Below, piece after piece: positions 1 through 64,000 of a stretch of DNA of 64,000 nt. The notes under the pieces are model-generated. The model saw nothing but the letters and a program-made list of their open reading frames with translations. It did no database searches and had not been told where the DNA came from. This DNA is from Dehalococcoidia bacterium (lineage in GTDB: Bacteria > Chloroflexota > Dehalococcoidia > Lucifugimonadales > GCA-002694895). Both the position numbers and the translations under genes were made by a program. The stretch spans positions 18,501 through 82,500 of the forward strand of contig JAPYRX010000008.1 in assembly GCA_029936815.1 (NCBI GenBank), given 5' to 3'. The stretch's first letter is position 1, and the number at the start of each line of letters is the position of its first letter.

Positions 1-2
1 AA

Positions 3-755
3 CATAATGCCATTATGATCGATGATAGTTCGGAATTTAGAATGAATGAAGATGTACCTCTTGTGGTTCCAGAAATAAATTCAGAATCACTGAAATCACA
101 TAATGGAGTAGTTGCTATTCCAAATTGTACAACAACTCCACTAGCAATGATATTAGACGCGGTAAGATCCGAATATAATTTAAAAAGAGTTATTGTCGAT
201 ACCTATCAAGCTGTTTCTGGAACAGGAAACTTAGCAATAAAAGAATTACTAGATCAAACAAAACATTATTTAGACAATGGAACAATTTCAGATAAGAAAA
301 ATGTTTACTCACATAATATTGGTCTAAATCTAATTCCTCATGTTGAATCTCCTCTTGACAATTTATACACGAAAGAGGAAATGAAAATGTTATATGAAAC
401 AAGAAAAATTTTATCTGACCCCGAATTAAAAATATCAGCCACTTGTGTAAGAGTTCCCGTAATAAGATGTCATTCTGAAAGTATAAATATTGAATTTGAT
501 AAACCTCCAAATATAAATCAAATTTCAAAAATACTTAATCAATATAATGGAATCACTGTATTAGATGATATTAAAAATGATTTATACCCTACTCCCTTAT
601 TTGGTGAAGGCAAACATGATATATTTATTGGCAGATTAAGAAATGATATTTCAAATGAAAATGCGATAAATTTATGGGTAGTAAGTGATAATTTAATAAA
701 AGGTGCAGCTTTGAATGCAATTCAAATTCTTGAAGTATTTGAAAAAATTGGCTAA
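3..755 (+). CDS. asd: aspartate-semialdehyde dehydrogenase (5' truncated by window edge)
   Basis: Catalyses NADPH-dependent reduction of aspartyl phosphate to aspartate semialdehyde, the branch point to lysine, threonine and methionine. The reading frame is open to the window edge, and the residues before the first ATG (position 15) already match the family (…MIDDSSEFRM then PLVVPEIN), so the true start lies upstream. Visible landmarks are the catalytic-cysteine motif PNCTT, the VSGTGNLA segment, the RVPVIRCHSE substrate-binding motif and the C-terminal NLWVVSDNLIKGAALNA. dapA follows 41 bp downstream on the same strand, giving consecutive lysine-pathway steps. The N-terminal NADP-binding Rossmann part is not in the window. 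Confidence 0.95.
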   Translation, partial: HNAIMIDDSSEFRMNEDVPLVVPEINSESLKSHNGVVAIPNCTTTPLAMILDAVRSEYNLKRVIVDTYQAVSGTGNLAIKELLDQTKHYLDNGTISDKKNVYSHNIGLNLIPHVESPLDNLYTKEEMKMLYETRKILSDPELKISATCVRVPVIRCHSESINIEFDKPPNINQISKILNQYNGITVLDDIKNDLYPTPLFGEGKHDIFIGRLRNDISNENAINLWVVSDNLIKGAALNAIQILEVFEKIG

Positions 756-796
756 TATGTTTTAACTAATTAATTTTATTTCACTTAGAGAATAAT

Positions 797-3027
<2,231 letters not shown>

Positions 3028-3041
3028 CTATATTTCTTAAG

Positions 3042-3677
3042 TTACTTTTTTTTTCTGTAGTTTTTTCTATATTTAGTATTTCGTTGTTTATAACCATTAT
3101 TATATCTAGGTTTATTATTCATCCATAATTCAGAAAAATAATTGGGGAACAATTGAATTAGTGCATCAGATTCGTCTGCTAATTGTTTTGACAAATTAGA
3201 TGAAAAAGCAACAACTTCAACATATTTACCTAATTCTTTTATTGCTTTAACTGCATACGTGTAATCGCCATCACCACTAACAATTATCCCGATATCATAT
3301 CGATCATCCCATGCATACTTCAACATGTCTGTGGCAAGCATAATATCAACACCTTTTTCAACAGTGGTTTCTCCTCTTTGTTTAGAATTTCCTAATCTGA
3401 CTTCGTATTTAGGTTTGTTATTTAATGTACTAAGAAAAGTTTTATGCGAAGCATATGCTTTCGGATTAATATCTTCATCTCTTTCCGCATTATAATAATA
3501 AGTTCTATATAATTGTTTGTTATTTGATAATTTTTCTGAAAATTTTTCAAAATTCAAATCAGATCTTTTACAATTTTCTTCTAAACTATGATAAAGGTTA
3601 CTACCATCTATAAATATGGCTACTCTCTCTTTTTTTCTACTAAATCTAAAAAGATTTTTAATTTTAAATATTTTCAC
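3042..3677 (-). CDS. NYN-domain (LabA/DUF88-like) putative ribonuclease
   Basis: The protein (211 aa) has the NYN/PIN-like fold seen in LabA and DUF88 proteins. The acidic motif IFIDGSNLYHS is near residue 20, a second acidic cluster VSGDGDY is mid-protein, and VVAFSSNLSKQLADESD follows. These acidic residues normally bind metal in PIN-type nucleases, so a single-strand RNA nuclease role is inferred. The last ~25 residues are very basic (RKNYRKKK), suggesting nucleic-acid contact. A strong GGAGGT ribosome-binding site lies just upstream of the ATG at about 3680-3686. The substrate is unknown and no partner gene is adjacent. Confidence 0.8.
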   Translation of the reverse strand: MKIFKIKNLFRFSRKKERVAIFIDGSNLYHSLEENCKRSDLNFEKFSEKLSNNKQLYRTYYYNAERDEDINPKAYASHKTFLSTLNNKPKYEVRLGNSKQRGETTVEKGVDIMLATDMLKYAWDDRYDIGIIVSGDGDYTYAVKAIKELGKYVEVVAFSSNLSKQLADESDALIQLFPNYFSELWMNNKPRYNNGYKQRNTKYRKNYRKKK

Positions 3678-3796
3678 ACCTCCGGTATAAATGAATTTAA
3701 ATAATTTTTATCACTATTTATAGCTATTTATCTAGCATTCTATAGTTTTATAATTTGTTATATTTTATTATACTCTTTTGATCAATTTATATTTTA

Positions 3797-3872
3797 GGCA
3801 ATGTAGCTCAGGGGTTAGAGCGAGCGCTTCATAAGCGTTAGGCCGGAGGTTCAAATCCTCCCATTGCCACCA
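3797..3872 (+). tRNA. tRNA with CAT anticodon (elongator Met or Ile2)
   Basis: A full cloverleaf can be drawn. The acceptor stem GGCAATG/CATTGCC pairs perfectly, the D-stem is GCTC/GAGC, the anticodon loop TTCATAA is at 3828-3834, the T-arm is GGAGG-TTCAAAT-CCTCC, and CCA is encoded at 3870-3872. The G1-C72 pair argues against the initiator, which normally has a 1-72 mismatch. The CAT anticodon could belong to elongator methionine or to lysidine-modified isoleucine tRNA. The sequence alone does not settle this. Confidence 0.92.
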
Positions 3873-3892
3873 AAATTCAATTTCATGCCATC

Positions 3893-3927
3893 AAAAAATA
3901 AAAAAAATAAAAAAAATAAAAAAAATT
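3893..3927. repeat. A-rich low-complexity tract
   Basis: Short tandem units of seven or so A followed by T, repeated about four times between two tRNA genes. There is no coding potential. It may be a slippage-prone spacer; no function is evident. Confidence 0.6.
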
Positions 3928-4044
3928 GATTTAAGTTGCAAAATTACTGGTGGCAAAGAATTATATGATTTAATTGATCTATTATTTAGGTAATATCAAC
4001 CTTTAAATAATGATAATGATTTCTTATAATATAAATCCAAGTAT

Positions 4045-4118
4045 GTGCTCGTAGCTCAATTGGATAGAGCGTAGCCTTGCGAAGGCTGAGGTTGTGGGTT
4101 CAAGTCCCACCGGGCGCG
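4045..4118 (+). tRNA. tRNA-Arg (anticodon GCG)
   Basis: The acceptor stem GTGCTCG pairs with CGGGCGC (4111-4117) including two G-T wobbles. The D-stem is GCTC/GAGC, the anticodon loop TTGCGAA is at 4077-4083, and the T-arm around GTTCAAG is regular. No CCA is encoded. The body resembles bacterial tRNA-Arg. Bacterial CGN-reading arginine tRNAs usually carry ACG, later deaminated to inosine by TadA; here position 34 is G, which would read CGC and CGU directly. Confidence 0.9.
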
Positions 4119-4131
4119 AGAAAAATATTTA

Positions 4132-4208
4132 GGGCGATTAGCTCAGTTGGTTAGAGCGCCTGCTTTACACGCAGGAAGTCGGGGGTTCGAGTCCCTCATC
4201 GCCCACCA
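4132..4208 (+). tRNA. tRNA-Val (anticodon TAC)
   Basis: The acceptor stem GGGCGAT/ATCGCCC pairs perfectly and the anticodon stem is CCTGC/GCAGG with loop TTTACAC, giving anticodon TAC (valine). A GGTTCGA-type T-loop is present and CCA is encoded at 4206-4208. It is the third of three co-oriented tRNAs spaced by roughly 10 to 170 bp. The accessory gene block starts about 85 bp downstream. Confidence 0.95.
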
Positions 4209-4293
4209 CTCTCTTTTTATATTCAAACCCCCCTATTTTTCTCATTTGAATATAAGATATTCTATTGTTATTATGTAACTCTTTAATCTAAAA

Positions 4294-5427
4294 ATGGACA
4301 CATATATGCCTAAAGATAAAATTAAATGGGGAATTATAGGAATAGGTGCAATGGGGGCAGCTCATGCGAAAACTCTTATTTCTAATTTGGTAGAGAATGC
4401 AGAGCTTCAAGCAATATGCGATATTGATATTAAATGTAAAAATAAATTTCCTGATATCAAATTTTTTACAAACAGCAATGATTTTTTTAATGATAAAAAT
4501 ATTGATGCTGTACTTATAGCAACTCCACATACAACACATGTTCCCCTTGGAATTCAATCATTAAAAAGTGAAAAACATACTTTGGTTGAAAAACCTTTAG
4601 CCGTTACAACAAAAAAATGTTTAGAATTAATTAATATTGCAAATTCTTGTAATGTTTCTTTTGGTGTAATGTTAAATCAGCGTACAAATCCAATATATAA
4701 AACACTAAAACAAATGATTACTGATAATGAATTAGGAGAAATTCATAGAATACAATGGGCAATAACTGATTGGTTTAGAAGTAATTATTACTATAGTACT
4801 TCCAATTGGAGAGCTAGCTGGAAAGGAGAAGGAGGCGGAGTACTAATTAATCAAAGTATTCATCAATTAGATTTGTGGCAGTGGCTCTTTGGTATGCCAG
4901 ACAGTGTTCATGCTCATATCAATCTCGGCCGTTTTCATAATATAGAAGTAGAAGATGATGTGACTGCCTTATTTAAATACTCTAATGGTTCTCATGGTTT
5001 ATTTATCACCACTACAGGAGAAGCTCCCGGTGTAAATAGGTTAGAAGTAGCATCAGATAATGGATTAATGATTATTGAAAATAACAAGATGATATGGAAT
5101 AAAAATGAAATATCTTCAACAGAATATTTGAAAAGATCAAAAACACCTATGGAAAAACCTAATATCAAAATTGAAGAATTAAAATTTGAAGATATTAATT
5201 TTAATTTAGAACGTAAAAATATTATTCAAAATTTTTCAAATCAAATCTTGGGAATAGAAAAATTATTCGTAGACGGAAAAGAGGGAATTTATTCAGTGGA
5301 ACTTATGAACGCGATGATTTTTTCTGGACTAAATAAAATTGAAGTTAATATTCCTATAAATAGCGAAAAATATGAAAAAAAACTTGATGAAATGATAGTT
5401 GAAAATCTAGCAACCGATAGAGATTAA
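4294..5427 (+). CDS. Gfo/Idh/MocA-family oxidoreductase
   Basis: NAD(P)-dependent dehydrogenase (377 aa) of the glucose-fructose oxidoreductase/inositol dehydrogenase family, usually acting on cyclic polyols or sugar derivatives. The Rossmann motif GIGAMG is at the N-terminus, the family lysine lies in EKPLAV, and NQSIHQLDLWQW carries the expected catalytic-region His/Asp. The ATG at 4294 is used because a TTTAAT hexamer ends 6 nt upstream; an alternative ATG lies at 4306. It is followed 1 bp later by a second family member, so the two are probably cotranscribed. Substrate unknown. Confidence 0.88.
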   Translation: MDTYMPKDKIKWGIIGIGAMGAAHAKTLISNLVENAELQAICDIDIKCKNKFPDIKFFTNSNDFFNDKNIDAVLIATPHTTHVPLGIQSLKSEKHTLVEKPLAVTTKKCLELINIANSCNVSFGVMLNQRTNPIYKTLKQMITDNELGEIHRIQWAITDWFRSNYYYSTSNWRASWKGEGGGVLINQSIHQLDLWQWLFGMPDSVHAHINLGRFHNIEVEDDVTALFKYSNGSHGLFITTTGEAPGVNRLEVASDNGLMIIENNKMIWNKNEISSTEYLKRSKTPMEKPNIKIEELKFEDINFNLERKNIIQNFSNQILGIEKLFVDGKEGIYSVELMNAMIFSGLNKIEVNIPINSEKYEKKLDEMIVENLATDRD

Positions 5428-5428
5428 T

Positions 5429-6454
5429 ATGAAAAAATTAAAAATCGCAGCTATGGGTGTTGAGCACAGACATATTTTCGGACAAATTACAGGAATGTTA
5501 GATGTAGGTTGTGAATTCGTAGGATGGTGGACTGAAAATGATAACAAAATTTCTAATGATTTAGAAAAAAAATTTCCCGATATTACAAGAGTAAAAGATA
5601 AATATGTTCTGTTAAACAATACTGATATTGATTTAATTTTAATAGCTGACATACCTTCAAAACGAGCCAGTTTGGCTATTGAATGCATGAATGCAGGTAA
5701 GGATGTTATGCTAGATAAACCAGGTTGTACAAATTTGGAACAGTTACAAGAAATAAAAAGTACAATAGATAAAACAAAACAAATATTTTCAATTGATTTT
5801 TCTGAAAGATTTGAAGTCCCAAGTGTCCATATGGCATCAAATTTAATTAAAAATGGGGAAATTGGGAAAGTGGTTCAGACAATAGGTTTTGGTCCACACC
5901 GATTAAATATCGATACTAGACCAGAATGGTTTTTTGACGATGAGTTAAATGGAGGAATATTATGCGATATTGCCTCTCATCAAATTGATCAATTTTTATT
6001 TTTTACCGAATCCAACTCAGCTGAAATAATTAGCTCAAGTATTGGCAATTTTTCAAATCCTGATAAGACAAAAATGCAAGACTTTGGTGAAATTTTAATA
6101 CATGGAGACCATGGACAAGGTTATATTCGTGTAGATTGGTATACTCCTGATGCATTACCAAATTGGGGGGATGGAAGATTAACAATTTTGGGTACAGAAG
6201 GATATATTGAACTTAGAAAATATGTTGACATTGCTGGAAGAGAAGGAACTGATCATCTTTTTTTAGTGAACAAACAAAGATGTGAATATATAGATGCATC
6301 AAAACAGCCACTTACTTATTTTAAAAACTTAATGAATGACGTTTTTAACCGTACTGAAACTGCAATGAAACATGACCATTGTTTAGAAGTTATGAGACTT
6401 GCAATCAATGCACAAAATTCGGCAAAACGTTTAGGTAATTTAAAATTTATTTAA
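5429..6454 (+). CDS. Gfo/Idh/MocA-family oxidoreductase, second copy
   Basis: 341 residues, same superfamily as its upstream neighbour but clearly divergent. The N-terminus MKKLKIAAMGVEHRH replaces the usual glycine-rich dinucleotide loop, so cofactor binding may be altered. LDKPGC aligns with the EKP lysine motif and ASHQIDQFLFF with the catalytic histidine helix. It starts 1 bp after the preceding stop, suggesting translational coupling and perhaps sequential reactions or a heteromeric complex (inference). Substrate unknown. Confidence 0.8.
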   Translation: MKKLKIAAMGVEHRHIFGQITGMLDVGCEFVGWWTENDNKISNDLEKKFPDITRVKDKYVLLNNTDIDLILIADIPSKRASLAIECMNAGKDVMLDKPGCTNLEQLQEIKSTIDKTKQIFSIDFSERFEVPSVHMASNLIKNGEIGKVVQTIGFGPHRLNIDTRPEWFFDDELNGGILCDIASHQIDQFLFFTESNSAEIISSSIGNFSNPDKTKMQDFGEILIHGDHGQGYIRVDWYTPDALPNWGDGRLTILGTEGYIELRKYVDIAGREGTDHLFLVNKQRCEYIDASKQPLTYFKNLMNDVFNRTETAMKHDHCLEVMRLAINAQNSAKRLGNLKFI

Positions 6455-6554
6455 TAATCCTAGCCATATAAAAGTATAAAGTTTTGATGAAAAACTTTAG
6501 TTAGTATCAAGAATAAGTATCCAAATCTTCTTAAAAAACATCCCTAAATGTACG

Positions 6555-6585
6555 TACATGTAATTCCAAGAGGAATTTGTATGTA
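6555..6585. other. imperfect intergenic hairpin
   Basis: In the 271-bp gap before the fusion gene, AATTCC (6562-6567) pairs with GGAATT (6572-6577) around an AAGA tetraloop, and TACA/TGTA extend it outside a small internal loop. There is no T-run, so it is not a classical terminator. It could be an RNA regulatory element or an operator. Nothing else recognisable is present in 6455-6725. Confidence 0.35.
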
Positions 6586-6725
6586 TATTGATGAGATGTT
6601 ATAGTCAATAAATGCTAACTCGAACCTTGGTTAACAACTTCAAACTTACAATACAATGATTTGAATTTTATAATCGGCAATTGTAAACACAAAAAATATT
6701 TAATTTCATATAAGTAGGTACAGAT

Positions 6726-8030
6726 ATGGTTAAAAGAATTATGGTTGATATGTCAGCTACTGTAATTCATCATGGGCATATACGATTGTTAAAAAAAGCT
6801 TCTGAATACGGAAGAGTAATTGTCGGATTAACATCTGATGATGAAATCATTAACAATAAAGGATTCCAATCAGAATTGGAATATGAATATCGTAAAGAAA
6901 TACTTGAATCTATTAAGTATGTAGATGAAGTTATTTCTGTCCCTTGGCTAATAGATGAGAATGTTATGGAACAATACAATATTGATTTCTTAGTGCATGG
7001 GACTGATAATTTTAATCTTATTTCTAAAGATAAGCTCAAAATTTTTCCACGAACTGAAGGTATAAGTAGTTCTATAATGCGTAAGAGTTCACTTCGAGCT
7101 ATCACTCAGATAAATAATAATAACAAACTAATGCTTACTCCGGGACCTGCAGTAGTTTTACATGAGAATTTGCAGTATTTAAAGCCTCTATTCGGAAGAG
7201 GAGATGACGAATATACAAAAATGTCAGAGGATGTTATAGACTGGATTAAACAAATAAGTGGGCAAGATGAGGTGGTGGCAATGCAAGGTTCAGCGACTTT
7301 AGGATTAGAACTAGCCGCACACTCTTTCGTTTCGGGCAAAATTTTATTAGTTTCCACTGGTTATTATAGTGATAGATTGAAAAAACTTTTGCCAAAGGAT
7401 TGTTCGGCAACTATTTGTGAATACAAGGATATTGAAAAAATAAAAGAAAATTTTGATTGGGTTATGTGTGCTTATACTGAAACCTCCGTAGCATTTAAAA
7501 TAGATTTACAAAGTGTTAGGAATAAGGCCGATGAATGCGGTGCGAAATTATATGTAGATGCTACAGGATCAATTGGATTAGAAGATAGTCACCAATTAGC
7601 TGATGTAATGGCATTTAGTTCTTGTAAGGGATTATTTGGCTTAACTGGGGCAAGTTTTGTTGCGTACAAATCTAATTTGAATCCTAATAATCTAGATACA
7701 TTTTATTTTAATCTAAACACTCAAAAAAACAAAATGACTACTGGTCCTTATCATGCTATTGCCTCCCTTTATGGAGTTATTAAAATTCATGATATCCTCA
7801 AGCAACGTGTAATTAATAGCAAGAACGCTATTTTAGAAAAATATAAAGGTATTGTGCAGAATAAAAATCAACCGCTACTTTGTACGTATTTAGATGGGGA
7901 AGTTGTTCCAAATGATAATAATATTATTTTATATTCCCCTCGTTCAAAATTAAGCGGCTCAGTTATTTGCCATTTTGGCGAAATTCATCATGATGTTGTT
8001 AATATTGACCAAAGAATTGAAGTAAAATGA
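6726..8030 (+). CDS. bifunctional cytidylyltransferase / 2-aminoethylphosphonate-transaminase-like fusion
   Basis: The 434-aa protein has two enzyme domains. Residues 1-125 form a small nucleotidyltransferase: HHGH (15-18) is the HxGH motif and RTEGISSS (109-116) matches the CTP-binding RTxGIST signature. The surrounding sequence resembles the cytidylyltransferase domains found with phosphoenolpyruvate mutase. Residues 134-434 are a fold-type I class V aminotransferase resembling 2-aminoethylphosphonate:pyruvate transaminase: LTPGP (137-141), QGSAT, VDAT with Asp278 for the pyridine nitrogen, and Lys301 in SSCKG as the likely PLP lysine. Together they could make and CMP-activate aminoethylphosphonate. 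No PEP mutase or decarboxylase gene is in the window, so the substrate is inference. The C-terminal domain is shorter than usual for the family. Confidence 0.75.
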   Translation: MVKRIMVDMSATVIHHGHIRLLKKASEYGRVIVGLTSDDEIINNKGFQSELEYEYRKEILESIKYVDEVISVPWLIDENVMEQYNIDFLVHGTDNFNLISKDKLKIFPRTEGISSSIMRKSSLRAITQINNNNKLMLTPGPAVVLHENLQYLKPLFGRGDDEYTKMSEDVIDWIKQISGQDEVVAMQGSATLGLELAAHSFVSGKILLVSTGYYSDRLKKLLPKDCSATICEYKDIEKIKENFDWVMCAYTETSVAFKIDLQSVRNKADECGAKLYVDATGSIGLEDSHQLADVMAFSSCKGLFGLTGASFVAYKSNLNPNNLDTFYFNLNTQKNKMTTGPYHAIASLYGVIKIHDILKQRVINSKNAILEKYKGIVQNKNQPLLCTYLDGEVVPNDNNIILYSPRSKLSGSVICHFGEIHHDVVNIDQRIEVK

Positions 8031-8081
8031 AAATTAAAATATATGATGCAGGTTCAATTAGTAACCTATTAAATGAATAAG
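8028..8081 (+). other. very short reading frame overlapping the fusion gene stop
   Basis: An ATGA overlap with the preceding stop opens a 17-codon frame (MKIKIYDAGSISNLLNE). It has no recognisable domain. It may be a decayed gene start or chance. The rest of the gap to 8154 holds only the Shine-Dalgarno of the next gene. Confidence 0.2.
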
Positions 8082-8154
8082 ATAAGCAATATGTATAAAA
8101 ATTGGCAGAGATTTTTTAATTATATTTACCAACTTAATTTATTAGAGGTCGAAA

Positions 8155-8850
8155 ATGTTAGATACAGGGGATACATTAGAAAAACTTGATTTAATTGATA
8201 TTAATGGGCAATCATTTGATATTGCAAATTACAAAGGAAAAAAACTTGCAATTTATTTTTGGGCTTCTTGGTGAAATTGTAGAACTCAATTGCCTGGATG
8301 GCAATCATTAGCACAAAAAGCAGAAGGAAAAAACATTCAATTGATAAATGTATCTCTTGATTTTCAAGGCCCTGAAAAAGTCATTCCATATTTAGACGAA
8401 TACGGTGTGAAAATTAAAACATACATTGATATAGATAATTCTTCTGGTTTGTTATTTGGTTTCAAAGTTGTTCCAAATTTACTTATCTTTGATGAAGATT
8501 TAATATTAAAATTCAAATGTATAGCCAATATTAATATTCTTAAACATGAGCATAAGCTTTTAGTTGAAAATTGGTTAGATACCGGGAACTTAGAATCGTT
8601 AAATAATATTAATTCCAAACCAGCAAGTATACCTGCTAAAGAATCTGTAAATATTTTGAGAGAAGGAAACCAAATTCTTGAAACCGGTCAAGGTGATGCA
8701 AAACAATTATTGAAAAATATGGTTTCAGATGATCCTGAAAATTTTATATTTAGAAAACAATATTGGGCTATTAATAATCCAGAAAAATTTTATTCGGGCA
8801 AAATCGACACTGCTTGGCAAAGAAAAAAATTAGAGAATAATGAAGATTAA
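8155..8850 (+). CDS. thioredoxin/TlpA-like protein with in-frame TGA (probable selenoprotein)
   Basis: A 231-codon frame starts at ATG 8155 behind a GAGGT ribosome-binding site and is interrupted only by TGA at 8272-8274. The flanking translation, FWASW-TGA-NCRTQLPGW, places the TGA exactly where the N-terminal redox cysteine of the TlpA/thioredoxin-fold motif belongs, so codon 40 probably encodes selenocysteine and Cys42 the partner. The motif would be UxC, one residue shorter than the usual CxxC. The fold continues to a cis-Pro region (VVPNL), and a C-terminal helical segment follows from about residue 150. A hairpin fitting a bacterial SECIS lies at 8289-8305, and selA is at 59979-61367. 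The alternative is a sequence error or a pseudogene; translation from an internal TTG would lose the active site. Confidence 0.72.
8289..8305 (+). promoter_or_regulatory. candidate bacterial SECIS hairpin
   Basis: ATTGCC (8289-8294) pairs perfectly with GGCAAT (8300-8305) around the 5-nt loop TGGAT. The stem base is 14 nt past the TGA, and the loop has a G at its second position, 21 nt after the TGA. This fits the published bacterial SECIS pattern of a small apical loop with an early G about 16-37 nt downstream. Folding energy was not computed. Confidence 0.55.
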
Positions 8851-8879
8851 CATTAAATTCAATTAAAGTATTAAAACCA

Positions 8880-10235
8880 ATGAAAGTAGATTTAATTATT
8901 AAAAATACAAAATGTGTAGGACTGAATGAGTTTAAAGAATTCAAAACTCCTGTAAGTAAATCTATTGTGATCAATAATGGTGAAATAATTGATATCAATG
9001 ATAATTTATCATCAATATATATATCAAAGAGAACAATTGATGGATCTAACACAGTTACATTTCCTGGATTTGTTAATAGTCATACTCATGTATCTCCAAC
9101 TCCAATCTTAAAAGGATTTACTGAAGATAAAGTTGATGGTTTTTATGGTTTGGCTTTACCAATGGAAAAACAATTAAATGAAAAAAACACCTATCTTACA
9201 GCTAAATTAGGAATAGCAGAAGCCGTGAAGGGAGGATATACAACTATTAATGATATTTGGCATTATCCGTGGTCAATAGCTCAGGCTGCTAAAGAGGTTG
9301 GAATAAGAGCTGTAATATCAAACAAATTAAAAGATACAGATTTATCAAAAATACAATTTTTTAAATATGAACGTGATGATCACGAAGGTCAGACAAAATT
9401 AAAAGATTCAGAAAATTTCATTTCTAAATGGCATAATACAAATAACGGATTAATAACATGTAGGATCGGAATACATGCTCCGGATACTCTTTCTAATAAG
9501 TTAATTAAACAAGCAAAAGAAATGGCTGGTCATTTACAATTAGGTATACATATGCACATGGGGCAAACGGTTACAGAAAATAAATATATGAATACAGAAT
9601 ACAATATGGGTTCTGTTGAATATCTGAATTCTTTTAACTTTTTTGATAATACAAGTGTTATTGGAGCTCACTGCAATTTCGTTACAGACAAAGAGAAAGA
9701 TATACTTTCTAAAAATGATTTTACAGTAGCTCATTGCCCGGTAATCGGAGCTAAAAGAAGCCACTATGCAAATATCTCAAGTTATGAAGAGAGAGGTGTC
9801 AAAGTAGGATTAGGCACAGACTGGTTAACTTTTGATGCTTTTGAAAATATTAGGGCAAGTATATATTTCCACAGGTTATCTACAAATAATGTTGAGTCCA
9901 CAAATGCTATTGATGCTGTAAAAAAATCCACAATTATTCCTGCGGAAAGTCTTGGATTAAAAAAATCGATAGGTTCTATAGATATCGGTAAAAAAGCCGA
10001 CTTAAATATAATAAATACAGCTGATTTACATTTTGGAGGTATAACTAAATATCACGATTTGCTTAGTTTAGTAATTTATAACGCTACTGCAAAAGATATA
10101 AAATATTCAATTATCCAAGGAAAAATAATATCTGAAAACAATATAATCAACACAATATCAGAATCGGAAACTTTAAAAGATGCCGAATTAGAAATATCTA
10201 AAATATGGACAAAACATTTCAACAAAACTGAATAA
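8880..10235 (+). CDS. amidohydrolase (TRZ/ATZ, chlorohydrolase-like family)
   Basis: A 451-aa metal-dependent hydrolase of the amidohydrolase superfamily, similar to cytosine/guanine deaminases and triazine hydrolases. It has the small beta-sandwich start, then SHTH (residues 67-70), IHMHMG and GAHCNF as further metal-ligand histidines, and GTDW as the catalytic aspartate. All expected ligands are present, so it should be active on an amine, amide or imine carbon. It follows the probable selenoprotein by 29 bp, probably in one transcript. Substrate cannot be read from sequence. Confidence 0.87.
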   Translation: MKVDLIIKNTKCVGLNEFKEFKTPVSKSIVINNGEIIDINDNLSSIYISKRTIDGSNTVTFPGFVNSHTHVSPTPILKGFTEDKVDGFYGLALPMEKQLNEKNTYLTAKLGIAEAVKGGYTTINDIWHYPWSIAQAAKEVGIRAVISNKLKDTDLSKIQFFKYERDDHEGQTKLKDSENFISKWHNTNNGLITCRIGIHAPDTLSNKLIKQAKEMAGHLQLGIHMHMGQTVTENKYMNTEYNMGSVEYLNSFNFFDNTSVIGAHCNFVTDKEKDILSKNDFTVAHCPVIGAKRSHYANISSYEERGVKVGLGTDWLTFDAFENIRASIYFHRLSTNNVESTNAIDAVKKSTIIPAESLGLKKSIGSIDIGKKADLNIINTADLHFGGITKYHDLLSLVIYNATAKDIKYSIIQGKIISENNIINTISESETLKDAELEISKIWTKHFNKTE

Positions 10236-10371
10236 AATCATTTTGTTTTATGAACTATTTTCATGAGAAAGAATACGAATTTGAAAGAAAATAAATCGAT
10301 TAGCAAATATCTCATTGAATTCAAATCATAAGTAAACATATAATTGTAGTTTAATCTCTTTACAAGAAAAC

Positions 10372-11634
10372 GTGAATAATAGAGCAATCGATTCGAAAGT
10401 AGTAATTATTGGCGCAGGAATAGCTGGACTATGTATAAGCTTCTATCTAGCAAAGCAAAATATTCCTCATATAATTATAGAAAGAGGAGAGGTTGCTAAT
10501 ACTTGGATTAATGAAAGATGGGATAGCTTTCATTTAGTGAATCCAAATTGGGCTATTAAGATACCAGAATTCGGATTTGGAACTGAAACTTTTCCTTCTG
10601 ATAATGCAGATGGATTTTTAAATAAATCTGAAACTGTTAATTACATTAAATCTTTCGCGAAATATATTGGTACTAATATTCTTACTAATGAAAACGTAAA
10701 TTTTCTGACTAAACAAGGAGATGATTTTATTATCACTACATCTAAAAGAACTATTAAATCAAATAAAGTCATAATCGCATCTGGAGCATTTGGGAATTCG
10801 TATATACCTAATATAAATTCAGAATTAAATAATAACATTTTGCAAATCCATTCAACAGAGTTCAAAAATAGTAGCAAATTACCCAAAGGTGGAGTATTAG
10901 TTGTAGGATCAGGGCAGTCAGGAGCTCAAATTGCTGAAGAATTGATAGAAGATGAAAGAGAAGTTTGGTTAGCAGTCAGCAAATGCGGTAGAAGACCCAG
11001 AAAGTATAGAGGTAAAGACTCATCTTGGTGGAATTATGAAATGGGTTCATTTGATAAAACTGTTGATAATACCCCTGTTAAACAAAGATGGACGTGTAGT
11101 CCTCATACTTCTGGAAATAAAGGGGGGCATGATATTAATTTGATTAATCTTGTAGAACATGGGTTAAATTTATGTGGAACAGTTGAAAATTGTGGGGTTA
11201 GAGAAATTTTATTCAAAGACAATCTATACCAAAATCTAAAATTTTCCGATGACCATGCAATCAATTGGGCCAAGAAAGTTGATGATTATATTTCAAAAAA
11301 CAACTTAAAATTTCCATTCGAAAAAATAATTAGAGATAAAAGAATAGAAAAATTTAAAACAATAAATAACAAAAAAATTTCAGCACCTCAAGATATCAAA
11401 AGCATCATATGGGCAACTGGATTCAGATACAATTATGATTGGATCAATTTAAATATCACAAATAAAAAGGGTCATCCAATTCAAAAAAGAGGGATGACTG
11501 AATATGATGGATTATATTTTATGGGGCTTCAGTGGATGCATTCATCAAAATCCGCGCAATTTGTTGGCGTAGCTGAAGACGCTGAATTTATAGTTGAAGA
11601 TATAGTATCAAAAAATAGAAAAAGAAATCAGTGA
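10372..11634 (+). CDS. flavin-containing monooxygenase (CzcO-like)
   Basis: A 420-aa FAD/NADPH-dependent class B-type monooxygenase. The FAD motif GAGIAG is at residues 14-19, the NADPH motif GSGQSG is mid-protein, and WATGFRYNYDW forms the conserved late motif. The start is GTG. The stop overlaps the GTG of the next gene (GTGA), so the two are translationally coupled. Coupling to a hydratase-like gene suggests oxygenative breakdown of an organic substrate. The 136 bp upstream of it (10236-10371) shows no gene or clear signal. Confidence 0.85.
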   Translation: MNNRAIDSKVVIIGAGIAGLCISFYLAKQNIPHIIIERGEVANTWINERWDSFHLVNPNWAIKIPEFGFGTETFPSDNADGFLNKSETVNYIKSFAKYIGTNILTNENVNFLTKQGDDFIITTSKRTIKSNKVIIASGAFGNSYIPNINSELNNNILQIHSTEFKNSSKLPKGGVLVVGSGQSGAQIAEELIEDEREVWLAVSKCGRRPRKYRGKDSSWWNYEMGSFDKTVDNTPVKQRWTCSPHTSGNKGGHDINLINLVEHGLNLCGTVENCGVREILFKDNLYQNLKFSDDHAINWAKKVDDYISKNNLKFPFEKIIRDKRIEKFKTINNKKISAPQDIKSIIWATGFRYNYDWINLNITNKKGHPIQKRGMTEYDGLYFMGLQWMHSSKSAQFVGVAEDAEFIVEDIVSKNRKRNQ

Positions 11635-12407
11635 ATAAAATATATAAATTAGCCGAAAAAATAAACACTGCAAAAACCGAGGGTGGAGTAATAAAACTTG
11701 AAGAAACTGATGTAATCAAGTCAATAAATGAAGCTTATGAATTTCAAGATATTGTTACAGAGATATCTAATATGAATAGATGTGGATGGAAAGTAGGTGC
11801 TACAAGTTATAAAGCTCAAAAAGAACTAAATACGAAAGAACCAATGATTGGACCTGTATTTAAAGAATATATTCTCAATAGTCCTGCTAATTTTTCTATC
11901 TTTTCTGATCAAAATACTAGCGTAGAATGGGAATTTGCATTTAAGTTTAAAAAAGTTCTTCCATCCAAAAAAGATAAATATAATTTAAAAGAAATATTAT
12001 CAGCAATAGATTGTTTAGTACCTGTAATAGAAATAATAGGAAGTAGATATCAATCAGGTTTCAAAAATATTGGATCAATAAAATTAACCACTGATATGGT
12101 AGTACATATTGCTTAAATAATAGGAAATGAAATCATTCAATGGGAAAACATAGACTTAAACAAACAAAATATAACACTTTATAAAAATGAAACTAAAATA
12201 ATTAGCGGTAATAGTTCTGAAGTTCTTGGTTCTCCTTTTAATGTAGTTGAATGTGTAGTTAATCATCTTTCATCGCGAAGAAAATCTATTAACAAAGGAG
12301 ATATAATTTCAACAGGAACATGTACTGGTATTGTCCCAATATTTCCTGGTGACAAAATACTAGCAGATTTCAATGAAATAGGTGTCGTAGAATTAAATAT
12401 CTCTTAA
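11631..12407 (+). pseudogene. 2-keto-4-pentenoate hydratase / FAH-family gene interrupted by TAA
   Basis: The frame runs 259 codons from GTG 11631 to TAA 12405-12407 but contains an in-frame TAA at 12114-12116 (codon 162). Both halves match the hydratase/decarboxylase family: the N-terminal half has RCGWKVGATS and the VEWEFAF acidic motif (metal-binding region), and the C-terminal half has SEVLGSPFNVV, KGDIISTGTCTG and FPGDKILADFNEIG. No frameshift is needed to join them, so one substitution (for example from CAA, GAA or AAA) explains the stop. It is either a recent pseudogene or a base-call error. If intact it would hydrate 2-oxo-dienoates, consistent with the coupled monooxygenase. Confidence 0.8.
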
Positions 12408-12422
12408 GTTTAATAATACTTA

Positions 12423-13768
12423 TCATTTGTTTTTGAGGCAATAATTTTCGCTTTGAATATTTTTGTTATTTATATACTGAAAATCATAACAATTAGTTGA
12501 AGATCCCCTGTATTTCAAAACCGTTTTTTTACCATTTGAAAAATAGTCTAAAACAATCCAGCCAGCTTTAGATTTCGAATATGTTTTTTCATTAACTTTT
12601 ATTGGCGTCCCGGATTGCCTAATAGGAGTTGTTCTAGGTTGCAAAGAATAATCAATTTTAGATTTATGGCATCCAAATGTATATGGATAATTTTTGGAAA
12701 AATGATAATGGTATAAATAATCATCATGAATATGACCCTGACATAAATCAGTTTCAACTTTAGCATGATTACTATCATTTTCTATAATATTATATATAGA
12801 ATGCCCATCAAGACTGAACCCCATTGGAACATCATATTGAGCTAATTGTGTCAAAACACAGATAGGAGCAATATGATAATGATAATCATCTGCTCTACCC
12901 GCATGTCCTCCACATATATCTAACTCTCCAGTTAAAATGTATCTGTATGACCATTTTGCTTAGTAGGATCAAATATAGGAACACCATTAATTGCTACTCC
13001 AATAGGACCAATACCAGTTAATTTCATAGGTTTGTCAACAAAAATAAGGTTTATAGGAATTTTCCAAGCATTTGAAGATTTGTAATTTTGTGGCAGCGTT
13101 ATCTGTTGATTCCAGTTTTTTATTCCTGCAATAATAACATGTTCATATATTTCACCACTATCGTTTATAGAATAAGGTAATCCATCTGACTCAATTATTA
13201 AATATTTTTCATCACAAGAATAATTAATAATCTTAGAAAATAATTTTCTCCAAATACTTTCTTGATCACATTTGATATCTATCTTAAGAGTTTGTTTTAT
13301 GTCTTTATTTTTACTATGTGATTTTCTATTTGGATCTAAAGATAAAAAATCACTCATTTCTTTTAACATTATTTTAGCTATTTCTGGATGTTCATCATAT
13401 AGATTATTTGTTTCATAAGGGTCATCATATATTTTGTATAAATGATTTGATTCATTCAATTTAATCACGAGTGAAGGCTTTGTATCTGGGATAACAATAA
13501 TTTTCGTAGTATCTTTAGTGGTGGCTGAAGGTATCGGTTCCTTAGATTTTGTATCTGGGTTTGAAGAAATCAAAGGTACTTCTGATATATTGTTAGATTT
13601 AACTTCTTTAGGTTTTCTATCAGGTATTGCATTAATTTTAGTTTGTGTATTTGAATTTATATCAGTGTTAGGATTTGATGTAATATTTGAGGAATTAGAA
13701 CAGGATAAAATTAATATAAGCACAAGAGAAAAAAGAATAAATTTAAGTTTGTTTTTAATATAATTCAT
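12423..13768 (-). pseudogene. YHYH-domain lipoprotein with a frameshift
   Basis: The N-terminal part begins at ATG 13768 with a lipoprotein signal (MNYIKNKLK, then a hydrophobic run ending LILSC). An upstream in-frame ATG (13786) is less likely because a TATATT hexamer ends 6 nt before 13768. A proline/threonine-rich linker follows, then a stretch DDPYETNNLYDEHPEI like a sulfatase C-terminus, then a YHYH-domain start (GPIGVAINGVPIFDP). The frame breaks at the AAAA run 12934-12937; in the next frame LTGELDICGGHAG, DDYHYHIAPIC and VPMGFSLDGHSIY continue the domain to 12423. One missing base restores a single gene. Function of the YHYH domain is unknown. Confidence 0.75.
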
Positions 13769-13833
13769 TGTAAAAATATAACTCAATTTGTATCAAAACA
13801 CAAAAAGCAATATAGTGTACTTAAGGATTTAGA

Positions 13834-14427
13834 ATGTCAGAAAAACATCAAGTAACAAATAAATGGAAAAATTATGAAAGGTATTATCATTATGCTCCAT
13901 TAATACATTTTCAAAATATCGTACACAAAGATAAATTTATCAAACCTGGGGAATCTAAAGTTTCTGAAAATACAAAACGAAAAACAGATAATGTTGTATG
14001 GCTTTTCAGGAACAAAATTAATGATAATAATATCAATAACGTTCCAGAAATGCTAATGATACCAAGCGTTCTCGGTAAGCAACATGACAGACCTAAAACT
14101 CAGGTTGAATTTGCGTTAATGCTACCCAAAGACGACAAATTACAAAGAGCAGATATATTCTATAAAGAACAAAAAGCAGATATAAGCTGGATAAGAACTT
14201 TAGAAGATCTAGGCGGAATGAAATATGATCAACAATGGATATATAAAAATATTATTCCTTTAAGTTTTTGTGTAGGATTTAGGTTCTTGTTTAGTTTCAT
14301 AAATAACGAAGAAACTAGATGGGTGAATGCCTGGTATAAACATAATAGTAATTCTATCAAACCATATGGTAAGGAGAAACAAGTTCTAATAAACAAACAA
14401 TGGCATGAAAAGGGAATAAGGTTTTAA
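13834..14427 (+). CDS. unrecognised protein, 197 aa
   Basis: I do not recognise this protein. It is soluble with no signal peptide. The start has an aromatic cluster (NYERYYHYAPLIHFQNIV), then a polar middle, and a hydrophobic segment IIPLSFCVGFRFLFSFI around residues 150-166 that is too interrupted by charged/polar residues to be a sure membrane helix. The end is rich in Trp and Lys. An AAGGA ribosome-binding site precedes the ATG. It is divergent from the YHYH gene. The 135 bp after it (14428-14562) shows no gene. Confidence 0.65.
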   Translation: MSEKHQVTNKWKNYERYYHYAPLIHFQNIVHKDKFIKPGESKVSENTKRKTDNVVWLFRNKINDNNINNVPEMLMIPSVLGKQHDRPKTQVEFALMLPKDDKLQRADIFYKEQKADISWIRTLEDLGGMKYDQQWIYKNIIPLSFCVGFRFLFSFINNEETRWVNAWYKHNSNSIKPYGKEKQVLINKQWHEKGIRF

Positions 14428-14562
14428 ACATGGATGACTATTATGTAAATACTATTGCAACGTAAGTTACACTAAAAGCATGTTTTGCAAACCCATGAAT
14501 TTCTCTTTGAATACAAATTAATGCAATAGATGTGATATTGTAAAAAAACAATTAAAATCCTT

Positions 14563-15552
14563 ATGATAAAAGTAAATAAATTTAAGAATGGGTTAATAAT
14601 TCATCCCGGGTTATCAAAAGAAATTGGATATAATATTCAAGGGCCTTCTTTGATAAAAGCGCCTGATTGGTTGCCAAACATTCTTGGTAAATATTATTTG
14701 TATTATGCAGATCACAAAGGTGATCATATTAAATTAGCATACTCAGATTATTTACTTGGCCCCTGGAAAATTCTTCATGGAGGAACTTTACAATTACAAG
14801 AGTCAAAGTTTTTAACAAAGAAACCTAAAATACCTAAGAATTTTAAAGTTGAAGAATTAGGGATAAGCCAACCAGACGGATATAATCCTGTCGAATCCCA
14901 AAAAGAATTTATACCAAATAGAATTGATGATATGACTATTCCACATATTGCCTCTCCAGATGTTCATGTAGATGAAAAAAATAAAAAAATCATTATGTAT
15001 TATCACGGATTAGAAAAATTTGGATTCCAACAAACAAAAGTTAGTACTTCTAATGATGGGATCAAATTCGAAGCTCAACCTCTGATTGTAGGTAAATCAT
15101 ATTTCAGGCGATTTGAATTTAATAATAAAAAATACGGGATGTCTATGCCAGGAATTTTTTATGAAAATTGTGGGAATATTTCAGAATATAAAGAAATAAC
15201 CAAATTGTTTGATTCCAAAATGAGACATTCTGCTCTGATAGTAATAAAGGATTTATTGTATGTTTTTTATTCACAAGTTGGAGACACACCTGAAAGAATA
15301 TATTTATCCACAATAGATATAAATAATCCAATTAATAAATGGAAAGTATCTAACCCTATAGAAATTATCAGACCTGAATATGAATGGGAGGGAGGAAATT
15401 TACCTCTTGAAAAATCCTCTAGAAGTTCAATAAATATTCCTGTTAACCAATTAAGAGATCCTGCTATATACAAAGAAAATGATACGTTATACCTTTTGTA
15501 TTCTGTAAAAGGAGAAAATGGTATTGGAATCTGTACTTTAGAAATTAAATAG
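14563..15552 (+). CDS. GH43-like five-bladed beta-propeller protein
   Basis: The 329-residue sequence shows repeating blade signatures, including KYYLYYADH, KIIMYYHGL, LLYVFYSQVG and TLYLLYSVKG, each followed by a short segment such as IKLAYSD or VSTSNDG. This is the pattern of glycoside hydrolase family 43/62-like propellers. ASPDVHVD and RDPAIYKE carry acidic residues at positions where catalytic aspartates occur in GH43, but assignment is uncertain. No signal peptide is seen, so it may act inside the cell on oligosaccharides. It leads a + strand group ending at 18561. Confidence 0.7.
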   Translation: MIKVNKFKNGLIIHPGLSKEIGYNIQGPSLIKAPDWLPNILGKYYLYYADHKGDHIKLAYSDYLLGPWKILHGGTLQLQESKFLTKKPKIPKNFKVEELGISQPDGYNPVESQKEFIPNRIDDMTIPHIASPDVHVDEKNKKIIMYYHGLEKFGFQQTKVSTSNDGIKFEAQPLIVGKSYFRRFEFNNKKYGMSMPGIFYENCGNISEYKEITKLFDSKMRHSALIVIKDLLYVFYSQVGDTPERIYLSTIDINNPINKWKVSNPIEIIRPEYEWEGGNLPLEKSSRSSINIPVNQLRDPAIYKENDTLYLLYSVKGENGIGICTLEIK

Positions 15553-15604
15553 TTGATGTATTATATTATGCATACACTCTAAATTAAACAAATAGAATTT
15601 AAGA

Positions 15605-16342
15605 ATGGATAATAAAAATAATAATTCCGATTTGATAATATACGGAATAAATCCCGTAAAAGAAGCTTTGTCAAATGGTAATGTAATTCAAATACATATT
15701 TCAGAAAATTTCGCTAAAAATAAAAGAGTTATTGAAATAATTAAAGCTGCAGAAAATAATAATATATCTATTGAAATAATTAACAATAATACTTTTAAAA
15801 ATAAATTTAGCTTCAACCATGGGCAAACCATTGCAGCAAAAATATCGTTGAATTTTAATTTGCACATAGAAGATATAATTAATACAGAGCCTGGGGAAAA
15901 TTCAAACATCCTAATTATAGACAAAGTACAAGATCCTAGAAATCTAGGAGCTTTAATTCGGTCTGCAGAATCAGCAGGATTTGATGGAATTATTATTTCG
16001 AGTAATAATTCAGCAAAAATAAATTCAACAGTTGCAGAGAGTTCTTCGGGAGCAATTTCACATATACCTCTAATAACTAATCAAAATATAAACCAATTAA
16101 TAAAAAAACTAAAAGATTATAATTATTGGGTTGTAGGACTAGACATGGATGGAGACAAGGAATATAAAAATTATGATTTTACAGGAAATGTTGCATTAGT
16201 AATTGGAAATGAAGGTTCTGGGATTTCTAAACTTACGAAATCCCTTTGCGATCAAATTTACAAAATTACAATGTACGGAAAAACCGAATCTTTAAATGTT
16301 TCTGTAGCTGCAGGTATAATGATGTTTCAAATGAAATTCTAG
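15605..16342 (+). CDS. rlmB: TrmH/SpoU-family 23S rRNA 2'-O-ribose methyltransferase
   Basis: A 245-aa SPOUT-class methyltransferase. An N-terminal substrate-binding domain (IYGINPVKEAL) precedes the trefoil-knot domain with motif 1 (DPRNLGALIRSAESAG), motif 2 (VALVIGNEGSGIS) and motif 3 (ESLNVSVAAGIMMF). It is predicted to methylate 23S rRNA G2251 like RlmB, but TrmH-family members differ in target and this is inferred from length and motifs. TAGAAT ends 6 nt before the ATG, so a leaderless transcript is possible. Confidence 0.87.
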   Translation: MDNKNNNSDLIIYGINPVKEALSNGNVIQIHISENFAKNKRVIEIIKAAENNNISIEIINNNTFKNKFSFNHGQTIAAKISLNFNLHIEDIINTEPGENSNILIIDKVQDPRNLGALIRSAESAGFDGIIISSNNSAKINSTVAESSSGAISHIPLITNQNINQLIKKLKDYNYWVVGLDMDGDKEYKNYDFTGNVALVIGNEGSGISKLTKSLCDQIYKITMYGKTESLNVSVAAGIMMFQMKF

Positions 16343-16354
16343 AGGAAGAATTGT

Positions 16355-17449
16355 ATGGAAAGATATCCAATAAATTTACATGAATATGAAGAATTAGCAA
16401 AAAAAATATTACCTCATAATATATGGGATTACATAGAAGCAGGAAGAGGTGACGAAATCACTCTGAAAAGAAATAATGAAATATTTAATGAAGTATTTCT
16501 ACGCCCAAATAAAATGGTAGATATATCTACTATAAAACTTCAAACAACTATATTAGGAGAAAAAACTTCTTTCCCTCTCATGATTGCTCCTGCAGGAGGT
16601 CATACTTTCTGTGACGAAGAAGGAGAATTAGCTACTATTAGAGCCGCAAAAAATGAAGATGTAATCGCTGGAGTGGGAACAAATTCGTCTTTCACAATCG
16701 AGGATATTTCTAACGTAACAGATAAACCATTATGGTTTCAAATTTATCACTTAACAAAAGAGATAGATGAAATGTTAATCATACGTGCAGAGAAAAGCGG
16801 ATATAAAGTAATCGTTCTAACTGTTGATGGCCCTGTTCCCGGAATGGATCATTTAAGACCAAAAGAAAGAGATATTAGAAATGCATTTGTAAATCCTGTT
16901 AATACTGAAAGAGTAAATTTAATTGGCGAAATAGCAGGAATGGGTTATAAAAAAGGAGATAAAGAAATACAGCTTGGTGGATTGAACCCTAGGGAACAAT
17001 TATTATGGGAAGATATAGAGTGGTTTAAGTCAATAACAAACCTTCCAATCGTAATTAAAGGACTCCAATCATCACATGACGCAAAAAAAGCAGTAAGTTG
17101 TGGTGTTGATGGAATTGTAGTTAGTAATCATGGTGCCAGAGGTGTAGATACTCTTTTGCCTAGTCTACAATCATTGCCAGAAGTTATAGAAGCTGTTGAT
17201 GGAAAATGCGAAGTATATCTTGATGGTGGAATCAGAAGAGGTGCTGACATTTTAAAAGCCCTAGCTTTTGGTGCTAAAGGAGTAATGATTGGTAGGCCAT
17301 TTTATTGGGGGCTAGCAGTAGGCGGTGAAAATGGCGTGATAGATGTTATTAAAATATTAAAAGAAGAACTAGAACAAGCAATGAAATATTGTGGTGTAAC
17401 TGATGTTGATAATGTAGACTCAAATTTACTATCATATAGTTTTAGTTAG
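16355..17449 (+). CDS. FMN-dependent alpha-hydroxy-acid oxidase/dehydrogenase
   Basis: A 364-aa (S)-2-hydroxy-acid oxidase family TIM barrel that oxidises lactate, glycolate or related acids to 2-oxo acids. The N-terminal WDYIEAGRGDEIT matches the family's Y…GGA..E.T segment. The active-site histidine motif is SNHGARGVD (normally SNHGGR), and the phosphate-binding motif is DGGIRRGADILKALAFGA followed by GRPFYWG. A GAGGAAG ribosome-binding site precedes the ATG. It is followed closely by a D-threonine-aldolase-like enzyme, suggesting catabolism of hydroxy or amino acids. The substrate is not resolvable. Confidence 0.88.
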   Translation: MERYPINLHEYEELAKKILPHNIWDYIEAGRGDEITLKRNNEIFNEVFLRPNKMVDISTIKLQTTILGEKTSFPLMIAPAGGHTFCDEEGELATIRAAKNEDVIAGVGTNSSFTIEDISNVTDKPLWFQIYHLTKEIDEMLIIRAEKSGYKVIVLTVDGPVPGMDHLRPKERDIRNAFVNPVNTERVNLIGEIAGMGYKKGDKEIQLGGLNPREQLLWEDIEWFKSITNLPIVIKGLQSSHDAKKAVSCGVDGIVVSNHGARGVDTLLPSLQSLPEVIEAVDGKCEVYLDGGIRRGADILKALAFGAKGVMIGRPFYWGLAVGGENGVIDVIKILKEELEQAMKYCGVTDVDNVDSNLLSYSFS

Positions 17450-17463
17450 CTTAAAGGATTTTT

Positions 17464-18561
17464 ATGAATTTCGGAAATTACAAAATCAACAATCCAGACT
17501 CATTTGAAACACCAGAATATCTGATATTTGAAGATGTATTAGAACATAATCTCAAAACAGTTTTAGAAATGATAAAAGATTCTTCACGATTAATACCTCA
17601 TGCTAAAACACATAAATCAAAAGAGATTTTGAACTTGCAAATTTCAAGAGGGATAAAAAGGCATAAAACTTCTACTTTAGAAGAATTGGAAACGCTTGCA
17701 GAATGCTCTCCTGATGAATTGATTTTAGCTTATCCAATATCTTCAAAAATAAAAGCTGAACGTTTAGGAAAGATTGTCAAAAAATTCAGTCACATTAAAT
17801 TTAGCGCTATAATTGGTACTGTTTACCATTTGGATTTGTTATCAAGTATTGAAGGATTAGATGGAGTATATATAGACTTGGATACTGGAATGCACAGGAC
17901 TGGAATTGATGTTAATGAATCTGATCCATTATTAGAAAAGCTTTTTAATTCTTCAAATATTAAATTCAAAGGTATACATGCGTATGATGGGCATTTAGTT
18001 GGAAACACAGAAATTGAAGAAAAGCATGAGATCGTAAATGAAAGTATAAATATTATTGAAAAATTTAGGGAAAAAATATCTAAATTCTCTAGTGATACAA
18101 ATTATGACATAATTGTTGGTGGATCTTGGTCATTTCAATACTATTTAGATAAAACTGATTATAAGGTTTCACCTGGAACATGGATATATTGGGATTCAAA
18201 TAATATTCGACAACCAGATTTAAATTTTGAAGTAGCTGGTCTAATTTTAGGACAAGTTATCGATGAAGATAAAATCAGAAACACTGTCACAGTTGATATC
18301 GGAGCAAAGTCAATTTCTTGTGACCCTCCTACACCAGAGAGGTTCACTTTAGAAGGTAAACCTAACGCTAAATTACTCTCTCAAAACGAGGAACACGGTG
18401 TTATAGAATTAAATGGTGAAAATTTGAAAGTAGGTGATTACATTCTTGGATCTCCAGGGCACGCATGTACAGTTCCTCCAAAATATCCTCATGCACTTAA
18501 AATAAATTCGATTGGCGAAATATCAGGTAAAATTACTACAGATGCAAGAGATAGAAAATAA
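17464..18561 (+). CDS. D-threonine aldolase / D-serine dehydratase-like PLP enzyme
   Basis: A 365-aa fold-type III (alanine racemase-like) PLP enzyme. The PLP lysine lies in LIPHAKTHK near residue 48. The C-terminal domain has VDIGAKSISCD and the metal-binding PGHACTVPP segment typical of D-threonine aldolase and eukaryotic-type D-serine dehydratase. It should cleave D-3-hydroxy amino acids to glycine plus aldehyde or dehydrate D-serine. It lies 14 bp after the hydroxy-acid oxidase and ends 5 bp from the convergent enoyl-CoA hydratase stop. Confidence 0.85.
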   Translation: MNFGNYKINNPDSFETPEYLIFEDVLEHNLKTVLEMIKDSSRLIPHAKTHKSKEILNLQISRGIKRHKTSTLEELETLAECSPDELILAYPISSKIKAERLGKIVKKFSHIKFSAIIGTVYHLDLLSSIEGLDGVYIDLDTGMHRTGIDVNESDPLLEKLFNSSNIKFKGIHAYDGHLVGNTEIEEKHEIVNESINIIEKFREKISKFSSDTNYDIIVGGSWSFQYYLDKTDYKVSPGTWIYWDSNNIRQPDLNFEVAGLILGQVIDEDKIRNTVTVDIGAKSISCDPPTPERFTLEGKPNAKLLSQNEEHGVIELNGENLKVGDYILGSPGHACTVPPKYPHALKINSIGEISGKITTDARDRK

Positions 18562-18566
18562 TTAAA

Positions 18567-19316
18567 CTATTTGTTTTCATTCATAAATTTTTTAACAAAG
18601 TCTTTATGCTCTTTTGATTGCCTGGATTTAGAAAAAATCTCATTTTCAATAGAGAAAACATCGTCATAGTTTTTGATGTAATTATTATAAATCATATCTT
18701 TTATCACTCTATTATGCCAATCAGAATTAGTTGCAATATCTTCGCTTAATTTTAATGATTCTGAATATAATTCATCTGAATTAAAACTTTGAGAAACCAA
18801 TCCAATTTTAGTGGCTTCTTTTCCACTTATAAACTTTCCAGTCAACATTAATTCCGATGATCTACTAATTCCTATCATATCTGATAACCTTCTAGTACTT
18901 CCAAATTCTGGAGTTAAACCAATTTTTACAAATCTGAATGAAATTTTCGCAATATGGGAAGCAACTCTGATATCTGAATATAAAAATAATGTTATACCCA
19001 TTCCCACTGCAAATCCATTAATTGAAGCAATAATTGGTTTAGATCTTATAAATAAATTTACTAATTCTTTCCAAGAACGTGCATGTCTTTTTTCAGCGTT
19101 GTTTTCTTGAAATCCTGCTACATCCGCTCCTGCGCTAAAAGCTTTACCATTGCCTGTGATTAATATTGCTCCAACATCTGAAGAAGTATTAAATTCTTCA
19201 ATTTTGGTATAAAGGGATTCAGAAAGATCGTAATTAAAAGCATTCAATGAATCAGGCCTGTTTAATTTTATAATCCCTACCCTGTTTTCTATATTGCTTT
19301 GAATTACATCAGACAT
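18567..19316 (-). CDS. enoyl-CoA hydratase/isomerase family protein
   Basis: A 249-aa crotonase-fold protein. The oxyanion-hole motifs are GKAFSAGADVAGF and INGFAVGMGITLFLYSDIRVA. The usual second catalytic glutamate region reads RFVKIGLTPEFGSTRRL, which keeps a Glu. It may hydrate enoyl-CoA or act as an isomerase; the family is broad. It is the last gene of a - strand operon (xdhC-mocA-thiD-ocd-ech) and overlaps the upstream cyclodeaminase-like gene by 8 bp. Confidence 0.87.
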   Translation of the reverse strand: MSDVIQSNIENRVGIIKLNRPDSLNAFNYDLSESLYTKIEEFNTSSDVGAILITGNGKAFSAGADVAGFQENNAEKRHARSWKELVNLFIRSKPIIASINGFAVGMGITLFLYSDIRVASHIAKISFRFVKIGLTPEFGSTRRLSDMIGISRSSELMLTGKFISGKEATKIGLVSQSFNSDELYSESLKLSEDIATNSDWHNRVIKDMIYNNYIKNYDDVFSIENEIFSKSRQSKEHKDFVKKFMNENK

Positions 19317-20262
19317 TAATTTCTTTTCCTAAGCCTTTAATTATTGCGAGTTGGTACAGTTTGTAGGCCAAAACCAAATCCCATAAAGCTAGTCCCTGGG
19401 ATTCAAAAATAGTTATATCATCTTTGTTTCTAACATATTTATTAGGAAATCTGAAAATATCAGAAAAACTAGCTATATTTCTCCATTGAATTAAGCCTAA
19501 TGACTCTGGATAAATCAAATCTCCACACTCATTCTTTGCCTGATCTAAATCATCTACGAATATTTTATTAGCTTTTAATATAGTTTTTGTATCTAACTCT
19601 CTTCGTAAGGCATGATTAGATCCAGCAGCATTAATATGTATACCAGCGGTTATAGTATTGCCATCTAGTACGGGAGTTTTAGAATTTGTTATAACATTTA
19701 TAATGTCGATATTCTCTATTTTATTGGATACACTTTCAATTGCAGTTAATTTGGCATGAATTTTAGGTTGGTAATTTTTAATAAAATTATTTCTGTTTTC
19801 TTCAGATCTACTATATACATATACTTCTTCTAAATCAAAAATATTGTCTAAAGATAATATTTGAGTAAAAGATTGAAATCCTGTTCCAATCAATAATGCT
19901 TTTCTTGAATTAGGGTTTGCAAGAAATTTACTAGCTACCCCTGAAGCCGCTCCTGTTCGGTATTGCCCTAACATATTGCCTTCAATTATTGAAATCAGTT
20001 CTCCATTTAAGGAGTTCATAATATGTACATAAAATTTTGTACCTTTAGGATTGGGAACATATACTTTTAGCCCTGTAATATTTTCTATGTTAATCCCTGC
20101 AGACATATAATTCATACTAGATATTCCTACAGGCAAACGTTCTCTTGACTTTGTGACACCTTGTCCTGTTGCAATTAGCTTGAAAGATTCTTCTACAGAA
20201 TCAATTGCTAATTGAATATCTATTATTTGACTTATTTCTGATTCGGTTAAATATAATGCCAT
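19309..20262 (-). CDS. ornithine cyclodeaminase / mu-crystallin family protein
   Basis: A 317-aa NAD(P)-dependent imine reductase/cyclodeaminase relative. The N-terminal FLT-type substrate-binding region includes YMSAGINIENITGLKVY, the GQYRTGAASGVASKFLA motif is intact, and the Rossmann loop reads LLIGTGFQS in place of the usual G-x-G-x-Q. HINAAGSNHALRRELD is the conserved late motif. Possible reactions include ornithine to proline or reduction of cyclic ketimines. It sits 1 bp after thiD in the operon. Confidence 0.85.
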   Translation of the reverse strand: MALYLTESEISQIIDIQLAIDSVEESFKLIATGQGVTKSRERLPVGISSMNYMSAGINIENITGLKVYVPNPKGTKFYVHIMNSLNGELISIIEGNMLGQYRTGAASGVASKFLANPNSRKALLIGTGFQSFTQILSLDNIFDLEEVYVYSRSEENRNNFIKNYQPKIHAKLTAIESVSNKIENIDIINVITNSKTPVLDGNTITAGIHINAAGSNHALRRELDTKTILKANKIFVDDLDQAKNECGDLIYPESLGLIQWRNIASFSDIFRFPNKYVRNKDDITIFESQGLALWDLVLAYKLYQLAIIKGLGKEINV

Positions 20263-20263
20263 A

Positions 20264-21073
20264 TTAATAACTTAATTTATAAAAATGATTTAACGGCCCA
20301 TGGCCTTTACCTAATTCCACTGAAGTTTTCATAGCAGAATAAACATATTTTTGAGCAATTTTAACACTATCTACGTAATTTTGTCCTTTTGCTAATTCTG
20401 CAGTAATTGCAGATGAGAATGTACATCCAGTCCCGTGAGTATTCTTTGTGTTTATCCTCTTTTGTGGTAATTCAACTAATAATCCTTCTTCTTGATTAAA
20501 TAGTATATCTATTGGGTCGCCCTTCATATGACCACCTTTCATTAACAAATATTTCGGGCCAAGTTCAAGGATTTTTTTACTAGCTATTAACATATCTGAT
20601 CTTGAGTTTATTTTCATCCCTGCTAGCACTTCTGCTTCTGGTAAGTTAGGGGTTAGAATAGTTGATAAAGGGATTAAACTGTTCTTCATAATTTCAATTG
20701 CACTGTCAGAAATTAATTGATCGCCACTCTTAGCAACCATAACAGGATCTAAAACTATAGGAATATTCTTCATTGGTGATAATAGTGCACTTATAAGAGA
20801 TACCACTTCTTCATTCCCTAACATTCCAATTTTTATTGAATCGGGATAAATATCTGAAATCAAAGCATTGAATTGGCTGGAAATCATTTTATTATTCATG
20901 ATTTCAAAATCTAAAACTCCTATCGTATTTTGAGCAGTTACAGCAGTAATTACACACGTCCCATAAACGTTTAAGGCAGCGAATGTCTTTAAATCTGCTT
21001 GAATACCTGCTCCCGCCCCAGAGTCAGAACCAGCTATTGTCATTGAAATTTTAGTTTTTCCCATTGTTGACAT
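20264..21073 (-). CDS. thiD: hydroxymethylpyrimidine (phosphate) kinase
   Basis: Phosphorylates HMP and HMP-P for thiamine synthesis. At 269 aa it has the typical ribokinase-fold length. MTIAGSDSGAGAGIQADLKTF is the diagnostic N-terminus, DPVMVAKSGDQL the middle motif, and NTHGTGCTFSSAI contains the catalytic aspartate position replaced by the family's GTGC anion hole. Its start overlaps the upstream NTP-transferase gene by 23 bp. No other thiamine genes are nearby. Confidence 0.93.
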   Translation of the reverse strand: MSTMGKTKISMTIAGSDSGAGAGIQADLKTFAALNVYGTCVITAVTAQNTIGVLDFEIMNNKMISSQFNALISDIYPDSIKIGMLGNEEVVSLISALLSPMKNIPIVLDPVMVAKSGDQLISDSAIEIMKNSLIPLSTILTPNLPEAEVLAGMKINSRSDMLIASKKILELGPKYLLMKGGHMKGDPIDILFNQEEGLLVELPQKRINTKNTHGTGCTFSSAITAELAKGQNYVDSVKIAQKYVYSAMKTSVELGKGHGPLNHFYKLSY

Positions 21074-21674
21074 ACTTTTTAAATAATTTCAAAGCTTCAA
21101 AATAATCGTTTTTTACATTTAGGTCTAATCTAATTAATATATCATCAAATTCAATTGCATTAACATCATATTGCGACATTATAAAATCCTTTATAGTTTT
21201 ACCCTTCAATATATACTCACGTAGTTCGGGTATGATTTTATTGTCTAAAATTATTGGATGCCCTCCACGAAGTTTACCGTTTATAGATTTATATTTAGGT
21301 ATAGTAATTAAAGAATTGGATTCAATATGGTTTTTTATAATTTTGTCTAACATAATTTTAGGACGTGGTTGATCAACTGAAAGTAAAAGAATATTATTTT
21401 TTCCAGGTATACAGCTTAGTCCTTTCAAAATAGAAGTGGATTTTCCTTTTTTATAATCTTGATTAACTACAAATTCTGCATCAGAATTTTTTGTCTTTGA
21501 TAATACAACATCGCTTTTAAAGCCTAATACTACAATTGGTTTTATTCCTAAAGAATTAAACAATTTTATTTGAAATTCAATTAATGTCTCACCATACCAA
21601 TCTAATAATGGTTTAGATTCTCCCATTCTATTTGAAAGACCAGCGGCTAATATTAACCCGCTTAAAGAGTTCAT
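21051..21674 (-). CDS. MobA-like NTP transferase (molybdenum cofactor cytidylyl/guanylyltransferase, MocA-like)
   Basis: A 207-aa nucleotidyltransferase with the N-terminal loop ILAAGLSNRMGESKPLL and the metal motif LLLSVDQPRP. The Mo-cofactor cytidylyltransferase MocA has this architecture. Its start overlaps the xdhC stop by 4 bp. The xdhC partner and a sulfite-oxidase-like molybdoenzyme 3 kb away support a role in making dinucleotide Mo cofactor. The nucleotide used is not certain. Confidence 0.82.
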   Translation of the reverse strand: MNSLSGLILAAGLSNRMGESKPLLDWYGETLIEFQIKLFNSLGIKPIVVLGFKSDVVLSKTKNSDAEFVVNQDYKKGKSTSILKGLSCIPGKNNILLLSVDQPRPKIMLDKIIKNHIESNSLITIPKYKSINGKLRGGHPIILDNKIIPELREYILKGKTIKDFIMSQYDVNAIEFDDILIRLDLNVKNDYFEALKLFKKYVNNGKN

Positions 21675-22810
21675 TTTATTTTATTATTAGTAACTAAGTT
21701 ATTAATTTTACTTGTTATTTTTTTCCATATATTTCCAGGCATAGCCATAGATAAGCCTGTACCACCTTCTCTTATCATCAGCATCTCTGCAATTATACTT
21801 ACTGCTATTTCATCAGGTGATCTACCTCTCAAATCTAAGCCGACAGGTGATCTGATAGCTTTCACTTTATCTTCAGGGATACCATTTTTTAACAAATCTT
21901 CGAAAACTAAAATTGCTTTTCTCATACTACCAACCAAACCTATATATTTTGCATCTGTACTGACCGCAGCTTGTGTGGCTACCAAATCATACCTATGCCC
22001 TCGTGTAGCTATAATAATATAAGTATTTTCGGTCACCGGTAAATTTTTCAAAGCGTTTTCAGGGAGGTCATTAACAATTCTTTCAGCATTAGGAAATCTG
22101 TTACTATTAGCAAATTCCTTTCGATCATCAGTAATCCATACGTTAAAATTCAATTTATGCGCTAGTGGAGCTAAGCTATTAGCAATGTGACCACCTCCAC
22201 AAATTAATAAAGTTGAAGGAGTTGTATATATTTCAACGTACCATTCATTTCCATCGTCTAATTTAACACATTTGCTTTGTCTATTATTAATCACATCTTC
22301 TATTTGATTAGAATCAATAAATATTTCATCATTTTTAATATTAGAGGTTTGGTCAAAATCATAGGTTTTTTTGGTTCCAATCATTATGTTACTATTTTTC
22401 GAATCTACTAGGGTAATAGTACTTTTTCCACCTTCTTTTCCATTCAATGAATTTTGAAGAGTTCTTAAATATTCTACATTGGATTTATTAGGTTCTAATT
22501 TATCTAACAAAAAGAACATGGTTCCTCCGCAAACCAACCCTTCTTGTTCAGCTAATTCTTGATTCAATGTATATTCTCTGTATCTAGATTCTTCAAGGGA
22601 ATCATCTTCTAACATAGTTTTAGATTCAAACCATATATCGCCCTCAACACAACCACCACCAAGTGTTCCAACTGTAGATCCATCTTTTCTAATTAATAAT
22701 TTAGAACCGATTTTTTGAGGAGTAGATCCTTTAGTATTTACGACAGTAGCTAGAACAATGTTTTTCCCTTTTTCTAATTCTGTTAAAGATTTTTCGATTA
22801 CTTCATACAT
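21671..22810 (-). CDS. xdhC: XdhC/CoxI-family molybdenum cofactor insertion/sulfuration protein
   Basis: 379 aa with both XdhC domains. The N-terminal CoxI part has VVNTKGSTPQKIGSKLLI and GTLGGGCVEGD, and the C-terminal Rossmann part has LLICGGGHIANSLAPLA, DDRKEF and YIGLVGSMRKA. XdhC proteins bind Mo cofactor and pass it, sulfurated, to xanthine-dehydrogenase-type enzymes. It is the first gene of the - strand operon. No XDH-type subunit is within the window, so its client must lie elsewhere. It is divergent from the gamma-glutamyltransferase gene. Confidence 0.9.
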   Translation of the reverse strand: MYEVIEKSLTELEKGKNIVLATVVNTKGSTPQKIGSKLLIRKDGSTVGTLGGGCVEGDIWFESKTMLEDDSLEESRYREYTLNQELAEQEGLVCGGTMFFLLDKLEPNKSNVEYLRTLQNSLNGKEGGKSTITLVDSKNSNIMIGTKKTYDFDQTSNIKNDEIFIDSNQIEDVINNRQSKCVKLDDGNEWYVEIYTTPSTLLICGGGHIANSLAPLAHKLNFNVWITDDRKEFANSNRFPNAERIVNDLPENALKNLPVTENTYIIIATRGHRYDLVATQAAVSTDAKYIGLVGSMRKAILVFEDLLKNGIPEDKVKAIRSPVGLDLRGRSPDEIAVSIIAEMLMIREGGTGLSMAMPGNIWKKITSKINNLVTNNKIK

Positions 22811-22906
22811 AACAAATTTTTTTTTAGTGTAATTAATTATATAATTATACCAATAATTTACACCAAAAATGTATAATGGATCAAATTATATTTGTTGGAG
22901 AATCCT

Positions 22907-24625
22907 ATGAATGAAAATTTAAGCACGATATCTAGTTTTGTAAAAGCAGAAGCAGTCTCAAATAATGGTATGGTTGCAACTAAAGATAAATTGTCAACTG
23001 AAGCCGGATTACAAATGCTTGAATTAGGTGGGAACGCTGTAGATGCTGGTGTGGCTGCTTGTTTAGCAGTGGGAGTAGTAGAGCCGGAATCCAGTGGTAT
23101 TGGAGGCGGAGGATACATGACTTTCCAAGTTGGTAATGAAGGAGGAGTTATTGGATTTCCTATGAAGGGACCTTTAAGTGGGAAGCCTGATATGTATGAA
23201 TTAACAGGGGAATCATCTGTCGGTAGCTTTGGGTGGGCAGGAGTAAAAAATGATGAAAACATTCACGGGTATAAATCTATAGCAGTACCTGGATGTATAG
23301 CAGGATTATTAGAAGCACATAATAGATTTGGTAAAATCCCATTATCCAAAGTAGTTGCACCTGCTGTCAAATTAGCTAGAGAAGGTTTTTATCCTGAATG
23401 GTTTACGTTGTACAAATTTGCAAGCCTCACAAGTATGCTACTAAGATACGAAGAACTAGGAAATACATTTATGCCATCTGGTTCTCTTCCATTTGGAGGT
23501 ATAGATGGCCCTTTTAATTTAAAACAAACAAATCTTGCAAATATATTAGAATCTATAGGAAAAGGTGGTACCGACGCATTTTACAGAGGAGAAATCACAG
23601 AACATATAATTAAAGATATCAAAAGTAATGATGGAATTCTTACTATGGAAGATTTTGATCAATACAAGCCATTTTATTGGGACAAAGGAATAGAATTTAA
23701 ATATAGAGATAAAATTATCAGAGTACCGAAATTTGCCTCTGCAGGAATAACAAGTGCTATGACTCTAAAAACTCTTAACGGGTTTGATATATCCAAATTA
23801 GGACATAATTCAACAGAAATGCTACATACATATATAAGTTCAGCAAGAATGGCTTACGAAGACAGATTTGAATATGTAGCTGACCCTGAATTTGCAGATG
23901 TTCCATGGAATGGATTGATATCTGATGGATATATAGAAAAAAGACAAAAACAAATTCAAGATAATGCTCCGCAAAGCTATAAACCCGGTAACCCTTGGAT
24001 AGAAGAAGGAAGGGAACCTAAATTTGTATTGGAAAGTAGTCAACCAAGGCCAGATAGTGGAACAACTCATTTAGGAGTTATAGATGGAGAAGGCAATGCT
24101 GTATCTATAACCAATACTATCATGTCCGGATTTGGTTCAGGAATCATCCCAAAAAACACAGGTATAGTTATGAATAATGGAATGATGTGGTATGATCCAA
24201 CTCCTAATAGAGTCAACTCTATTGCGTCTGGCAAATTTCCTTTAAACAATATGACTCCTGCACTAGTAATTGGCAAAAATGGAGTAGAAATATCTGTGGG
24301 CGCGTCTGGAGGAAGAAGGATAACAAATTGCGTTACGTCATTAATTGTTAAAATGATTGATTTTGGAATGACTCCTCAAACTGCTATTGATGCACCTAGG
24401 ATAGATTGTAGTTCAAGTTCAACTGATGTAAGCCCAAATCTAGATTCAAATGTAATTAAAGAATTAAAAGAAAAAGGTCATGATATAAGGATTTTAGGTG
24501 AAGGATATACTCAAACCGGATTTGCGAAATTTGCAAGCCCTGTTGCAATTACAAAATATGGAAATGAATTTCGTGGGGGAGTTGATACTTTTCATTCTGC
24601 TCACGCAGAAGGGTTGAAAAAATAA
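22907..24625 (+). CDS. ggt: gamma-glutamyltransferase family protein
   Basis: An Ntn-hydrolase (572 aa from ATG 22907, chosen over an in-frame TTG at 22892 because TTGGAG lies just before the ATG). The autocatalytic threonine is Thr386 in SGTTHLG, followed by DGEGNAVSITNT. PESSGIGGGGYM forms the N-terminal substrate loop, and ALVIGKNGVEISVGASGG the late motif. It should self-cleave into two subunits and hydrolyse or transfer gamma-glutamyl groups. No signal peptide is seen, so it is probably cytoplasmic, unlike periplasmic GGT. Confidence 0.92.
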   Translation: MNENLSTISSFVKAEAVSNNGMVATKDKLSTEAGLQMLELGGNAVDAGVAACLAVGVVEPESSGIGGGGYMTFQVGNEGGVIGFPMKGPLSGKPDMYELTGESSVGSFGWAGVKNDENIHGYKSIAVPGCIAGLLEAHNRFGKIPLSKVVAPAVKLAREGFYPEWFTLYKFASLTSMLLRYEELGNTFMPSGSLPFGGIDGPFNLKQTNLANILESIGKGGTDAFYRGEITEHIIKDIKSNDGILTMEDFDQYKPFYWDKGIEFKYRDKIIRVPKFASAGITSAMTLKTLNGFDISKLGHNSTEMLHTYISSARMAYEDRFEYVADPEFADVPWNGLISDGYIEKRQKQIQDNAPQSYKPGNPWIEEGREPKFVLESSQPRPDSGTTHLGVIDGEGNAVSITNTIMSGFGSGIIPKNTGIVMNNGMMWYDPTPNRVNSIASGKFPLNNMTPALVIGKNGVEISVGASGGRRITNCVTSLIVKMIDFGMTPQTAIDAPRIDCSSSSTDVSPNLDSNVIKELKEKGHDIRILGEGYTQTGFAKFASPVAITKYGNEFRGGVDTFHSAHAEGLKK

Positions 24626-24626
24626 G

Positions 24627-24647
24627 TTTGTATTTTAACAATACAAA
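24627..24647 (+). terminator. possible hairpin terminator after ggt
   Basis: TTTGTATT (24627-24634) pairs with AATACAAA (24640-24647) around the loop TTAAC. The stem is AT-rich, so it is weak, and only a few T follow. It lies directly after the ggt stop. Confidence 0.3.
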
Positions 24648-24655
24648 TTAATCTG

Positions 24656-24661
24656 TATAAT
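24656..24661 (+). promoter_or_regulatory. -10 hexamer TATAAT for the molybdoenzyme gene
   Basis: TATAAT ends 6 nt before the ATG at 24668 and no ribosome-binding site is visible, so the message may be leaderless. No good -35 is seen. Confidence 0.4.
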
Positions 24662-24667
24662 ATATTA

Positions 24668-25270
24668 ATGCAAAAAAAAATAGGTAAAATCACAACAAAC
24701 AAAAATTTGGAGAGCCAAAACGATGCTCCTCCAGGACAGTTTATAACTGAAAAATTTCCTGTTTTTTCAGCTTTCCCTTCTCCCGAAATAGATATCGACC
24801 AATGGGAACTATCTATTAATCAAAACAATGAATTGTTATGTTCATTCAATTGGGAAAAAATAAACGCAATGAAAACTTCGATTATAAAAGAAGATTTCCA
24901 TTGCGTAACTCAGTGGTCTAGATTACAAACAACCTGGAAAGGGTATCTTACTTCAGAAATACTTAGAAATTTAAATATTAATTCAGAATTAAATTATGTA
25001 ACAATATCTTGCTACGATGGCTACACTACAAACTTGCTTAAATCAGATTTGATGAATGAAAAAACTATCCTAGCAAAAGAATATGAAAATGGAAATCTAA
25101 AAGAAGAGCACGGGTTCCCATTAAGATTAGTTGTTCCTCATTTGTATGGATGGAAAAGTGCGAAATGGATTAAGGAAATTCAATTCACAAATAATGCTAC
25201 TCCAGGTTTTTGGGAAGTAAGAGGATATCATATGAATGGAGACCCATGGAAACAAGAAAGATTCTCTTAA
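24668..25270 (+). CDS. sulfite-oxidase-like molybdopterin oxidoreductase (catalytic domain only)
   Basis: A 200-aa protein of the oxidoreductase molybdopterin-binding (SuOx/YedY) fold. The Mo-ligand cysteine lies in DFHCVTQWSR, the expected position. The LRLVVPHLYGWKSAKWI and GFWEVRGYHMNGDPW motifs complete the family. It lacks a heme b5 domain, a dimerisation domain and a Tat signal, so it is probably cytoplasmic and passes electrons to an unknown partner. Its Mo cofactor need agrees with the mocA/xdhC operon 2-3 kb upstream. Confidence 0.88.
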   Translation: MQKKIGKITTNKNLESQNDAPPGQFITEKFPVFSAFPSPEIDIDQWELSINQNNELLCSFNWEKINAMKTSIIKEDFHCVTQWSRLQTTWKGYLTSEILRNLNINSELNYVTISCYDGYTTNLLKSDLMNEKTILAKEYENGNLKEEHGFPLRLVVPHLYGWKSAKWIKEIQFTNNATPGFWEVRGYHMNGDPWKQERFS

Positions 25271-25304
25271 ATCTTTCTACTCTTATCTAATTTCAGTCAC
25301 CGTA

Positions 25305-25325
25305 CTTGACATGACATGTATCAAC
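25305..25325 (+). promoter_or_regulatory. HAIR-like HspR operator
   Basis: CTTGACA and TATCAAC flank a 7-nt spacer. The known HspR box (HAIR) is CTTGAGT-N7-ACTCAAG, so this keeps the outer CTTGA and TCAA cores with correct spacing. It overlaps the -35 element of the hspR promoter, consistent with repression by HspR, probably together with DnaK. Confidence 0.6.
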
Positions 25326-25334
25326 ATATAAAAT
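25306..25334 (+). promoter_or_regulatory. promoter of hspR-grpE-dnaK
   Basis: A consensus -35 TTGACA (25306-25311) is 17 nt from TAAAAT (25329-25334, five of six matches). The ATG of hspR is 27 nt further. It is a strong vegetative-type promoter under a heat-shock operator. Confidence 0.6.
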
Positions 25335-25361
25335 ACATCCGATAACAATAATAGTGACAAA

Positions 25362-25733
25362 ATGCAATGGGATTTTTCTGAATCAAATATAGAAGGTGTC
25401 TACGTTATAAGCGTTGCATCTAAAATGCTTTCAATGCATCCTCAAACATTAAGGAAGTATGAAAGGATTGGGTTAGTACGCCCTAGTAGAACAGATGGCA
25501 TGTTAAGGCTGTATTCGCAAGATGATATAGCAAAATTAAAACTAATTAAATATCTTGTTGATGATTTAGGATTAAATCTAGCTGGGGTTCAACTTATATT
25601 AAGAATGTTTAACGATTTATTAGATATAAAAAAAGGAAATGAAATATTAAAAGGATCACAATTAAAAATATTTCTCAATGACAAACTATGTGAAATTTTC
25701 GAAACCCTAGGACTAGAATATGACAGAAACTAA
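25362..25733 (+). CDS. hspR: MerR-family heat-shock repressor HspR
   Basis: A 123-aa winged-helix MerR-type regulator. Residues ~15-55 have the HspR pattern SKMLSMHPQTLRKYERIGLV followed by RPSRTDGMLRLYSQDDI, then a helix for dimerisation. HspR represses chaperone genes and uses DnaK as co-repressor in actinobacteria. Its place directly before grpE-dnaK and the operator just upstream support that role. The 3' end overlaps grpE by 14 bp. Confidence 0.87.
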   Translation: MQWDFSESNIEGVYVISVASKMLSMHPQTLRKYERIGLVRPSRTDGMLRLYSQDDIAKLKLIKYLVDDLGLNLAGVQLILRMFNDLLDIKKGNEILKGSQLKIFLNDKLCEIFETLGLEYDRN

Positions 25734-26241
25734 AAAAACAAAAAAGACTACTTCTAAAAAACAAAAAGCATTAGAAATTGAAATTGAAAAACTAAAAGAA
25801 GAGACAGATCAATTGCATTTGAGTGCAAAAAGATCACAAGCAGATCTAATTAATTTAAAAAGAAGAACACTAGAAGAAATTCAAATAAATAAACGTAAAA
25901 CTAAAATTGGATTGTTTTCAAAATTTCTTAACACACTTGATGAATTAAATATGACAAAAGATTCGCTCCCTAAAGATGAAGCATTCAAAAATTGGCTAAC
26001 AGGAATTGAAATGATTATAAAAAAATTCGAAACAACTTTAACAAACGAAGGACTAACAAAAATAGATCCTCAAAAAGGAGAGGATTTTGACCCTTCAATT
26101 CATGAATCTATAACTACAGAAGAAACAAAAACAAAAAAACTAGACGGAAAAATATCTCATACCTTTAAGAGTGGATACACAATAGAAAATACAATTATTC
26201 GCCCGGCTCAGGTAATTTTATTAAAACACATAAATAATTAA
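25720..26241 (+). CDS. grpE: nucleotide exchange factor GrpE
   Basis: A 173-aa DnaK nucleotide exchange factor. A lysine-rich start leads into a long coiled-coil (roughly residues 15-70), then the beta-domain with HESITTEE and VLKHINN-like end [11 protein letters not shown]. It starts inside the hspR 3' end, so translation is coupled. dnaK follows 16 bp later. No dnaJ is in this operon. Confidence 0.92.
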
Positions 26242-26257
26242 CATTAGGAGAACCAAA

Positions 26258-28204
26258 ATGCCAAAAATTTTAGGAATTGATCTTGGAACTACCAACTCTT
26301 GCATGGCAATAGTTGAAGCATCAGAAGGGGAAGTATTAGAAAATTCTGAGGGTGGTAGAACAACGCCATCAGTAATAGCAATAAATCCAAAAAACAATGA
26401 AAGATATGCTGGCCTTATTGCAAAAAGACAAGCTGTAACAAACCCAGAAAACACAATTTTTTCAGTGAAAAGATTTATAGGAAAGAAATATAAAGACACT
26501 TCATTAAAAGATGATTTAATTATGATTCCTTATAAAGTAAACGAATCAAAAAACGGCGATATTTCAGTTCATATGGCAAAAAAAGATTATTCTCCTCAAG
26601 AAATATCATCAATGATTTTAGCTAAATTAAAATCAGATGCTGAGTCAAAATTAGGTGAAAAAATAACTCAAGCAGTTATAACAGTTCCGGCGTACTTCAA
26701 TGATAGCCAAAGAAAAGCTACGAAAGATGCAGGAACAATAGCCGGTCTAGATGTATTAAGAATAATCAATGAACCTACTGCTGCTGCTTTGGCTTATGGA
26801 TTAGATAATAAAAAAACTGATCAAACAATAGCTGTTTATGATTTAGGTGGAGGAACATTTGATATAACTATATTGCACTTAGGTGATGGAGTTTTTGAAG
26901 TAAAATCCACAAACGGTGACACACATTTAGGCGGGGACGATTTTGATCAAAGAATAGTAAGTTGGCTTGCTGATGAATTCAAGAAGGAAAATGGCATTGA
27001 TTTAATGAAAGATACTATGGCCATTCAAAGACTGAGAGAAGCAGCAGAAAAAGCAAAAATAGAATTATCAACAGTTATGGAAAGTGAAATTAATCTTCCA
27101 TTCATTACTGCTGATGCTTCTGGCCCTAAACATTTAGTTAAGTCCATAACAAGATCCCAATTAGAGAATCTAATTATGGATTTAATCGAGCAAACCATAG
27201 AACCGTGTAAAATGGCATTAAAAGATTCGAAACTACAAAATTCCGATATAAATGAAATAATATTAGTCGGAGGAATGACTCGAATGCCAGCTATTCAGGC
27301 AGCCGTGGAAAAATTCTTTAACAAAGAATCAAATAAAGAAGTAAATCCAGACGAAGTGGTTGCAATTGGAGCTGCAATTCAAGCAGGCGTTCTTCAAGGA
27401 GATGTTCAAGATGTATTACTTTTGGATGTAACACCCCTAACTCTTGGTATAGAAACTCTTGGCGGTGTTTCTACTCCTTTAATTGAAAGAAATACAACTA
27501 TCCCAACGCAAAAAACTGAAACATTTAGTACAGCTCAAGACAATCAACCTAGCGTTGAAATACATGTGTTGCAAGGAGAGAGGTCTATGGCAAACGAAAA
27601 CAAAACATTAGGTAAGTTCATATTAGATGGAATACCACCGGCTCAAAGAGGTGTTCCGCAGGTAGAAGTAACATTTGATATTGATGCAAATGGGATACTT
27701 AATGTTTCTGCTAAAGATAAAGGTACAGGTAAAGAGCAAAAAATAACTATAACCGCAAGTTCAGGGTTAAGTAATGATGAAATTGAACAAATGATAAATG
27801 ACGCCGAATCTCATGCAGAAGAAGATGAGAAAAAGAAAAAACTAATTGAAATCAAAAATAATGCTGATTCTGTTATCTATCAAGCTGATAAATTGGTAGA
27901 AGAAAATAAAGATAAAATCTCAGAAGAAATTATTAGTAAAATCAATGATCAAAAATCATCTTTACAATCTTCTGTTGAATCAGATGATTTAGAGAAAATC
28001 GAAACAGAATTGAATGCATTTCAAACAATTTTGCAGGAAGTTGGTCAATCAATGTACGCACAAGAAGGGCAACCAGGGCCTGAGGCGACTGAAACTCCAG
28101 GTGATAATAATCAACCTGAAGAGAAAACTAAAAGAAAAAGTGCAAAACCAAAAAATAAGAAAAAAGACGATGATGTTGTAGATGGCAAAACCAAAGATAA
28201 ATAA
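26258..28204 (+). CDS. dnaK: molecular chaperone DnaK (Hsp70)
   Basis: A 648-aa Hsp70. The N-terminal ATPase domain begins [12 protein letters not shown], with [13 protein letters not shown] and [12 protein letters not shown] as the phosphate and adenosine motifs. The substrate-binding domain includes [14 protein letters not shown]. The C-terminal lid ends in a Lys/Glu-rich tail rather than the EEVD of eukaryotic proteins. An AGGAG site precedes the ATG. The stop is 2 bp from the convergent F420-type reductase stop. Confidence 0.98.
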
Positions 28205-28206
28205 AT

Positions 28207-28854
28207 CTATAAACCTTTAATTTTTAATGAAGTAGATTTATTATAATTTTTGTTAATATTCAATAAAAGCGGTACTTGAGATTCAATCAATAAAGATAAA
28301 TCTAAAGTCCCGCATTTAATTGGATTTAATCCTTTAACAGTATTTATCAATTCTAAGAATATAGATTCCGAATTTTCTTCATTCACAAAATAGAGTAAAT
28401 CATGATCTAATTCATGATCAATTTTATTTAGATCTGTGTGACTAATAGTATGAAATGATGAAACAATCATCGAATTTATCAATATATTTGATAAGTTTTC
28501 AGAAACTGAGCTAGGGATATTTGGATCTCTAGTAAATTTTCCTTTTTGAAAAATCATAGGAACAGAAGTATCTATTACAAGTTTCCCTTTCAATTCTTCT
28601 TTCAAATCCAAAACTGTATTTTCAACAACAGTGTAAGGGAGAGCAAGAAATATCACATCTGAATTTTTAGCTGTATCTTGATAGTTAAATCCATGAATAT
28701 TGATGTCATTTAGAATGGATTTGATTTCTACAACAGTAGAATCTGATTTATCTTTATTTCTAGATCCTATTAATATAGTATGCTCATTCATTCCAAAGCG
28801 AAGAGCCAATGCTTTCCCTTCATTTCCAGTTCCACTTATAAATCCTATATTCAA
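28207..28854 (-). CDS. F420-dependent NADP oxidoreductase-like (NpdG family)
   Basis: A 215-aa small Rossmann enzyme. GFISGTGNEGKALALRF is the dinucleotide loop, IGSRNKDKS the NADP-phosphate-binding region, IFLALPYT and LVIDTSVP later strands, and SSFHTISH the conserved histidine segment. The C-terminus LLLNINKNYN…LKIKGL is typical of NADPH:F420 reductases. This suggests coenzyme F420 in the organism, but no F420 biosynthesis gene is in the window. Specificity is inferred; related NADP reductases of unknown partner remain possible. Confidence 0.78.
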   Translation of the reverse strand: MNIGFISGTGNEGKALALRFGMNEHTILIGSRNKDKSDSTVVEIKSILNDINIHGFNYQDTAKNSDVIFLALPYTVVENTVLDLKEELKGKLVIDTSVPMIFQKGKFTRDPNIPSSVSENLSNILINSMIVSSFHTISHTDLNKIDHELDHDLLYFVNEENSESIFLELINTVKGLNPIKCGTLDLSLLIESQVPLLLNINKNYNKSTSLKIKGL

Positions 28855-28875
28855 AATAACATTCCATAAAACAAG

Positions 28876-29295
28876 TTATACATCAGACCAAATCGTTTTA
28901 TAACCATTACCAATTATTGCATTCTTTATTTTAGATTCTTCTAATAATCGTAATTCTTCAATAGCGTCATCTAATTTAATAAATGCATCTTCATCTACCA
29001 AATAAAAAATGTTTTCAAGTAATTTATCCCATACACTATCATCAGTGAGAACTTTTAGATAAGAATGCCAAGGAATGACTATAAAATTTTTAACTTCATT
29101 TAATCCTGGTCTCAAATCATTTAAAATTTTAATTCTTTCATCAAGAGATTTTGCTATCGGAAAAACTTTAATCAAGACATCCCCATCTTTTTCTCTTCTA
29201 TCTAAAACTAAAGAAGCTTCCAAGTTAAAGAAAACAATTGAAACCACATCAGAATCAGTAATATTATTTATAAAATTATTTAAATCGTTAAACAT
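28876..29295 (-). CDS. unrecognised acidic protein downstream of etfA, 139 aa
   Basis: No family recognised. I chose ATG 29295, giving 139 aa, because it lies 2 bp after the etfA stop; an upstream in-frame ATG at 29355 would overlap etfA by nearly 60 bp. It has alternating short hydrophobic strands (VVSIVFFNLEASLVLDR, FIVIPWHSYL) and acidic helices, suggesting a small alpha/beta fold without signal or membrane helix. It is probably co-transcribed with etfBA and the NpdG-like gene. Confidence 0.65.
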   Translation of the reverse strand: MFNDLNNFINNITDSDVVSIVFFNLEASLVLDRREKDGDVLIKVFPIAKSLDERIKILNDLRPGLNEVKNFIVIPWHSYLKVLTDDSVWDKLLENIFYLVDEDAFIKLDDAIEELRLLEESKIKNAIIGNGYKTIWSDV

Positions 29296-29297
29296 TA

Positions 29298-30272
29298 TTA
29301 ATTTTTTACCAAGTTCTGTAAAGTATCTAAAAAACCAGGGAGTATATTTTTCCAATCACCAACAGCACCAATTTCAGCATCTTTGAAAATATTTGCATCT
29401 ACATTTTTATCAATAGAAACAATATGTTTAGAGTTACTACACCCCGCCATATGTTGGCTTGCACCTGAAATACCAACTGTAAAATATAAATTTGGTGAAA
29501 TATCTTTTCCAGTCAATCCAATTTGATATGAATGATCTTTCCATCCCGAGTCACAAACTGCCCTAGAAGCTCCAACAGCAGCATTGAGTAATTTTGCAAT
29601 TTCTTCTAAAGTATCAAAAGGCTCTGGACCTCCAAGTCCTCTTCCGCCTGCAACAACGATGTCAGCATCTTCTAATCGTATCCCATCTGATTGTTCTTGA
29701 ATTCTTTCTATAATTTGCGAGTTTGTTTCAATGTTATGTTCATACTCAAAAAATTCAATAGAAGGATTAATATTTTTTTCATCAAATTCATCAAAAACTT
29801 TAGTTCTAATGCAAAATATTTGTTTATCTGATTTGATTTTAACTTTTGCTAGATAATTTCCCCCAAACACTGGTCGTACTCCAATCCAATGATTATCACT
29901 TTCTTCAATAGATAAACAATCATTAACAATTCCATATTTATACTTAAAAGCTAGTCTTGGAGCCAAATCTTGCCCAACTGAAGTTTTAGGTATAATAATT
30001 TTTTCAGGTAATAATTGATCAATAATTCCAGTTGCAAGTTTCATCAAAATATTAGGGTTAAATTGATTGGTATCAATATTTTTATAACCAACAACTTTTC
30101 CTACCGGGATATTTTGAAGTATAGATTCTTTAGAATACAAATCATCCCCTAAAGCTGCTACTATGATATTTTTACTATCTATATTTAGATCTCTCAACAT
30201 AGATATCATTTCTAATACACTAGAATCAAAATCATTTTCATATATTTCAGTAAATATTAATACTTTACTCAT
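29298..30272 (-). CDS. etfA: electron transfer flavoprotein, alpha subunit
   Basis: A 324-aa FAD-binding subunit. The C-terminal domain has GGRGLGGPEPFDTLEEIA, AAVGASRAVCDSGW, the GQTGK-like GLTGKDISPNLYF, and GISGASQHMAGC, all expected FAD contacts, and SIDKNVDANIF. The second of two adjacent ATGs (30272) has the better distance from the AAGGAG site. It accepts electrons from acyl-CoA or other dehydrogenases with EtfB. etfB is immediately upstream. Confidence 0.93.
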   Translation of the reverse strand: MSKVLIFTEIYENDFDSSVLEMISMLRDLNIDSKNIIVAALGDDLYSKESILQNIPVGKVVGYKNIDTNQFNPNILMKLATGIIDQLLPEKIIIPKTSVGQDLAPRLAFKYKYGIVNDCLSIEESDNHWIGVRPVFGGNYLAKVKIKSDKQIFCIRTKVFDEFDEKNINPSIEFFEYEHNIETNSQIIERIQEQSDGIRLEDADIVVAGGRGLGGPEPFDTLEEIAKLLNAAVGASRAVCDSGWKDHSYQIGLTGKDISPNLYFTVGISGASQHMAGCSNSKHIVSIDKNVDANIFKDAEIGAVGDWKNILPGFLDTLQNLVKN

Positions 30273-30285
30273 CATAATCTCCTTG

Positions 30286-31080
30286 TTAAATCAAATTCTT
30301 ATCTCGTAATTTCAATGCAAGATTCCTACCAATATCGTACTCGTCTTCTCCTGCTACAAATTCACAATTGGAATCTTTTTCAGGTATGAAAATCTCAATA
30401 ATTTCATTAGTGCTAATCAAATCTTCATCTGTTAAGTCAATATCTTCCAAAGAAAAAATAGTAGGTTGGATTTTCCCTGCTGCCATAATTCCTCTTAAAT
30501 TTGGATACCTGGGTTCACCATATTCATTACTCACCGTAACTAATATCGGAGATGAAGTTTTAACCTTCTCTATTCCTCCGGGGATAATTCTATCAATAAC
30601 AATTTCATTATTATCTACTGTAATTCCTTTTGCTAATGTTACACATTCTATATTTAATAATTCAGCAATTCCAATAGGTACTTGAGCATTATCCCAATCA
30701 GAAGCATGTCGTCCGCATAAAATCAGATCGAAATCTCCTATTTTTCGAATCGCCTTATATAAAACATTTGATGTAACAAAAGGGTCTGTTTGATCTAATT
30801 TATCATCTTTGACTAAAAATAAATTTTGGCAGCCCATAGATAAAGGTTTTTTAATTACATCCATACTAAAATCCTTGCCTACAGATAGTATGGTTATGTC
30901 TGTTGCTGGAATCTGTTCTTTTATATTCAAAGCAGCTTCGACAGCATTCTCATCAAATCCATTAAGCACTTTTGACACTCCTTGTTTAGGAGAAAATTTC
31001 CATAAATCAGAATCTATATCTATCGAATTCACAGGAACCTCAGGGTCAATAACTTCTTTTACACATACTAATATTTTCAT
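30286..31080 (-). CDS. etfB: electron transfer flavoprotein, beta subunit
   Basis: A 264-aa ETF beta subunit. The N-terminus MKILVCVKEVIDPEVPV is characteristic. FDENAVEAALNIKE, DLILCGRHASDWDNAQVPIGIAELL and EPRYPNLRGIMAA follow, the last being the conserved recognition-loop/AMP-binding region. It forms the heterodimer with EtfA, encoded about 10 bp downstream. The partner dehydrogenase and ETF:quinone oxidoreductase are not in the window. Confidence 0.93.
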   Translation of the reverse strand: MKILVCVKEVIDPEVPVNSIDIDSDLWKFSPKQGVSKVLNGFDENAVEAALNIKEQIPATDITILSVGKDFSMDVIKKPLSMGCQNLFLVKDDKLDQTDPFVTSNVLYKAIRKIGDFDLILCGRHASDWDNAQVPIGIAELLNIECVTLAKGITVDNNEIVIDRIIPGGIEKVKTSSPILVTVSNEYGEPRYPNLRGIMAAGKIQPTIFSLEDIDLTDEDLISTNEIIEIFIPEKDSNCEFVAGEDEYDIGRNLALKLRDKNLI

Positions 31081-31212
31081 ACAACACCGTTTTTATTTTA
31101 AAAAAGAGTTATATGAAATTATCTCTTCTTTACAAACCATCTGTCAAACGTTATTAGATTAAATTAATTACCAAAATTACCAAGAAAATACATACAAGTA
31201 TTAAATAAATAC

Positions 31213-31240
31213 TTGACAAGTTTTAAACATGTATTAAAAT
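31213..31240 (+). promoter_or_regulatory. promoter of the zinc-ribbon gene
   Basis: A consensus -35 TTGACA (31213-31218) is 16 nt from TAAAAT (31235-31240), with GGAG (31258-31261) before the ATG at 31267. This is one of the best-formed promoters in the window, implying steady expression. Confidence 0.55.
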
Positions 31241-31266
31241 AAATGTAATTTAATAAAGGAGACATA

Positions 31267-31722
31267 ATGCAGCAGCCAGCAGAAACATTAAGTAATCACA
31301 CGACTTTAAGTAAAGTGATCTCAAATAAAAACACAGGGAAATTATTGTGCCCTAAATGTTCTAGCGTAATTGTTAGAACATATTATGAACCTCAATGCTT
31401 ACAATGTGGTTATGTAGATTATTCTACTCCATTAGAAAAAATTGAATCTCCCGGAAGTACTGTGGTAGGATCAGCAACTAGGTATATGGTTCGATATAAA
31501 GGTCATTCTGAAAATTTCAAAGAAAAACTTGCGCATGTTAAAGTTGTTCGAGAAAAAAACAGAATAATTTTTAACGTGGATTGTCCATTTTGTGAAACAT
31601 CTATGGAACAAACATCGTTATCAGGTAAAAGAAAAGATTTACGAGAAGAAAGGTTTAAATGCAATCAAGGCCATCGAGTTTCTTTACTACCATCAAAGAA
31701 AAGCGGCATTACCTGGAGATAG
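31267..31722 (+). CDS. double zinc-ribbon protein, 151 aa
   Basis: Not assigned to a named family. Two zinc-finger modules are visible: residues ~29-48 LLCPKCSSV…PQCLQCGYVD (CxxC-x13-CxxC) and a later pair CPFC…CNQGHRV, with a His as possible fourth ligand. Between them is a basic region (RYMVRYKGHSENFKEKLAHVK). The Cys pattern suggests an RNA- or DNA-binding protein. It has its own strong promoter and a good ribosome-binding site, and no clear operon partner. Confidence 0.7.
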   Translation: MQQPAETLSNHTTLSKVISNKNTGKLLCPKCSSVIVRTYYEPQCLQCGYVDYSTPLEKIESPGSTVVGSATRYMVRYKGHSENFKEKLAHVKVVREKNRIIFNVDCPFCETSMEQTSLSGKRKDLREERFKCNQGHRVSLLPSKKSGITWR

Positions 31723-31766
31723 TAAATTAAATATTATTTATTACTTATATCTGACTAATACTAAGT

Positions 31767-31772
31767 TATAAT
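31767..31772 (+). promoter_or_regulatory. -10 hexamer TATAAT of the MetF-like gene
   Basis: TATAAT ends 6 nt before the ATG at 31779 with no ribosome-binding site, so the mRNA is probably leaderless. Confidence 0.45.
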
Positions 31773-31778
31773 TTTTCT

Positions 31779-32633
31779 ATGAAAGAAAATTACTTAGTGA
31801 CAATTCCTGTTTTTAAAAATTACGAAGAAATTCATCTCGAGCATTTAAAGAACTTAAATGTAAGTCACTTTATACTTCCTCAAATCTCATCTGTTAGAAT
31901 TGACACGTCATCATTGGCATATTATCTAAATAAATCTATTAATAAAGAAATTATATTAACAATTAATACTGTTGATACAAACTTAAGATACATTCAATCC
32001 AGAATTTTAGGTGCACAATTATTTAATCTTTCTAAATTTATTATTACAAAAGGAGATTCGAAATCTTTACAAAAGAGTAATGATAAAGTGATAAATGATT
32101 CGAAACCTGTATTTGAATATCCTACAACTGAGGTTATTTTTCACATAGCTAACATGGCTAAAGGATACGATTTTCTGCAAAACAAATTAAATAGAAAAAT
32201 TAATGCTTATATAGGAAGTACTATAGAGTTAACTGATATATCGAATAAGAATATTGAATTAGTGAAAAATAAAATAATTAATGGTACAAAATTTTTCATA
32301 ACAAACCCCATATATGATTATAATAAATACAAAGAATTTCTCAATTCATATGAACAAAGATCCAATTCAAAATTTGTAACCGATATATATGTAAGTATAA
32401 GAATGGATTTACCTAGAAATTCATTCTATGACACAGAATTTAAAAAATCAAAATATCTATCGACAGGATTATCAAAAGATAAATACTATTTCAACCTAGT
32501 GAATCATTTTAAAGCGAATGGAATAAACAAATTTAATTTCATTTTACCGTCGAATAAATACAATTTTGATAAATTGAATCAAGAAATAATATTAATTAAC
32601 AACATAATTGAAAAAATAAAAGTTAAAAATTAG
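31779..32633 (+). CDS. methylenetetrahydrofolate reductase-like protein
   Basis: 284-residue divergent MetF-type TIM barrel. ILGAQLFNLSKFIITKGDS matches the LLGA…VL.LTGD segment of MTHFR, and IELVKNKIINGTKFFITNPIYD matches the KI.AGA.F..TQ..FD segment. The overall length fits. The N-terminal region is poorly conserved, so flavin binding and use of folate are inferred. A folate-dependent C1 reductase of altered specificity is possible. Confidence 0.6.
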   Translation: MKENYLVTIPVFKNYEEIHLEHLKNLNVSHFILPQISSVRIDTSSLAYYLNKSINKEIILTINTVDTNLRYIQSRILGAQLFNLSKFIITKGDSKSLQKSNDKVINDSKPVFEYPTTEVIFHIANMAKGYDFLQNKLNRKINAYIGSTIELTDISNKNIELVKNKIINGTKFFITNPIYDYNKYKEFLNSYEQRSNSKFVTDIYVSIRMDLPRNSFYDTEFKKSKYLSTGLSKDKYYFNLVNHFKANGINKFNFILPSNKYNFDKLNQEIILINNIIEKIKVKN

Positions 32634-32702
32634 CGATTTTAAATTGTGATTTGATACTATATACATAATAATTATTCTATAAAAACATAGAAGAGGGTTC
32701 AA

Positions 32703-33914
32703 ATGAGCATATATCAAGAATTTGGCGTACGTACAATTTTTAATTTAGCAGGAACGTCTACAAGAGTCGGAGGCCCAGTTTTAGCTAAAGAAGTTGCTGA
32801 TGCTATGGTTAACGCTTCGCAACATTCAGTTGACATGACAGAATTACAAGCTAGTGCTTCCGAATATATATCTAAAATCACAGGCTCAGAAGCTGCTTAT
32901 GTTACAGCAGGAGCTTCAGCGGGATTAACTATGGCTGCCGCCTCTATTTTGGCTGGGCTTGATCCAGCAAAAATGGAAGAATTACCCAGGGTTAAAAGTA
33001 ATAAAAACCAATTTATTATTTCGAGAGAACATAGAAGTGGTTATGATCACGCATTCAGATTAGCTGGCGCAGAAACAGTGGATGTGGGAATGAATGAAAT
33101 TCTTTCTGGAGCCGGAGTAAGAAGAACGGAAGCATGGGAATATGAATCAGCAATCAACGAAAGAACTGCAGGAATAATTTATGTAGCGACAGAAAATTCA
33201 GAACCTCCAATTGAATCAATAATAGATATTGCTAAAAAACACAATCTTCCAGTTGTAGTTGATGCTGCAGGGCAATTACCACCTCGTGATAATCTTAGAA
33301 TCTTTATTGAAAAAGGAGCAGATTTAGTCGCTTATAGCGGAGGAAAAGCAATAAAAGGGCCTCAATCATCAGGAATATTATGTGGGAAAAAAGAATATAT
33401 AAGTTCAGTGGCAATGCAATCATTAGATATGGATGAATTTTTTGATATTTGGAATCCTCCATTTAATCTAATTGATAAATCAAAAATAACCGCGATTCCT
33501 AGACATGGAATTGGGAGAGGCTTTAAAGTTGCAAAAGAAGAAATAGCAGGGTTACTTGTTGCGTTACGAATGTTTATTGAAAAAGACATCGAATCAGAAA
33601 TGGAAAAATGTACAAAATTTCTTGCAATAATCAGTAATGAAATCAAATCTCTGAATTCAGACAAAGTGTCAACAAATATAATTTTGCCAAAGAATACTGA
33701 ACAATACCCAATATTAAATCTTACAAGTACAACATTAAATCTTTTTGATTTAAGTAATAAATTTAAAAATGATGCAGGATTATTTTTAAATGAAACAGGA
33801 TTGAACGATAATCACCTTACTATACACCCTATGAATTTATCAGATGAAAATATTGGAGAAATCACTTCGAGTTTAAAAAATCAACTAAATGAATTTATGA
33901 GTAAGGGGATTTGA
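32703..33914 (+). CDS. SelA-like PLP enzyme (TIGR01437-type, function unknown)
   Basis: A 403-aa fold-type I PLP enzyme related to SelA and D-glucosaminate-6-phosphate ammonia lyase. The PLP lysine is in YSGGKAIKGPQSSG, DAAGQLPP holds the aspartate, and HRSGYDHAF and GAGVRRTE mark the substrate side. It lacks SelA's N-terminal tRNA-binding domain, and true SelA is encoded at 59979-61367, so it should not make selenocysteinyl-tRNA. A GAGGG site precedes the ATG. A small desulforedoxin-like gene begins just after it. Confidence 0.82.
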   Translation: MSIYQEFGVRTIFNLAGTSTRVGGPVLAKEVADAMVNASQHSVDMTELQASASEYISKITGSEAAYVTAGASAGLTMAAASILAGLDPAKMEELPRVKSNKNQFIISREHRSGYDHAFRLAGAETVDVGMNEILSGAGVRRTEAWEYESAINERTAGIIYVATENSEPPIESIIDIAKKHNLPVVVDAAGQLPPRDNLRIFIEKGADLVAYSGGKAIKGPQSSGILCGKKEYISSVAMQSLDMDEFFDIWNPPFNLIDKSKITAIPRHGIGRGFKVAKEEIAGLLVALRMFIEKDIESEMEKCTKFLAIISNEIKSLNSDKVSTNIILPKNTEQYPILNLTSTTLNLFDLSNKFKNDAGLFLNETGLNDNHLTIHPMNLSDENIGEITSSLKNQLNEFMSKGI

Positions 33915-33916
33915 TT

Positions 33917-34213
33917 ATGGAAATAAAAGTAGGATCAAGAATAAGATGCTTAAAAACTTCAGCAGAGTTTATGGTAGTAAAAACAGGAAATGGGAAACTT
34001 ACTAATGATGACTTAGAATTAGTTGAATCTAAATCAAGTGATATATCAGATACCAAATCAGATATGAATGGCCCAGGTAATGTTTTAGGAAAAAGATATG
34101 AATCTAAAACTGGGATTATTGTATTATGCACAAAAGCAGGTGCCGGTATTATAAGCTGCAATGATGAACCTATGACTGAAGTGAAACCAAAAAGACTTCC
34201 ATCTTCAGATTAA
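33917..34213 (+). CDS. small degenerate tandem desulforedoxin-like protein, 98 aa
   Basis: Two similar halves are visible: VGSRIRCLKTSAEFMVVKTG near residues 5-24 and LGKRYESKTGIIVLCTKAG near residues 52-70, the latter followed by SCNDEPMTEVKPK. This pattern (G-x-R-Y-x-C … G-x-G-x-x-C-C-G-x-P-M) resembles desulforedoxin/desulfoferrodoxin iron sites, but most metal cysteines are absent. The ATG at 33917 is preferred to TTG 33911; AAGGGGA lies upstream. It starts 2 bp after the SelA-like gene and is probably its partner. Confidence 0.5.
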   Translation: MEIKVGSRIRCLKTSAEFMVVKTGNGKLTNDDLELVESKSSDISDTKSDMNGPGNVLGKRYESKTGIIVLCTKAGAGIISCNDEPMTEVKPKRLPSSD

Positions 34214-34269
34214 TTTAAAGTATTTTAATATATGGGGGGAAAGAAGATTCATAAGTTGATTTGTGTTTA

Positions 34270-35151
34270 TTAATTTATTGGTATCAAACCTTTTGCTTGA
34301 TAATATTGTTCGTCTGCTTTGTAAGAACTTCTTACTAAGGGGCCAGATACTACACCTTTAAAGCCTAATTTCAAGCCTATAACTCTTAGTTCGTTAAACT
34401 CTTCTGGTTTATACCATTTTTCTACTTTTACATGCTTAGAAGTAGGTTTAATATATTGCCCAATAGATAACAAGTCGCAATCTGCAGATCTTAGGTCGTT
34501 CATTGTAGAAATAATTTCATCCCAAGTTTCACCAAGTCCAACCATTAATCCTGATTTAGTAACACTATAATTGTTTAACTCTTTTGCCTTTAGTAACAAG
34601 TCTAAAGATAATTTGTAATTTCCTTTAGCACGAACAAATTTAAATACTCTTTGCACTGTTTCTATATTATGATTTAGAGTCTCAGGATTAGCATCCATAA
34701 CTGATTTTAAATCATCCCAATCGCCTTGGAAATCTGGTATCAAAACTTCAACCTTACAACCTGGTGAATTTTTGTGTATCAAATTAATCGTTTGTCTAAA
34801 AATAAAAGCGCCACCATCAGGGAGATCATCTCTATCAACTGATGTGATGACTGCATATTTTAAATTTAATTTTTGAACAGCATCAGAAACTCTTATCGGT
34901 TCCTTAATATCTAATCCTATTGGTTTACCAGATTTAACAGCACAATACCTGCATGCTCTAGTACAAGTGTCACCTAGAATCATGAACGTTGCGGTTCTAT
35001 TATCCCAACATTCACCTATGTTGGGGCATTTGGCATCAGCACACACTGTATTTAAAGAATTTTTCTTAATAAGATTATTAACTTCAATATAATTTTTACT
35101 TCCTGGCATTTTTGCTTTTAACCATGAAGGCAGTCTTCTAGAAGTTGTCAT
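34270..35151 (-). CDS. lipA: lipoyl synthase
   Basis: Radical-SAM enzyme (293 aa) that inserts two sulfurs into octanoyl groups on lipoyl domains. The auxiliary cluster cysteines are Cys37, Cys42 and Cys48 (CADAKCPNIGEC), and the radical-SAM CxxxCxxC is Cys63, Cys67 and Cys70. The C-terminal RSSY motif supplying the serine ligand is present near residue 276. No lipB or lplA is adjacent. It is divergent from the RNA methyltransferase gene. Confidence 0.96.
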   Translation of the reverse strand: MTTSRRLPSWLKAKMPGSKNYIEVNNLIKKNSLNTVCADAKCPNIGECWDNRTATFMILGDTCTRACRYCAVKSGKPIGLDIKEPIRVSDAVQKLNLKYAVITSVDRDDLPDGGAFIFRQTINLIHKNSPGCKVEVLIPDFQGDWDDLKSVMDANPETLNHNIETVQRVFKFVRAKGNYKLSLDLLLKAKELNNYSVTKSGLMVGLGETWDEIISTMNDLRSADCDLLSIGQYIKPTSKHVKVEKWYKPEEFNELRVIGLKLGFKGVVSGPLVRSSYKADEQYYQAKGLIPIN

Positions 35152-35217
35152 ATAATTAACTAAATAATAAGTATTAAATAAATTATATACTAATTAAAAG
35201 AAATCCAATATAAATCT

Positions 35218-36420
35218 ATGCTAAAAAAAATTAATAATAAATTAATAAAACTAAAGTTAACAGAAATTGGAATCAGTGGAGATACAACTGCAAATATAGA
35301 GAATGAAACTATCAGTGTTTTTGGAGGCATTCCAGGGGAAGAAGTCCTAGCTGAAATAAGAAATCAAAAACAAACAAAAAGGAAACAAAATCAAAGATTC
35401 GCAACTGTTAAGCATGTAATCAAATCGTCGAAGCATAGAGTTAGCACACCATGTTCATTTTATGGATTTTGTACTGGGTGTAATTGGCAACATATAGATT
35501 ACGAATATCAATTAATTCTTAAAAAACAATTATTAGAAAATGAAATATTAAAAATCACAAATGAAAAAATAAACATACAAAATATTATCAAAAGTAAGGA
35601 TCAATATAATTATAGGAATCATGCAAGATTTACAATAAGAAAAAATGGACAAATTGGTTTTACAAATAAAGTAAATAAAAAATTTGTAAGTATAAACAAA
35701 TGTTTGATAATGAATGAAAAAATCAATACTCACATTCAAAATTTAGAAACATACGTCGGAGAAACATCACAAATGTCAGTCAGAGTAGGAATAAATAAAG
35801 ATTCTTATTTAATTCAACCAAAATTTAAAAATAATAAAATCAAAACAATTACAGGGCAAAAATCATATTATGAAAAAATAGATGATTATAATTTTCAAAT
35901 TAGTTCTCCGTCATTTTTCCAGGTAAACAGCTCGCAAATAATTACAATGAAAAATACAATTTTGTCATTGCTTAAAAATACAAATAATAATTTGTTGATT
36001 GATGCATACGCAGGAGTAGGAACATTTGGGATATTGTTAAGTAATTATTTTAAAAAAATTATAGGTATTGAACAATCATATTCTGCAGTAGTAGATGCGA
36101 AATATAATATAAGGGAATTAGGAAATTATGAAATTATCATAGGAAATTCAGAAGAAATACTTTCGACAATAAAATCTGAAATCGACGTTTTACTATTGGA
36201 TCCTTCAAGAAAAGGATGTGATGAAAAACTAATACAGAATTTAATAGTAAATCCAGTGAAAAATATCATATATATTTCGTGTGAACCTAAAACATTAGCT
36301 AGAGATTTAAAATTACTAACACATCAGTCAAAGTATATAATAAAATCAATAACTCCTATAGATTTGTTTCCGAACACACATCATGTAGAAAGTATAACTT
36401 TATTAACATTAAATAATTAA
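35218..36420 (+). CDS. RNA (uracil-5-)-methyltransferase, RumA/TrmA family
   Basis: A 400-aa m5U methyltransferase. The N-terminal TRAM-like region precedes an Fe-S cluster site C-x5-C-x2-C (CSFYGFCTGC) with a fourth Cys in NKCLI. The AdoMet domain has DAYAGVGTFGILLS, and LLDPSRKGC plus YISCEPKTLARD hold the catalytic cysteine and base. It methylates U1939 or U747 of 23S rRNA, or tRNA U54; the exact target is not determined. tatB follows 4 bp later. Confidence 0.9.
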   Translation: MLKKINNKLIKLKLTEIGISGDTTANIENETISVFGGIPGEEVLAEIRNQKQTKRKQNQRFATVKHVIKSSKHRVSTPCSFYGFCTGCNWQHIDYEYQLILKKQLLENEILKITNEKINIQNIIKSKDQYNYRNHARFTIRKNGQIGFTNKVNKKFVSINKCLIMNEKINTHIQNLETYVGETSQMSVRVGINKDSYLIQPKFKNNKIKTITGQKSYYEKIDDYNFQISSPSFFQVNSSQIITMKNTILSLLKNTNNNLLIDAYAGVGTFGILLSNYFKKIIGIEQSYSAVVDAKYNIRELGNYEIIIGNSEEILSTIKSEIDVLLLDPSRKGCDEKLIQNLIVNPVKNIIYISCEPKTLARDLKLLTHQSKYIIKSITPIDLFPNTHHVESITLLTLNN

Positions 36421-36424
36421 AAAA

Positions 36425-36616
36425 ATGAATATCTTTAACATTGGTAGCATGGAAATTATATGGGTGTTAGCAATTGCTCTAATAATTTTAGGGCCATCTA
36501 GGCTTGTACAATTTTCGAAAGATCTAAGTAAACTTTTAAAATCATCAAGAAGATGGATTATAGAATTACAAAATTCATTTGATATAAATTATAACGATGA
36601 AGAAAAAAATGACTAA
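36425..36616 (+). CDS. tatB: Tat translocase subunit TatA/TatB-like
   Basis: A 63-aa single-span membrane protein: hydrophobic helix MEIIWVLAIALIILGPSRL, then amphipathic helix. The GPSRL turn resembles TatB/TatA-type hinges. Adjacent tatC (overlap about 20 bp) supports a TatBC pair. A second, TatA-like gene lies convergent at 37339-37527, so I call this one TatB-like, though sequence alone does not distinguish well. Confidence 0.8.
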   Translation: MNIFNIGSMEIIWVLAIALIILGPSRLVQFSKDLSKLLKSSRRWIIELQNSFDINYNDEEKND

Positions 36617-37337
36617 AAATGAAACCAAAAACACATTCTCAAATCATATACAAGAATTGAGGAAAAGAATTGGAATAAGTTTTATAGCTATGATTATAGC
36701 TGGAATAGGTACATTTATTTTTCACAAAGAAATATTAGAGTTTTTAATAAATCCGCCTAATGGGATAACATATTTCCAGACTACAAAACCTATCTACACA
36801 GAATTAACAGAATATATTTCAGTTGCAATAAAAGTTTCAATTTACACAGGATTATTAATATCGTCACCGATTATATTTCTACAGATAATTTTATTTATAA
36901 GTCCAGGATTAAAAAGGAATGAAAAAATATTTTTATATTTAAGTATCCCAATAATATATTTGACATTTGCATTAGGATTAATTTTTGGATTATATATTTT
37001 ATTTCCACCAGCAATAAAATTCCTAATAACTTATGGGTCAGATATAGCTGAGCCATATATACGAATAGGAAGCTATATTAATATATTAATTTCACTGCTT
37101 ATATGGATGGGATTAATATTTCAGACACCATTTATTATGTTTATTCTAGGAAAATTAAAAATTATTAATGCTAAAAAATTGAGTAAATCAAGAAGATATT
37201 TTTGGGTGATTGCATTCATAGTCGGAGCGATAATAACTCCAACATTTGATCCAATAAATCAGACACTTGTGGCAATCCCTGTAATAATGTTATATGAGAT
37301 AGGTTTTATATTAGTTTGGCTAATAAACAGAAAATAA
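36597..37337 (+). CDS. tatC: Sec-independent protein translocase TatC
   Basis: 246-aa integral membrane protein with six predicted helices. HIQELRKRIGISF is the cytoplasmic N-terminal motif (HL.ELR.R), and the FLISPGLKRNEK region is the family's conserved loop. It receives twin-arginine signal peptides with TatB. It is coupled to the upstream gene by overlap. Its stop is 1 bp from the convergent tatA stop. Confidence 0.95.
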   Translation: MKKKMTKNETKNTFSNHIQELRKRIGISFIAMIIAGIGTFIFHKEILEFLINPPNGITYFQTTKPIYTELTEYISVAIKVSIYTGLLISSPIIFLQIILFISPGLKRNEKIFLYLSIPIIYLTFALGLIFGLYILFPPAIKFLITYGSDIAEPYIRIGSYINILISLLIWMGLIFQTPFIMFILGKLKIINAKKLSKSRRYFWVIAFIVGAIITPTFDPINQTLVAIPVIMLYEIGFILVWLINRK

Positions 37338-37338
37338 A

Positions 37339-37527
37339 CTATGATTTTTTAGATTTGGAGGATGAAATTGATTTTTGTTCGGTTTCAGCATCGTCTGATT
37401 GCGTTTTACGAAATTCTTTAATTGCTTTTCCAAATGAACTTCCGATTTCAGGAAGTTTTTTAGCTCCAAACAACAATATTCCAATACCTAATATCGCTAT
37501 TAATTCTGTTGGACCTAATCCGAACAT
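37339..37527 (-). CDS. tatA: Sec-independent protein translocase TatA
   Basis: A 62-aa single-span protein with MFGLGPTELIAILGIGILLFGAKKLPEIG, the classic TatA helix and FGAKKLPE hinge, and a Lys/Ser-rich tail (SSSKSKKS). It is on the opposite strand from tatBC with a 1-bp gap, which is an unusual arrangement. Confidence 0.92.
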   Translation of the reverse strand: MFGLGPTELIAILGIGILLFGAKKLPEIGSSFGKAIKEFRKTQSDDAETEQKSISSSKSKKS

Positions 37528-37581
37528 TTAATCACCTTAATATAATAATAAATACATAATACTTAAATTAATCAGGTAAAT

Positions 37582-38208
37582 CTATACTTTCCTAATCACA
37601 CCAACAACTTTTCCTTTTATTACAACTTCTTTAGGATCTAAAAAGAGAGAATCATATTTCGGATTTTCAGGTCGTAATTCTACTTTGTCACCTGTGAAAT
37701 AAAATCGTTTTAAAGTAGTTTCTTCATCTTTGGGAAGCCAGGCAGCTATCATCTCACCATCGCTAGCATTATTACTTGATTTCATAATTACAATATCATC
37801 ATTAGTTATTAATGCATCTATCATAGAATCTCCTTTTACTTTCAAAGCAAATAAATCAGGGTCGCTAGATATGTGATTAGGTAATTCAACATAGGGATCA
37901 GTATCTTCATTAAATGAAGTTTGATCTGGGTTAACCATCAATGGTTCGCCAGCCGCTATATTAGACAGAATTGGTATCTTGTTATTAGACTGAGTATCTT
38001 TATTTAATTTTATCGCTCTTGATATATCTGATCTTTTATTCAGATATCCTTTTTTTTGCAGGGATTTTAAATTATAGTCCACTACCGATGTTGATGTTAT
38101 ATTGCATCCATTTTGAATTTCTCTTATAGAAGGGGAAATTCCATATTCAATATAGTAATTCTCAATAAATTTGAGAATGTTTTTTTGTTTTTCATTTAAA
38201 TTGATCAT
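37582..38208 (-). CDS. lexA: LexA repressor
   Basis: SOS repressor/self-cleaving protease, 208 aa. The N-terminal winged helix has SPSIREIQNGCNITSTSVVDYNL. The cleavage bond is Ala86-Gly87 (NIAAGEP), the catalytic Ser128 lies in VKGDSMI, and Lys167 lies in TLKRF. All catalytic parts are intact, so it should cleave with RecA. Its own promoter carries a LexA-type operator, indicating autoregulation. Confidence 0.95.
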   Translation of the reverse strand: MINLNEKQKNILKFIENYYIEYGISPSIREIQNGCNITSTSVVDYNLKSLQKKGYLNKRSDISRAIKLNKDTQSNNKIPILSNIAAGEPLMVNPDQTSFNEDTDPYVELPNHISSDPDLFALKVKGDSMIDALITNDDIVIMKSSNNASDGEMIAAWLPKDEETTLKRFYFTGDKVELRPENPKYDSLFLDPKEVVIKGKVVGVIRKV

Positions 38209-38215
38209 AAAATTA

Positions 38216-38244
38216 AATGTAGCACATATGTTCTATTTTTGCAA
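38216..38244 (-). promoter_or_regulatory. lexA promoter
   Basis: On the minus strand TTGCAA (38244-38239) is 17 nt from TACATT (38221-38216), 7 nt upstream of the lexA ATG. With so short a distance the message would be leaderless. Confidence 0.5.
38220..38235 (-). promoter_or_regulatory. LexA operator (SOS box)
   Basis: TAGAACATATGTGCTA is a near-perfect 16-nt palindrome with only one mismatched pair, and its GAAC-N4-GTKC core matches the Gram-positive/Cheo-type SOS box. It fills the spacer between -35 and -10 and reaches into the -10, so bound LexA would block RNA polymerase. Confidence 0.7.
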
Positions 38245-38267
38245 TGGATGCAAAATATTAATTTTAA

Positions 38268-38528
38268 TTATTTATTTTTACTTAAATAATTTACTTGTTG
38301 CAATAATCTAGATTTTTTTCTTGAAACATTATTTGCGGGTAAAGCGTTTTTTTGTTTTGCTTTATCTAAAGCAGAAACAGCTTTCTTAGCGTATTCTTCA
38401 GCTTTATCAACATCTCCTTCAGATATAGCTTTCTTTGTATCTGAAATCAAATTTTTAACTTTTGTTCTATATGGTTGTTTTTCCTGATATCTCCTTGAAG
38501 ATACTCTAGCGGATTTATTTAATGGCAA
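38268..38528 (-). CDS. rpsT: 30S ribosomal protein S20
   Basis: An 86-aa small helical, lysine/arginine-rich protein. LNKSARVSSRRYQEKQPYR, then the KKAISEGDVDKAEEYAKKAVSALDKA helix and the KNALPANNVSRKKSRLLQ end match S20. It follows relA/spoT on the same strand, about 12 bp away. It binds 16S rRNA. Confidence 0.93.
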   Translation of the reverse strand: MPLNKSARVSSRRYQEKQPYRTKVKNLISDTKKAISEGDVDKAEEYAKKAVSALDKAKQKNALPANNVSRKKSRLLQQVNYLSKNK

Positions 38529-38540
38529 TATTTCTCCTTA

Positions 38541-40709
38541 TTAATTTATTCTTTTAACATTTAATACGCTATTAATATTTTCTAATTTATTAATAATGCT
38601 ATGCAATTGGCTAATACTTTTTATAAATATGCTTAACGTAATATAACTATTATCATCTTCATTCTTAGTCATGCTACCTGTTATATTAACTCTTTCATCT
38701 GATAATAATCCAGTAATATCTTTAAGTAAACCAACTCTATCTAAAGCTTCAACATAGATTTTAACAGAATATAGTGTTTCATTTAACCCCCATGAAACAC
38801 TTATAAATCTATCTATTTCTTTTTCGTTAGATATATTAATACAATCGTGCTCGTGTATTGTTACACCTCGGTTTCTAGTAATATATCCAATAATTTCGTT
38901 ACCTTGTTTAGGAAGGCAACATCTAGCTAATCTAGTAGACAAGTCGCCAACGCCAAAAACTTTCTTTTCAGATGAATCACTGTCAATAATCGGTAATTTT
39001 ATTGACTGTTCAGTATTAAAATCATTTATATCCAAACTCTTTATTAATTCATTAATTAATAAAGAGCCATTTCCCAAATCATTTAATAAAGTTTCTTCTG
39101 ATTGATAATCAGTTAATTTAACAATTTCTGATAATTGCAAATCAATCCCTAATTTAACCAGATTCTCATTGATAATAAGTTCACCTCTTTGTGAATTTTC
39201 TTCATATTGAGATTTTCTAAACCACGCTCGTATTTTTTCTTTTGCCGAAGAAGTAACCAAGTATGACAAATTTGGATTTAACCAATCTAAACTAGGCTCT
39301 ATTTCAGTTGAACTAGTAACTATAAGTACTTTGTCGCCGTTTTTTAACACGGTATTTAATGGTACTAATTTGTCATTTACTCTAGCTCCTATAGATGAAT
39401 GTCCTATATCGGTGTGTACTCTATATGCAAAATCAAGAGGAGTTGATCCCATTGGCAATTCTTTAATCTCTCCTTTGGGTGTAAAGACATAAACTTGATC
39501 ATTAAATATATCTGTTTTGAATGAATCAACAAATTCTTGATCGCCTGGAACTTCTCTTTGCCAATCTAATAATTGTCTTAACCAAATCATTTTATTATCA
39601 AAAGTAGTATCATCATTTGAACCTTCTTTATATTTCCAATGTGCAGCAATTCCATATTCTGCATATTGATCCATTTCAGATGTTCTTATCTGAATTTCAA
39701 TTGGAAAATTTCCATCACCATTTACTGTTGTATGAATAGATCTATACATATTATCTTTAGGCCTAGCAATGTAATCATCAAATTGCCCTCCAAGTGGGGA
39801 CCAAAGGTTATGTATAGATCCTAAAGCTATATAACAATCTTTAACGTCCTGAACCACCACTCTAATAGCAAAAAGATCGTATATCTCATCAATTGTTTTA
39901 TTTTCTTTTTCGTAAGCTAATATTTTTCGATAAGTGCTAAATAAATGTTTAGAGCGACCTTTTACTTCAGCATTAATGTTTTCTTTTTTTAATTTGTCTG
40001 CCAACACTTTTGCAGCTTTTTTTATATAATTATCTCTGTTTTTTCTCTTAGTATTAATTAATTTTGCTACTTTTTTATACATATTTGGATCAAGAATTCT
40101 AAATGATAAATCTTCCAATCTCCATTTAAAATCCCACATCCCTAATCGATGTGCTAATGGCGCGTAAATTTCCATGGTTTCTTTGGCAAATTTGATTTTC
40201 CTACTCTTTGGTAGAGGGTCAACAGTTTCCATATTGTGCAATCTGTCACTTAATTTAATCAAAACAACTCTAACATCCTCTGCTACAGTCATTAACATTT
40301 TCCTTAAAGTTTGTGCTTCTAACAAAGAGTGTGTTTGAATATTTTCTTCCCATCTTATTTCAGACACATTTTCAACTTCTGTTAATTTGGTCACTCCTAA
40401 AACTAATTTTGCAATGTCTTCCCCGAATTCATCTACAAGATCTTCATAGGTAACATCACAATCTTCTATTACATCATGTAAAAGGCCTGCAGCAAGCGTT
40501 TGATAATCTAAATGTAAATCAGCCAAATTGTTTGATGTACCTAATGGGTGAGTAATAAACATATCACCAGTCAATCTGGTTTGCGTACCATGAGCCTTCA
40601 AAGCATAATTATAAGCTTTTTGAACAACACTAAAATGCTCAGAACTTAAATAAGAACTTACTTTTTTCTCAAAATTTTTATACTGATTTTCTAAATTAGT
40701 GATTAGCAT
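38541..40709 (-). CDS. relA: bifunctional (p)ppGpp synthetase/hydrolase RelA/SpoT
   Basis: 722 aa, a long Rsh protein. The N-terminal HD hydrolase domain has THPLGTS, GLLHDVIED and KLSDRLHNM, intact. The synthetase domain has the EIQIRTSEMDQYAEYG motif and AAHWKYKEG. A TGS domain (DQVYVFTPKGEI) and C-terminal ACT domain (EALDRVGLLKDITGLL) complete it. With both catalytic domains intact it should balance (p)ppGpp. It is the only Rsh gene here. Confidence 0.95.
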   Translation of the reverse strand: MLITNLENQYKNFEKKVSSYLSSEHFSVVQKAYNYALKAHGTQTRLTGDMFITHPLGTSNNLADLHLDYQTLAAGLLHDVIEDCDVTYEDLVDEFGEDIAKLVLGVTKLTEVENVSEIRWEENIQTHSLLEAQTLRKMLMTVAEDVRVVLIKLSDRLHNMETVDPLPKSRKIKFAKETMEIYAPLAHRLGMWDFKWRLEDLSFRILDPNMYKKVAKLINTKRKNRDNYIKKAAKVLADKLKKENINAEVKGRSKHLFSTYRKILAYEKENKTIDEIYDLFAIRVVVQDVKDCYIALGSIHNLWSPLGGQFDDYIARPKDNMYRSIHTTVNGDGNFPIEIQIRTSEMDQYAEYGIAAHWKYKEGSNDDTTFDNKMIWLRQLLDWQREVPGDQEFVDSFKTDIFNDQVYVFTPKGEIKELPMGSTPLDFAYRVHTDIGHSSIGARVNDKLVPLNTVLKNGDKVLIVTSSTEIEPSLDWLNPNLSYLVTSSAKEKIRAWFRKSQYEENSQRGELIINENLVKLGIDLQLSEIVKLTDYQSEETLLNDLGNGSLLINELIKSLDINDFNTEQSIKLPIIDSDSSEKKVFGVGDLSTRLARCCLPKQGNEIIGYITRNRGVTIHEHDCINISNEKEIDRFISVSWGLNETLYSVKIYVEALDRVGLLKDITGLLSDERVNITGSMTKNEDDNSYITLSIFIKSISQLHSIINKLENINSVLNVKRIN

Positions 40710-40796
40710 CTACATAACCTAGTACCACTTGAATATACAACTTGTTATTACTAACATTAATTATAATAAAATTTAATAAATAAATTAAGGACTAAA

Positions 40797-42062
40797 ATGT
40801 TCAATTTAATTAGAGGTACTAAAGACATTTTACCTCAAGATCAAAAATATTGGGATTATTTTAAAGATAATGCATTTAAATTAGCAGATATTTATGGATT
40901 TGAAAGAATCGATACTCCAACTTTCGAAATGACAGACTTGTTTTTGCGGGGAATTGGAATTGGAACAGATATTGTAAATAAAGAAACATATACATTTTTA
41001 GATAGAGGTGAAAATAATATCACTCTTAGGCCTGAAGGCACTGCATCAGTTTGTAGAGCATATATACAGAATGGAATGCATAATGATGCGCAACCAAAAA
41101 AACTATATTATTTTACATCAATTTTTAGATACGAAAGACCTCAGTCAGGAAGACTTCGAGAACACCACCAATTTGGAATTGAAACAATTGGTAATAATGA
41201 CCCTGAGCTCGACGGAGAAATAATTAATTTTGCATGGACATTGTTAAAAAAAATAGGACTGAAACAAATCAATTTAAAAATAAATACTATAGGTAATAAA
41301 AATGATAGAAACCATTATATTAAAAGCCTTTCAAAGTATTATTTAGAGTCAAAATGGTCTTCTAGTGAATGTAAAGATTGTGAACAAAGAATCAAAATTA
41401 ATCCTTTAAGAATATTAGATTGTAAAAACAACGATTGTCAAAATTTTATTGCTAGTGCTCCTGCTATGGTTGATTATGCTTCGAAATCTACACTTGAACA
41501 TTTTGAAAAAGTAAAAAGTTATTTAGATTTGTCCGAAATACCATACACTATAGATTCAAAACTAGTAAGAGGATTAGATTACTATACTAATACAGTTTTC
41601 GAAATCACATCAGATCAAAACAAAAGCCAAAACGCATTGGTGGGCGGAGGTAGATATGATGGATTAATTGAACAATTAGGAGGATCATCAACACCTGGCA
41701 GTGGTTTTGGGATGGGTGTAGAAAGAGTTATCAATGAAATTATATCTTCTAAAATAGAAATACCATCAAAAAATAGAGAAAAAATATTATTTACATCAAT
41801 AAACAAAAAGTCATTTGAACAAACAATAAAATTTAAGCTTCTAGCCAGAAATAATAATATAAAATCTGAATTATCAACTATTAATAGAAGTTTAAAATCA
41901 ACTATGAGATATGCAAATAACAAAGATTTTTCTCACATCGTAATTGTTGGGGATAATGATGAAAAAAACTTAAATTATATTTCTATAAAAAATTTAAGTA
42001 CAGGAAAGCAAAGTAATGTAAACGAAAAAAAATTATCACATTTTTTAAATAAAATACAATGA
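40797..42062 (+). CDS. hisS: histidyl-tRNA synthetase
   Basis: 421-aa class II synthetase. Motif 2 is [19 protein letters not shown], the HisA motif is [15 protein letters not shown], and motif 3 is [13 protein letters not shown]-terminal anticodon-binding domain is present. An AAGGA site precedes the ATG. The stop overlaps the prfA start by 4 bp. Confidence 0.96.
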
Positions 42063-43114
42063 ATAGACACTTAGAAAATAAAATAAATGAAATTTTAAGC
42101 GAATTTAAATTAATTGAAGAAGAAATATCTGAAAATATTTCTTCAAATTATGAAGATAATAAAAGTATTTACGAAAAATACTCAGAATTAAAAAAAACTG
42201 CTGATACGTGCAAAAAATTTTCTTCCACAAAAAATCAAATCGAAGAATTAGAATCTGTAATAAAAGACCCTTCTTCAAATGATATTCATGAACTCGCAGT
42301 AGAAGAAATAAAAGAATTAAATAAAATATTAGATGATATATCTAATGAGTTGATAAACAAATTTTTCAATTCTGACAATGACGACACAAGCAATGTGATA
42401 ATGGAAATTCGTGCTGGAACAGGAGGTGAAGAAGCTTCATTATTTGCTCAAAACTTATTTAGAATGTATACAAGATATGCTCAAAGAAATGGGTGGAAAT
42501 CAAATATTTTAAATTCTAATCTAACGGGATTAGGCGGTATTAGAGAAGTTGTATTTGAATTAATTGGAGAAAATGTATATAAAAATCTCAAATTTGAAAG
42601 TGGCGTACACAGAGTACAAAGAATTCCTTCAACAGAATCCAGCGGAAGAATACATACATCTGCAGCAACTGTAGCAGTTCTTCCTTTGCCGGATGAAGTA
42701 GACATTCAAATCGGAACAAATGACATCCAAATTGATGTTTTTCATGCTAGTGGAAACGGAGGGCAAAATGTACAAAAAGTCGCTACAGCAATAAGAATAA
42801 CTCACATACCTACAGGAATAACTTCAGTATGCCAGGACGAAAGATCTCAACTTAAAAACAAAGAAAAAGCTCTTTCTGTTTTAAAAGCTAGAATATATGA
42901 CATGGAAAAGCGAAGAAAAGAAGAAGAAAGAGCAAAAGACAGAAAAGAACAAGTGGGGTCAGGAGATAGATCAGAAAGAATTAGGACTTACAACTTTCCG
43001 CAAAAAAGAGTAACTGATCATAGATCAAAATTCACTCATCATGAAATTGATAAAGTTCTAGATGGAGAATTTAATTCAATTATTGAATCATTAAATTACC
43101 TTAACAATGAATAA
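42059..43114 (+). CDS. prfA: peptide chain release factor 1
   Basis: 351 aa. The GGQ catalytic loop is [16 protein letters not shown]. The codon-recognition motif PxT appears as [13 protein letters not shown], which is the RF1 type (reads UAA and UAG), not RF2. The coiled-coil and C-terminal domains are normal. It overlaps hisS by 4 bp and is followed by prmC, which methylates the Gln of GGQ. Confidence 0.97.
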
Positions 43115-43125
43115 GGGATGCATAA

Positions 43126-44025
43126 TTGAATATATTAGAATTATTAAAAGCTAATAAAAATATTTTAAAAAATGGCAACATTGAAGAATATGACATAGAA
43201 TCAGAATTAATTTTAATGCATGTTTTGAAATATAGTAAATCAGAATTAATTACCAATCTAAGTAAAACTTTAACCAATAATCAAATAGAAAAAAATAACA
43301 AAATTATTATTAAAAGATTATCTTTTATTCCATTACCTTATATTTTAAGACATGCATATTTTTATAATTCAAAATTTTATATAAATAAATCTGTACTTAT
43401 ACCAAGGCAAGAAACAGAATTAATAGTAGATATATGCGCAAGTATATTAAATGATTCAAGCCAAAAATCAAGTTCTAAAATCCTAGAAATCGGAACAGGA
43501 AGTGGTGCTATCACTGCTTCATTAAGTGACAAAATCAAGTCTAAAAATTTTCATTACATAGCAACTGATATAGATACAAAAACACTAAAAATTGCTAAAA
43601 AAAATATTTTAAAAATAAATGAAAACATTAAATTAGATCTTTTAAACAACAATTTACTTAATGGAATAATTGGAGAATACAAATTCATAATATCAAACCC
43701 GCCATATTTATCAAAAAACAATATGAATAATCTGCAATGCGAATTAAAATACGAACCTGCAAAAGCATTGTTCGCAGGTGAAAAGGGATATGAAGTTTGT
43801 GAGAAAATTTTAAAACAAATAAAGGATTTCAATATAAAGTTTGAAAATTTAATACTTGAAATAAATCCGCTAAACGCAAAATACCTAATGAAAAAAACAA
43901 ACAATTTGTTCAGTAATTATTTTTCTTATTTAATCAAAGATTATAATAAGAAAAATAGATTTATATTGATTAGCTCAATTAAGATGAAAAATAAATCGAG
44001 CGATTTTAGTTATTTGCCTAATTGA
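43126..44025 (+). CDS. prmC: release factor glutamine N5-methyltransferase
   Basis: 299 aa. The N-terminal substrate domain ends at YINKSVLIPRQETE; the AdoMet domain has ILEIGTGSGAITASL and the catalytic NPPYLSK (NPPY). It methylates the GGQ glutamine of release factors. The start is TTG 43126 with AAGGG upstream; an out-of-frame ATG just before it ends at once. It overlaps convergent guaB3 by 16 bp. Confidence 0.93.
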   Translation: MNILELLKANKNILKNGNIEEYDIESELILMHVLKYSKSELITNLSKTLTNNQIEKNNKIIIKRLSFIPLPYILRHAYFYNSKFYINKSVLIPRQETELIVDICASILNDSSQKSSSKILEIGTGSGAITASLSDKIKSKNFHYIATDIDTKTLKIAKKNILKINENIKLDLLNNNLLNGIIGEYKFIISNPPYLSKNNMNNLQCELKYEPAKALFAGEKGYEVCEKILKQIKDFNIKFENLILEINPLNAKYLMKKTNNLFSNYFSYLIKDYNKKNRFILISSIKMKNKSSDFSYLPN

Positions 44026-45125
44026 AAAAATTTACCTTCAGTTTTAATTGAAGGTGCAATAATCATTTTCGCTTTATGCATATCTCTTATTGAATATGCT
44101 CCAACAAAGCCCATACAATTTTTCAAAGCACCCATAAAATTTTGAGTTCCATCACTAGTAGAAGATGGTCCATTTAATAATGTTTCCAAGTTCCATTTAG
44201 TACCTACAGAAACACGAGTACCTCTTGGGAGAGATCGGTCAGCAGTTGCCATTCCCCAATTATAACCACTTCCAGGAGCTTCTAGGGTTTGTGCAAGTGG
44301 AGTTCCTATCATTACAGCATCGGCACCAGATGTAAATGATTTACAAAAATCTCCTCCTGTTCTAATTCCACCATCAGTTATTATTGAAACATATCTACCA
44401 GTTTCTTCAAAATAGGAATCTCTAGCTCGAGAGCAATCAAGAGTTGCTGTAACTTGAGGTACTCCTAGTCCAGTAACTTCTCTTGTAGTACATGCTGCAC
44501 CAGGGCCTACTCCTACTAATATGCCATCTACACCGGTATGCATAAACTCTAAAGCAACGTTATAGCTTACACAATTTCCAACTATTAATGGTACTTTTAT
44601 CTGTTTCTTTAATTCTGTCATATTTAGGCCCGTAATACTTCTTGAAAAATGTCTTGGAGTAGTAACAGTTGATTGAACAACAATTACGTCTGCTCCAGCT
44701 TCAATAGCAATAGGGCTTAATCTTTTTGTATTTGCAGGAGTAATTGAAACAGCACACACTGCATTATTTGATTTTATCTCTTGTACTCTTTTTGCAATCA
44801 AATCTACTGAAATTTCCTGATTATATACTTGTTGCATTATAGAAGTGGATTTATCAGGTTCGCTAGAAATTATAGATTCTAATACTTCGCTATAATCTTC
44901 ATATTTTGTATATATACCTTCAAGGTTTAATACTCCCAAGCCACCTTTTTTGCTAAAATCAACAGCAAATGATGGGGAAACCACGGCATCCATAGCGGAA
45001 GCTAGAATAGGTAAATCAAATTCCAATTCATTAATTTTAAATTTTGTGTCAGCTAATTCAGGATTTATAGTGAATTCTCCGGGAACAATAGCTACATCAT
45101 CGTAACCATATGCGTGTTCTAGCAT
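44010..45125 (-). CDS. guaB3: GuaB3-family IMP dehydrogenase-related protein
   Basis: A 371-aa IMPDH/GMPR family TIM barrel without CBS domains. The catalytic cysteine lies in GPGAACTTREVTGLG, with ITDGGIRTGGDF and GADAVMIGTPLA for phosphate binding, and YSIRDMHKAKMII at the end. The short length and ASAMDAVVS start are like the GuaB3 group found in actinobacteria, cyanobacteria and Chloroflexota. Members may catalyse IMP dehydrogenation or GMP reduction; which is uncertain. An AAGG site precedes the ATG. Confidence 0.88.
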   Translation of the reverse strand: MLEHAYGYDDVAIVPGEFTINPELADTKFKINELEFDLPILASAMDAVVSPSFAVDFSKKGGLGVLNLEGIYTKYEDYSEVLESIISSEPDKSTSIMQQVYNQEISVDLIAKRVQEIKSNNAVCAVSITPANTKRLSPIAIEAGADVIVVQSTVTTPRHFSRSITGLNMTELKKQIKVPLIVGNCVSYNVALEFMHTGVDGILVGVGPGAACTTREVTGLGVPQVTATLDCSRARDSYFEETGRYVSIITDGGIRTGGDFCKSFTSGADAVMIGTPLAQTLEAPGSGYNWGMATADRSLPRGTRVSVGTKWNLETLLNGPSSTSDGTQNFMGALKNCMGFVGAYSIRDMHKAKMIIAPSIKTEGKFFQLGK

Positions 45126-45232
45126 GAAACAACCTTAAATTTGTAAATAATTAAAAAGATTATACCTCAGAATATTATCTCATCAAACAACGAAATTGTA
45201 TGAAATCATTAAAAAATCAATAAATATGTTTT

Positions 45233-46015
45233 TTAAAGTACATTATCCAATCCGTACACAAAACCTTGAAGAGACTTAATATTTCTAACCGCTCTTAAAA
45301 CGCCTGGCATGAATGATTTTCTGTCAATAGAATCATGCCTTAAAGTTAAAGTTTCACCAAGACTTCCAAACACAATTTCATGGTGAGCTACATATCCTGG
45401 CATTCTTCTACTATGAATGTTTATCCCCTCAAAATCACCACCTCTTGTGTTAAGAATCGATTCTCTGTCCGGAATATTTTGTTTGAATTTCCTATTCTTT
45501 TTACCTTCTATTATTGACTCCATTATAGATATAGCTGTTCCAGATGGAGCATCTATCTTATTTTCGTGATGCATTTCAGTAACATCTGAAAAATCATAAT
45601 AATTAGAAATTTCTTTAACCATTTTCATCAATAAATTAGCACCTATTGAAAAATTTGGAACTAAAAAAACTGTGAAATTGTAAGTTTTAGATATTATTTT
45701 CAATTCATCAATTTGCTTACTACTGAAACCAGTAGATCCAATGATAATATCAACTTGATTTATTGCACATTCATTAATTATGCTCATTGTAGCTTCGGAA
45801 TTAGTGAAATCCACTACAACATCAACATTATTATTTTTCAAATCTAATGAATCAAATATAGGTACACTTATTTTGTCACCTTCAATTTGTTGAGGTTTTT
45901 TATCTATACCAAAAGATAACTCCATATCATCAGATGAGGAAATTGCGTCTAATACATATTGACCCATTTTACCTAATGCGCCATTTACAGCAACTTTAAT
46001 AATTTCATTTTTCAT
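45233..46015 (-). CDS. dapB: 4-hydroxy-tetrahydrodipicolinate reductase
   Basis: 260 aa. The NAD(P) loop is VNGALGKMGQYV, the substrate-binding EMHHENKIDAPSGTA includes the catalytic histidine/lysine segment, and MPGYVAHHEIVFG lies in the C-terminal part. It is the step after DapA in lysine/diaminopimelate synthesis. It follows pnp on the same strand with a 55-bp gap. Confidence 0.95.
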   Translation of the reverse strand: MKNEIIKVAVNGALGKMGQYVLDAISSSDDMELSFGIDKKPQQIEGDKISVPIFDSLDLKNNNVDVVVDFTNSEATMSIINECAINQVDIIIGSTGFSSKQIDELKIISKTYNFTVFLVPNFSIGANLLMKMVKEISNYYDFSDVTEMHHENKIDAPSGTAISIMESIIEGKKNRKFKQNIPDRESILNTRGGDFEGINIHSRRMPGYVAHHEIVFGSLGETLTLRHDSIDRKSFMPGVLRAVRNIKSLQGFVYGLDNVL

Positions 46016-46070
46016 AAAATTACCCTATTAAAAAGAAATAAACTTATATTACAAACAAGCATAAATAAGA

Positions 46071-48134
46071 TTAATCTTTAAGTAAAGCTTTCCTAGACAA
46101 CGATATTTTTCCGTCAGGAGTAACTCCTTTCACTTTTACATCTATAACATCACCTACCTGTACCACATCTTCTACATTCGCCACTCTTCTATTTTCCAAT
46201 TCACTAATATGAACAAGACCATCTTTAGCAGGTGTAAGTTCAACAAAAGCACCAAAGTCTCTGATACTTACAACTTTCCCGGTATATATCTCGCCTTCTT
46301 TTATCTCTTTAGTTAATGCTTTAACTTTTTCAAGAGCAATATTTAGAGAATTCTCATCCTCCGAAGCTATAGATACAACACCGTCGTCATTAATATCTAT
46401 CACAGCGCCACTTTCTTCCGAAATACCTTTTATAGTTTTTCCACCTGGCCCAATTAACAAGCCTATTTTATCAACATCAATCTGATGTTTCTTAATTCTT
46501 GGAGCATCTGGTTTTAAAGATTCTCTAGGATTTGGTAATATTGAAACAATTGTTTCAAGAATATCAGCTCGCCCTTTCTTAGCAATATCTAATGCATTTC
46601 TAACTACTTCCATGGATATAAATTTTTTCTTTATATCTAACTGAATCGCAGTAATTCCTGTATCAGTTCCAGCTACTTTAAAGTCCATATCACCATAATG
46701 ATCTTCAATTCCTTGAATATCTAACATAACATCATATTTATCATTATCAGATATCATTCCAACTGAAATTCCAGCAACTGGTTTTTTAATAGGAACACCT
46801 GCATCCATCAAAGCTAAAGTAGCAGAACATACAGTTCCCATTGATGTACTACCATTAGATTGTAAACATTCAGCTACGATTCTTATAGCATATGGAAATT
46901 CATCTGCGTCAGGAAGGACTCTTGCTAAAGCTTTTTCAGCCAATTGTCCATGACCTATTTCTCTTCTTCCGGGAGATCTCATGGGCCTAGCTTCTCCTAC
47001 AGAATAAGGAGGAAAATTATAATGAAGCATAAACCTTTTCTCGTCAAGTGGAGTTAATGTATCTAATCTTTGGTAATCTCTTGAAGATCCTAATGTAACC
47101 AATGATAAAACTTGAGTCTCACCTCTGGTAAACAATCCACTTCCATGAACCTTTGGAATCAAATCAACTGAACCACTTAAATCTCTGATTTGATCAAATT
47201 TTCTTCCATCTTCTCTGATTTTGTCTTCTAAAGTAATACTCCTGAAAACATCAGCTTTTAATTTATCAATTTCATTATGATAAGTTTCTTCAGTATTTTT
47301 ATTTTCCATGTAAGAATTTATTATTTCTTTTATTTCATCTTCTTTTTCAGATTTTGTACTATCATTCTTATACACATCTTTTAATTGAGACTTTAGTGAA
47401 TCTGTAAGTTCGGAATATATAGATTCATCAAAATCGTAATTAAATTCTACATTATCTTGACTATGTTTATTAATAAAGCTATCTAGGTTATCTATTATTT
47501 CGTTATTAACTTCTTGAGATTTTTCGATTGCTTTATACATTAAATCTTCGTCAATTTCGTCACCTTCCGCTTCAATCATCACGACTCCATCTTTTGATCC
47601 CGAAACTAATAAATCAAAATCACTATTATCTAATTGTTCATATGTAGGATTAACAACAATTTCGTTATCAATACATGCAATGTTTGATGCAGCAACCTGT
47701 ATATTAAAAGGAATATCAGAAATTGCTAATGCCACATTCGCACCAACGACAGCTAACCAATCTAAAGGACAAGTCAAATCAACAGCCAATGGTAATATGA
47801 CTATAGCTACTTCATTCTTAAATCCATCAGGGAATAAAGGTCGTAAGGTTCTATCAATTAATCTGGCTGAAAGAATAGCTTGTGAACTTGGTCTTCCTTC
47901 TCTCCTGAAGAATCCTCCGGGTATTTTGCCTCGAGCATATAATTTTTCTTCAAAATCGACAATAAGAGGGAAAAAATCAATCCCTGCCCTGGGATTACTC
48001 ATTGTTGCTGTGATTAGTAAAACATTGTCTCTATATCTCAATAAAACTGATCCATTTGCTGCCTTAGCTAATTCGCCCGTTTCAAAAGTTATTTTTTCTC
48101 CATCAATTAAAAAATCGAATTTATCTTTAATCAT
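46071..48134 (-). CDS. pnp: polyribonucleotide nucleotidyltransferase (PNPase)
   Basis: 687 aa. Two RNase PH domains are present (FFRREGRPSSQAIL and MRSPGRREIGHGQLAEKAL are their diagnostic arginine motifs), joined by an all-helical linker. A KH domain follows (IGLLIGPGGKTIKGI), then an S1 domain (GEIYTGKVVSIRDFGAFVEL). It degrades mRNA phosphorolytically and is encoded just after rpsO, the usual bacterial pairing. Confidence 0.97.
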   Translation of the reverse strand: MIKDKFDFLIDGEKITFETGELAKAANGSVLLRYRDNVLLITATMSNPRAGIDFFPLIVDFEEKLYARGKIPGGFFRREGRPSSQAILSARLIDRTLRPLFPDGFKNEVAIVILPLAVDLTCPLDWLAVVGANVALAISDIPFNIQVAASNIACIDNEIVVNPTYEQLDNSDFDLLVSGSKDGVVMIEAEGDEIDEDLMYKAIEKSQEVNNEIIDNLDSFINKHSQDNVEFNYDFDESIYSELTDSLKSQLKDVYKNDSTKSEKEDEIKEIINSYMENKNTEETYHNEIDKLKADVFRSITLEDKIREDGRKFDQIRDLSGSVDLIPKVHGSGLFTRGETQVLSLVTLGSSRDYQRLDTLTPLDEKRFMLHYNFPPYSVGEARPMRSPGRREIGHGQLAEKALARVLPDADEFPYAIRIVAECLQSNGSTSMGTVCSATLALMDAGVPIKKPVAGISVGMISDNDKYDVMLDIQGIEDHYGDMDFKVAGTDTGITAIQLDIKKKFISMEVVRNALDIAKKGRADILETIVSILPNPRESLKPDAPRIKKHQIDVDKIGLLIGPGGKTIKGISEESGAVIDINDDGVVSIASEDENSLNIALEKVKALTKEIKEGEIYTGKVVSIRDFGAFVELTPAKDGLVHISELENRRVANVEDVVQVGDVIDVKVKGVTPDGKISLSRKALLKD

Positions 48135-48178
48135 TACTACTCCTTAGATAATTAGGTGATAGGCACAAAAATAATTAT

Positions 48179-48433
48179 TTATTTTCTGATGCCTAAGGAA
48201 GTTAATATATTTTCATAAACACTAAGATTATCTTTACTTAAGTAATTCAATAATCTAGATCTTTTTCCAACTAGTTTAAGCATTCCATGTTTAGAACTAT
48301 TGTCACCGGGATTTGATCTGAGATGATCTGTTAGTACATCTATCCGATTGGTTAGTTGTGAAATTTGAAATTCTGCGGAACCCGTATCATTATCATGCTT
48401 CTTAAATACTTCTTTTACTTCTTTTTTATTCAC
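48179..48433 (-). CDS. rpsO: 30S ribosomal protein S15
   Basis: 84 aa, with GTG start. GSAEFQISQLTNRIDVLTDHL and the KHGMLKLVGKRSRLLNYL core are the S15 signature. The order rpsO-pnp is conserved. The N-terminus is a few residues shorter than usual. Confidence 0.95.
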   Translation of the reverse strand: MNKKEVKEVFKKHDNDTGSAEFQISQLTNRIDVLTDHLRSNPGDNSSKHGMLKLVGKRSRLLNYLSKDNLSVYENILTSLGIRK

Positions 48434-48584
48434 TTTCTTTATTTCTATTATTTTTTTTATATTATTAACAGAATAGATTCTAACACATAATCTAAATATT
48501 ATTACATAATATAGTAATATTTTCGGATTTTTTTAACCAACAAAGAATTTATCGACAGATATATACAATAATTTGTATTTTATG

Positions 48585-48593
48585 TGTTATAAT
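48585..48593 (+). promoter_or_regulatory. extended -10 promoter of the rpsB operon
   Basis: TGTTATAAT is an extended -10 (TG-N-TATAAT). The hexamer TATAAT is 48588-48593, about 35 nt before the rpsB ATG. No good -35 is seen, as is usual with an extended -10. Confidence 0.45.
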
Positions 48594-48627
48594 CTCTCTC
48601 GTGCTAAATTATATAGATAAATTATAA

Positions 48628-49443
48628 ATGACAATGACTTCTACGGAAAATACATCAAAAACAGAACAAAAATTAGACTTGAAAAACATCAATCCTAAAG
48701 ATCTTTTAGATGCTGGCATCCATTTTGGCCATGAAAAAACCAAATGGAATCCAAAAATGAAATCCTACATTCATTCAACTAGAAAAGGAGTTCATGTAAT
48801 AAATATTTTCAAAACATTAGAAATCCTAAATGATGTTACAAAGTTTGTCAAAAGCCTAACTGCTAATGGTGGGAAAATACTAATGTTAGGAACAAAAAAA
48901 CAATCACAACAAACAATAAAAAATGCTGCGATCCAAAGCAATTCTTCATATGTTGTATCGAGATGGCTAGGCGGCACAATGACCAACTATCAAACTATAT
49001 TAAAAAGAGTAAAACACTTAGCAGAATTAGAAGAAGAACAAAAAAATATTGATTCCTCCTCATTAACTAAAAAAGAATTAACTTTAATAAATAAAAAAAT
49101 TAATAAATTAAATAAATTCTTTGAAGGTTTGAAAAACTATAAAAAACTTCCTGACTGCATTTTTGTAGTAGATGTAAAAAAAGAAAAAATTGCTATTAAT
49201 GAAGCAAATATTTTAAAAATTCCTGTAATTGGATTAGTTGATTCTGATTCTGATCCTTCAGGAATTGATTTTGTTATCCCAGGTAATGATGATTCAATTA
49301 AATCAATAAAATTAATATCTGATGTTATTTCAAATTCAATAATTGAAGGGAAAGGATTGTTTGCTCAAAAATCAAAAAGACCTGCCCAATCACAAAAACC
49401 TTCTGCTGACCCTTCTATAGCAAGTGTGAATAGAAAGGAATAA
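48628..49443 (+). CDS. rpsB: 30S ribosomal protein S2
   Basis: 271 aa. KDLLDAGIHFGHEKTKWNPK, RWLGGTMTNYQTI and LPDCIFVVDVKKE are diagnostic, as is IPVIGLVDSDSDP. The C-terminal tail is rich in Lys/Pro. It opens the translation and isoprenoid operon. Confidence 0.97.
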   Translation: MTMTSTENTSKTEQKLDLKNINPKDLLDAGIHFGHEKTKWNPKMKSYIHSTRKGVHVINIFKTLEILNDVTKFVKSLTANGGKILMLGTKKQSQQTIKNAAIQSNSSYVVSRWLGGTMTNYQTILKRVKHLAELEEEQKNIDSSSLTKKELTLINKKINKLNKFFEGLKNYKKLPDCIFVVDVKKEKIAINEANILKIPVIGLVDSDSDPSGIDFVIPGNDDSIKSIKLISDVISNSIIEGKGLFAQKSKRPAQSQKPSADPSIASVNRKE

Positions 49444-49471
49444 TATAAAATTAAATTATTACGGAGTCTCA

Positions 49472-49975
49472 ATGAATACTGATTTAATTAAAGATCTCAG
49501 AGAAAAAACAGGGGCTGGTATTATGGCTTGCAAATCTGCCCTTGAGTCGAGTGAGGGTGATATAGAATTAGCAGTAAAAATCTTACAAGAACAAGGAATT
49601 GCCTCTGCTCGGAAAAAAATAGGTAGAAATGCCAAAGAAGGGATAATAAGTTCATACATTCATGCTAATAATAAAATAGGGGTTCTTTTAGAGATAAATT
49701 GCGAAACTGATTTTGTTGCTAATACAGAAGATTTTAAGAACTTAGCCCATCATATTACTATGCAAATAGCTGCAATGAACCCAATTTATATAGATATAGA
49801 TTCTAATCCTGAAATTATAAATGGGGAAAAGCCAAATGAAGAAAATTGTTTGTATAGCCAAACATTTATAAAAGAAAACGATAAAACAATAAAAGATTTG
49901 ATCGAAGAAACTTCTGGTAAATTAGGCGAGAAAATAGAAGTGAAAAGATATCAAAGATTTACTATTTCAGAGTAA
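49472..49975 (+). CDS. tsf: elongation factor Ts (short form)
   Basis: 167 aa, compared with about 283 in E. coli. The N-terminal UBA-like domain (LREKTGAGIMACKSAL) and the core CETDFVANTEDF motif are intact; the second core subdomain is missing, as in the short EF-Ts forms of some thermophiles and Chloroflexota. It should exchange GDP on EF-Tu. A GGAG site precedes the ATG. Confidence 0.95.
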   Translation: MNTDLIKDLREKTGAGIMACKSALESSEGDIELAVKILQEQGIASARKKIGRNAKEGIISSYIHANNKIGVLLEINCETDFVANTEDFKNLAHHITMQIAAMNPIYIDIDSNPEIINGEKPNEENCLYSQTFIKENDKTIKDLIEETSGKLGEKIEVKRYQRFTISE

Positions 49976-49985
49976 ATAATATTTC

Positions 49986-50732
49986 ATGTCAAAAGAAAAA
50001 AATCCTATAGTAAAAAGAATCTTATTAAAAATAAGTGGAGAATCATTCAAAGGTTCAAAAGATAGTGGGATTGATCCTCAGTCTATTAATTATATGGCAC
50101 AAGAAATAAAAGAACTTGTAGAATTAGGAATAGAAATAGGAATAGTTGTTGGTGGTGGGAATATATGGAGAGGAGCAGAGGCTGAAAAAGACGGAATGGA
50201 TAGAGCTACAGCCGATTACTTAGGAATGCTAGCAACTATCATTAACGGAATTGCTTTGCAGGACTCTTTAGAAAAAAAATATGACATCGACACAAGAACT
50301 CAATCAGCACTAACAGTCCAGCAAATTGCAGAACCTTATATCAGAAGAAAATCTATCCGACACTTAGAAAAAAAGAGAGTAGTAGTTTTTGCAGCAGGAA
50401 CAGGGAACCCTCACATGACAACTGATACTGCGGCTTCATTGAGAGCTATTGAAATCGAAGCAGAAATTTTATTGATGGCAAAATTCGGTGTTGACGGAGT
50501 ATATTCAGAGGATCCAAAAAAAAATAAAAATGCATCAAAATATGATACTATAACTTACCAAGAAGCTTTAACTAAAAAATTGAAAATTATGGATTCTACA
50601 GCATTAGCCCTATGCATGGATAACAATCTTCCCATAATAGTATTTGACCTTTTCACAAAAGGAAATTTGAAAAACATAATAATTGGGAATAAAAAAGGAA
50701 CTTTACTAAGTAACAATAATTTGATGAAGTAG
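49986..50732 (+). CDS. pyrH: UMP kinase
   Basis: 248 aa. [12 protein letters not shown] is the N-terminal phosphate loop, [12 protein letters not shown] the second glycine-rich motif, and [20 protein letters not shown] the UMP-binding segment. It makes UDP from UMP. It is 10 bp after tsf. Confidence 0.96.
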
Positions 50733-50738
50733 GTCATT

Positions 50739-51305
50739 ATGGAATTTGAAATTGATAATATCAAACAGTTTACCAGTGGTAAAATGCAAAAATCAATGGG
50801 AATTTTAATAGATGATTTGTCTTCAATAAGAACTGGGCGTGCTAGTACAAAATTAATTGAAACAATTAAAATTAATGTTTATAATTCTTTACTCCCTTTA
50901 AACCAATTAGCTTCAATAAATGTAATTGATTCAACATTAATTAATATTAATGCTTGGGATAAAAACAATATTGATTCAATAGTGAAAAGTATACAAACAT
51001 CCGATCTAGGTATAAACCCTGCAGTAGATGGAGAGAACATCAAATTAAATATCCCTCCGTTAAGCGAAGAAAGAAGAAAAGAACTATCAAAAGTAGTAAA
51101 ACAAAAAGTCGAGCAATCTTTCATTGCAATCAGAAATATAAGAAGAACTGTTATTGATCAAATAAAATCAAACGAAAAAAACTCGGAAATCGGGCAAGAC
51201 CAATCTAAAAGAATGCAACAAGATGTCCAAGCAGTAACTGATTCTTTTATTGCAGATATGAATAAAGCTGGCGAAAAAAAACAAACCGATATACTAAACA
51301 TCTAA
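50739..51305 (+). CDS. frr: ribosome recycling factor
   Basis: 188 aa. The long three-helix bundle is evident: DDLSSIRTGRASTKLIE near the start, then VKQKVEQSFIAIRNIRRTVIDQIK, and the terminal helix. It frees ribosomes after termination, with EF-G. Confidence 0.96.
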   Translation: MEFEIDNIKQFTSGKMQKSMGILIDDLSSIRTGRASTKLIETIKINVYNSLLPLNQLASINVIDSTLININAWDKNNIDSIVKSIQTSDLGINPAVDGENIKLNIPPLSEERRKELSKVVKQKVEQSFIAIRNIRRTVIDQIKSNEKNSEIGQDQSKRMQQDVQAVTDSFIADMNKAGEKKQTDILNI

Positions 51306-51313
51306 ATAATGTC

Positions 51314-52000
51314 ATGGATAAAGTTCTTCCAAAGAATATCTCTCATGTTGCTATAATAATGGACGGAAATGGGCGATGGGCTAAAAATAAAAACCTCGAT
51401 CGTTCAAAAGGGCATAAGAAAGGATTAGATAACATCATTCCAATAGTACAAGAATTAATCGATTGGAAAATAAAACATATTACTCTTTTTGCTTTTTCAA
51501 CAGAAAATAATAATCGTCCATATGACGAAAAAAAACATTTGATATCATTACTAGAGAATGCATTAAATAATATTGCGAAAAAAACAGATGAAAACAATAT
51601 CAATCTTTCATTTATTGGTAATTTAAAACATCTACCAAAAAAAATAACTTCTAAAATTGAAAAATTAAATGAAATAAATAAAAATGATGCATCTAACAAG
51701 CTTATCATTGCTTGGAATTACAGCGGTAGAACAGACATTCTTGAAGCAATAAATAAAATAAATGACAAAAATATTACAGAGGAAAAGTTTGCTGATTTAC
51801 TCATGACAAAGAATATTCCTGATCCTGATTTGATAATAAGAACAGGTAATCAAATAAGATTAAGCAATTTTATGCTTTGGCAATCAGCTTATTCAGAGTT
51901 GTATTTTTCTACAAAATTATGGCCTGATTTTAATACAAAAGATCTAAATGATGCGTTGAATCAATTTATGAAGAGAAAAAGGAATTATGGTGCTGTCTAA
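51314..52000 (+). CDS. uppS: undecaprenyl diphosphate synthase (cis-prenyltransferase)
   Basis: 228 aa. IIMDGNGRWAK gives the catalytic Asp17 and the IPP-binding arginine region; FAFSTENNNRP, AWNYSGRTDI, DPDLIIRTGNQIRLSNF and SELYF complete the motif set. It supplies the lipid carrier for cell-wall sugars. The stop overlaps cdsA by 14 bp. Confidence 0.95.
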   Translation: MDKVLPKNISHVAIIMDGNGRWAKNKNLDRSKGHKKGLDNIIPIVQELIDWKIKHITLFAFSTENNNRPYDEKKHLISLLENALNNIAKKTDENNINLSFIGNLKHLPKKITSKIEKLNEINKNDASNKLIIAWNYSGRTDILEAINKINDKNITEEKFADLLMTKNIPDPDLIIRTGNQIRLSNFMLWQSAYSELYFSTKLWPDFNTKDLNDALNQFMKRKRNYGAV

Positions 52001-52799
52001 TTTAAGATTAAGAATATTATCAATTGTTTGTATTCTCTCTCCAATTTTATTTTTAACTTTGTATAGCGATATATTTGCTTTCTTAATAATATTTTCAATG
52101 TCTTGTTTGATTGTTTACGAATTGATACCTAATCAAAATAAAAATCAAAAAATAATATACGGATTAATAGCAGGGATTATATCAATGTTGCCATTCATAA
52201 TAAATTCATACTACGATTCTGTATCAAAAATTCAAAATAATACTTTTTATATTGTTTCAATATTAATTACATTATTATTTTTCTTATTACATATACCAAG
52301 AAAAACTCATTTAACCTCAATTTTCACAAACAATCTAACCTCCATTTTATTTGGCTCTATAGTTTCAATATACATTGCCTTGATACTAATCATCAATAAA
52401 AATATATTTTTATTGTTATTGTTGATTACCACAATTAGTGATTCTAGTTCTTTTGTTATAGGGAAGATGTTTGGCAAAAATCAACTAGCGAAAAGTATTA
52501 GCCCGGGCAAAACAATCGAAGGAGCAATAGGTGGTATAATTTTAACGATAATTATCGGATCATTTGTTTCGTCAATGTTAGTCAAAACAACAATATTAAC
52601 GACTATAACATATAATCTTACGCTAGTTTTAAGTGCTCAAATTGGAGATCTGTTATTTTCAAAAATTAAACGAAATAGAAATATAAAAGATTTTGGAAAA
52701 CTGTTTCCTGGTCATGGTGGCCTAATTGATAGAGTTGATTCAAGTTTAGTTACGTTTATGTTTGGGTATTTTATTTTTTTTGAATGGATAAAAGTATGA
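51987..52799 (+). CDS. cdsA: phosphatidate cytidylyltransferase (CDP-diacylglycerol synthase)
   Basis: 270-aa polytopic membrane protein with several hydrophobic helices. The signature is SISPGKTIEGAIGGII, with DSSSFVIGKMFGK before it and FPGHGGLIDRVDSSL after. It makes CDP-diacylglycerol for phospholipids. It overlaps uppS and dxr. Confidence 0.92.
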   Translation: MVLSNLRLRILSIVCILSPILFLTLYSDIFAFLIIFSMSCLIVYELIPNQNKNQKIIYGLIAGIISMLPFIINSYYDSVSKIQNNTFYIVSILITLLFFLLHIPRKTHLTSIFTNNLTSILFGSIVSIYIALILIINKNIFLLLLLITTISDSSSFVIGKMFGKNQLAKSISPGKTIEGAIGGIILTIIIGSFVSSMLVKTTILTTITYNLTLVLSAQIGDLLFSKIKRNRNIKDFGKLFPGHGGLIDRVDSSLVTFMFGYFIFFEWIKV

Positions 52800-53908
52800 A
52801 GAATATATCTATACTTGGTTCTACTGGCTCAATAGGAACGCAAACATTAGAAATATGCAAAGAAACTAACGAGTATAATATTTTAGGATTGACATGCAAT
52901 AAGAACACAAAATTGTTAAACAAGCAAATCAACTTCTTTGATGCTTCGTATTTTCATTCAAATAAAGCAATGGAATCAAAAGCAAAAAATATTTCACCAA
53001 AAGATATTGCTATAGATAAAAATATGAATATGTTAGTGGTTGCCACGGAAGGCCTTTCTTCATTAGAGCCAACAATAAATGCTTTAAACAATTCTAAAAT
53101 AGTAGGTGTTGCAAACAAAGAAACGCTTTTATGTGGATATGAATTCATTCTTAATTCCATAAATAAAAATAAAGGTAAATTAATACCTTTAGATAGCGAA
53201 CCTGCAAGTTTGAAAAATTTACTTGCCATTAATAATAAAAAAATTAAAAAATTAATAATCACAGCTTCTGGAGGTCCTTTTAGAAATAAAAATATAAATG
53301 AGTTGTCACAAATATCTCCAAAAGAAGCAATAAATCACCCAACATGGAAAATGGGGGAAAAAATATCGGTCGACTCTGCAACTTTGATGAATAAAGCATT
53401 CGAAGTATTAGAATGCAGTCTTTTATTTAATTACCCCACAGAAAAAATAGATGTTATAATCAATCCGAAAAGTGATATTCATGCATTAATTGAATATGAA
53501 GACAATTCAATCATTGCTTCTCATTATCCTCCAGACATGAAAATTCCAATATCAGAATTTCTATCAGGAAATATTTCTTCAAAAGCACAGCACATACGTT
53601 TATCACAAAAAGATTTAAAAAAACCTGATTTTGAAAAATTCGATCCTCAAAAATATCCTGCGTACGAAATTGGTTTATTCTATGGTAATAAAAGAGGTAG
53701 TTGGATTATTGCATTATGTGCCTCAGATCAAGCAGCAGTAGATTTATTTCTGCAAAAAAAAATAAAATTTACTGATATACCTAAACTTATAGAATATATT
53801 TTGCAAAAGCATATAGAATCAGAAATATTAACAATAAATGATATATATAAGTTATATAATTCTACAATTAACCAAACTCATAAAGTAGCTGAAGCTAAAT
53901 GGAAATAA
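52784..53908 (+). CDS. dxr: 1-deoxy-D-xylulose 5-phosphate reductoisomerase
   Basis: 374 aa. The NADPH loop is LGSTGSIGTQTL, the metal site DSEPASLKNL (family DSE.nA…), and ASGGPFRN and HPTWKMGEKISVDSATLMNK are conserved substrate segments. It makes MEP, the first dedicated step of non-mevalonate isoprenoid synthesis. ispG, two genes later, belongs to the same pathway. Confidence 0.95.
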   Translation: MDKSMKNISILGSTGSIGTQTLEICKETNEYNILGLTCNKNTKLLNKQINFFDASYFHSNKAMESKAKNISPKDIAIDKNMNMLVVATEGLSSLEPTINALNNSKIVGVANKETLLCGYEFILNSINKNKGKLIPLDSEPASLKNLLAINNKKIKKLIITASGGPFRNKNINELSQISPKEAINHPTWKMGEKISVDSATLMNKAFEVLECSLLFNYPTEKIDVIINPKSDIHALIEYEDNSIIASHYPPDMKIPISEFLSGNISSKAQHIRLSQKDLKKPDFEKFDPQKYPAYEIGLFYGNKRGSWIIALCASDQAAVDLFLQKKIKFTDIPKLIEYILQKHIESEILTINDIYKLYNSTINQTHKVAEAKWK

Positions 53909-55071
53909 CAGGATATATTTTATTTATACCAATCATATTTTTCATAGTCGTTTTTCATGAACTTGGCCATTTTCTTCTAGCAAAATTATTCAAAATAAAA
54001 GTTGAAGAATTTGCCATTGGATTCCCTCCTAGAATATACGCGAAAAAAATATTTTCCACAATTATAAGCCTAAATATTATACCTTTAGGAGGTTATGTAA
54101 AACTTCCTGATATCGAAAAACCTGATATGGATGATACTTTTTCAGCAACACTAAGCATTAAGAAAATTATAATCTTTACTAGTGGATCATTATTTAATTT
54201 CTTCTTAACATTCATCATTATTGTCTTAATGTATATGTCTCCTCATCAATCAATATCGGGTGATATTTTTATTCAAAAAATCGCACCAGGATCTCCGGCA
54301 GAATTGTCTGGATTAATGGATGGGGATGTTATAAAACAAATCAATGGGGAAGATATAAATAATATTGATCAACTTATATCAGGTATAAATAATTCAAGCA
54401 ATAAACTATCTTCAATTAGAATAGATCGTGTTAAAAACCTTTCGTCTTTTAATTCTATAAAAGATGTACAATCACTTAAATTTAATTTAATTCCAAGAAC
54501 TTCAGTTACACAAAGAAAAGTAGTGTCAATAGTTTCAGATCCTCTAAAAGAAATATCTTTAAAACAAGCTCAAGAATATAATTCGAACCTTTTAATTGGG
54601 GATTTTATGACAGAAGGAAAAATAGGTGTACTAATAAATATGAAAAACACCTATCAAACAACAACAAAATTAAACTTCCTCGATTCAATAAATAAGTCTT
54701 ATAAAACTAATTCCATGCTATTCAATAATATCAAATATATTTTCGTATCTGATGACGATTCTGCTATGGAATCTAAATTTACAGGCCCTATAGGAATAGC
54801 TCAAATCACTAATCAATCTTCAAAACAAGGCTTTCAATCTATAGCAGAGCTTATAGCATTAATTAGCTTCTCTTTAGGTATTTTCAATTTAATTCCTTTT
54901 CCTCCTTTAGATGGCGGAAAAGTCTTGTTTGAAATATTCACATTAATTAGAAAAGGTAAGCCTGTTCCAAATTTCATAACATATAGAATACAATTAATTG
55001 GAATAATTATTTTATTTAGTTTGATTGTATATGTAACAATGAGTGACATTAGAAACATTATTAATAATTAA
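53899..55071 (+). CDS. rseP: site-2 protease RseP-like zinc metalloprotease
   Basis: 390 aa integral membrane protease. HELGH at residues 20-24 binds zinc in the first helix. A PDZ domain begins near residue 125 (KIAPGSPAELSGLMDGDVIKQING). The third motif NLIPFPPLDGGKVLFE supplies the aspartate ligand. It cleaves membrane-embedded substrates such as anti-sigma factors. It overlaps dxr by 10 bp. Confidence 0.94.
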   Translation: MEITGYILFIPIIFFIVVFHELGHFLLAKLFKIKVEEFAIGFPPRIYAKKIFSTIISLNIIPLGGYVKLPDIEKPDMDDTFSATLSIKKIIIFTSGSLFNFFLTFIIIVLMYMSPHQSISGDIFIQKIAPGSPAELSGLMDGDVIKQINGEDINNIDQLISGINNSSNKLSSIRIDRVKNLSSFNSIKDVQSLKFNLIPRTSVTQRKVVSIVSDPLKEISLKQAQEYNSNLLIGDFMTEGKIGVLINMKNTYQTTTKLNFLDSINKSYKTNSMLFNNIKYIFVSDDDSAMESKFTGPIGIAQITNQSSKQGFQSIAELIALISFSLGIFNLIPFPPLDGGKVLFEIFTLIRKGKPVPNFITYRIQLIGIIILFSLIVYVTMSDIRNIINN

Positions 55072-56211
55072 ATGACTAATATAAGAAAAAACACAAAACC
55101 AATTAATATAGGAAATGTACAAGTGGGAGGTAATTCTCCTATTTCAGTACAATCAATGACTAAAACGCCCACAACAGATGTAGAAAAAACTTTAACTCAA
55201 ATATTTAATCTTCATGAATTTGGGTGTGATATAGTTCGATGTGCAGTTCCAGACATGGAATCCGCAATAGCCTTAAAAGAAATTGTGAAAAATTCTCCTA
55301 TCCCAATCATTGCAGACATACATTTTCATTATGAATTAGCAATAGAGTCTATAAACTCAGGAGTAAAAGGATTACGATTAAATCCCGGCAATATAAGAGA
55401 TAGTTCTAAAATTTCAGACATAGTTAAAAATGCTAAATTAAAAAATATTCCTATACGGATAGGAGTCAATTTTGGAAGCTTGCCTCCGGTTGGATCAATT
55501 GGCAAAACAAAAGGTATATCTAGGCATAAAATGGGAGTTGAAGAATTACCAAAAAATTCAAATGGTAGTGTGACAAACTATTCGCAGGTTGAACATATGA
55601 TTAGAACAGCATTATGGGAAATTGATATTTTAGAATCCTTACAATTTTATGATATAAAAATCTCAATGAAAGCATTCGATATTGAAACTACTGTAGAGGC
55701 TTATAAAGGAATATCTAATTTAGTTCCCTACCCGTTACACTTAGGAGTAACTGAATCAGGGACTAAAGATTCAGGATCAATAAGATCAGCAATAGGAATA
55801 GGAATGCTCTTGTACGAAGGTATAGGAGATACAATTCGAGTATCATTAAGTGATGATCCCATTGAGGAAGTGAAAGCAGGTAATAATATTTTAAAAGCAT
55901 TAAACTTAAAACAATCTGGAATTACACTTGTTTCATGCCCTGGTTGCGCAAGAGCAGATGTAGACATCATAAAATTAGCAAACGATGTGGATAAAATAAT
56001 TCAAAAATCTAAATCTAAATTGAAAATTGCAGTGATGGGATGTGAAGTAAATGGCCCCGGAGAAGCTAAGGATGCTGATCTAGGTATTGCTGCTGGCGTA
56101 GGTAAAGCAGTAATATTTAAAAAAGGGAAAAAAGAAAAAATTGTAAGTTCAGAAAACATGCTAAAAGAATTCGAAAATGAAATAAGAAAAATGGAAAATA
56201 CAAGTAAATGA
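55072..56211 (+). CDS. ispG: 4-hydroxy-3-methylbut-2-enyl diphosphate synthase
   Basis: 379 aa; the short bacterial form. VGGNSPISVQSMTKTPTTD is the N-terminal TIM-barrel motif, and the Fe-S cluster cysteines lie in SCPGCARADVD and MGCEVNGPGEAKDADLG. Penultimate MEP-pathway step. Its ATG directly follows the rseP stop. Confidence 0.96.
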   Translation: MTNIRKNTKPINIGNVQVGGNSPISVQSMTKTPTTDVEKTLTQIFNLHEFGCDIVRCAVPDMESAIALKEIVKNSPIPIIADIHFHYELAIESINSGVKGLRLNPGNIRDSSKISDIVKNAKLKNIPIRIGVNFGSLPPVGSIGKTKGISRHKMGVEELPKNSNGSVTNYSQVEHMIRTALWEIDILESLQFYDIKISMKAFDIETTVEAYKGISNLVPYPLHLGVTESGTKDSGSIRSAIGIGMLLYEGIGDTIRVSLSDDPIEEVKAGNNILKALNLKQSGITLVSCPGCARADVDIIKLANDVDKIIQKSKSKLKIAVMGCEVNGPGEAKDADLGIAAGVGKAVIFKKGKKEKIVSSENMLKEFENEIRKMENTSK

Positions 56212-57893
56212 AACTAAGTAAAATGCTTTTCAAATCTCTTAGAGAAACACCATCGGATATAGAATTGGAAAGCCACAAAATAATGATAAAATCGTCCATG
56301 ATCCATCAAGCAGGATCTGGTATATATACATATCTTCCATTAGCTTGGAAAGCTTTAAAAAATATTGAAAATATCATCAGAGATGAAATGGATAAAATTG
56401 GAGGGCAAGAATTAAGAATGCCTGTCATACAACCCAAATCTTTATGGGACAAATCAGGAAGATCACATTCAATGGGACAAGAATTATTTACCTTAACCGA
56501 TAGAAGAAAAAAACCTTTTGTTTTGGCGCCAACTCATGAAGAGTTATTGACAACAATTGTAAAAGAAACTATCTCTTCTTATAAATCTCTACCACAACTA
56601 ATATACCAAATCCAAACGAAATTAAGAGATGAACCAAGACCTAGAGGAGGACTTTTAAGAGTTAGAGAATTTGTAATGAAAGATGCTTATAGTTTTGATT
56701 TAGATAAAAATGGTCTAGATCAAAATTACGAAAAACTTTCTGAAGCATATCAAAATATTTATAATAGATGTGGATTAGATGTAATTAAAATTGAAGCGGA
56801 CAGTGGGGCAATTGGAGGTAAGGATTCTCATGAATTTGTTGCGATTTCCGATGCTGGAGAAGATCGAATTGTAATGTGTTCAAATTGTAATTATTCAGCA
56901 AACTCTGAAAAAGCAGCTTTTAATAAGACAGAGTACACAAAAGAATCCACTTCAATCGAAAAAAATGAAATTCATACACCTGGGGTGAAAACAATTACTG
57001 AATTATGTAATTTTTTAAATATAGAAAATTATAAAACAATAAAAGCAATGTTCTATAAATCAAAAGAAAAACTTATATGCGCTGTTATTAGAGGAGATTA
57101 TGAAGTTAATGAACTAAAGCTTGCAAGAGCTTTAGGAGATCCTGAAATAGTTCCTGCAGATTCTAATCTACTAGAAAAACACGACATACCTTCAGGTTCA
57201 GCATCCCCAGTAGGTAATAATATATTTACAATTGCAGATGATTCTATTCTTAAATCAAATAATTTTGTTGCTGGTGCTAATAAGCATGATTATCATATGA
57301 ATAATATTAATATTGACATAGATTTCAAGGCAGATGTAGTCGAAGATATTGCACTTATTCCAAATGAAGGAAAATGTATAAAATGTAATTCAGATTTATT
57401 ATTTAAAAAAGCAATTGAAGTAGGCCATATATTTAAACTAGGGACTATTTATTCTGAAAAATTCGAAGCAAATTACTTAAATGTAAACGGTAAAAAATCT
57501 ACTATTGAAATGGGATGTTATGGAATAGGAACAGGCAGGTTACTTGCCGCTATATTAGAACAAAATCATGATGAAAACGGGCCTATATTTCCTAAAAGTA
57601 TATCTCCATACCATGTTATTATCACAGCTTTGAAATATGAAAACTCATCAATTAAAACATATTCTGATCAAGTATACGAAGAGCTTAAAAGAAATAAGAT
57701 AAGTGTGATTTTAGACGATCGTAAAGAATCTCCAGGAGTCAAATTTTCTGACGCTGATCTTTTAGGATTTCCAATAAGAATAACAATAAGTGAAAAATTA
57801 ATTCAACAAAATATGGTTGAATTGAAGTTGCGAAATTCTAAAGAAAGTATCACAATTGAAAAAAATAAAATTTTAAACTATCTAAATAAGTGA
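56208..57893 (+). CDS. proS: prolyl-tRNA synthetase
   Basis: 561 aa, bacterial type. Motif 2 is TKLRDEPRPRGGLLRVREFVMKDAYSF. An editing insertion domain like YbaK (VIRGDYEVNELKLARALG) sits between motifs 2 and 3, and motif 3 is MGCYGIGTGRLLAAI. The C-terminal anticodon domain is present. It overlaps ispG by 4 bp and closes the operon. Confidence 0.96.
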   Translation: MKLSKMLFKSLRETPSDIELESHKIMIKSSMIHQAGSGIYTYLPLAWKALKNIENIIRDEMDKIGGQELRMPVIQPKSLWDKSGRSHSMGQELFTLTDRRKKPFVLAPTHEELLTTIVKETISSYKSLPQLIYQIQTKLRDEPRPRGGLLRVREFVMKDAYSFDLDKNGLDQNYEKLSEAYQNIYNRCGLDVIKIEADSGAIGGKDSHEFVAISDAGEDRIVMCSNCNYSANSEKAAFNKTEYTKESTSIEKNEIHTPGVKTITELCNFLNIENYKTIKAMFYKSKEKLICAVIRGDYEVNELKLARALGDPEIVPADSNLLEKHDIPSGSASPVGNNIFTIADDSILKSNNFVAGANKHDYHMNNINIDIDFKADVVEDIALIPNEGKCIKCNSDLLFKKAIEVGHIFKLGTIYSEKFEANYLNVNGKKSTIEMGCYGIGTGRLLAAILEQNHDENGPIFPKSISPYHVIITALKYENSSIKTYSDQVYEELKRNKISVILDDRKESPGVKFSDADLLGFPIRITISEKLIQQNMVELKLRNSKESITIEKNKILNYLNK

Positions 57894-57894
57894 G

Positions 57895-58920
57895 ATGTAT
57901 ATGAAAGACTTTAGAAGTGACACAGTAACTTTACCCACTCCCGAAATGAAACAAGCTATTTTCGACGCTGAATTAGGAGACGATGTATACGGAGAAGATC
58001 CAACAGTTAATGAACTCGAAAGATTAAGTGCCGAAGTATTCGGAAAAGAAGATGCAATATTAGTAAGTACAGGCACAATGGGAAATTTGGTTTCAATATT
58101 ATCTCATTGCCAAAGAGGTGAACAAATCATCATTGGTGACCAATCACATATTTATAGAGCAGAAGCCGGCGGATTTGCATCACTTGGAGGAGTTGTTCCA
58201 AGAATATTACCTAATAATGATGATGGAACGCTAGATTTAAATGAAATTGAGTCAAATATAGAGCCAATAGATATTCATAGAGCCCCTACTAAATTAGTAG
58301 CTTTAGAAAATACTGCCAATGTTGTTGGCGGTAAAGTCTTATCAAAAGAATATATGGATTCTGTAAAACAAATATGCGACAAACATCAACTAAATTTACA
58401 CATAGATGGAGCAAGAATATTTAATGCATCTGTTGCATTAGAAATGCCAGTAAAAGAATTAACTAAAAATGTAGATTCATTAACCTTTTGTTTATCTAAG
58501 GGATTAGGTGCTCCAATAGGATCCGTTATTGTAGGGAATAAAGAATTTATTTCTCAAGCTAGAAAGTGGAGAAAAATGGTTGGTGGTGGAATGAGACAAG
58601 CAGGAATAATTGCTGCAGCAGGAATAGTAGGAATGAATAATCATTATTCTCAAATCAGTAAAGATCATAATAATGCAAAACTTTTTTCTGAAGGCATGAA
58701 TAAATTTAAAGAAATATCAGTAGAAGAAGTACAAACAAATCTTGTTTTTTTCAAATTAAATATAAAAAACCCTGGATTATTATAAGAAAAAATACAATCA
58801 AGAAATGTGCTTGGAGGGAACGCTGGATTCAGATGGAGATTTGCAACTCATTATGGAATCGAAGAATCAGATATTAATGATACATTAAATATATTTGAAG
58901 AATCACTTAAAGAATTATAG
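57895..58920 (+). pseudogene. low-specificity L-threonine aldolase, first copy, interrupted by TAA
   Basis: The frame spans 342 codons from ATG 57895 to TAG 58918-58920, with one in-frame TAA at 58783-58785 near residue 297. The PLP lysine is in CLSKGLGAPIGS and DGARIFNASVAL is intact. After the TAA the C-terminus continues in frame (GGNAGFRWRFATHYGIEESD), matching the downstream copy's GGSSSKRWRFVPHYGLTKKD. So the stop replaces one residue and cuts off about 45. It could be a recent pseudogene, a base-call error or readthrough; the functional copy follows. Confidence 0.8.
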
Positions 58921-58922
58921 AT

Positions 58923-59996
58923 ATGTCAACAGATTCTCCTTATCAATTCCAAGAAAGATCTCATATAGAATTAAGAGCTGACACTTATTCATTACCATCA
59001 CCTGAAATGAGAAAAGCAATGTACAATGCTGAAGTAGGAAACGATGGTTTTGGAGAAGATCCAACTGTAAATAAACTTGAAGAACAAAGCGCAGAGCTTT
59101 TTCAAAAAGAATCTGCTATCTTTGTATCAAGTGGTATTATGGGAAATTTTTTGTCTATACTAGCTCACTGTAACAGAGGAGATCAAATTATTCTTGGCGA
59201 TCAATCACATATTTATACTAATGAATTAGGTGGATATGCATCATTAGGTGGAGTTTTTCCTTGTGTTTTAAAAAACAAATCAGATGGGACGATGAATTTA
59301 AATTCTATTTTAGAAGAATTAGATCCATATGAAGGATCAAATGAAGATGTGCACTTAGCTCAAGCAAAACTTATTGCAGTGGAAAACACACACAACAGTT
59401 GTGGAGGAAAAGCGATAGGTATGAATTATTTTGAAAAATTAAATAATATCGCATCAAAAAAACAAGTCCCAATACATTTAGATGGGGCAAGAATATTCAA
59501 TGCATGCATTGCATTAGAAAGTAATCCTGCTGAAATTACTAGGAATGTTGATTCGGTTCAATTTTGCTTATCTAAGGGATTAGGTGCTCCTGTAGGATCA
59601 TTGGTACTCGGATCAAAGGAATTTATAGAAAGAGTTCGAAAATGGCGTAAAACCATTGGGGGAACAACTAGGCAATCCGGAATATTAGCTGCAGCAGGTT
59701 TGATTGCTCTTGAAAATTATGAAGAAAGTATAAAAAGAGATCATGATCTTTCAATATATTTAGAACAAAAATTATCTTTAATTGAAAATATAAAAGTAGA
59801 AAGCGTCCAAACAAATTTAGTTTTTTTCGAACTAAATGTAAATAATCCTCTAGAAATTTCAACAAAACTAAAAGAAAAAGGAATCAATGGAGGAAGCAGT
59901 AGTAAGCGTTGGAGATTTGTACCACATTACGGTTTGACTAAGAAAGATATTGATTATGTTAGCATGTCCCTCGACAAACTAATTAATAACTCCTAA
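58923..59996 (+). CDS. ltaE: low-specificity L-threonine aldolase, second copy
   Basis: 357 aa, tandem paralog of the preceding gene (2 bp after its stop). Fold-type I PLP enzyme with DQSHIYTNELGG, HLDGARIFNACIAL, and PLP lysine in FCLSKGLGAPVGS. It cleaves L-threonine (and allo forms) to glycine and acetaldehyde. An extra N-terminal ~20 residues differ from copy 1. It is complete and overlaps the convergent selA by 18 bp. Confidence 0.9.
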   Translation: MSTDSPYQFQERSHIELRADTYSLPSPEMRKAMYNAEVGNDGFGEDPTVNKLEEQSAELFQKESAIFVSSGIMGNFLSILAHCNRGDQIILGDQSHIYTNELGGYASLGGVFPCVLKNKSDGTMNLNSILEELDPYEGSNEDVHLAQAKLIAVENTHNSCGGKAIGMNYFEKLNNIASKKQVPIHLDGARIFNACIALESNPAEITRNVDSVQFCLSKGLGAPVGSLVLGSKEFIERVRKWRKTIGGTTRQSGILAAAGLIALENYEESIKRDHDLSIYLEQKLSLIENIKVESVQTNLVFFELNVNNPLEISTKLKEKGINGGSSSKRWRFVPHYGLTKKDIDYVSMSLDKLINNS

Positions 59997-61367
59997 TTTT
60001 TTCATTTCTTGTTTTATAATTTTAATAACTAATTCTTCTTGATCATTAAGAATTGTAATTGGATCTATAAATAATTTGTTGTTTTTAATTCTAGATAACA
60101 TTGGCGTAGGATATGATTTGAAATTTAAATTTAATTGCCCTGCAGTTATATTTAACATATCGCAATTAATAATAAGAGAATAACTCTTTATACTCTGTTC
60201 AGGAATACTGCCTCCTCCTATCATAGTCATCGATTTTTCTACGCTGAAAATATCATTATGATTTAATTTGTTTTTCCAATCATTAACTAAATCTAATATA
60301 TATATATTAGATTTAGAAAGGATATTCCATAATGGGATATCGTGATATTGATCATTCAAATAAAGTTGTAATGTAGCATGTAATCCAGACAATAAAACTT
60401 TGTCTAATCTTAAAGCTCTAGTTAGTGGATGTTTTTCTATGATTTCAACATATTCATTTTTCCCAGCAATAATTCCTGCCTGAGGCCCTCCAATCAATTT
60501 ATCTCCTGAGAAAAAAACCAAATCTACTCCATCCCTAATAGCATCTTGCACTGTGGGTTCATACTCAAGTCCATATTCTTTTGTGTCAATCAAACACCCA
60601 CTTCCCAAATCGTAAAAAACAGGGACAGATTTTTTCTTTGCCATGTCAACGATTTCTTTTATATTTGGTTTGTATGTAAATCCTTCTATTTTAAAATTGC
60701 TTTGATGAACTAGTAAAATACAACCAGTATTTTCAGATATTTTAGATTCGTAATCTTCTACATAAGTTTTATTCGTAGTCCCAACATCGATCAAAATCGC
60801 ATTGCTTTCAATTAAAACATCTGGGATTCTAAACCCACCACCAATTTCAACAGATTCAGACCTAGACACTAACACTTCTTTATTATTACAAATAGCTCTC
60901 AATGCCAAGAAAACCGCGGCTGCATTATTATTAATAACTAATGCGTTTTCAGCTTTAGTCAGTCTATTTATAATTTTCTTGAATTTTTTTAACCTGCCAC
61001 CTCGTTTGTTTTCATCTAAATCATATTCCAAATTAGAATAATTAGAGCCAATATTGCTCATTGCTTTAATTGCTTGCTTAGACAATGGAGCTCTTCCAAA
61101 ATTGGTTTGTAATATAACTCCTGAAACATTTATGATTTGTTTTGGGTGATCATCTGTTAAATCGTTTAAATTAGTCTGCAAGTTTTCAAATATCATTTCC
61201 ATTGTTATATTAAGGGCTGAATTCTTTGCATCTCTGTATTGATCAAGTAAAATTCTCAGTTCATTAATAACTATTTTCCTTGAAAATAATTTAGTAAACT
61301 CTTCAAATCTTTTTTGTTCAGATATCTTCTGTATACTTGGAATGTTTTTCAAATAATCGTTTTTCAT
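59979..61367 (-). CDS. selA: L-seryl-tRNA(Sec) selenium transferase
   Basis: A 462-aa PLP enzyme converting Ser-tRNA(Sec) to Sec-tRNA(Sec) with selenophosphate. The N-terminal helical tRNA-binding domain is present (about residues 1-75), followed by INVSGVILQTNFGRAPLS, RGGRLKK, the VSRSESVEIGGGFRIPDV segment, and the PLP lysine in FFSGDKLIGGPQAGI. Its full length indicates a true SelA. selB, selD and tRNA-Sec are not seen in this window. A likely client is the TGA-containing thioredoxin-like gene at 8155-8850. Confidence 0.95.
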   Translation of the reverse strand: MKNDYLKNIPSIQKISEQKRFEEFTKLFSRKIVINELRILLDQYRDAKNSALNITMEMIFENLQTNLNDLTDDHPKQIINVSGVILQTNFGRAPLSKQAIKAMSNIGSNYSNLEYDLDENKRGGRLKKFKKIINRLTKAENALVINNNAAAVFLALRAICNNKEVLVSRSESVEIGGGFRIPDVLIESNAILIDVGTTNKTYVEDYESKISENTGCILLVHQSNFKIEGFTYKPNIKEIVDMAKKKSVPVFYDLGSGCLIDTKEYGLEYEPTVQDAIRDGVDLVFFSGDKLIGGPQAGIIAGKNEYVEIIEKHPLTRALRLDKVLLSGLHATLQLYLNDQYHDIPLWNILSKSNIYILDLVNDWKNKLNHNDIFSVEKSMTMIGGGSIPEQSIKSYSLIINCDMLNITAGQLNLNFKSYPTPMLSRIKNNKLFIDPITILNDQEELVIKIIKQEMKKLGVIN

Positions 61368-61446
61368 CTACAATTCAATATGTTTATTATTAGATAATTT
61401 AATTGTAAAATAATTATTAATTATAATCATCGCATTCTAATTAAAA

Positions 61447-61914
61447 ATGTACTGTAATAAATGTATAGCTGAACAAGATTATCAAAAAGATAAAAAAATA
61501 ACGTGTGCATCAATTAAATGTAATAATTTTATATATTTAAATCCAAAATTAGCTGCATTAGCAGTAGTAATAAAAATAGATACAATCTTACTAGTAAAAA
61601 GAGATATTATGCCAAACTATAATAAATGGAGTTTACCTGCAGGTTATGTTAATTTTGGAGAATCACCAGAAAAAGCTGTAGTTAGGGAAGTATTTGAAGA
61701 AACAAATATTAATATAACAGTACACAAGCTAATCACAGCCAATTATAATGAAGACTCAAAAGTTACAGTTCTTTGTTATAAAGCATATTATGAATCAGGG
61801 GATATTAAAATTGGAGAAGAATGTAAAGATGTGAGATTTTTTGATATAAATGATTTACCTGATTTACCATTCGAATATGATAACGAATTAGTAAAATTGT
61901 CAATTAAAGAATAA
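61447..61914 (+). CDS. Nudix hydrolase with N-terminal zinc ribbon
   Basis: 155 aa. The N-terminus MYCNKCIAEQDY…CASIKCNNFIY carries two cysteine pairs as a small zinc ribbon. The Nudix box is GYVNFGESPEKAVVREVFEE, with all catalytic glutamates. This layout resembles NudC-like and ADP-ribose-type hydrolases. Substrate not readable. A 6-nt-spaced AAGGAG leads into the next gene. Confidence 0.85.
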   Translation: MYCNKCIAEQDYQKDKKITCASIKCNNFIYLNPKLAALAVVIKIDTILLVKRDIMPNYNKWSLPAGYVNFGESPEKAVVREVFEETNINITVHKLITANYNEDSKVTVLCYKAYYESGDIKIGEECKDVRFFDINDLPDLPFEYDNELVKLSIKE

Positions 61915-61923
61915 GGAGAATAA

Positions 61924-62112
61924 ATGTCAGAAAAAATAGGGTTTGATATTAAGTTAGAATCAGATCAATTGGAATGGTTAGAATCTAAAGTGAAAGAATA
62001 CGATTTGGACGGTGTGTCAAAAGCATTAAGAATCCTTTTGGATTATAATATATTGAAATCGAATGATGAAGAAATTTTTTCTGATGAAAATATGAGATGT
62101 AGGCACTGCTAG
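61924..62112 (+). CDS. small protein with ribbon-helix-helix-like fold and C-terminal CRHC
   Basis: 62 aa, strong AAGGAG site 6 nt before ATG. The N-terminal part (FDIKLESDQLEWLESKV…GVSKALRILLDY) has the strand-helix-helix spacing of RHH regulators. The final residues NMRCRHC form a CxxC that could bind metal or act in redox. Family not established. Its stop abuts the TTG start of the acetyltransferase, so the two are coupled. Confidence 0.6.
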   Translation: MSEKIGFDIKLESDQLEWLESKVKEYDLDGVSKALRILLDYNILKSNDEEIFSDENMRCRHC

Positions 62113-63357
62113 TTGAACCAACAAAATAAATTAACAAGAGCAATAATAAATGAAAGTAATTTAAAAGATTTTGCAAAAGCTGAAGCTATAGCGTATACAT
62201 CAGAGCCAACTAAATATTACATAGAACGCTTAGAAAAACTTGCAGATCCCAAAAGAGCTATTGCATTATCGAGTGGGGACAAAATCATTGGTACTGCTAA
62301 TTCATTTTCAGAAGTTATATCATTGCCAGGCAATAAATCAGCTAATGTTGCTGCTGTTTCCTACGTTAGTGTTCAGCCGACTCATAGAAGGCAAGGGATA
62401 TTGTCTGAAATGATGAATATACAACTTAATGAATTTTATTCAAAATATAAAGAACCTTTAGCAATATTATGGCCTTCCGAAACAGCTATTTATGGTAGAT
62501 TTGGTTACGCCCCAACTCATGAAAAACACTATGAAATCTCTAAAAAAGATGTTCAATTTATTCCTGGAGTTGTAAACAAAAATTTTGAAGCAAAATTTTT
62601 AGACAAAAAAGAAGCTATAAAATTATTTACCGATTTAAATAATGAGTTAATGAAATCAAGGCCGGGAGTTATGAAATTAACTCAAAAATGGGCTGAAAGA
62701 AGAATCAATGACTTGATCTTACACCATTTAGGTACAGGACCATCTTACTTTGTTGGCATATACAATCATAACAACCCTGCTGGATTTGTAACTTATACAA
62801 TAGAAAATAGTAGTGAGGATGGAGGAAATATGCCAGCATCCTTACATATTTGGGATATTATGTATTTGAATATAGATGCTGCTATTAAACTATGGGATTT
62901 TTGTTTAAACATTGATTTAGTTGAGATTATATATGCTAAAGGAGTTCCTTCAGATGACATATTAGAATCAATAATAATGTCGCCAGGGAATCTGAATTCA
63001 AGAATAACACCAGGGTTATGGATTAGAATTGTGAACGTGATTGAAGCTTTAAAGAGCAGAAATTACAACAAAAAAGGTAAAATGATTTTCATGTTAAAGG
63101 ATTCTATAATTAATGAGAATAACAACACATTCTTACTAGATACAGAAAGTGAAAATTCAACTATCTGTACAATAAGTAACGAGTCACCAGATATAGAAAT
63201 TACAATTAATGGACTATCAGAAATTTACCTAGGTACATTTAATTTAAATAATTTGATAGCATCTAAAAATATTAAAATAATAAATACAAATATAATCAAT
63301 TTTATAAATGATGCATTCAGGGAAAATATCACACCATTTTGCCCTATGCATTTTTAA
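62113..63357 (+). CDS. GNAT acetyltransferase with SCP2-like C-terminal domain (Eis-like)
   Basis: 414 aa starting with TTG 62113, directly after the previous stop. The AcCoA motif is VSYVSVQPTHRRQGILSEMM, and the ILWPSETAIYGRFGYAP strand-loop is typical of Eis-type enzymes. A second GNAT-like domain and a C-terminal sterol-carrier-like domain (ITINGLSEIYLGTFNLNNLI) follow. Eis proteins acetylate amines including aminoglycosides; the substrate here is unknown. Confidence 0.82.
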   Translation: MNQQNKLTRAIINESNLKDFAKAEAIAYTSEPTKYYIERLEKLADPKRAIALSSGDKIIGTANSFSEVISLPGNKSANVAAVSYVSVQPTHRRQGILSEMMNIQLNEFYSKYKEPLAILWPSETAIYGRFGYAPTHEKHYEISKKDVQFIPGVVNKNFEAKFLDKKEAIKLFTDLNNELMKSRPGVMKLTQKWAERRINDLILHHLGTGPSYFVGIYNHNNPAGFVTYTIENSSEDGGNMPASLHIWDIMYLNIDAAIKLWDFCLNIDLVEIIYAKGVPSDDILESIIMSPGNLNSRITPGLWIRIVNVIEALKSRNYNKKGKMIFMLKDSIINENNNTFLLDTESENSTICTISNESPDIEITINGLSEIYLGTFNLNNLIASKNIKIINTNIINFINDAFRENITPFCPMHF

Positions 63358-63366
63358 AGGAGCAAC

Positions 63367-64000
63367 ATGCCTAAAGCTGAAATATATGCACTTGGTAGTG
63401 AAATAGTACTAGGTCAAACTATCGACACAAATTCTGCTTGGATTTCATCTAAATTGAATGATATAGGAATAGAGACAGTACAACACGTGTCAATTGCGGA
63501 TGATATTGAAATCATAAAATCAGTATTAAACAATTCTGCGAGTGAAATTATTATTATAGGTGGAGGGCTAGGCCCTACAGAGGACGATTTAACACGAGAA
63601 GCAATTTCGGAAGTTACAGGAAAGACATTATATAAAGATCCAAAGTTAATTGAAGAAATAGAGAACAGGTTTCGGAAACGAGGGTTTATATTAACAAAAA
63701 ATAACGACAAACAAGCTATGATTCCAGAGTCTGCAACTGCGATACATAATCCGAATGGTACTGCTCCTGCATTTTCTATCAAATGGAAGGATAAGATAAT
63801 TTATGCTCTACCAGGTGTACCTCATGAAATGAAATGGTTATTTGAAAATGTGGTTTTACCAGAGTTAATACTATCATATTCTATTAAAACAAAGATAGAA
63901 TATGAGACTCTTAAAGTATTAGGAATGGGAGAAAGTACAGTAGATGATAAAATAGGCGATCTAATGAAAATTGATAATCCTATTGTTGGATTATTAGCTC
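63367..64000 (+). CDS. cinA: CinA-family competence/damage-inducible protein (3' truncated by window edge)
   Basis: The frame runs open to the window edge (211 codons visible). KAEIYALGSEIVLGQTIDTNS is the MoCF-like N-terminus, IIIGGGLGPTEDDLTREAI is the glycine-rich signature, and IYALPGVPHEMKWLFE follows. CinA proteins combine this domain with a C-terminal NMN amidohydrolase domain, not visible here. GGAGCAAC site precedes the ATG. Confidence 0.93.
   Translation, partial: MPKAEIYALGSEIVLGQTIDTNSAWISSKLNDIGIETVQHVSIADDIEIIKSVLNNSASEIIIIGGGLGPTEDDLTREAISEVTGKTLYKDPKLIEEIENRFRKRGFILTKNNDKQAMIPESATAIHNPNGTAPAFSIKWKDKIIYALPGVPHEMKWLFENVVLPELILSYSIKTKIEYETLKVLGMGESTVDDKIGDLMKIDNPIVGLLA

Follow-up and report, generated by a model that had tools for sequence, protein, structure and literature searches.

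A predicted Sec codon and its reading frame

A TGA codon lies at the active-site position of a thioredoxin-like gene from a Dehalococcoidia bacterium, which raises the question of whether it ends the gene or is read as selenocysteine (Sec). An earlier note on the analysed stretch of DNA (the window; 64,000 nucleotides of contig JAPYRX010000008.1) had proposed a probable new selenoprotein here. We therefore examined the reading frame, its homologs, the RNA downstream of the TGA and the Sec machinery of the genome. The plus-strand sequence 8155-8850 starts with ATG at 8155, ends with a TAA whose last base is 8850, and holds a single in-frame TGA at 8272-8274, so the intact 231-codon frame described in that note, interrupted only by this TGA, was confirmed from the sequence, as was its good Shine-Dalgarno, AGAGG at 8144-8148. 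Translation gives the peptide FWASW-U-N-C-RTQLPGWQ around the site. The features of the gene are as follows.

8155..8850, plus strand: predicted selenoprotein gene for 231 residues if the TGA is read through, with a TlpA/ResA-like redoxin domain and then a TPR-like tail
8144..8148, plus strand: Shine-Dalgarno-like AGAGG, six bases 5' of the ATG
8272..8274, plus strand: TGA, predicted selenocysteine 40, with TGA in 45/45 order-level alignment loci and in 26 phylum loci, and Cys in homologs
8278..8280, plus strand: TGT, Cys42, predicted resolving cysteine of U-x-C, from homolog spacing

Translation table 11 lists only the ORF 8290-8850, which starts at a TTG and misses the redox centre; as the note had held, no useful start codon serves the downstream part unless that centre is given up. 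Databases contain forms of such proteins with 184-186 residues, matching this TTG-start call. We are nearly certain of the following reading: a single gene spans 8155-8850, its in-frame TGA (8272-8274) is predicted to encode Sec with the aid of the hairpin at 8289-8305, and the product would likely be a cytosolic thiol-disulfide oxidoreductase of TlpA/ResA type that has Sec-x-Cys at its active site.

Conservation of the TGA across the order and the phylum

We searched 147 genomes of the order, counting the organism's own genome. In 40 of them there is a short homolog whose codon at this position is TGA; one (G080) has a second stop, TAA, further on in the gene, and in another (G044) the gene is divided between two contigs. 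Five genomes of the order carry a long homolog with TGA, and one of these (G096) has the short form too. In the alignment, the codon is TGA in 45/45 order-level loci, a set without a degenerate copy (L070), the second half of a contig-split gene (L071) and two ordinary CPPC proteins (L078 and L079). The pattern selecting these first 45 loci demanded LP.WQ, and no fetched, unbroken TGA locus was dropped thereby. The degenerate copy (L070, G042:C74) contains several stops, and selA is still present in that genome.

From the phylum we drew 400 genomes, 55 of which had a match at 1e-25, and took loci from the best 30 of these 55. Besides the window, TGA was present within the motif in 26 of the 29 phylum loci from these best 30 matching genomes. 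The loci left out were the window itself (L101), a locus that starts after the site (L127) and two without TGA (L128 and L129), and four more TGA matches (one each in G460 and G274, and a pair in G444, of which one has an additional TAG) stayed outside the count. In total, 71 Sec loci were examined (45 from the order and 26 further ones from the phylum). The closest named record, from an uncultured Chloroflexota MAG, is a contig with 90% identity across the whole protein, and the genome locus corresponding to it (L030) has the same TGA. Since the same TGA recurs in many separate genomes, a sequencing miscall, which the note had named as a refutation, was rejected.

Cysteine in place of Sec

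Homologs with another codon at the site have Cys there in nearly every case: Cys occupies the Sec position in 46/48 aligned homologs besides the query, and also in P0019. The three-residue U/C-x-C spacing is kept in 49/49 aligned homologs with residues at these positions, P0019 having Ser as the second. Among the matches listed (for one search, the best 120 of 511 homologs), C-x-C was present in 108 of 129 homologs besides the query; the 21 outside the Cys-x-Cys pattern, including six Trp entries and truncated ones, were skipped. The short homolog P0019 reads CTS here; its first Cys is retained and its second gone, which suggests a one-cysteine variant.

Within the order, the only Cys version found is that of G034, where a Cys codon stands in a CGC motif (WGSWCGCRNQLPAWQ) and Leu is encoded by CTC where 71/71 Sec loci use CTG or TTG. 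In this genome, which is 97% complete, no selA was found at E 1e-60, the best selB match scored 188.5 bits against a cut-off of 242, and the best tRNA-Sec match scored 44.7 against a gathering score of 47. In the comparison genome G053, which has the Sec form, selB and tRNA-Sec are well above the cut-offs. Neither G031 nor G060, both without selA, has a short Sec form or a selB above the cut-off, and G060 has one tRNA-Sec match slightly above the gathering score (50.3 versus 47). In the single available case, G034, the Sec/Cys exchange tracks the Sec machinery. The note had proposed to look for homologs with Cys at this position; they were found in G034 and among the 108 Cys homologs.

Sec machinery of the genome

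The own genome (1.46 Mb in 35 contigs, 89.66% complete) contains selA, selB, selD and tRNA-Sec, all above curated cut-offs, and ARAGORN reports a tRNA-SeC with anticodon tca. The selA gene lies in the window.

59979..61367, minus strand: selA, selenocysteine synthase (TIGR00474, 495.8 bits against a cut-off of 267.9; hit 60012-61352)

The presence of selA in the window had been stated before and holds; selB and tRNA-Sec (TCA), whose absence from the genome would have spoken against Sec, are both there, together with selD. The selD gene (L017:1501-2427, G000:C11:107327-108253) has one in-frame TGA near its start, in the context NSGG-U-GSKF, so SelD of this genome is probably a selenoprotein too.

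Across the order, selA is present in 128/147 genomes. It was detected in 36/40 Sec-form genomes versus 92/107 others, and the association between Sec form and selA across the 147 genomes is not significant (p 0.59) because selA is nearly everywhere; we therefore dropped co-occurrence with selA as statistical support. The four of 40 Sec-form genomes without detected selA are 79-88% complete.

Termination or a standard residue at the TGA

Two readings do without Sec. The TGA may be a true stop, leaving either a decayed gene or a real protein of 186 residues from the TTG at 8290. The sole table 11 call, the database forms of 184-186 residues and the truly degenerate relative in G042 agree with this. 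Termination would leave unexplained, however, why the protein half preceding the TGA is conserved across distant genomes, why the neighbouring Trp36, Trp39 and Cys42 are retained in the alignment, and why TGA, and never another stop, is retained in the 71 examined loci; we regard it as extremely improbable. The codon could also be read as Trp or another standard residue, through an altered code or leaky read-through, and six database entries do have Trp at the site. We take these entries (185-231 residues) to come from short contigs on which TGA was translated with code 4. The non-TGA homologs have Cys (the 46/48 aligned ones and P0019). Moreover, TGA terminates 8 of 32 picked long ORFs of the window, so there is no general reassignment, and the Sec system of the genome is complete. 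A standard residue at this codon is accordingly very hard to credit. Decoding as Sec appears about as firm as sequence allows.

A hairpin downstream of the TGA

The 6-bp hairpin with loop TGGAT that the earlier note placed at the distance expected of a bacterial SECIS (bSECIS) is present at 8289-8305 (ATTGCC-TGGAT-GGCAAT), 20 nt from the UGA.

8289..8305, plus strand: predicted bSECIS hairpin, stem 8290-8294/8300-8304, outer pair 8289-8305
8295-8298, plus strand: loop-closing pair around GG 8296-8297, with an unpaired T at 8299, from covariation

The available part of PMC13188914 gives, in a figure legend, bSECIS limits of a 4-16 bp stem, a 3-9 nt loop, a G in the first two loop bases, 16-37 nt from the UGA and an MFE of at most -7.5. 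The window hairpin lies within all of them (6 bp, TGGAT, 20 nt, -8.4 kcal/mol), and the bSECIS prediction suggested in the note was thereby borne out. The single-sequence fold of 8272-8318 (MFE -8.4 kcal/mol, z -1.19, with 23/200 shuffles folding equally well) is unremarkable against shuffles and is weak evidence. We also scanned the TGAs of the window on both strands, with at least 30 open codons before and 40 after, using our own coding of the published limits. Two of 20 such TGA codons satisfy the limits, 8272-8274 and 52954 on the minus strand. The latter has a frame open on both sides and is antisense to the ORF 52784-53908, and for this reason its hairpin is probably chance. The TGA and hairpin of the selenoprotein gene are more than chance because both are kept in relatives.

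The relatives gave a stronger test. The third bases of codons 47 (Pro) and 48 (Val/Gly, once Ile) form the loop-closing pair, which is Watson-Crick in 38/45 order-level loci versus 13.6 expected from shuffling, and in 25/26 later-found phylum loci versus 10.2 expected. In the 45 genes it is the most extreme of 872 third-position pairs, with z 7.9 against 4.6 for the runner-up. Because both A-T and T-A occur among the 45 order-level loci and T-T never does, this pair does not easily follow from base composition. For the outer Leu/Gln pair, which is C-G or T-A, composition alone could be enough. The codon of Leu46 is CTG or TTG in 45/45 and 26/26 loci; among the remaining Leu codons of the first 45 genes the share of these two is 40%. 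For the whole structure, 91.8% of cells are paired versus 78.3% after shuffling, and the covariation score is 0.322 versus 0.114, with 0/500 shuffles as high in either measure. The hairpin pairs changed on both sides (3 versus 2.8 shuffled) and the further pair types (8 versus 7.4) are unexceptional. Of the seven pairs, four are invariant, and the outermost, 8289-8305, is broken in 18/42. Covariation being a strong test, these data argue that the hairpin is an RNA element and more than a by-product of conserved amino acids.

On these data the loop would consist of just two bases, GU or GG; the covarying pair closes it, and a U below that pair stays unpaired. In this the predicted hairpin would resemble the SelB-bound SECIS of Moorella thermoacetica. 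The loop is GG in the window and more commonly GU among the loci, and the bSECIS model in the available part of PMC13188914 permits both.

The RNA element and the flank of the active site

We compared the residues encoded by the hairpin between Sec and Cys forms. The motif LP[VG]W[QR] is present in 70/71 Sec loci versus 23/108 Cys homologs among the matches listed, a difference that shared ancestry may inflate, as the Cys homologs are mostly long forms from other lineages. The LP.WQ in the pattern by which the first 45 Sec loci were selected calls for caution as well. In the Cys homologs residues 46, 47, 48 and 50 vary and Trp49 alone is fixed. The RNA therefore seems to hold the active-site flank LP[VG]W[QR] fixed. 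In two phylum Sec forms (L107 and L126), Arg encoded by CGG replaces Gln50, which keeps the hairpin base and alters the amino acid.

Fold and genomic setting

The protein matches PF00578 AhpC-TSA (41 bits) and PF08534 Redoxin (34.5 bits), both above gathering scores, and its NCBIfam matches are of the ResA/TlpA type; the PDB chains found by profile search are ResA, StoA, TlpA and TPR. An AlphaFold2 model (mean pLDDT 82.2) shows the thioredoxin-like strand/helix order up to about residue 143, with residue 40 immediately preceding helix 41-55, and helices between 161 and 228; it is weak in the tail, with block means of 33-75 from residue 151. The invariance of Trp204 in 27 aligned sequences and the well-kept region around it suggest that the tail is functional. 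By eye, no signal peptide is seen in the window protein, and the long Cys homologs printed begin with one.

No conserved operon partner was found by ORF clustering among the window, L059 and 20 fetched loci, and no neighbour family occurs in more than 4 of the 22 clustered regions. One four-region 'family' was discarded, being antisense ORFs of the selenoprotein gene itself. The gene before the selenoprotein gene (6726-8030, plus strand) looks like a fusion of a CTP_transf_like cytidylyltransferase and a PhnW-type aminotransferase, which may point to phosphonate metabolism.

Relation to known families

The earlier note did not know a UxC motif in this family. Such selenoproteins are already listed in NCBIfam (NF041054) and in the available parts of PMC13188914 and PMC2398784. 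NF041054, WAxxUGC_long (ResA-like WAxxUGC motif-containing), shares with the window protein a homologous redoxin domain, U-x-C and the same bSECIS position. Its members are long forms (about 350-420 residues) that carry an additional N-terminal region absent from the window protein; a signal peptide is visible by eye in Cys members, and the middle residue is mostly Gly. The window protein begins 39 residues before the Sec, matches only profile positions 86-191 of 354, and scores 90.4 bits, below the cut-off of 300. Seven other short forms scanned, including P0019 and the G034 Cys form, score 109-163 bits; among the long Sec forms, four belonging to the order reach 294-318 bits, with three above the cut-off, and two from other parts of the phylum reach 313 and 572 bits. 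In a midpoint-rooted tree, the branch that separates long from short forms measures 1.66 and has support 100/100. A warning from the program is that, within the short side, long branches such as that of the window may be misplaced. The tree omits L033 and L072, which are cut by contig ends, and uses 18 of the listed long Cys homologs.

The available part of PMC13188914 lists a 'UGC-containing TlpA disulfide reductase family protein', with the example MDE0950781.1 (cd02966, motif UGC), and that of PMC2398784, the GOS paper, a 'Prx-like (UGC-containing)' selenoprotein family. As described there, both have a TlpA/AhpC-TSA-type domain with Sec-x-Cys, as in the window protein; compared by description only, their motif is UGC, whereas the window has UNC and the 71 loci U[AGVNSRM]C. 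The thioredoxin-like selenoprotein Sec.2 of PMC13188914, again from its available part, likewise has UxC and belongs to a different Pfam family, PF13192, to which the window protein had no match in a Pfam scan. ResA, TlpA and StoA have the redoxin fold and active-site position in common with the window protein; they carry CxxC where it and its homologs have U/C-x-C, and it has an extra TPR-like tail and no visible signal peptide. ResA, TlpA and StoA are membrane-anchored or exported.

From its place in the tree and the published UxC lists, the window protein would be a member of a separate short clade within a known kind of UxC redoxin selenoprotein. Of the 'probable new selenoprotein', the selenoprotein itself thus stands, given the kept TGA, the machinery and the bSECIS, and UxC as a new kind does not, as such families were already catalogued. 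A literature search returned nothing on WAxxUGC or on selenoproteins of SAR202, and by this search and NCBIfam the short clade is uncatalogued.

A proposed disulfide reductase

The selenoprotein could instead act as a peroxidase, peroxiredoxin-like and with a peroxidatic Sec. AhpC-TSA and Redoxin are its best Pfam matches, one source names the long homologs 'peroxiredoxin', and the GOS paper, in its available part, calls its UGC family 'Prx-like' (PMC2398784). WASWUxC, however, occupies the position of WCxxC in ResA, TlpA and thioredoxins, and its best relatives in NCBIfam and among solved structures belong to the ResA/TlpA type. We consider a peroxidase unlikely, though by no means negligible, and favour with moderate confidence a disulfide reductase, whose likely role would be that of a cytosolic thiol-disulfide reductase. 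In the mechanism that we propose for it, SelB bound to the hairpin would deliver Sec-tRNA(Sec) at the UGA. Sec40 would then attack a disulfide (or peroxide) and Cys42 would resolve the Sec40 intermediate, while the TPR-like tail (about 161-228) may bind a partner or shield the active site, and thioredoxin or another cytosolic reductant would regenerate the selenol.

More tentatively, and with rather less than even confidence, we suggest that the short U-x-C redoxins with a TPR-like tail form a Chloroflexota family of cytosolic selenoproteins, distinct and uncatalogued, in which the SECIS, and not the enzyme, froze LP[VG]WQ, an RNA imprint that would loosen upon change from Sec to Cys. The covarying pair around G[U/G] over an unpaired U may then narrow the bSECIS consensus down to a loop of two bases that SelB reads.

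These results correct a gene that gene callers truncate at its active site, and they add a Sec enzyme that is common within a single Chloroflexota order. The family has 71 examined Sec loci, many Cys homologs and a single Cys version, in whose genome the Sec machinery was not found, and so lends itself as a compact natural experiment on the constraint that an RNA recoding signal places on the overlapping protein sequence.
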